From a virus, in the IMG/VR virus record IMGVR_UViG_3300005935_000148, positions 1 through 23,131 of that record: DNA of 23,131 nt; one strand, written 5' to 3'. Shown here piece after piece: positions 1-23,131 of the stretch. Under the pieces are notes generated by a model, which did not search any database, was not told the DNA's origin, and saw nothing but the letters and a program-made list of their open reading frames with translations. Position 1 is the first letter of the stretch. Each line of letters starts with the position of its first letter. The position numbers and the translations under genes are program-made.

Positions 1-948
1 GGTTGACATATTTTTATCAAAAGCAGCCATCATTGGAGAACCTTCTGCCATCAAAGAAGTTATCTTATCTACTTCATCACCAAGATCTTTTGCAGCGACA
101 ACCACACCAGTTAAGGCTCTGACATTCGGAAATAATTCTGCTAGATCTACTGCTGAGAGTGATCCGACTTTATCCATGACAGCACGAAAACCATCGGCCT
201 TGACTGTCATTCCACCAAGTTCTGCTATTAGTGCTGCTGATGGTTTTATCAATGCGTTGACTACACCTCTTAAGCTGGTAACTGCCACTCTAGTCTTAAT
301 ACCATTACGTGTCATAATAGCGAGCATCCCTGCCATATCTTCAGCCGTTCCACCAGCTACTTGCATTAACTTTGCAACATTACCAATAACAGGAGCAAGC
401 TCCCCAAAAGTAGTTTTACCAAACTTTACAGTAGCAAACATAATATCAGCATAGTAGTTTGCATCCTTGGTTGCGTCTCCAAATGAATTCATTAATGTTG
501 TAATAGCGTCTGCTGCAACTCCGGTATTCGTCAATCCTGCCTTTGCTGCCTTTGCTGATACTTCTAAAACTTTAAGGGCTTGGGAGGCTGGAACACTTGC
601 GGAAAGAATATCGTAAAGTCCCTTGGCAAGTGCATCTGTAGATTCTCCATAAGCTTCACTCATTGCAAGAATACCTTTTTCAAAATCCTTCATGATTGGC
701 ATTGTAGTTTTATCAAGCATAGTTGAAACATTAGCTAAAGCTTTTTCAAACTTGGCTGCATCAACCGCACCTTTAATAAAAGCGGCACCAACAGCAAGCA
801 TACCTATTTTTGCAGCTTTGGAAATAGCTTTAAAAGTTTTATCGGTAGCTGCTGCGAAGGCTGTGGTTTTTCCGGTTGCACTATTAATTCCAGTAGTAAA
901 CCCTTTTGAATCCAGCCCTAATAATACTGTTAATTTTCCAACTATCAT
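1..948 (-). CDS. Phage tail tape measure protein, N-terminal part (runs off the window)
   Basis: The open frame starts at ATG 948-946 and continues without a stop to position 1, giving 316 codons of a longer gene. The N-terminus (MIVGKLTVLLGLDSKGF) is followed by an alanine- and lysine-rich helical stretch and then the segment around residues 78-130 with LANVSTMLD, MSEAYGESTDALAKGLYDI and LMNSFG. This pattern is typical of the TP901-type tape measure family. Such proteins set tail length, fill the tail tube and help DNA entry. The start overlaps the stop of the frameshifted chaperone extension by ATGA, so translation is probably coupled. The position right after the tail assembly chaperone is the standard place for this gene. 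The C-terminal part, where lytic or peptidase domains may lie, is outside the window. Confidence 0.93.
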   Translation of the reverse strand, partial: MIVGKLTVLLGLDSKGFTTGINSATGKTTAFAAATDKTFKAISKAAKIGMLAVGAAFIKGAVDAAKFEKALANVSTMLDKTTMPIMKDFEKGILAMSEAYGESTDALAKGLYDILSASVPASQALKVLEVSAKAAKAGLTNTGVAADAITTLMNSFGDATKDANYYADIMFATVKFGKTTFGELAPVIGNVAKLMQVAGGTAEDMAGMLAIMTRNGIKTRVAVTSLRGVVNALIKPSAALIAELGGMTVKADGFRAVMDKVGSLSAVDLAELFPNVRALTGVVVAAKDLGDEVDKITSLMAEGSPMMAAFDKNMST

Positions 949-1250
949 GCTGACATCCCTGTCTGACTAATAACATTCATAACTTCTTGATGAGTAGTTT
1001 GTAATTCCATTGGTACTGTATTAAATCCGAATTTCATTTCCAGCATTTTTTCAACCCTCGCAATAACTATAGATAGGGGAGGTTCTTCTACCCATTGATC
1101 AGTTAATAACCTCACCTGTCTCCATGACAATTCTGTTTCAATGCGTTCAACTGTATATGCTGGATACGCTATAATTAACCTATGATATATTCCAAAGTTT
1201 TCATCGTCTAACTCTTCACCACTTGTAGAGCCTTCTTGAAGTTCTCCTGA
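945..1250 (-). CDS. -1 frameshift extension of the tail assembly chaperone (gpGT-type)
   Basis: After the slippery run at 1250-1256 the -1 frame is open for 101 residues, beginning TCA GGA GAA and ending with the TGA at 945-947. It encodes residues such as GIYHRLIIAYPAYTVERIE and then ELSWRQVRLLTDQWVEEPP. No convincing independent start or ribosome binding site exists at its beginning. The first start-like codon (TTG at 1130) would discard about 40 residues of sensible coding sequence. A fused product from the start at 1651 would be about 235 residues. This matches the G/GT arrangement of lambda-like phages: a short chaperone and a minor frameshifted form, both upstream of the tape measure gene, which act in tail assembly and are absent from the virion. 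The frameshift itself is inferred from sequence. Confidence 0.8.
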   Translation of the reverse strand, partial: SGELQEGSTSGEELDDENFGIYHRLIIAYPAYTVERIETELSWRQVRLLTDQWVEEPPLSIVIARVEKMLEMKFGFNTVPMELQTTHQEVMNVISQTGMSA

Positions 1251-1651
1251 AAAAAATTAGTAAGCCACTCCAACTGATTCTGTCTGGCAACTTCTTTTGT
1301 GATTTCTGTTATTTCTCTGATGGATAAATTATCCTCAAAGAATCTTCTTTCAGTTGGTTTGTAGTCCGGATCTTTATAGGAAAATAACCAATTCAACATT
1401 TCAGTTATTCGGTCAAAAGCAAGATCACCATACTTATTCAGGACAGCTTCTATTTCCATTTTAGCAAGTTTCTTTTTATCTTCCTTTTTCTGAAACTCAT
1501 CTACAATACGAATTGCCTTTACACCGAATTCTCTGGCTCTTCCAATTGACATCTCTCTTAATATAAACTCTTTATTTCCTATTGAAATAAGCGTTTGAGA
1601 GTTTGACAATTTCTTCGTCAGTTCTGTATTTCCCTTCGAATCCTTTTCCAT
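1208..1651 (-). CDS. Tail assembly chaperone, unshifted form (gpG-like)
   Basis: This encodes 147 residues from ATG 1651, which has the ribosome binding site AGAGGTGG nine bases upstream. A TTG three codons earlier (1660) is an alternative start with poorer spacing. The protein is charged and helical, and the C-terminal part ends in WLTNFFQENFKKALQVVKS. No family motif is obvious, so the call rests on position (between the major tail protein and the tape measure gene), size and the slippery site near its 3' end. The first 80 bases overlap the end of the glycosyltransferase gene in another frame. The family is thought to coat the tape measure protein during tail tube polymerisation. Confidence 0.78.
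   Translation of the reverse strand: MEKDSKGNTELTKKLSNSQTLISIGNKEFILREMSIGRAREFGVKAIRIVDEFQKKEDKKKLAKMEIEAVLNKYGDLAFDRITEMLNWLFSYKDPDYKPTERRFFEDNLSIREITEITKEVARQNQLEWLTNFFQENFKKALQVVKS
1250..1256 (-). other. Programmed -1 frameshift slippery site (U UUU UUU)
   Basis: On the minus strand the codons read AAT TTT TTT CAG, giving a perfect X XXY YYZ heptamer of seven T residues. Both decoding tRNAs (Phe-Phe) can re-pair after slipping back one base. The site lies 14 codons before the zero-frame stop, and the -1 frame is then open for 101 codons. No strong downstream pseudoknot was found by eye. Confidence 0.78.
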
Positions 1652-2642
1652 TTTTTTCAACCACCTCTTTGATATCTAATTTTGGTAACTCAGTTATTAT
1701 ACCGTCACTGCAATCAAATAATTGCGGACGATCCAGTTTATATACACTCATTAATGCAAGCTTGTATTCGGCTTGCTCTGCTGTTGTAGGAATTCCATTA
1801 TCACTCATTATAATTTCTCTGCTTACATCAATATCCCCAACAATAGTTCCATCTTCTTCTTCATGTTTAACAATTTTTGTTTCTGCCTTTACCCACTTAC
1901 CTTTTACTTTACTTACTTTAGGATATCTGTCAATCCAGTCTTTGAATCCAAAATCAAGACCACATAAAAATAGCGGACCATAGCCCATAAAATTTGCAAC
2001 TTCTACTGCATTATTAACAACACATCCAGCATTCAAAATAGAAGCTCCAATCATAGAATATACTGATGGTAAAATATTCTCAAAAAAGTCATGACCAAGA
2101 AGTTGATCTTTTATTATCTTTTCCATTTCTGGTAATGGTTTGTCTTTCCATGATTCATGATCAAACAATTTGGCAAAGTGCATCATAAGATAATATATCT
2201 TTTCACCCCTCCAGAGTTCAATCACTTTAGGATCTACTGATGGATGAGTAACTAAAGTTGAACCTTTAAAATTATGTCCATGAAAAAACATATCCCATGC
2301 CGTCTGGTTCCCATCAAACAAACAAATATATTCAGGCTGATGCCCATAATATTTGAGAGTTGCTGCCATTGATTCTGATGTAAAAATTACACCTTTCCAA
2401 TCTTTCAAGAGTGGTATTAACTTCTCTAAACTAATTCCAGCACCTACAATTAATGCTGGCTCTCCCTTATGCTTATTCTGATGTTTCAATAAAGAATAAT
2501 CTTTTTTTTCTTTAACTAATTCTCTTTCTACTTTATCGTAATTAGCATACGAAGCCCATACCCATCTTTCTATCCAAGATTTCAGGACACCAGAATTTCT
2601 AGTGTCCTGGGATTGCTCGTATTTTTCATCTTTTTTATACAT
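1572..2642 (-). CDS. DUF115/Maf-like glycosyltransferase encoded in the tail operon
   Basis: This gene encodes 356 residues. I chose ATG 2642 because GGAGG lies ten bases upstream; an earlier in-frame ATG at 2669 lies inside the major tail gene and would precede that ribosome binding site. Residues about 58-250 carry the DUF115 (6-hydroxymethylpterin pyrophosphokinase MptE-like) Rossmann-type signature: EPALIVGAGISLEKLIPLL, then TSESMAATLKYYG, then PEYICLFDGNQTA, and later SMIGASILNAGCV with LFLCGLDFGF. The same domain forms the core of Maf flagellin glycosyltransferases, which transfer CMP-activated pseudaminic or legionaminic acid to Ser/Thr. Here the gene lies between the major tail protein and tail chaperone genes, so a virion or tail substrate is a reasonable inference. 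A role in modifying a host surface or flagellar protein is the alternative. The family call is fairly sure; the substrate is unknown. Confidence 0.75.
   Translation of the reverse strand: MYKKDEKYEQSQDTRNSGVLKSWIERWVWASYANYDKVERELVKEKKDYSLLKHQNKHKGEPALIVGAGISLEKLIPLLKDWKGVIFTSESMAATLKYYGHQPEYICLFDGNQTAWDMFFHGHNFKGSTLVTHPSVDPKVIELWRGEKIYYLMMHFAKLFDHESWKDKPLPEMEKIIKDQLLGHDFFENILPSVYSMIGASILNAGCVVNNAVEVANFMGYGPLFLCGLDFGFKDWIDRYPKVSKVKGKWVKAETKIVKHEEEDGTIVGDIDVSREIIMSDNGIPTTAEQAEYKLALMSVYKLDRPQLFDCSDGIITELPKLDIKEVVEKNGKGFEGKYRTDEEIVKLSNAYFNRK
2583..2609. repeat. 27-bp near-perfect palindrome inside the 5' part of the glycosyltransferase gene
   Basis: CAGGACAC at 2583-2590 and GTGTCCTG at 2602-2609 are exact inverted repeats. 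Inside them AGAA (2592-2595) pairs with TTCT (2597-2600), leaving one C/A mismatch (2591/2601) and one central base. It lies at codons 12-20 of the DUF115 gene. As RNA it would need to open the innermost pairs to make a loop; as DNA it resembles a dimeric protein-binding site. Function unknown. Confidence 0.5.
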
Positions 2643-2646
2643 TGAA

Positions 2647-3429
2647 TTAGGCCTCCACTGTCCATTCAAATAACTGTTTTCCTACTGGTTTACTCAGGTC
2701 TGCCAATATATGAAATGTCATTGGTATACCTGCAAAAGCATCAGCCATTGAAAAAGCAATGTCTGAAGCACCAATTTTTTTAGCTCTATGAGCATAGAAC
2801 TGGATTTGTTTTCCGTTGTCATTAATATGTACGATTCGAAGAGTTGCTTCAAAATCTGCAAGCTGACCACCAACACCAACTCTTGATACTGTTGCTGATT
2901 CATTGTACTCAATATGAACTGTATCCAAATCTGTGATTCCACCACCATTTATTCTTGCTACTGTTCCAGCTGCTCCTGTTGATGTAAAATCTGTTCCTTT
3001 AGTATAACCGTCAGGAGTATTTGACCAATCAGAACTGAATACCATTATAGTTCCGGTTGCGTATCCTGCCTGATCTAAAGTGATATTTGCAGTACCACTT
3101 AATTCATGATCTTCTCTGAATCTCATTACTGTTGATGTTGATTCATCATAAGCAATCGCATTGATTACTGGTGTTGCTGCAAATTCATTTGCTGCATCAT
3201 ATGTAAATCTGTTCTGATGATTTTTAAAATCATCCAGCATTACATCAACTTCCATTGATTCCATTGTCTTGTGAGATCCTACATTCACTCCTGAATCTTC
3301 AAGAGAAAACTGGACTGTTTCTTTATTGTACCGAAAGGTAGCTGCTGATTTTGGTGAGCCTAATCTAACGTCTCCCCAATATATTTCACAAGGTCCAATC
3401 GGTTTAGTTGCCGCTACTGCTTTACTCAT
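2647..3429 (-). CDS. Major tail (tube) protein
   Basis: This gene encodes 260 residues with a strong ribosome binding site (AGGAGGG, seven bases before ATG 3429) and a 4-base overlap with the preceding gene. The N-terminal segment IGPCEIYWGDVRLGSPKSA, followed by an ETVQF-like strand, resembles the opening beta strands of siphovirus major tail tube proteins. The rest is beta-rich with many Thr, Ser and Gly and few Cys. The protein would polymerise into the tail tube around the tape measure. Position (after the tail terminator, before the chaperone and tape measure genes), size and the strong ribosome binding site, as expected for an abundant structural protein, all agree. No sheath gene is next to it, which argues for a non-contractile tail, though a distant sheath gene cannot be excluded. 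Confidence 0.78.
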   Translation of the reverse strand: MSKAVAATKPIGPCEIYWGDVRLGSPKSAATFRYNKETVQFSLEDSGVNVGSHKTMESMEVDVMLDDFKNHQNRFTYDAANEFAATPVINAIAYDESTSTVMRFREDHELSGTANITLDQAGYATGTIMVFSSDWSNTPDGYTKGTDFTSTGAAGTVARINGGGITDLDTVHIEYNESATVSRVGVGGQLADFEATLRIVHINDNGKQIQFYAHRAKKIGASDIAFSMADAFAGIPMTFHILADLSKPVGKQLFEWTVEA

Positions 3430-3839
3430 AATAATGCCCTCCTGTAATGCAAATTAAACATTACATTTTTGCCGTAGACATTGAACTCATCGTCAAATAA
3501 ATCTTCCGGCTCACTAACTAATATAGCCCTGAATCCAGTTGTTGTGGTATCAGGCTTCTGATTTAATAATTGTATGATCCTCTTAATAATGTCTTCATAA
3601 CTATCATCTTTCGTCCATACATTAATTGATAATACACTATTTGTAATCAAAAAACTAGGATCAGCAGATTGATCACTATTTGTAGATTGTATGTTTAAAA
3701 CTGTTTCAGGAAAGGTAGGTTTCACTGGAGGCTTGAACCAATAAGTTTGAAAGGGTTCTGATCCTGGTGTTCCCATTAAAGCAATATAAGAATCATCATC
3801 TGTGAGTCGTTTTTTTATTGCTAATTTTAAAGTTTTCAT
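3426..3839 (-). CDS. Tail terminator/tail completion protein (DUF3168-like position)
   Basis: This gene encodes 137 residues, starting MKTLKLAIKKRLTDDDSYIA. It overlaps both neighbours by ATGA (3836-3839 and 3426-3429). The pattern is an N-terminal helix, a short strand region with PTFPETVLNIQ, a central SINVWTKDDSYEDIIKRIIQLL and a final YGKNVMFNLHYRRALL. This matches the size and layout of tail completion proteins of the DUF3168/gpU class, which cap the tail at the head-proximal end. The assignment rests on fold-like pattern and on its place just before the major tail protein; no catalytic residues are expected. Confidence 0.6.
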   Translation of the reverse strand: MKTLKLAIKKRLTDDDSYIALMGTPGSEPFQTYWFKPPVKPTFPETVLNIQSTNSDQSADPSFLITNSVLSINVWTKDDSYEDIIKRIIQLLNQKPDTTTTGFRAILVSEPEDLFDDEFNVYGKNVMFNLHYRRALL

Positions 3840-4243
3840 TTGATCACCTTTGATACAGCCGCACCCATTAGTGTTACTATTCCAACTGCCTCTTCTTCTA
3901 ATGCTGGACCAAAGAATGGAAAAGCCCTTCTTCCTGCTCCTCCTACTTCAATCAATGTTGCGTAAGGTTCGCTAGCTGTAACTTCCCCTGTTATTCCATA
4001 AGTAAAAACTTTTACTTTTTCAGCTTTAATAGAATTCACAAGCTTGGTTGACCACGTGTAGAATCGTGGATCAGGATGTGTTTTCCTCTCTGCTGATGAA
4101 AGCTGGGAGCCTACAACATGCTTACTCTTTGCGTTCGTTGCCACTAAATTCTGTGATTTTTCCATCGCTGTTATCAGGCTTGCGTCCACGAATGTTTTCA
4201 CTAACTTTAGGTTTCTGTTTAGTTCTGCTAATCCCTGCAACAT
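3836..4243 (-). CDS. HK97 gp10-like head-tail/tail joining protein
   Basis: This gene encodes 135 residues from ATG 4243, preceded by AAAGGA at good spacing. The protein begins with a helix (GLAELNRNLKLVKTFVDASL), contains AKSKHVVGSQLSSAERKTH, then EVTASEPYATLIEVGG and FPFFGPALEEEA. The Y-A-x-x-x-E-x-G segment followed by F-x-x-P-A is characteristic of the HK97-gp10 family, which joins heads and tails. The gene lies between the head closure and tail terminator genes, as the family usually does. Its first 122 bases overlap the small gene 4122-4358 in another frame, which is unusually long for this compact genome. Confidence 0.72.
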   Translation of the reverse strand: MLQGLAELNRNLKLVKTFVDASLITAMEKSQNLVATNAKSKHVVGSQLSSAERKTHPDPRFYTWSTKLVNSIKAEKVKVFTYGITGEVTASEPYATLIEVGGAGRRAFPFFGPALEEEAVGIVTLMGAAVSKVIK

Positions 4244-4358
4244 CGTACAATTCCTTTAATGAATAATTTCTTCTCTTATAAAAGATATAATTATCACCTC
4301 TTTCTTCTGCCATCTTCAAATGACTAATTGTTAATTTACCCGGTAATCCTTGACTCAT
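4122..4358 (-). CDS. Small basic protein of unknown function, overlapping the gp10-like gene
   Basis: This gene encodes 78 residues starting MSQGLPGKLTISHLKMAEE. I keep it because its ATG forms an ATGA overlap (4355-4358) with the stop of the upstream gene and because without it 4244-4354 would be an unusual gap. The middle contains YSLKELYDVAGISRTKQK, reminiscent of a helix-turn-helix-like segment, and the last third is basic and low in complexity. The last 122 bases lie over the start of the gp10-like gene in another frame, so the C-terminal 40 residues may be little constrained. It could be a small connector accessory protein. I do not recognise a family. Confidence 0.5.
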   Translation of the reverse strand: MSQGLPGKLTISHLKMAEERGDNYIFYKRRNYSLKELYDVAGISRTKQKPKVSENIRGRKPDNSDGKITEFSGNERKE

Positions 4359-4699
4359 CTATTTTCCACCTTTTGAGTATAAACCTGTTTATGCCCTTCA
4401 TAATTTTGAACATCCATTACTTCATGGTAATTAGTTTCATTAGGTTCATAAATCCTATGATCTACTGCCACTGAAGAAGTTGAAGGAAAAAATAAAGTAT
4501 GAGTGCTTTCTACTACTCTACCTTTTATTTCTTTTTTAAATGCTCCACTTTTAGGAAATATCAATACTGTTGATGTCTCAATTGTAGTTGTCGCTGATTC
4601 TGGATACACTGAAGTTCCATTATATTCCTGCGTAACATTTTTTACAGTTACGACAGTTCCACTTTGGATTAAAGAATCTGTATCTGAAGACCAACTCAT
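4355..4699 (-). CDS. Putative head closure/head-tail adaptor protein
   Basis: This gene encodes 114 residues. The start overlaps the upstream stop as TAATG at 4699 and the end overlaps the next gene as ATGA. The sequence is beta-rich: SGTVVTVKNVTQEYNGTS, then ETSTVLIFPKSGAFKKEIKG, then RIYEPNETNYHEVMDV and a closing strand. Size, strand pattern and location between the gpW-like and gp10-like genes fit the small beta-barrel head closure (stopper) proteins of siphoviruses, which seal the portal after packaging and receive the tail. No diagnostic motif was recognised, so this is a positional assignment. Confidence 0.5.
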   Translation of the reverse strand: MSWSSDTDSLIQSGTVVTVKNVTQEYNGTSVYPESATTTIETSTVLIFPKSGAFKKEIKGRVVESTHTLFFPSTSSVAVDHRIYEPNETNYHEVMDVQNYEGHKQVYTQKVENR

Positions 4700-4959
4700 T
4701 AGTATGCATCCCCTATATACTCAGATTTATCTTCACCAAACTCATTTATATCAGTAGCAATTTCTCGAATGTCCTCATAAGGTGTACTGTCCTGATCTAT
4801 CTTTATTAGTTTCGCTCTGGAGTTCATTAGGGTATCAAGGAATTTTCCTTTATCAACACTCTTATCACCAATCTTGTAATCACCGACATTGCTGGTATCA
4901 TCCAGCAATGCCGAAATTTTAAGATCAATTTTTGCTATAAGCTCGGATGCTGTTGCCAT
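4699..4959 (-). CDS. gpW-like head-tail connector protein
   Basis: This gene encodes 86 residues from ATG 4959, two bases after the capsid gene stop (TAG TC ATG), without its own clear ribosome binding site, so translation is probably coupled. I rejected the earlier start at 5007, which lies inside the capsid gene. The protein has an N-terminal helix (MATASELIAKIDLKISALL), the segment YKIGDKSVDKGKFLDTLMN, then a further helix and an acidic C-terminus. The Y-x-I-G-x-x-S-V-x-K pattern resembles the beta-hairpin of small gpW-type adaptors that bind the portal after DNA packaging. Family assignment is moderate, supported by its place directly after the major capsid gene. Confidence 0.55.
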   Translation of the reverse strand: MATASELIAKIDLKISALLDDTSNVGDYKIGDKSVDKGKFLDTLMNSRAKLIKIDQDSTPYEDIREIATDINEFGEDKSEYIGDAY

Positions 4960-4961
4960 GA

Positions 4962-6092
4962 CTATGATGTCATCTTTACAACATATCTGTTGCTGACCGC
5001 ACCACAACCACCGAAGTAGCTTACTTTATATCTTGCTACTACATCAGCATTAAAAGCCTGTTCGCTATCTCTTCCCTGCTGGAAAGTTGACAGAGGCCAT
5101 ACTTCAGTATAAACAAACTGTTTCTTGAAGTCTCCATAATACCATGCTGTAGCTGCTACCTGCTGATCAATAAAAGTTGTATCAAGTGCTTCTGTTCCAT
5201 TGAAAATATTCTTTGTCCCCGATGGAGTTGATGCTAATACTGATTGACCTGAGTAACAAATCTTATTTGCAATACTCATCAAGCTTAATCCAGTAAGTAG
5301 AGTCTTTGGTCTAACTCTCATTGGTAAGCCCTGTTCATCTTTGAACTGAGCAAATTTTGTAAGTGCTGCTTGGAGGTCGGTTTCATCTGTAAGTACCTCA
5401 GACCCAAGGTTATTCAAAGTATCAGTTGAATAAGGATCTGCTGAAGAAGCACCATATAATGTGGTTGCATTTCCGGCTGGTCTCCATGCTGCCAATAGTC
5501 CAGTACTGGTTAATTCAAGAACTGCATTCATGATAGTTTTCTCTCTATCTGATTTAGCAGATTCTCCAATCTGACCGGCTCTCAATAGCATTTGACCTGT
5601 CTGGTCAAACCTAACCATCTCTTCTGTTAGAGAAATGATTCTACCCTTTTTGGTATTTTTAATTTTATGATACTTTTCAGTGATCGAACCCTCTTCGTAG
5701 TTGATACCTTCGATAACTTCTTTCATCTGATTGTCAGCACCGAATCCAACAATGGTTTCATCTTTTACAGATGATTGAACAACTGTAACCAATTTGTCAC
5801 CAATACCATATTCCAGATCATAAGCTTCCTGGACTTTTTTATTAATCAATGCTCCGGTAATTTTAGGAAATGCAGATGAAGCCATTGCTTCTGAAAAGTC
5901 AGCCTCTCCAACTCTGCGAGTACCCATTAAGTTATCCTGTTTAAGGGATGGTTCACCCATTGCTTGCCAAAGAGCTTTCAAGGAAACTTCATCTGTTTTG
6001 ATTTTTCCTTCATTAATATTATTAATCATTGCGATGGCGAACCTTTTTTCTCCGCCATTCTCATATAAAGATTTCATGCTATCTCTGTTCAT
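4962..6092 (-). CDS. Major capsid protein (HK97 fold, inferred)
   Basis: This gene encodes 376 residues with ribosome binding site AGGAG eight bases before ATG 6092. After a helical N-arm it contains KIKNTKKGRIISLTEEMVRFD, similar to the E-loop and spine region of HK97-fold capsid proteins, then an Ala- and Thr-rich central region, RVRPKTLLTGLSLMS, a strand with FVYTEVWPL, and a C-terminus with VVARYKVSYFGGCG. The R-P-x-x-L-L-x-x and the late VVARYKV pattern are common in capsid proteins of phages with a separate protease-scaffold gene. Its position downstream of the protease-scaffold and decoration genes supports the call. There is no N-terminal delta domain of the HK97 length, consistent with scaffold supplied by the upstream gene. 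Confidence 0.8.
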   Translation of the reverse strand: MNRDSMKSLYENGGEKRFAIAMINNINEGKIKTDEVSLKALWQAMGEPSLKQDNLMGTRRVGEADFSEAMASSAFPKITGALINKKVQEAYDLEYGIGDKLVTVVQSSVKDETIVGFGADNQMKEVIEGINYEEGSITEKYHKIKNTKKGRIISLTEEMVRFDQTGQMLLRAGQIGESAKSDREKTIMNAVLELTSTGLLAAWRPAGNATTLYGASSADPYSTDTLNNLGSEVLTDETDLQAALTKFAQFKDEQGLPMRVRPKTLLTGLSLMSIANKICYSGQSVLASTPSGTKNIFNGTEALDTTFIDQQVAATAWYYGDFKKQFVYTEVWPLSTFQQGRDSEQAFNADVVARYKVSYFGGCGAVSNRYVVKMTS

Positions 6093-6102
6093 TTTTTATC
6101 TC

Positions 6103-6555
6103 CTAGCTCTCTACTATCTGTTTCTGGAGTGCACCAGGCATAAATTGAACGAGTACACTTGTTCCAGCTGTATCCAAATCTTCAGCACAAACGGCAACAC
6201 TATTAGTTGCTGAATCAAATCCGCTGGTAGTTGCTAGTTTTAGCAATAACTGTTTTGCACTAATTACATACTGCTGACCGAATATCTGGGTTGCACTTGC
6301 CACTGTCATTTCAAAGACAGTTCCGTGTCCAATTTCCAACATTCTTATTGCTGTAGCTGTTGCATCTGTTGCTGGAGATGCGTCCATTGCGATTCCTACT
6401 AAGTCATCACAATCGCTTGACAATAATGCAGCTGTAACTCTTCCAGTTCCCCAGATTATTTTTAGCATGTCACCCTGTTCGATTGCCACTGTTCCAGTTT
6501 TTTTTACTTTCCTGGAGATTTGTGGTCCCCTTCTATAACGAAATTTATTAGCCAT
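6103..6555 (-). CDS. Capsid decoration (cement) protein, DUF2190-like
   Basis: This gene encodes 150 residues, preceded by an unusual all-G ribosome binding segment (GGGGGTAAGTC before ATG) formed by the last codons of the protease-scaffold gene. The protein has the short-strand pattern of capsid cement proteins: KKTGTVAIEQGDMLKII, a DDLVGIAMDASPATD stretch and GHGTVFEMTVASATQIFGQQ. The 'G-x-A-x-x-A' loop and the Thr/Ala richness match the DUF2190 and lambda gpD-like cement layout. Such proteins bind the capsid exterior after expansion. The location between protease-scaffold and capsid genes is the usual one. The family call is moderate because it rests on pattern, not on a unique motif. Confidence 0.6.
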   Translation of the reverse strand: MANKFRYRRGPQISRKVKKTGTVAIEQGDMLKIIWGTGRVTAALLSSDCDDLVGIAMDASPATDATATAIRMLEIGHGTVFEMTVASATQIFGQQYVISAKQLLLKLATTSGFDSATNSVAVCAEDLDTAGTSVLVQFMPGALQKQIVES

Positions 6556-6558
6556 GAC

Positions 6559-7971
6559 TTACCCCCGTTCGTTTGCAGCTTCTATTACTGCTTTATCATA
6601 ATCTTCATCACTAAGGGTCTCTCCATTAGACTCATCAATATCTTTATGGTCACCCATTCCAGATACACCTTTTTTCTTTTCAGGTTTTGTTAAAGTTTTC
6701 CTGTCCTCAATTAGAGCCTTCATAGCTGCTTCATCTTTTGCTTCAGAAAGTGTTTCCCTGAATAGCGGAGTGACAAGAGCTTCTTCTATTTTACTTTCTT
6801 TCAAAAGTTCATCAACTGTCTCTTTCTTCTTTGCCGATGCTTTAATAACTTCAAACTCATCAACTTTTAGTTCCAGAGTTTTCTTACCTTCAGTCAATTC
6901 AGTAACCTGTTTTTTTAAACTATCAACTTCATCTTTGCTTGATAGATTATCCTGAACTTTCTTCTCAATAGCCTCTATCATATCAGGCCGATTTTCAAGG
7001 AGTTCATTTAATGTAAGATCTTTTAAATCCATACTTTCCTCTTCATCATTTAGTTTTCCTGATTCAAACATATTATTGGTTGAACCTGGTTCGGTGACAA
7101 GATCCGCACTATGCAGAGTCTTGAGAGAATATGCTTCTGCAATTCCCGTTTCTTTATCATAAATCATCTCACCATTCGCCACGATTGACAAACCTATCTT
7201 GTCTGCCATTTCACCGACCAACGATTCTACAATGGGAGCCTGATGTTGTAAATATTTTATATCGGCTCTGGGAACTCCATTTTCCATCCTGCCATTTTCA
7301 TAAAATCCAAGTATATCTTTCACATCACGTACGCCATGATGCTTACCCATTTCTTCCATGCTTGCATGGTTCATATAGACTTTCTTACCATCAATATTTT
7401 CAGCAACGGAACGTAAAAATGCTTCTGAAAACTTTGTTCCTTTACTTCCAGGAAAATATCTATTCTCAGATGTAGAATTTAAAATAATAACACCTGAAAT
7501 AGTTCGATTTTCTTTATCGAATTTCCCTTCTTTGAATTGCCCTGATATTGTAGATTCTGAAATTTGCATAGCTTTCATTTCTGTATCCTTTCTGCTTTCG
7601 CTATATTTCCCGATGCTGAATTCTTTCAACAGCTTAATGATCTTGCTTTTAATTTCTTTAGGAATTATAGAGGGCATCCGTGCTTTCGATCCACCCATTG
7701 CCTGATCAATAGCTCTAAGTGCATTTAGATTTACTGCTCCGGCTCTTCGATACATCTTAGTAACTGGATCAATTCCTCCAGCTCCTTCACGGTACGGCAA
7801 ATGCCATTTCCTTCTATCTTCTTTATCTTCAATCCAGAGAAAACTCTGAGGTGGTAACTGTAATTTATTAACTAAAGACCAACTGTTATTACTGGCATTC
7901 TGTTCTAAAATATCTTGGACTTCCTCACTAAGTCTTTTTGCATACATAGCATTATTGGTTGCTTTATCCAT
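6559..7971 (-). CDS. Prohead protease fused to a scaffold-like C-terminal domain
   Basis: This gene encodes 470 residues. Residues about 55-95 (KWHLPYREGAGGIDPVTKM, then RRAGAVNLNALRAIDQ) form the N-terminal module often seen ahead of phage proteases. Residues about 140-300 are the protease: GVIILNSTSENRYFPGS, KVYMNHASMEEMG, DVKDILGFYENGRM, and KIGLSIVANGEM. His202 in the M-N-H motif and Ser262 in the G-L-S-I motif are the likely catalytic pair of the herpesvirus-like S78-type serine fold. From about residue 310 the chain is charged and coiled coil (DEVDSLKKQVTELTEG), as in internal scaffolds cut out during maturation. One gene therefore probably supplies both protease and scaffold, acting inside the prohead. 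Active-site residues are inferred from pattern. Confidence 0.75.
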   Translation of the reverse strand: MDKATNNAMYAKRLSEEVQDILEQNASNNSWSLVNKLQLPPQSFLWIEDKEDRRKWHLPYREGAGGIDPVTKMYRRAGAVNLNALRAIDQAMGGSKARMPSIIPKEIKSKIIKLLKEFSIGKYSESRKDTEMKAMQISESTISGQFKEGKFDKENRTISGVIILNSTSENRYFPGSKGTKFSEAFLRSVAENIDGKKVYMNHASMEEMGKHHGVRDVKDILGFYENGRMENGVPRADIKYLQHQAPIVESLVGEMADKIGLSIVANGEMIYDKETGIAEAYSLKTLHSADLVTEPGSTNNMFESGKLNDEEESMDLKDLTLNELLENRPDMIEAIEKKVQDNLSSKDEVDSLKKQVTELTEGKKTLELKVDEFEVIKASAKKKETVDELLKESKIEEALVTPLFRETLSEAKDEAAMKALIEDRKTLTKPEKKKGVSGMGDHKDIDESNGETLSDEDYDKAVIEAANERG

Positions 7972-7973
7972 TC

Positions 7974-8396
7974 TTACCAGAACTTCTTCAAATGTTTATT
8001 CTTCATAACTTCAATCCGATCTCCATAAGCTATAGTTACTCCATTTTCTACTACTGGATTTCCATATGTTCCAATTATATACGCAACTACCTTTTTGTGC
8101 CAAACCCCAACAGCTGAATGCCTATTTTTGTTTAATTCTTCAAGCTTATTATTTATATCGGCAATTTTTTTTATCCTCTGCGTTTTAACATCATTTGTAT
8201 TCCCAGGAATAGAGGTTTCAATATATGCAAGCTTTGATCTTTCAGTATTTATATCATCAAGGAATTTATCAAATCGAATTGATAATGCTCCTGCAATTTC
8301 TACTGGGAGAACTCCTGATCCTCTGCTCAACTTCTCTTCAATAATTGTGATCTCTGCTTGTTTCAATCCTGCAACTGATTTTTTTTCTTCTGCCAT
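7974..8396 (-). CDS. Conserved-looking phage protein of unknown function in the head module
   Basis: This gene encodes 140 residues with ribosome binding site AAAGGA before ATG 8396. The N-terminal half is helical (GLKQAEITIIEEKLSRG), with a second long helix around TQRIKKIADINNKLEELNK, then YIIGTYGNPVVENGVTIAYG and a basic tail HLKKFW. No family was recognised. It lies between the MuF-like gene and the protease-scaffold gene with two bases before the latter. That position suggests a capsid assembly or internal head role, but nothing in the sequence proves it. Confidence 0.65.
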   Translation of the reverse strand: MAEEKKSVAGLKQAEITIIEEKLSRGSGVLPVEIAGALSIRFDKFLDDINTERSKLAYIETSIPGNTNDVKTQRIKKIADINNKLEELNKNRHSAVGVWHKKVVAYIIGTYGNPVVENGVTIAYGDRIEVMKNKHLKKFW

Positions 8397-8426
8397 TTCC
8401 TTTCTCCTCTTCTTAATTTATTCCTA

Positions 8427-9332
8427 CTATTTTATATTGTCAACAATCACAGACTCTTCACGAGCTACAATTGTAATATAACACTGGCAATTCGGATGAG
8501 ATATGGGAACTGCTGAAGGTGGATAAACTCCAGCACCTAATCCATATTCATCATTCGCTTCATAAGCATCACATTCTCCTGTTGCACATTCTCCATATCC
8601 TGCTGACCGATGCCATTGTATCCCTTTTACCCAAGATTTCTTGCTGGCATATTCTGCTGTTGCTTCCCTGTATGCTCTGGTAACATCTGTTCTGATTAGC
8701 CTATCCATGTTTTTGTATGCGGACTTATATCTACCTCTGCCCGGAGGGAATTCCTTATAAAACTCTTTCCAGTATTTTGTTCGCATATCTGCATCGGGAA
8801 GATAAAGGAAACCCCGAATGTTCTTCATTATATCACCAACATATAATCCATCCACATATCCTTTAGTAATCATCCTTCTGATTTCTTTATATGTAATATG
8901 ATGCAGATCCCAAATCCTATCTGATAAAGTAATTCCATCATATCCTTTAATCAGCTTGCCTAAAGCCCTTCTCCATACTTTATCAAAAACTTCGGCTTTC
9001 ATTCCTATCTTAGCACCTGATTTTAAAGCACCTTTAAATATAGATATGCTCGCCTTAGTATCAATTAAAGATGCACGAACACTTTTACTCATTAGCGATT
9101 GCGCTGATCTGGTCAATTTATTACTTAGTACTACCAATTCTTTTTCTATTGATTTAAATAGTACTCCAAGATTATTAGTTTTGCTTCCATCATAAGTCAA
9201 TATTATATTTTGAATTCTTCCGGTGGTTCGAGTATAGTCAACACGATATTTCCTTAGCTCTACTGTCAGAGCTGAATTCTTATCTGCCTGACTTTTTATG
9301 ATTGCTTTATTTATATTATCTATATAACTCAT
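8427..9332 (-). CDS. MuF-like phage head morphogenesis protein (SPP1 gp7-type)
   Basis: This gene encodes 301 residues, with ATG 9332 directly abutting a TAA stop in another frame. The C-terminal domain (about 200-290) shows the MuF/SPP1 gp7 signature: MDRLIRTDVTRAYREATAEY, GIQWHRSAGYGECATGECD, and PISHPNCQCYITI near residues 276-287. The H-P-N-C-x-C motif, with upstream Cys residues, is highly typical of this family. These proteins bind the portal and enter the head in low copy; some related domains are carriers of toxins, but no toxin domain is visible here. The gene follows the portal gene, as is standard. Confidence 0.85.
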   Translation of the reverse strand: MSYIDNINKAIIKSQADKNSALTVELRKYRVDYTRTTGRIQNIILTYDGSKTNNLGVLFKSIEKELVVLSNKLTRSAQSLMSKSVRASLIDTKASISIFKGALKSGAKIGMKAEVFDKVWRRALGKLIKGYDGITLSDRIWDLHHITYKEIRRMITKGYVDGLYVGDIMKNIRGFLYLPDADMRTKYWKEFYKEFPPGRGRYKSAYKNMDRLIRTDVTRAYREATAEYASKKSWVKGIQWHRSAGYGECATGECDAYEANDEYGLGAGVYPPSAVPISHPNCQCYITIVAREESVIVDNIK

Positions 9333-9422
9333 TTAATGGGGTCCTGTCCAATCTGAGTAATCCTCAACTGGATCTGGTATAAACCTTTTTTTATAAATAA
9401 TCTCATTCTTCTTCCTCATCAT
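9333..9422 (-). CDS. Possible 29-residue mini-ORF between portal and MuF genes
   Basis: Between the portal stop and the MuF start, the +1 frame relative to the portal gene reads KKRFIPDPVEDYSDWTGPH and stops with TAA touching the MuF ATG. Its ATG-ATG starts (9422, 9419) lie in the acidic tail codons of the portal. The peptide has a protein-like composition, unlike a random frame. A 25-residue frame with ATGA overlaps at both ends also exists in this interval but its composition is less protein-like. Either a tiny coupled gene or a remnant of a longer portal C-terminus; no family recognised. Confidence 0.3.
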   Translation of the reverse strand: MMRKKNEIIYKKRFIPDPVEDYSDWTGPH

Positions 9423-10920
9423 CCTTGGCATCTTCATCATCAGCCATTGCTTTTTTTTGTTTCTCAATTTCAAGATCTTCTTCATCTTTTCTGAATTCCT
9501 CTTCAGGATCTTCTTCTGCTTCTTTTGCCATGAGATCCCGTTCCTGTTCATGGTCAAGATCCAGTCTCCCTTGAGCAGTAGTCTTTGACATCCACCCTGC
9601 ATTAGTTTGAAGAACATAAGCTTTGGTTTCTTTCTCAATATCCCTGGTAACAAGATCGGGAAATGTAATACTGCATTCTGTAGATGTTGGCTCTGTTATC
9701 TTGATCTCTTTGATTGACTTATCAGGTTGTACTTCTCTTTCAGTATAGGTTTCTTTTTTAGGAATTTTGCCTTTAGCAATACCGTCCGCAATAACACGTT
9801 CAAACATCATCTTATAAGCTTCACCAAAAAAGTCCTGCCAGTCCTCAAACTCCATAACGGCCGGACCTTCTGCAGTCACGGTAGATGCATAGTTTGAATT
9901 GCTGGCATCACTAGAAATCATGAATTCAGGAAGCCCTGCTCCGGCTGCTATATTCAATAATAATGCTCTTCCATCATGCTGGACATCAGCGGCCTGGAGA
10001 TTAGGGGATTTTAACTCATAATCTACATTCTTATTTACCGTATAAACAGATACATTTTTAGGAGCCCTCGCTAGAGGATTACCATCAGGACTCATCTTTC
10101 TGGACGTTTCATATTTGGTTGCTACATTAGCAGCATTGGTTGGATTGCCGTTTACCTTTTTAATCAATGCAACAGTATTACGAATTTCATTTAATTTCAT
10201 TCTATCAGTTAGCCACTTTTTATACATCGCTAAGCTTTGCAACATAGGCTCATAATACGATCTACCCCGAAGGACATCACTGTCCACCAGTATCTTAATA
10301 TGCTGAACTTCTTCTGCTTTTATATAATCATTTTTATAATAGTATCCAAGTACTTCTTCAATATCTTCTGGATTAGTTTCTATACCATCACTAACTTTAG
10401 TATCGGTATTATCAAGCCGTTTTTCTGGATCAGTTACTAATGCTGGATTCATAAACCTGACTTTCAACATTGTCTCTTTATTATCACCTTCAAAATATCT
10501 AAGGAAGGTTTCTCCATCTCTCATTGATCTTCGTACAATTTCTTTTGCTCTTAATGACATCTTATTTACTTTCCAGAATTCATCCCAATATTCTTTTACT
10601 GCTGGAACAGTACTCATTGGATCTATTTTAAAACCATGCCCTGCGACATATTTCTCGAATAGCCTGATGATATTTCTGCCGTGTGAGTCTTTATAGTATG
10701 TCTTGATTGCCTGTTCTCTTAATGATTCCTGATCAGTAGAATCAAGACCCTTTTCGCTATTACTACCTAATAATCTCCAGTCAGCTTCATCGGCTTCTGG
10801 AGTAACATAGTTATTACTTTCAGTTACCGGCCTAATACTATTAAGATTATCAAGATCGGTCTGTGCTTCCTGAAGTCTAATTTTACCTTCAATTATTCGT
10901 GTTTTGGCTCTTTCAAACAT
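9403..10920 (-). CDS. Phage portal protein
   Basis: This gene encodes 505 residues, with AGAGG six bases before ATG 10920. Diagnostic stretches include DSHGRNIIRLFEKYVAGHGF (about 77-97), IVRRSMRDGETFLRYFEGD (about 126-145), RFMNPALVTDPEKR, and HIKILVDSDVLRGRSYYEPM, followed by RNTVALIKKVNGNP. This order is the usual portal pattern: wing, stem and crown domains of a dodecameric ring at one capsid vertex through which DNA enters and leaves. The last 45 residues are strongly acidic, ending in four Glu. It follows the large terminase gene with one tiny gene between. Confidence 0.88.
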   Translation of the reverse strand: MFERAKTRIIEGKIRLQEAQTDLDNLNSIRPVTESNNYVTPEADEADWRLLGSNSEKGLDSTDQESLREQAIKTYYKDSHGRNIIRLFEKYVAGHGFKIDPMSTVPAVKEYWDEFWKVNKMSLRAKEIVRRSMRDGETFLRYFEGDNKETMLKVRFMNPALVTDPEKRLDNTDTKVSDGIETNPEDIEEVLGYYYKNDYIKAEEVQHIKILVDSDVLRGRSYYEPMLQSLAMYKKWLTDRMKLNEIRNTVALIKKVNGNPTNAANVATKYETSRKMSPDGNPLARAPKNVSVYTVNKNVDYELKSPNLQAADVQHDGRALLLNIAAGAGLPEFMISSDASNSNYASTVTAEGPAVMEFEDWQDFFGEAYKMMFERVIADGIAKGKIPKKETYTEREVQPDKSIKEIKITEPTSTECSITFPDLVTRDIEKETKAYVLQTNAGWMSKTTAQGRLDLDHEQERDLMAKEAEEDPEEEFRKDEEDLEIEKQKKAMADDEDAKDDEEEE

Positions 10921-10929
10921 ATATACCTC

Positions 10930-11064
10930 TCATTTTATCATTATCGGCTTATCAAATAGTCCAATACTGTCAGGATACCTTATAAATACTAGATCTCCTG
11001 AACTATCACTATATATCCTATGTTTGGATACCATAACACTACATTGTGTCTTGTGAGCGTACAT
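10930..11064 (-). CDS. 44-residue protein between large terminase and portal
   Basis: The ATG (11064-11062) overlaps the terminase stop as TAATG, so translation is almost certainly coupled, and the frame is open for 44 codons to TGA at 10930-10932. The peptide begins MYAHKTQCSVMVSKHRIY and continues with GDLVFIRYPDSIGLFDKP, a short beta-strand-like pattern. It fills nearly all of an otherwise empty 143-base gap. No family recognised. Its neighbours suggest a packaging or portal accessory role, which is inference only. Confidence 0.6.
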   Translation of the reverse strand: MYAHKTQCSVMVSKHRIYSDSSGDLVFIRYPDSIGLFDKPIMIK

Positions 11065-12560
11065 TATAGGAATATGTCAGTATCATCATCTGCCTCTCCA
11101 TAATATTCTTCTTCAAATAGCGGAGGCTCATACAAACAGTATACACAACTATCACCCTGATCCGGAGATCTACCCATCCTTTTTTTAAACTCTTTCTTAT
11201 CTTCTACTATAATTCTTCCATCACTTTTAATCAAATATTTCATACCGGTTAAATCTTCAATCAATTCAGGATCATTAGGTATGGAAAGAATATTACCTTC
11301 TTCGTATTGGCGTTCAAAGATTTCTCTGGAACACCACCACATTTCAGCTTTTAGATTTGCGAATTTCTGATCATCAAATGCCTTGTGAGCAGAATCAAGT
11401 CCTATTACTGGCTGACCTAATTCTGCCAATCTATCAAATACTCCTGCTCCTAATCCACAGGCATCTACCTGTATCATTTCATTTGGCTCAATTAGATTAC
11501 GAACTATACCAACTGTCTGCATGGTATTTTTCTTTCCCCAAATTTCTTGTGGTAGTAATTCTTTTCTTTCTTTAGTAGTTAATACGGTTTTATCAGTTCC
11601 CATTCTAGCTATATCCAAACCATGCCTTTTACTATAAGCATCATCTTCGGTATATTCTATTTTAGCATCAACAGCACTCATGACCCAAGAAAGAGGAAGA
11701 AGATTACTTTCTCCAGAAGTAGTAAACTCTCCCAGGATTTTAGTTTCCCATAAATCAGGACGCTTTGTAGTCCACATCATTTTCTTATCTTTAATTGTGG
11801 CTTCTTCTACAATCTGTATTTTTTCCTCTAACTTTTTAGGCCATTCCCTACCTGTTTTAGATTTACCGTAATTATACAAATCTTTATTCATATGTAATTT
11901 AGATTCTGGGAAATGAGAAGGATTAACGAATGGAGAATCAAAGGCAGATAAGCTTATACAATTCCATGAATTTAATTCTGATTCATGGTGCTGCCTGAAT
12001 GGACATTGCTGGTCTGCTCCGTCTGTTGTTGATAATTCTAATACCCTAGAATTACCACCAGTAAGAGACCCTTCCACTGCATCATATAACCATCTTTCTA
12101 ATCCCTTCGCTTCGTCTAAAATCCATAGTATATTTGGAGAGTGGAATCCCTCCATCCTGAAAGGCTTATCAGTAGAGAACCCAATCATATACCAATCAGG
12201 CTCTATTCTTACTTGAACCATATCTGCACTTCCAGCTAAGTATCGGTTGTTTCTTGAGTAGATTTCCCCTATCTCTTTCCATAATAAATTTTTAACTTGA
12301 TTTCCTGTTGGAGCAGTTGTGACTACTACTGAAGGGAAATACAAATTCAAATATGTGACTGCTAATGCAGCAGCCGTTAATGTTTTACTAATTCCATGAC
12401 ATGCTTTTACAGAAGTCCTTTGATTGTTCATAACAGAATCACATATAAGTCTCATACCTGACCACGTTTTTAATCCACAATAATCTTCTATAAACGCAGA
12501 CCAATCTTGCCTATAATGATCGACAAATTCAACTTCATCAAGGGCTTCGCTACTTCCCAT
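11064..12560 (-). CDS. terL: Terminase large subunit (packaging ATPase and nuclease)
   Basis: This gene encodes 498 residues and overlaps the small terminase gene by 11 bases. The ATPase domain has a Walker A-like motif ACHGISKT (residues 53-60, with S instead of the first G or K of the strict motif) and Walker B ILWILDE (144-150). The C-terminal RNase H-like nuclease shows RHGLDIARMGTDKTVL with Asp316, IQVDACGLGAG with Asp366, and RSPDQGDSCVY with Asp467 and Asp470 as likely metal ligands. With the small subunit it would recognise, cut and pump phage DNA into the prohead through the portal. Length and domain order are normal for the family, so packaging is probably functional. Confidence 0.92.
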   Translation of the reverse strand: MGSSEALDEVEFVDHYRQDWSAFIEDYCGLKTWSGMRLICDSVMNNQRTSVKACHGISKTLTAAALAVTYLNLYFPSVVVTTAPTGNQVKNLLWKEIGEIYSRNNRYLAGSADMVQVRIEPDWYMIGFSTDKPFRMEGFHSPNILWILDEAKGLERWLYDAVEGSLTGGNSRVLELSTTDGADQQCPFRQHHESELNSWNCISLSAFDSPFVNPSHFPESKLHMNKDLYNYGKSKTGREWPKKLEEKIQIVEEATIKDKKMMWTTKRPDLWETKILGEFTTSGESNLLPLSWVMSAVDAKIEYTEDDAYSKRHGLDIARMGTDKTVLTTKERKELLPQEIWGKKNTMQTVGIVRNLIEPNEMIQVDACGLGAGVFDRLAELGQPVIGLDSAHKAFDDQKFANLKAEMWWCSREIFERQYEEGNILSIPNDPELIEDLTGMKYLIKSDGRIIVEDKKEFKKRMGRSPDQGDSCVYCLYEPPLFEEEYYGEADDDTDIFL

Positions 12561-13053
12561 TATTCATCCGTTCTCTGTATTTATCTGCAATACTTTTCAT
12601 ATTAATATCAGCAGTAATATTTGCATTTATTTTCTGTCCATATAATTCTCTATCCTGCATTTCCAAGAACCACTTAGAGGCTTTCCAATCGTCCTTTGCT
12701 GCATCTGTAATAATACGTTGATGCTTAATTATAGCTTTGGCCTTGCCTGCATCTATCAGTCCAGCAACGCATAGATATTTTTTATCTGCTTCCTTCAGTT
12801 TTCCAAAGGTTTTTTTCTTATTCTGTATATCTTTTTTTAATGCTCTACCCTTTTTTGCCCAAGAATCCCATGTCGTTTTTGGTATACCCATGCTTTGAAA
12901 TACATATTTCTGGAACTGACCTTCATACAAAAGCACCTTTATTAAAGCTAACATCTCCCAAGTAAGAGAAGTCATTCTACCGGGACCCTCTGCTGTTTCG
13001 GATTTCAGAGCTTCTATATAATTTTTAATATCTGACTTCTGCTTCTTAGTCAT
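12550..13053 (-). CDS. terS: Terminase small subunit
   Basis: This gene encodes 167 residues. The start overlaps the upstream stop as TAATG at 13053. The N-terminal half is basic and helical with FQSMGIPKTTWDSWAKKG, a helix-turn-helix-like DNA-binding segment, and the C-terminal half has DDWKASKWFLEMQDRELYG, a pattern (W-x-A-x-x-W-x-L-E-x-x-x-x-x-x-Y-G) very common in small terminases. The protein would bind the packaging initiation site and load the large subunit. The gene order (small then large subunit, portal) agrees. Confidence 0.82.
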   Translation of the reverse strand: MTKKQKSDIKNYIEALKSETAEGPGRMTSLTWEMLALIKVLLYEGQFQKYVFQSMGIPKTTWDSWAKKGRALKKDIQNKKKTFGKLKEADKKYLCVAGLIDAGKAKAIIKHQRIITDAAKDDWKASKWFLEMQDRELYGQKINANITADINMKSIADKYRERMNNGK

Positions 13054-13568
13054 TATGCCCTCGTGAAAACAGTTTCTTTAGAATACTTCCTTTCGTTAAC
13101 TATATATTCTAAAAAATCTTCCCGTTCAAATCCTGACAATCTCCAAATTTCTTCTTTCTTCATTCCTAATTGCTCTGCTATTTCATTGATAGGAATTTCC
13201 TTTTTTAATAACGATTTAACAATCGTTTCCATAGGTCCTAATAAGTGTGTCCCCCTGGCTCGATTATGAGTGATAGTACCATAGATATCATCTTTTTCTT
13301 CTGCATGGCTCACTATAACAATCGGCACTTTACCTCCTGTCTTTGTTTTTAAAGGTTCTTGTCCAGAAATTAGCCACCTATGAAATCCATCTATAATTGT
13401 CATATCAGGCCGAACCACTATAGGTTGTGTCCACCCATTATTTATAATCGATTGTTTCAGCAACTCAAGATTACTTTTCAATACCTTATTTGGATTATAA
13501 TCATTAGCTTTCAATTTATCATGATCGACTAATGTAACATTCATTATTGGTTTTAATATATCATTCAT
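13053..13568 (-). CDS. IbrB-like ParB-domain protein
   Basis: This gene encodes 171 residues. The start at 13568 overlaps the IbrA-like gene by 8 bases, with AAAGGG upstream. Residues about 14-75 form a ParB/Srx-type domain: KANDYNPNKV, LLKQSIINNGWTQPIVVRP, then TIIDGFHRWLISG, followed by HNRARGTHLLGPME, which is typical of the IbrB group. The last third (IPINEIAEQLGMKKEEIWRL) looks like a helix-turn-helix. IbrA and IbrB were described in E. coli as a pair that increases expression of immunoglobulin-binding eib genes carried by prophages; ParB-type domains in such pairs may bind nucleotides. The biochemical role here is not known. Confidence 0.75.
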   Translation of the reverse strand: MNDILKPIMNVTLVDHDKLKANDYNPNKVLKSNLELLKQSIINNGWTQPIVVRPDMTIIDGFHRWLISGQEPLKTKTGGKVPIVIVSHAEEKDDIYGTITHNRARGTHLLGPMETIVKSLLKKEIPINEIAEQLGMKKEEIWRLSGFEREDFLEYIVNERKYSKETVFTRA

Positions 13569-14706
13569 TTCTTAACCCTTTAAAATCTAGTTTCCCTGAT
13601 TTATTTTTATATCCTTTTGATAAATGAGAATATAATGCTCTTCGTATCCTTCCTTTAGGATCTCCAGCCGTTAACTGATCTCTCATAGTTTCCCAACCCT
13701 TCTTGGTCATATCATCACCATATTTAAATAGGAATGATTTGACTTCATGGTAAGTTGAAGATTTAGGATTAATTAACTTGAATTTTGGTAATAGTTTAAA
13801 TACTTGATCTTTCAATTCAGCAAGAGTTTCTGACTTTCCTTCTTTTTCTTTTCTTGTTGAACTTGATCTTCTAAACATAGCACTATCCCAATACATCATT
13901 GCCAGATATGCATTGGGTTCTCTAAGTACAATTTTCTCAAATAAATCAGGATAGAATTCCATCATTCTTACAAGTGATTGAACTGAATCTATAGTAAAGA
14001 ATTGTGATATTCTTAATCTGTTTATAGGAATATTAAGTTTCCACATATATGTATAAACTATCGGAAATTTTATTTTCCTATCTAGCATGAAAAGCCAGAC
14101 ATCATTTAGCGTCCAGTCAATTATAGGATAATAAAAATTTCTGGAACTTGTATTTAATTTATCTTGCTTCATTTGGCTCATAGCTGTTAACCGTTGAAAA
14201 CTTTCTCTAGCTCTCAATCCTATTACTTGTGGACCATCATTTATCCTTAACATGAATTCCTGATAGAAATCTCCTGGTTTAAATTTATCATGATTCGTAA
14301 TTGCAAATTTAGGTATTGGCCTTATCCAAACATCCTTCTTTCTGGGGTCCCAACAAATCATGCTCTCATCATTATATAACATATTAAGACAATTATAATG
14401 CCGAATAGGTAAACAGAGCCAATAAAATCTTGCACCTATATTTAAGAATATTTTTCTATACATTCTTACTACTTCTTCTACATCTGGATATATTGCTTCT
14501 TCATCAATGAATATTACTCTGCTTTTAGTAACATCAATTTCATTTGATTCGTGTAATTCCAGGATCAAATACACTACTGCTAATGAATCTTTACCACCGG
14601 AAAATGATATATATACATATTTATTATTTTTATATAACTTAATCAGTCTTTGTTTGGCTGCATAAACTACATCATGTTTCCCGTAAACCTTAATTAATCT
14701 CTGCAT
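13561..14706 (-). CDS. IbrA-like PAPS reductase/ATP pyrophosphatase family protein
   Basis: This gene encodes 381 residues from ATG 14706. An earlier in-frame start at 14748 overlaps the upstream gene and lies before the AAGGAA ribosome binding site, so I did not use it. The PP-loop motif SGGKDS is at residues 36-41 within VYISFSGGKDSLAVVYLIL, followed by RVIFIDEEAIYPDVEEVV, and later GLRARESFQRL and FYYPIIDWTLNDVWLFM. This is the order in PAPS-reductase-like ATP pyrophosphatases, enzymes that adenylate a substrate and release pyrophosphate. The next gene is its IbrB-like partner, a pairing common in phages and prophages. Related PP-loop enzymes (DndC) act in DNA phosphorothioation, so nucleic acid modification is one possibility. 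Confidence 0.85.
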   Translation of the reverse strand: MQRLIKVYGKHDVVYAAKQRLIKLYKNNKYVYISFSGGKDSLAVVYLILELHESNEIDVTKSRVIFIDEEAIYPDVEEVVRMYRKIFLNIGARFYWLCLPIRHYNCLNMLYNDESMICWDPRKKDVWIRPIPKFAITNHDKFKPGDFYQEFMLRINDGPQVIGLRARESFQRLTAMSQMKQDKLNTSSRNFYYPIIDWTLNDVWLFMLDRKIKFPIVYTYMWKLNIPINRLRISQFFTIDSVQSLVRMMEFYPDLFEKIVLREPNAYLAMMYWDSAMFRRSSSTRKEKEGKSETLAELKDQVFKLLPKFKLINPKSSTYHEVKSFLFKYGDDMTKKGWETMRDQLTAGDPKGRIRRALYSHLSKGYKNKSGKLDFKGLRNE

Positions 14707-14711
14707 ATTTA

Positions 14712-15275
14712 TTATTCCTTTTTGAACTTTCCACCACAATAAGGACATTCAATTTCATCATCAAAAAATTCTACATCAACTTTTTCTTTTGTTTCCCCTC
14801 CTTCAAAGAAATCCTTTTCTTCAGGGACATAAGCTGTTTCATATATCTTTTCATTCTCTTCAAAAAATTTTTGATCTTCTTTATCATTTAGCATTATTAC
14901 TTTAAGAAGTTCAGCATCATATCCAGGTATATCATATCCACCTATGGACATAATCAATTCTTTCATAGCATCTTGATCATCATGACCCATGCTTTGTATT
15001 TTGTTATCTGCCAGTAATAACTTTTTTTTATCTTTTATAGAAAGCCCTGTATACCTGATAATATCACAAGTTTTTGTTCCTGAATCTTTCAAGGCAAGCC
15101 ACAAACCGTGGCCTGCCAAAATGACATTATCCTCATCAACTATAATTGGTCGATACTGTTTGAACAATTTTATGCTTCTCCCAATTTCTTTTAATTGTTC
15201 TTCACTATGAACTCTTGGATTATTTGGATGAGGTTTTAATGTCGATATAGATGCTTTTGCTTTTTTCGTTTCCAT
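14712..15275 (-). CDS. ParB-like nuclease-domain protein with C-terminal CxxC
   Basis: This gene encodes 187 residues. The N-terminal domain reads STLKPHPNNPRVHSEEQLKE (about 11-30), followed by YRPIIVDEDNVILAGHGLWL and the helical block KKKLLLADNKIQS. This is the ParB N-terminal domain layout found in phage proteins where it often precedes an adenine methyltransferase domain. Here no methyltransferase follows. The usual Arg after A-G-H-G is replaced by Leu57+1. The C-terminus ends in CPYCGGKF (residues 177-184), half of a zinc ribbon or a metal knuckle. It is followed after five bases by the IbrA-like gene and may work with that pair. Confidence 0.75.
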   Translation of the reverse strand: METKKAKASISTLKPHPNNPRVHSEEQLKEIGRSIKLFKQYRPIIVDEDNVILAGHGLWLALKDSGTKTCDIIRYTGLSIKDKKKLLLADNKIQSMGHDDQDAMKELIMSIGGYDIPGYDAELLKVIMLNDKEDQKFFEENEKIYETAYVPEEKDFFEGGETKEKVDVEFFDDEIECPYCGGKFKKE

Positions 15276-15283
15276 ATTAAATC

Positions 15284-16687
15284 CTATACTTTATTTCTCC
15301 TCATACTACTCCATGTATAAGAAATTATTCCAGAAAGTAATACAGTCATTAGATTCCCAAGTAATGCTATTTGCCAATTACCAATCAATTTACCAATAAC
15401 AAAAACAGGTAATCCAATTACAAGACTAGCTGATATACCCCAAAATACACTTTCTCCATATAGCTTTTTACCGAAGATAGTTATTAATGTTGGTAGTAAT
15501 GTAGCTGCCCTTAGTGTCCCATAGAATAAGAACAAATGAAGAATTTTTAATCCAGGTATGTTTGCTATCCCTATTCCTAGGATTGCTAATGCTATCATTG
15601 CTACTCTTGATACAGTTAGACTTGTTGATAATTTCCCTTTAATTCGTTTTGCAAAATCTACATTCACAAGACTTGCTACTGCACTAAGATTAGAATCCAG
15701 TGTTGATGCTAATCCAGAAATTATTAATATAATAACTAATGGAACGATCACTGGAGGCAGATATTTTTGTAAAACCACTATATTGATTAACTGTGGATCT
15801 ATCCCTGTTATCCCATCTGCAGCACCAATGAAACCCAGAAGTGCAAACAGTAATGGAACTATTCCGAATACCAATCCACCTACTATAAATGCTCTCTTTA
15901 CTCTATCCTGTTTTATTGAAAAAGTTCTTTGCCAGCATGTTTGATCACCAAATGGTCCTGCTAATAATCCAACAGTATTAATAATTCCAAATGTAAGCAT
16001 GATTTGGATTCCTTCAGGACTGAAGAATTTGGTAGTTCCATTTAAACCACTAAGCCCCTGGATAACTTTTGGAAATCCTCCGGCATTATGAACTACAAAA
16101 GGAACTGCAATTATACCGACCAGTAAAATAAAACCCATCTGTAGAAAATCTGTTACTACTGATGCTTTCATACCTGAAATAAGACTATAAGATAATGCTA
16201 TTACTGCTAAGATAACAGTCATTAAAAAAAAGTTTGTTCCTGTTAACGATCCTATTATAGCAGCACCAGCAAGTAGTTGAACTGCAAAGCTACATATCTG
16301 TAAAACTGTAAACTGTATTAAATAAACAGTATGAGCTTTCTCACCATATTCACTAAACATTACTTCTGGCAATGTGAATCCATTTGGAAATCTGTTTCTA
16401 ATCTTTACTGATGCAATCCCAAAAAATATAAGGCAAAGAACATTTGGTATAAAGAACCATGCAAATCCGACTAATCCTTGTTGATATGCTTTTTGTGCTG
16501 CAACAAATAAAGCCGGAGCCCAAATCCACGTTGCTGCAATCGAAAATGATGCAACCAGTGTTTTAACATTTCGATTTGCTACTATAAATCCCTCAAAGCC
16601 TTTACTTCTCTTTCCTAAAAATATAGATATTACTATCATAATAAGACCGTAAATACCTAATAACCCCAATACCGCTCCTGCATTCAT
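15284..16687 (-). CDS. Sodium:solute symporter (SSS family), second tandem copy
   Basis: This gene encodes 467 residues from ATG 16687, which has AGGAG eight bases upstream. A longer frame begins at 16825 but its extra 46 residues are polar and lie over the end of the first symporter gene. The protein is made almost wholly of membrane helices (about 12-13) and begins NAGAVLGLLGIYGLIMIVIS. SSS-type landmarks are FPNGFTLPEVM, DQTCWQR and LIISGLASTLDSNLSAVASL, the last matching the conserved helix that helps form the Na2 sodium site. It resembles its neighbour closely (about 60% identity by eye) and lies 26 bases downstream. Such carriers import sugars, nonulosonic acids, amino acids or other solutes with Na+. 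The substrate is unknown. Confidence 0.88.
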   Translation of the reverse strand: MNAGAVLGLLGIYGLIMIVISIFLGKRSKGFEGFIVANRNVKTLVASFSIAATWIWAPALFVAAQKAYQQGLVGFAWFFIPNVLCLIFFGIASVKIRNRFPNGFTLPEVMFSEYGEKAHTVYLIQFTVLQICSFAVQLLAGAAIIGSLTGTNFFLMTVILAVIALSYSLISGMKASVVTDFLQMGFILLVGIIAVPFVVHNAGGFPKVIQGLSGLNGTTKFFSPEGIQIMLTFGIINTVGLLAGPFGDQTCWQRTFSIKQDRVKRAFIVGGLVFGIVPLLFALLGFIGAADGITGIDPQLINIVVLQKYLPPVIVPLVIILIISGLASTLDSNLSAVASLVNVDFAKRIKGKLSTSLTVSRVAMIALAILGIGIANIPGLKILHLFLFYGTLRAATLLPTLITIFGKKLYGESVFWGISASLVIGLPVFVIGKLIGNWQIALLGNLMTVLLSGIISYTWSSMRRNKV

Positions 16688-16713
16688 AATATTTTCTCCT
16701 AAATATAATTTTA

Positions 16714-18138
16714 TCATCCCTCTGAATGATTTATTAATATTCTCATCCTGATACTGCTCCATGTATAAGCTATAATTCCTGAAGCAAGAACAGTAATTAT
16801 ATTTCCTGTAAGTGCCGTTTGCCAATTTCCTGTTAACTTTCCTATTACGAATGTTGGAATACCAATTACCATGCTAACTAAAATTCCCCAAAAAACACTA
16901 TCACTATAAATATTTTTACCAAATATAGTCATTAGTGTTGGAAGAAGTGTTGCAGCCCGAAGTGTCCCATAAAATAGGAATAAATGTAATATTTTTAATC
17001 CAGGTATATTAGCAATGCCAATTCCTAATATTGCTAATAAAATCATTGCTATCCTAGAAACATTAATATTTGTATTTATTTTACCAGTAATCCTTTTAAA
17101 CAAATCTACATTAACTAAACTTGAAATAGCACATAAATTTGAATCCATCGTTGAAGTTAAACCAGAAATAATTAGAATAACTATTATTGGAGTAATCACT
17201 GGAGGAAGATATTTTTGTAATACAATTATGTTAATCAATTCTGGATTTATTCCAGTAATCCCATTTGCAGCACCAATAAATCCTAAAATAGAAAAAGCGA
17301 TTGGAACTATACTAAATATTAGTCCTGCACTTATACATGCTTTTTTTACTTTATCTTTCTTAATAGCAAATGATCGTTGCCAGAATGTTTGTTCACCTAT
17401 TGGTCCTGATAATACCCCGATTGTAGTTATTATGCCAAAGGTAAACATAATTTCAATTCCTTCAGGACTGAAAAAATTAAGTCCTCTATTATGCATTCCA
17501 CCAATGCCATTTATTACTGTAGAAAATCCCCCTGCATTATGTAAAGCGATTGGAACTGCTATTACACTTACTAATACAATAAATGCCATTTTAATAAAAT
17601 CTGTAATTATTGAAGCTTTTAATCCATATATTAATCCAGCCGTTAATGCCACTGCTGACAGAATAATAGTAATTAAAAAGAAGTTGATTCCAGTTAACCA
17701 CCCCACTATAAAAGCCCCTGCAAGCAACTGCATAGCAAAAGAACATATCTGAACAATAGTAAATTGTAGTAAATAAATACTATGGGTTTTATTCCCATGC
17801 TCTGTAAGCATTAAATCTGGCAACGTAAATCCGTTTGGAAATTTCTTTCTAATTCTTGAAGCTGCTATTCCAAATAGAAATAGTGCAAAAACATTTGGAA
17901 TAGAAAACCATGCAAATCCAACCCACCCATTTTGGAAAGCCTGTTGTGCTGAAATAAATAATACTGGAGGTAATACCCAAGTAGCAGCTATAGAAACAGA
18001 ACCACCTAATGTTTTTATTTTTCTATTTGCTACCATGAAACTATTAAATCCCTTATTCTTTCTTCCTAAAAAAACAGATATTATAAGCATTAAAATACAA
18101 TAAATTCCTAATAGTATTAAAGCTGATCCTACATTCAT
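16714..18138 (-). CDS. Sodium:solute symporter (SSS family), first tandem copy
   Basis: This gene encodes 474 residues with AAGGA upstream of ATG 18138. Features parallel those of the next gene: N-terminal helix SALILLGIYCILMLIISVFL, the cytoplasmic FPNGFTLPDLM, GEQTFWQRSFAIKKDKVKK, IISGLTSTMDSNLCAISSL, and NIPGLKILHLFLFYGTLRAA near the end. Both copies are intact, with no frameshift. The gene lies 14 bases after the cytidylyltransferase gene, so these three genes are probably one transcription unit. That placement suggests that the transported solute could feed CMP activation. The SSS family includes known sialic acid carriers, but also proline, pantothenate and glucose carriers, and no residue I can see decides the substrate. 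Confidence 0.88.
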   Translation of the reverse strand: MNVGSALILLGIYCILMLIISVFLGRKNKGFNSFMVANRKIKTLGGSVSIAATWVLPPVLFISAQQAFQNGWVGFAWFSIPNVFALFLFGIAASRIRKKFPNGFTLPDLMLTEHGNKTHSIYLLQFTIVQICSFAMQLLAGAFIVGWLTGINFFLITIILSAVALTAGLIYGLKASIITDFIKMAFIVLVSVIAVPIALHNAGGFSTVINGIGGMHNRGLNFFSPEGIEIMFTFGIITTIGVLSGPIGEQTFWQRSFAIKKDKVKKACISAGLIFSIVPIAFSILGFIGAANGITGINPELINIIVLQKYLPPVITPIIVILIISGLTSTMDSNLCAISSLVNVDLFKRITGKINTNINVSRIAMILLAILGIGIANIPGLKILHLFLFYGTLRAATLLPTLMTIFGKNIYSDSVFWGILVSMVIGIPTFVIGKLTGNWQTALTGNIITVLASGIIAYTWSSIRMRILINHSEG

Positions 18139-18152
18139 ACAAATTTTCCTTG

Positions 18153-18869
18153 TTATAATTTTGTCATTCCACCAAATGCTTTATTAAAATCCTCTACTGT
18201 TTGAGGATAATAACCTAACCATTTAATTACTTTATTCCAGAATAGCCTTTCCAAATTCCAATCAATACTCAATTTCATTGGTGTAACTTCTGGATCAGTA
18301 ATGTGGCTGGTATCTATGATTAATGGTTTCAGGAAATCAGGTTTTTCTTTTGCTACAATCCAATACTGTTCGTATGAATATTTATGACCATAAGTATCCA
18401 TAAGATATTCGTATTTGTCGTAAGCTGATTTTAGGTTTATCCCTGCAACGAATCCTGGCATTGGAGCCAGGTTTCCAAATCCACCAACCGAATCATAATT
18501 CTCTGGATGGGCTTCTGCCAGCAACCCATCAATCAATACCTGAACATACTCATTACTTACAAACGGACAATCCCCTGATATAGTCAATACGGCACCAAGA
18601 TTAAAAGTTTCTATAGCATGCAAATCTCTTACTAATAAATCATGCTCTGGACCACGATTAATTTCTGCTCCGGCTGCATAGGCAATTTTGCATAGTTCAT
18701 TGTCTGAGGTGTTTGTGGTTGTTGATAAGATTATTTGGTCTAGGTTTTCTAAATATTGAAGCTTCTTAATTATCTGTTCAATTAAGGTTAAGCCACCAAG
18801 CATTCCAAGATGCTTTCTAGGATATCTTGATGAAGTACTGCGAGCTGTAATAACGGCCCCTATCCTCAT
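18153..18869 (-). CDS. Cytidylyltransferase (SpsF/CMP-sugar synthetase-like)
   Basis: This gene encodes 238 residues. I chose ATG 18869 because GGAGG lies six bases upstream; the ATG at 18887 would put that site inside the gene. The N-terminal nucleotide-binding motif GAVITARSTSSRYPRKHLG matches the pattern A-R-x-x-S-x-R-x-P-x-K of the CTP_transf_3 family, followed by LIEQIIKKL, LDQIILSTTT and LGAVLTISGDCPFVSNEYV, where Asp100 in S-G-D-C-P is a likely metal ligand. The family includes NeuA, PseF, KdsB and SpsF, which couple CTP to sialic, pseudaminic or Kdo-type sugars and release pyrophosphate. SpsF-like members dominate this motif pattern; the exact sugar is unclear. The symporter genes follow directly. 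Confidence 0.83.
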   Translation of the reverse strand: MRIGAVITARSTSSRYPRKHLGMLGGLTLIEQIIKKLQYLENLDQIILSTTTNTSDNELCKIAYAAGAEINRGPEHDLLVRDLHAIETFNLGAVLTISGDCPFVSNEYVQVLIDGLLAEAHPENYDSVGGFGNLAPMPGFVAGINLKSAYDKYEYLMDTYGHKYSYEQYWIVAKEKPDFLKPLIIDTSHITDPEVTPMKLSIDWNLERLFWNKVIKWLGYYPQTVEDFNKAFGGMTKL

Positions 18870-18925
18870 ATTATGCCTCCATTGCATATATTATTATTCA
18901 ATATACATAATATCGGCAGTTTTTA

Positions 18926-19705
18926 CTAGAGTACAGATTTTGATACTTTTGCTTTTATATATTTACTTCCCTTACTTAAATTATCATGAGCCCATAACGG
19001 TTGAAGGTTCGTATAATGAAAACACTGTTTCCTCTGATAAAGATCAGTTAAGTCAAAGCTGGCACAGGGTTTTATATGATCAATATGCCATCCATAAAAA
19101 GTATGATTATCCCAAGACATCCCATCTATAAACTGATTTTCCAAATATTGTTTAAACTCTCTTATAGTACACCCTAATAATACTAAAGCAGATCCTTTTT
19201 TAAAATTACGCTTTAGTGCTATACGCAATCTAGTTCTTAATATATGGGCTAATTTAAAGTTAATATCGGTATTCATTTTATTATTAATGTATTTATTTAC
19301 TTTTTCTCTATTATTATCTACATATTTTTTATTTCTCTTAATAATTTTATCCCTATTATTTCGATAATATATTTTACTTTTATTTCTTAGTTCTTTTATA
19401 TTTTTTTGACGATATTGTTCCATTATTAAAAATATTTTCTCTTTATTATTTCTATAATATAATTTATTTTTCACATCTATTTCCTTTTTATTTTTTTCAT
19501 AATATAATCTACCTATCTCTATTATCTTTTCTTTATTTTTTAAAGAGTATATTTTTTTTTGTTCAAGTATATTCTTTTTATTATTTTGATAATATTTTCT
19601 TCTACATTCTTTACAATAGCAATTAAAACCATCGTCCCTATACTTATCTTTGCTAAATTTATTTATATCCTTAATTTCTTTACACTTTATACATATCTTT
19701 TCCAT
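18926..19705 (-). CDS. HNH endonuclease with seven 15-residue repeats (homing-type)
   Basis: This gene encodes 259 residues from ATG 19705, which has GGAG six bases upstream. An earlier in-frame GTG at 19729 lies inside the leader hairpin and is rejected. The N-terminus carries a zinc-knuckle-like Cys set (C5-x2-C8 and C31-x2-C34). Residues 38-142 are seven consecutive 15-residue units of the type YYRNNKEKIFLIMEQ. The C-terminal HNH domain has WHIDHIKPCASFDL (206-219, His207, Asp209, His210), then HYTNLQPLW with Asn233 and AHDNLSKG with Asn242. This layout is typical of free-standing phage HNH homing endonucleases, which cut related genomes lacking the gene. It has its own promoter and structured leader, as expected of a mobile gene. 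Confidence 0.85.
   Translation of the reverse strand: MEKICIKCKEIKDINKFSKDKYRDDGFNCYCKECRRKYYQNNKKNILEQKKIYSLKNKEKIIEIGRLYYEKNKKEIDVKNKLYYRNNKEKIFLIMEQYRQKNIKELRNKSKIYYRNNRDKIIKRNKKYVDNNREKVNKYINNKMNTDINFKLAHILRTRLRIALKRNFKKGSALVLLGCTIREFKQYLENQFIDGMSWDNHTFYGWHIDHIKPCASFDLTDLYQRKQCFHYTNLQPLWAHDNLSKGSKYIKAKVSKSVL
19280..19594 (-). repeat. Seven in-frame 45-bp degenerate tandem repeats in the HNH gene
   Basis: The repeats encode residues 38-142 of the endonuclease. Each unit is exactly 15 residues, beginning with Y-Y or Y-x and containing N-x-(K/R)-(E/D)-(K/E)-(I/V/L). Example units are YYEKNKKEIDVKNKL and YYRNNRDKIIKRNKK. No insertion or deletion disrupts the period. They probably form a long helical linker or DNA-binding rod. 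Confidence 0.75.
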
Positions 19706-19724
19706 ATTCTTCTCCAAATAAAAA

Positions 19725-19807
19725 AGCACCTCTATCAGGGGCTGACGTTGAGTATTGCTACTCCCCCTGATACAAGTGCCTTAATGTTTCCAATATCTTA
19801 ACGTCAG
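19725..19807 (-). promoter_or_regulatory. Pseudoknotted RNA leader with terminator-like stem, upstream of the first HNH gene
   Basis: Read on the minus strand: stem 1 pairs CTGACGTT (19807-19800) with AACGTCAG (19749-19742), 8 exact pairs. Stem 2 pairs 19780-19764 with 19741-19725, 17 positions with one G-G mismatch and two G-U pairs. The 3' half of stem 1 lies in the loop of stem 2, so the two form an H-type pseudoknot. A small hairpin GAGTA-GCAA-TACTC (19763-19750), with a GNRA loop, sits inside. Stem 2 is followed by six T residues, then ATTTGGAGA and the HNH start. It could act as an attenuator or as a structured RNA recognised by a protein. The predicted transcription start is only about 12 bases upstream. 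Confidence 0.75.
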
Positions 19808-19825
19808 TAAAGATACCCTATATAT

Positions 19826-19854
19826 AATATACTACATTTGTCTTTTGATGTAAA
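19826..19854 (-). promoter_or_regulatory. Sigma70-like promoter for the HNH/cytidylyltransferase/symporter genes
   Basis: On the minus strand TTTACA (19854-19849) and TATATT (19831-19826) are separated by exactly 17 bases; each differs by one base from the consensus. The expected start is near 19819, just before the pseudoknot. The -35 box lies directly behind the terminator of the preceding gene. It is the best promoter found in the window and no other strong terminator lies downstream of the first leader, so it may also feed the late operon. Confidence 0.7.
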
Positions 19855-19857
19855 CAT

Positions 19858-19885
19858 AAAAAAAGCCCTCCTGAATAGGAGGGCT
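19858..19885 (-). terminator. Intrinsic terminator after the small exported protein gene
   Basis: On the minus strand AGCCCTCC (19885-19878) pairs with GGAGGGCT (19871-19864) across a six-base loop, giving eight exact, GC-rich pairs followed by a run of seven T residues. It ends the accessory transcription unit 24 bases after the stop codon of gene 19910-20242. The opposite strand lacks a T-run, so it works in one direction. Confidence 0.92.
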
Positions 19886-19909
19886 GTATGCTTTATTGAA
19901 AATTTCTTG

Positions 19910-20242
19910 CTAGTATTTCACAGTTACCCCGGCCTCCACAATGCCAAGGATATCCGCCTCTACATCTTCAGCGTCAAACCATTCTATATCAAATACTAAA
20001 ACTGGAGTTGTAGCTGTTATTTTTGCTGACATATCAAGTACTTCATCGGTATCCATGAATACGTCTGCTCCGATTCCCATGAAGCCAGCCTCATAAACTA
20101 CTCCGGCATCGATAGCATAAATATTCAAATCCGTAACCATATCTCTTTCGACATCCACTCTGGTTTCTCCAGAGACCTCCCCGGCAAAAGAAAGTGTTGC
20201 CAGTATACCCAACATTAACATCAAAACAATTAGTCTCTTCAT
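19910..20242 (-). CDS. Small exported protein, possibly outer-membrane-associated
   Basis: This gene encodes 110 residues with a strong ribosome binding site (AGGAGGG) before ATG 20242. Residues 1-20 are a clear signal peptide: MKR, a hydrophobic core LIVLMLMLGILATLSF and an A-x-A-like end before GEVSGE. There is no lipobox Cys. The mature part is acidic and beta-like, with alternating residues (NIYAIDAGVVYEAGFMGIGA) and a final strand ending EAGVTVKY. A C-terminal aromatic residue is typical of outer membrane beta-barrel proteins, but 90 residues allow only a few strands, so it may be oligomeric or a periplasmic protein. It stands alone between the MalG-like permease gene and a terminator. 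No family recognised. Confidence 0.75.
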   Translation of the reverse strand: MKRLIVLMLMLGILATLSFAGEVSGETRVDVERDMVTDLNIYAIDAGVVYEAGFMGIGADVFMDTDEVLDMSAKITATTPVLVFDIEWFDAEDVEADILGIVEAGVTVKY

Positions 20243-20260
20243 AAGACCCTCCTGAAATAT

Positions 20261-20290
20261 ATTATCATAGCACTAAGGCTGTGATTGCAA
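20261..20290 (-). promoter_or_regulatory. Possible weak promoter for the small exported protein
   Basis: In the 49-base gap, minus-strand TTGCAA (20290-20285) and GATAAT (20266-20261) are 18 bases apart, four and five matches to consensus. It fits the only gap in the accessory block, but AT-rich DNA gives such matches by chance. Confidence 0.35.
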
Positions 20291-20291
20291 T

Positions 20292-21107
20292 TTATCCTTT
20301 TAATCCTCCAAATAGTCCCTTTACATAGTACTTCTGGAAACAAAGGAATACTATTAATATCGGCAAGAAAGCAAAGGTAGCTGCTGCAAAAGATTCTCCG
20401 TAATGTGGTAATGAATCCATCGCTGTTTTATGTACTAAAAACTGAACTGTACCCACTGGAAGAGTATATAATTTTTCTCTGCTAACAATAATAAACTGCC
20501 AGAGGAAATTTCCCCACTGACCTACAAATCCAATCAATGCCATTGTCACTATTGCCGGAGCTGCTAATGGTATTATTATATTTGTGAATTTTCGTATTTC
20601 TCCACAACCATCTATAGTCGCTATATCTAAATAATCATCCGGTATGGTAGACAGAAATTGCCGGAAGAAGAATAGCATGAAAACAGATATTCCAGACGGA
20701 AGCCACATTGCCATCAATGAATTATATAATCCGAAGAATCGTATTAACTGAAACGATGGAATTAACGTAATCTGTCCAGGTATAATCATTGTGAATAAAA
20801 ATAGATTAAACAGAATCTCCTTTCCCTTAAATCGTTTTTTAGCAAAAGCATATCCAGCCATTACGTTAATCGGGATTGTTAATAACACAGAGCATATTGA
20901 TACTGTGATACTATTCCGTAACCATAGCCAAGCCGGGTATTTGAATAGCTCCCTGTAATTATTAAAATTCATATCTTTTGAAATCAATGTTGGAGGGATT
21001 CTTTGCAGACCAACTGTTTCCTGAAAGCTACCGGATATCATCCATACCAAAGGGATCAGTAGAATTGCTGCAATTAGAATTACTATTGTAAAACCGAAGT
21101 ATTTCAA
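20292..21107 (-). CDS. Carbohydrate ABC transporter permease, MalG/UgpE-like
   Basis: This gene encodes 271 residues with about six membrane helices. The N-terminal helix FTIVILIAAILLIPLVWMIS is followed by the large domain and then the EAA loop YLDIATIDGCGEIRKFTNII with a following IPLAAPAI, which contacts the ATPase subunit in this transporter class. The end FQKYYVKGLFGGLKG is very typical of the MalG-type (CUT1) family. It would form a heterodimer with the MalF-like protein encoded at 21541-22380, importing a sugar or glycerol-phosphate-like solute with a binding protein and an ATPase. Neither of those partners is seen in the window. The start overlaps the NTP pyrophosphohydrolase gene by four bases. 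Confidence 0.93.
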   Translation of the reverse strand: MKYFGFTIVILIAAILLIPLVWMISGSFQETVGLQRIPPTLISKDMNFNNYRELFKYPAWLWLRNSITVSICSVLLTIPINVMAGYAFAKKRFKGKEILFNLFLFTMIIPGQITLIPSFQLIRFFGLYNSLMAMWLPSGISVFMLFFFRQFLSTIPDDYLDIATIDGCGEIRKFTNIIIPLAAPAIVTMALIGFVGQWGNFLWQFIIVSREKLYTLPVGTVQFLVHKTAMDSLPHYGESFAAATFAFLPILIVFLCFQKYYVKGLFGGLKG

Positions 21108-21361
21108 TTAGTCAGCTCCTTATCACATAACCCGATCATAAAATGGCAAGCGTTTGCAAGGTCGGCACATTCAAGGCGGAGTAGTTTAATATTTACGCCT
21201 CTTTTAATCAATTCTTCGTGAACCTCTTCTGATTCTTCATAAATCAAACTTGCCACGGCTTCAAAACTCATACTATCCCAACTATCTTTATGCCCATTCT
21301 CGACAAGTTTCTCCCTCTGTGCTTTATTACCAGCCGTAAATAATGCGTCAATATCTCTCAT
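21104..21361 (-). CDS. MazG-like all-alpha NTP pyrophosphohydrolase
   Basis: This gene encodes 85 residues with ribosome binding site GGGAG before ATG 21361. It carries the metal-binding pattern of the all-alpha NTP pyrophosphohydrolase family: YEESEEVHEEL (E43-x2-E46), then 17 residues, then LECADLANA (E64-x2-D67), fitting E-x2-E-(12-28)-E-x2-D. Phages commonly carry small members, which hydrolyse (d)NTPs to monophosphates and may affect nucleotide pools or alarmone levels. Unusually it lies between two ABC permease genes, overlapping the second by ATGA. That makes it likely that the permeases belong to the phage and are not chromosomal neighbours. Confidence 0.78.
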   Translation of the reverse strand: MRDIDALFTAGNKAQREKLVENGHKDSWDSMSFEAVASLIYEESEEVHEELIKRGVNIKLLRLECADLANACHFMIGLCDKELTN

Positions 21362-21363
21362 TT

Positions 21364-21540
21364 TTAAACTCCCTTATTAGTGTGCCCTATATGCCAATAA
21401 TGACAAAATGGGCAACGGTAAACATCCAGTACACTCTGATCACAATGAGTATGCTTTTTCTCCTGCCAAGCTTTTGATGCGGATATGTGTTTCGTTTTTC
21501 CTTCACATGTTCTTTGTTTATCAGGAATTTTTCTGGACAT
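21364..21540 (-). CDS. Small Cys/His-rich zinc-ribbon-like phage protein
   Basis: This gene encodes 58 residues, and ATG 21540 directly follows the TAA stop of the MalF-like gene, with AAGGAG upstream inside that gene. The C-terminal part YRCPFCHYWHIGHT (residues 41-54) is a Cys-x2-Cys with following His residues, a motif common in tiny phage proteins, and Cys12, His18, His30, His32 and Cys33 may supply other ligands. A zinc ribbon or treble-clef fold is likely. A 63-codon frame over the same stretch (21387-21578) has no such features. Function is unknown. With the next gene it separates the two permease genes. Confidence 0.7.
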   Translation of the reverse strand: MSRKIPDKQRTCEGKTKHISASKAWQEKKHTHCDQSVLDVYRCPFCHYWHIGHTNKGV

Positions 21541-22380
21541 TTATCTCTCCTTAAATAATCTCCTTTGCAGAACACCAATAGTCCCGATTGCTATTGCAAA
21601 CAGAACCCCAATCGCTGAAGCAAAGCCATACTTGCCGTATCTGAAAGCCTGTAGATAGATCTCCAGTACTGCTGTATTAGTTCCATAGTTAGGACCACCA
21701 CCAGTCATAATCATAGGATACAGAAAGATCTGTGAAATCCCTATTATCTTAATGAAGAATATGAAACCTACTGTTGGGAGCATCAATGGTATGGTAATAT
21801 ACCAATCTTCTTGCCTCTCATTACATCCATCAATTTTAGCTGCATCGAATAGCTCAGTATCAATAGTTGTCATTGCAGCACTATATATTATTATTGTCAT
21901 TCCCATATCAACAGATATTACAATCAGGCTAATTGCGAAGAACGCCTCTGGATTAGAACCCAACCAGAATATCTGCTTCCCTAATAATTGATTTATAAGC
22001 CCAGTAGGATTTAATAGCCATAACCATATCATAGTTATAATAGGTCCCGAAGATATAACTGGAATATAATACGCAAAACGGATTGCCGTTTGTAGAGTCT
22101 TGTGCATTCTGTATCCTATAGCAGCAATGATCAGTGGAAGAAAAGTTACTATAGGAACTATCAATAATGTAAACTTTCCAGAATTGACAAAAGCATTAAG
22201 GATTCTTTCACTATGGAAAATATCAGTATAGTTTTTCAGCCCTATGAATTTCTGACTCATAACACTGGCTTCATAGAATGATAATTGAATCGATCTTAAT
22301 ATGGGATATACTGCAAATAAAAAGAAGAAAAATAATGCTGGTAAAAGAAAAAGGTATGCTGAAAGATTATCCTTTTTCAT
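21541..22380 (-). CDS. Carbohydrate ABC transporter permease, MalF/UgpA-like
   Basis: This gene encodes 279 residues. It starts at ATG 22380, overlapping the HNH gene stop by four bases (ATGA), with AAAGGA in the HNH gene end as ribosome binding site. The N-terminal helix LFLLPALFFFFLFAVYPILR is typical of the MalF-type partner. The EAA loop reads ELFDAAKIDGCNERQEDWYI followed by TIPLMLPTVGF, and a later GGGPNYGTNTAVLEIYLQAF is another CUT1 hallmark. It would pair with the MalG-like permease in the inner membrane. No MalF-specific large periplasmic domain is present, so it is closer to UgpA/LacF-type permeases. No ATPase or binding protein is encoded here, so it may rely on host subunits or on genes beyond position 23131. 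Confidence 0.93.
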   Translation of the reverse strand: MKKDNLSAYLFLLPALFFFFLFAVYPILRSIQLSFYEASVMSQKFIGLKNYTDIFHSERILNAFVNSGKFTLLIVPIVTFLPLIIAAIGYRMHKTLQTAIRFAYYIPVISSGPIITMIWLWLLNPTGLINQLLGKQIFWLGSNPEAFFAISLIVISVDMGMTIIIYSAAMTTIDTELFDAAKIDGCNERQEDWYITIPLMLPTVGFIFFIKIIGISQIFLYPMIMTGGGPNYGTNTAVLEIYLQAFRYGKYGFASAIGVLFAIAIGTIGVLQRRLFKER

Positions 22381-23027
22381 GATACTCTTTTCCTTTTAGG
22401 TCTTCTATTATTAGCATTTTCTTTTGGTGTAACCCAATGACAGTTATCTGGTTCATAATTTCCATCATTATCAATTCTATCAATCTGAGCTTCTGGGAAT
22501 GGTTTATCTCCCATATCTTTATAGAAAGCTAAAAAAGAATTTTTCCAACTCTCACAGACTTTTATTCCTCTCCCTGCATAATCATCATAATCTTTATTAT
22601 TTGGGTTCATACATCTTTGCTTCATTCCATTCCACACTTTATAGGCTCCAGAGTTTATTTTGCCATGTCTATTCCCAGTATAGTTTATATCTCTGTGTTT
22701 TTTCCATCTGGTATAATGCATAGAACAATACCCTTTAGCATCATATTTATTATTGCATCCGTCAACTTTACAAATCTTTCTTACTTTCTTGCTTTGTTTA
22801 AAAGTAGGATCATTATGCCTAACCCAACTCATGTAATGTTTTTTACACCAACCTCTTGATACAGCCTGATTGTCACAGCCATCAATTTTACATTGCCTTA
22901 CTATTTTAGGAGGAACAAATAAGGGATCACCATATCTTTGCCATCTATGATAATGCTTTACACATAACTTTCTTAATTTGATTTGAATAGGGTTATCACA
23001 ACCATCAACACTACATATTCCACTCAT
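22377..23027 (-). CDS. HNH-like endonuclease with three Cys/His repeats (homing-type)
   Basis: This gene encodes 216 residues from ATG 23027, which has GGAG six bases upstream; a TTG at 23039 overlaps that site and is rejected. Three repeated modules with C-x4-C-x(9-11)-C-x2-H lie at residues 5-25, 46-64 and 86-104 (for example CKIDGCDNQAVSRGWCKKHY), probably zinc-binding DNA readers. The C-terminal catalytic region reads AYKVWNGMKQRCMNPNN, YAGRGIKVCESWKNSFLAF and then QIDRIDNDGNYEPDNCHWVT with a final NANNRR. This is a well-known phage HNH-like family, where D-R-I-D takes the place of the usual H-H. It shares its leader architecture with the gene at 18926-19705 although the proteins are different families. 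Confidence 0.83.
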   Translation of the reverse strand: MSGICSVDGCDNPIQIKLRKLCVKHYHRWQRYGDPLFVPPKIVRQCKIDGCDNQAVSRGWCKKHYMSWVRHNDPTFKQSKKVRKICKVDGCNNKYDAKGYCSMHYTRWKKHRDINYTGNRHGKINSGAYKVWNGMKQRCMNPNNKDYDDYAGRGIKVCESWKNSFLAFYKDMGDKPFPEAQIDRIDNDGNYEPDNCHWVTPKENANNRRPKRKRVS

Positions 23028-23046
23028 ATCCATCTCCAAATAAAAA

Positions 23047-23128
23047 CCCCCTCAAACTCAGTTTTGGACGCCAGACTATGACACTGAGTTATATTGGGGG
23101 AAATAATTTTAAGATTTTGTCTGCGTCC
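23047..23128 (-). promoter_or_regulatory. Pseudoknotted RNA leader with terminator-like stem, upstream of the second HNH gene
   Basis: On the minus strand, stem 1 pairs GGACGCAGAC (23128-23119) with GTCTGGCGTCC (23076-23066), ten pairs with one bulged G. Stem 2 pairs CCCCC (23100-23096) with GGGGG (23051-23047) and AACTCAGT (23090-23083) with ACTGAGTT (23062-23055), 13 pairs around a small internal loop. The 3' half of stem 1 lies in the stem 2 loop, making an H-type pseudoknot. TTTTTATTTGGAGA and the HNH start follow. Linker lengths (18 bases between stem 1 and stem 2) match those of the leader at 19725-19807. The start of the transcript is outside the window. Confidence 0.72.
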
Positions 23129-23131
23129 ATA

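Follow-up and report, generated by a model that had tools for sequence, protein, structure and literature searches.

A sequence-diverse pseudoknot leader, a candidate attenuator, before HNH and other accessory genes of phages

Seven phage lineages, one of them with a cultured Flavobacterium member, have one and the same RNA fold before accessory genes. The fold has almost no common sequence, and neither Rfam nor sequence search detects it. There are 12 such leaders. Two of them, copies A and B, are in the window, i.e., the whole 23,131 nt stretch of phage DNA that was analysed; the other ten are in six other lineages. Sequence and statistics establish how the leaders are built and where the promoter is, as well as the pseudoknot with its recurrence and compensatory change. 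The leader may represent a pseudoknotted intrinsic terminator that serves as a 5' attenuator of independently promoted phage genes. The probability of this reading is put at about 0.5, and it is from the sequence that we infer termination, read-through and purpose.

Both leaders of the window are on the minus strand and each is followed by an HNH gene (Table 1). In copy A, stem 1 (S1) consists of 8 bp between CTGACGTT and AACGTCAG, and stem 2 (S2) is formed by GGCACTT..TATCAGGGG and CCCCTGATAGAGGTGC, with TTTTTT-A-TTTGGAGAAGAATATG next. In copy B, read directly from the minus strand, S1 pairs TGGACGC-AGAC with GTCT-G-GCGTCCA and has 11 bp and one bulged G. S2 of copy B pairs CCCCC and AACTCAG with CTGAGTT and GGGGG, and TTTTT-A-TTTGGAGATGGATATG is found 3' of it. 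No more than 3 nt of the window remain beyond S1 of copy B, and the DNA upstream was taken from the near-identical contig L003. There, the stop codon of a solute-binding-protein gene is followed by TTTACA-N17-TATATT and then by S1. The copy A promoter is also TTTACA-N17-TATATT, and 15 bases around the -10 box are identical in the two copies (AATGTAGTATATTAT). Copy A has a promoter of its own, which in turn is preceded by an ordinary terminator; S2 of copy A is thus not needed for ending the upstream mRNA. HNH2 is followed by a sugar ABC permease gene (21541-22380) whose ATG overlaps the HNH2 stop codon, and the copy B cassette is therefore inside a transporter operon.

A sequence-only reading of the window had described two pseudoknot leaders of the same topology before HNH genes. 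This is confirmed by direct reading and by shuffles; the order of S1, linker and S2, the T-run, the SD and ATATG are present in both. Direct reading likewise bears out an A/U-rich first linker of 18-19 nt and an S2-to-T-run junction common to A and B, followed by TTTGGAGA and ATATG. The term "sequence-unrelated" was slightly too strong, in that A and B have in common the promoter, the T-run and SD, the spacing of GACG..CGTC (62 and 61 nt) and CGTC-N5-CTGA.

Table 1. Positions of leader elements and genes in the window, and leaders found elsewhere by pattern search
Feature	Position or contig	Strand	Remarks
Ordinary intrinsic terminator of upstream gene (19910-20242)	19864-19885	-	Just before copy A promoter
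Copy A -35 box	19849-19854	-	TTTACA, spacer 17 nt
Copy A -10 box	19826-19831	-	TATATT within AATGTAGTATATTAT, which also precedes copy B
Copy A S1 5' strand	19800-19807	-	CTGACGTT, in loop of 5'-terminal hairpin GGTATCTT/AAGATATT
Copy A linker L1	19781-19799	-	19 nt
Copy A S2 5' strand	19764-19780	-	GGCACTTGTATCAGGGG
Copy A loop hairpin	19750-19763	-	GAGTA-GCAA-TACTC
Copy A S1 3' strand	19742-19749	-	AACGTCAG
Copy A S2 3' strand	19726-19741	-	CCCCTGATAGAGGTGC
Copy A T-run	19720-19725	-	Direct reading
Copy A SD and start codon (19705-19703)	19703-19719	-	ATTTGGAGAAGAATATG
HNH1 gene	18926-19705	-	Endonuclease VII-like HNH, phrog_1035
Copy B S1 5' strand	23119-23129	-	TGGACGCAGAC; TGGACGC-AGAC; 7 nt past -10 box, at expected +1
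Copy B linker L1	23101-23118	-	AAAATCTTAAAATTATTT, 18 nt, A/U-rich
Copy B S2 5' strand	23084-23100	-	CCCCC-AATAT-AACTCAG
Copy B S1 3' strand	23065-23076	-	GTCTGGCGTCCA, one bulged G
Copy B S2 3' strand	23047-23061	-	CTGAGTT-TGA-GGGGG
Copy B T-run	23042-23046	-	Abutting S2, terminator-like; direct reading
Copy B SD (GGAG) and start codon (23027-23025)	23025-23041	-	ATTTGGAGATGGATATG
HNH2 gene	22377-23027	-	Zinc-finger repeats and HNH domain, phrog_3377
Leader C3	L238		Pattern search; before HNH gene, EndoVII-like
Leader D	L233/L235		Pattern search; before RtcB (Pfam E=2e-109)
Leader E	L247/L248		Pattern search; before ATP-dependent DNA ligase
Leader F	L250		Pattern search; before replication-initiation-like gene

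The fold is not readily produced by chance. The whole pseudoknot at its observed stability was found in 0 of 500 dinucleotide shuffles for copy A and in 1 of 500 for copy B. Copy A is the strongest pseudoknot among 1536 tiles that cover both strands of the window. Given S2, the chance of S1 is P=0.009 in copy A and P=0.0035 in copy B, and it is low in every leader tested (P 0.0005-0.026).

Further leaders were found outside the window. A search pattern consisting of the -10 region and TTTTTATTTGGAG matched window-like contigs and, in four unrelated cases (C3, D, E and F, Table 1), a leader with this topology. A structure-only scan of the whole L238 contig shows three leaders, C1, C2 and C3; C1 and C3 precede two paralogous HNH genes (46% identical) and C2 precedes a 93-aa ORF. 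G003 is distantly related to the window phage (terminase 39% over part of the protein); chosen for another reason, it has three leaders, I1, I2 and I3. Their energies are -49.0, -46.2 and -55.5 kcal/mol, compared with a minimum of -35 in 20 shuffles of the G003 genome; these values are simple stacking sums without loop terms and serve for ranking only. The genes behind I1-I3 encode an HNH protein (phrog_99), an anti-Thoeris Tad6 homologue (Pfam E=1e-43) and, in an ORF of 48 aa, a zinc ribbon. The remaining leader, G, is before an HNH gene in a cultured Flavobacterium elemovirus, and the same leader is present in three isolates. Three phages have two or three different leader copies per genome. 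A scan of 1.2 Mb from further phage contigs (HNH-bearing or pattern-found, mostly carriers of HNH1-like genes) gave no site that combines these energies with an SD and start codon, and in a 0.8 Mb set the G003 leaders alone stood out. The element is thus rare overall.

Some other properties of these contigs are as follows. The Tad6 homologue is at L281:5555-6142 (contig IMGVR_UViG_3300029813_000088), immediately behind a pseudoknot leader, and a search of annotated phages for Tad6 homologues gave one weak match. The window phage and the ligase-leader phage have a common cluster of ParB-like, PAPS-reductase-like and ParB-like genes (window 12550-15275 and L259:13152-15727), and the ligase-leader contig and one near-identical contig of the window phage come from the same metagenome, 3300031227. 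L259, which also carries the ligase pseudoknot leader, has two type II hammerhead ribozymes approximately 0.5 kb apart on the minus strand (17616-17684 and 18164-18229). In the window, positions 15284-23131 contain host-type transport genes on a phage contig, i.e., two sodium/solute symporter-like genes, a cytidylyltransferase and a sugar ABC transporter. Small ORFs (21104-21361 and 21387-21578) lie between the sugar ABC permease genes, and an HNH gene is upstream of the first permease.

When C1-C3 are aligned on their helices, two-sided compensatory changes are present at 11 of 18 S1 pairs and at 6 S2 pairs, and only 2 of 54 S1 cells are unpaired. The linkers of C1 and C2 differ at one base of 18. 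Of all the evidence for both stems at the RNA level, this compensatory change is the strongest. With these 17 pairs, and with the energies of the three unrelated leaders I1-I3 below the shuffle minimum, the earlier proposal that structure is kept where sequence differs is supported. All 12 leaders have a stem and T-run before the gene, in the broad layout of an attenuator leader (promoter, terminator-like stem, T-run, SD and gene). The T-run is 5-6 nt and abuts S2 in all 12; L1 is 15-25 nt and L3 is 0-14 nt. A recognisable sigma-70 promoter is found in most leaders, but it is weak in I3 and not sigma-70-like in G. In seven of the 12, S1 starts 5-8 nt past the -10 hexamer, at the expected +1, with 9-12 of 12 promoter matches. 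The presence of TTTTTATTTGGAG in A, B, C3, D, E and F is partly due to its use as search key or starting observation. C1, C2, G, I1 and I2, which were not selected on TTTTTATTTGGAG, still carry an A/U-rich TTTTTTATT after the T-run. A is a leader whose S1 5' strand is in the loop of an extra 5' hairpin, and D and F look the same by eye; these three may adopt a loop-loop (kissing) form, which is not general.

The leader is absent from many related genes. The third HNH gene of the window phage (L214:7323-7643, minus strand) has a plain promoter and SD with no pseudoknot leader; a further HNH-like gene (L213:2-334, plus strand), in a near-identical contig, has its upstream region cut off. None of approximately 65 HNH1-family relatives inspected has the pseudoknot leader, and a plain promoter and SD are the rule in almost all relatives. 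In three of them (L010 ~2820-2908, L024 ~450-534 and L030 ~2810-2914) the leader is a long hairpin whose stem includes the SD and whose loop contains a near copy of the start region of the gene itself (a short upstream ORF). Elemoviruses excepted, no leader was found at HNH1-like genes in annotated Vibrio, Azospirillum, Rhizobium, Roseobacter, Erwinia and Pseudomonas phages or a Methanosarcina virus. Genomes of Spirochaetota, Bacteroidota and Bacillota gave few matches to the HNH homologues, and the leader is absent from all four loci inspected in Spirochaetota.

Several search keys proved unsuitable. The 3' segment TTTTTATTTGGAGA-N2-4-ATATG is not a marker of HNH genes; it occurs in 92 stretches of bacterial genome contigs, with no HNH gene at the 80 inspected. 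Of the two findings that would have counted against the sequence-only reading, one is thus present, as the segment precedes unrelated bacterial genes, and the other is not, as random flanks do not yield such pseudoknots equally often. The core motif GACG..CGTC-N5-CTGA gave chance matches only, apart from window-like contigs, and the true matches of promoter plus TTTGGAGA were window-like contigs only. Distant blastn of the leader DNA against phages gave no homologue, and the Vibrio, Aeromonas, Streptococcus and Clostridioides matches examined are not members. Rfam, searched with the window leaders and related loci at gathering and relaxed thresholds, gave weak chance matches, none at gathering score. 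An HDV-like ribozyme was set aside on strand order by reasoning alone, there being no P4 between the S1 3' and S2 3' strands. No description of this leader was found in the openly searchable literature.

The attenuator reading rests on the layout, in which an independently promoted stem and T-run precede the SD, as in attenuators. Transcription would start at or near the S1 5' strand. The nascent RNA would fold S1, and S2 would then close across S1 to produce the pseudoknot. The last S2 strand, followed at once by 5-6 U, would constitute a pseudoknot-stabilised intrinsic terminator. The majority of transcripts would end there as an RNA of ~85-115 nt whose two ends are base-paired. The few others, or a regulated share of transcripts, would read through into the SD and gene. 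Such an attenuator might hold accessory genes (HNH endonucleases, anti-defence, repair and replication) at a low or delayed dose. The reading is supported by a pseudoknot beyond chance, a T-run abutting S2 in every leader, S1 at the expected +1 in seven of 12, the separate terminator upstream of copy A and the compensatory change in C1-C3. It is also supported by the promoter-RNA-terminator-gene control of AbiF/RCd22 and by the restraint of homing endonucleases by leader structure. Against it, the S2 loop is long (about 30-60 nt), unlike that of normal terminator hairpins. In addition, a strong terminator would be at odds with the coupling of HNH2 to an ABC permease gene and with a possible need for prompt expression of Tad6 or RtcB. 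The leaders gave no alternative antiterminator fold that all of them share.

The same features could form a 5'-end or translation module, where S1 at +1 seals the 5' end of the mRNA, the knot protects the message, the U-rich SD region stays open and the T-run acts as an A/U-rich enhancer. The location of S1 in most leaders, the SD outside the stems in A and B and the A/U-rich stretch even in the unselected leaders are consistent with this, and Tad6-like genes may need quick, strong expression. Yet an unbroken T-run against the stem in 12 of 12 leaders is a terminator trait that is superfluous for a mere enhancer, and such a module appears rather unlikely. It is unlikely also that the function resides in the leader RNA acting in trans, e.g., by binding a host factor or the protein encoded downstream in the manner of type III toxin-antitoxin and AbiF systems, with the gene expressed via read-through. 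The order of elements is that of AbiF/RCd22, and the stems diverge while the C1/C2 linker is conserved, as for a recognised single-stranded core. However, similarity among the RNAs does not track that among the proteins. These near-identical linkers precede unrelated genes (HNH and the 93-aa ORF), which argues against protein-specific recognition, and the HNH paralogues C1 and C3 differ more in the linker. There are also no tandem RNA repeats and no Rfam match, and the downstream proteins are not known toxins.

An ordinary terminator and RBS, with S2 a plain terminator before the gene and S1 due to chance, is very improbable given the low P values for S1 and the compensatory change within it. 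The strongest leaders are well below all shuffles, and no site of that strength is found in the 1.2 Mb of other phage contigs. In its favour, several pattern-found T-run/SD sites (L236, L240 and L241) have a simple terminator without S1, and the 3' segment occurs at unrelated bacterial genes. The sequence-only reading had suggested an RNA module that moves with HNH genes. An HNH-specific mobile cassette of this kind could be a ribozyme or an RNA-guide-like nuclease partner. The linkage is supported in part, since several HNH families (EndoVII-like, zinc-finger HNH and phrog_99-type) are behind 6 of the 12 leaders, including that of the cultured elemovirus. The specificity is not supported, as RtcB, DNA ligase, Tad6, a replication-initiation-like gene and two small ORFs are behind the other six. 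The leader is absent from most HNH relatives, and Rfam gives no ribozyme or HEARO match. The cassette is hardly credible, and as an exclusive association it is largely refuted by the RtcB, ligase and Tad6 leaders.

A wider proposal, made tentatively, is that of a new class of phage leader RNA. Its members would be sequence-diverse pseudoknots of fixed topology that extend from +1 to the T-run, several per phage, where a common trans factor of phage or host reads the fold and A/U linker and controls accessory genes (HNH, anti-Thoeris, RtcB and ligase). The leader looks like an undescribed RNA switch or brake before such genes. If it does set how much, or when, homing endonucleases and anti-defence proteins are made, phages would have in it a general control element, and it could serve in practice as a marker of anti-defence genes as yet unknown. 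The leaders also provide a direct test case of whether a pseudoknot can act as a natural intrinsic terminator.

Several known systems resemble these leaders. HEARO/IsrB (OMEGA) RNAs are structured RNAs upstream of an HNH-bearing protein. Unlike these, the leaders are far shorter and are also before non-nuclease genes, and the HEARO/OMEGA Rfam covariance model gives no match. The leader attenuators of plasmid rep genes (pT181 and pIP501) are antisense-controlled and have a terminator directly before the SD, with structure kept while sequence diverges. The phage leaders share the position of the putative terminator and the diverging sequence with conserved structure, but the genes downstream are mostly not replication genes, and a generic promoter scan gave no clear antisense unit against the window leaders. 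In T4-type homing endonucleases, RNA structure in the leader holds back expression, mostly via sequestration of the RBS (I-TevI, segB and mobE); seg43(25) is an exception, with a very stable hairpin just upstream of a free RBS (PMC2988022). The leaders described here likewise put RNA structure ahead of phage endonuclease genes (HNH or GIY-YIG in the two systems), and L010, L024 and L030 have the classical RBS-in-stem form. They differ in having a pseudoknot, a T-run, their own sigma-70 promoter with S1 at about +1, and non-HNH genes as well, and the SD of the pseudoknot leaders is 3' of the stems and T-run. AbiF/RCd22 has a promoter, a structured ~100-nt RNA, a terminator and experimentally shown read-through into the gene (PMC12373285). 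The order is the same in the leaders, AbiF/RCd22 and type III toxin-antitoxin loci (ToxIN). Unlike AbiF and ToxIN, the leaders have no repeated RNA motif, no abiF motif by Rfam and no other Rfam match at gathering score, and one leader type precedes many gene families; Pfam and PHROGs give HNH, RtcB, DNA ligase, Tad6 and replication initiation downstream in place of a ToxN/HEPN toxin. The leaders thus lack the defining traits of both the T4-type and AbiF families, but in outline they would appear to work like both.
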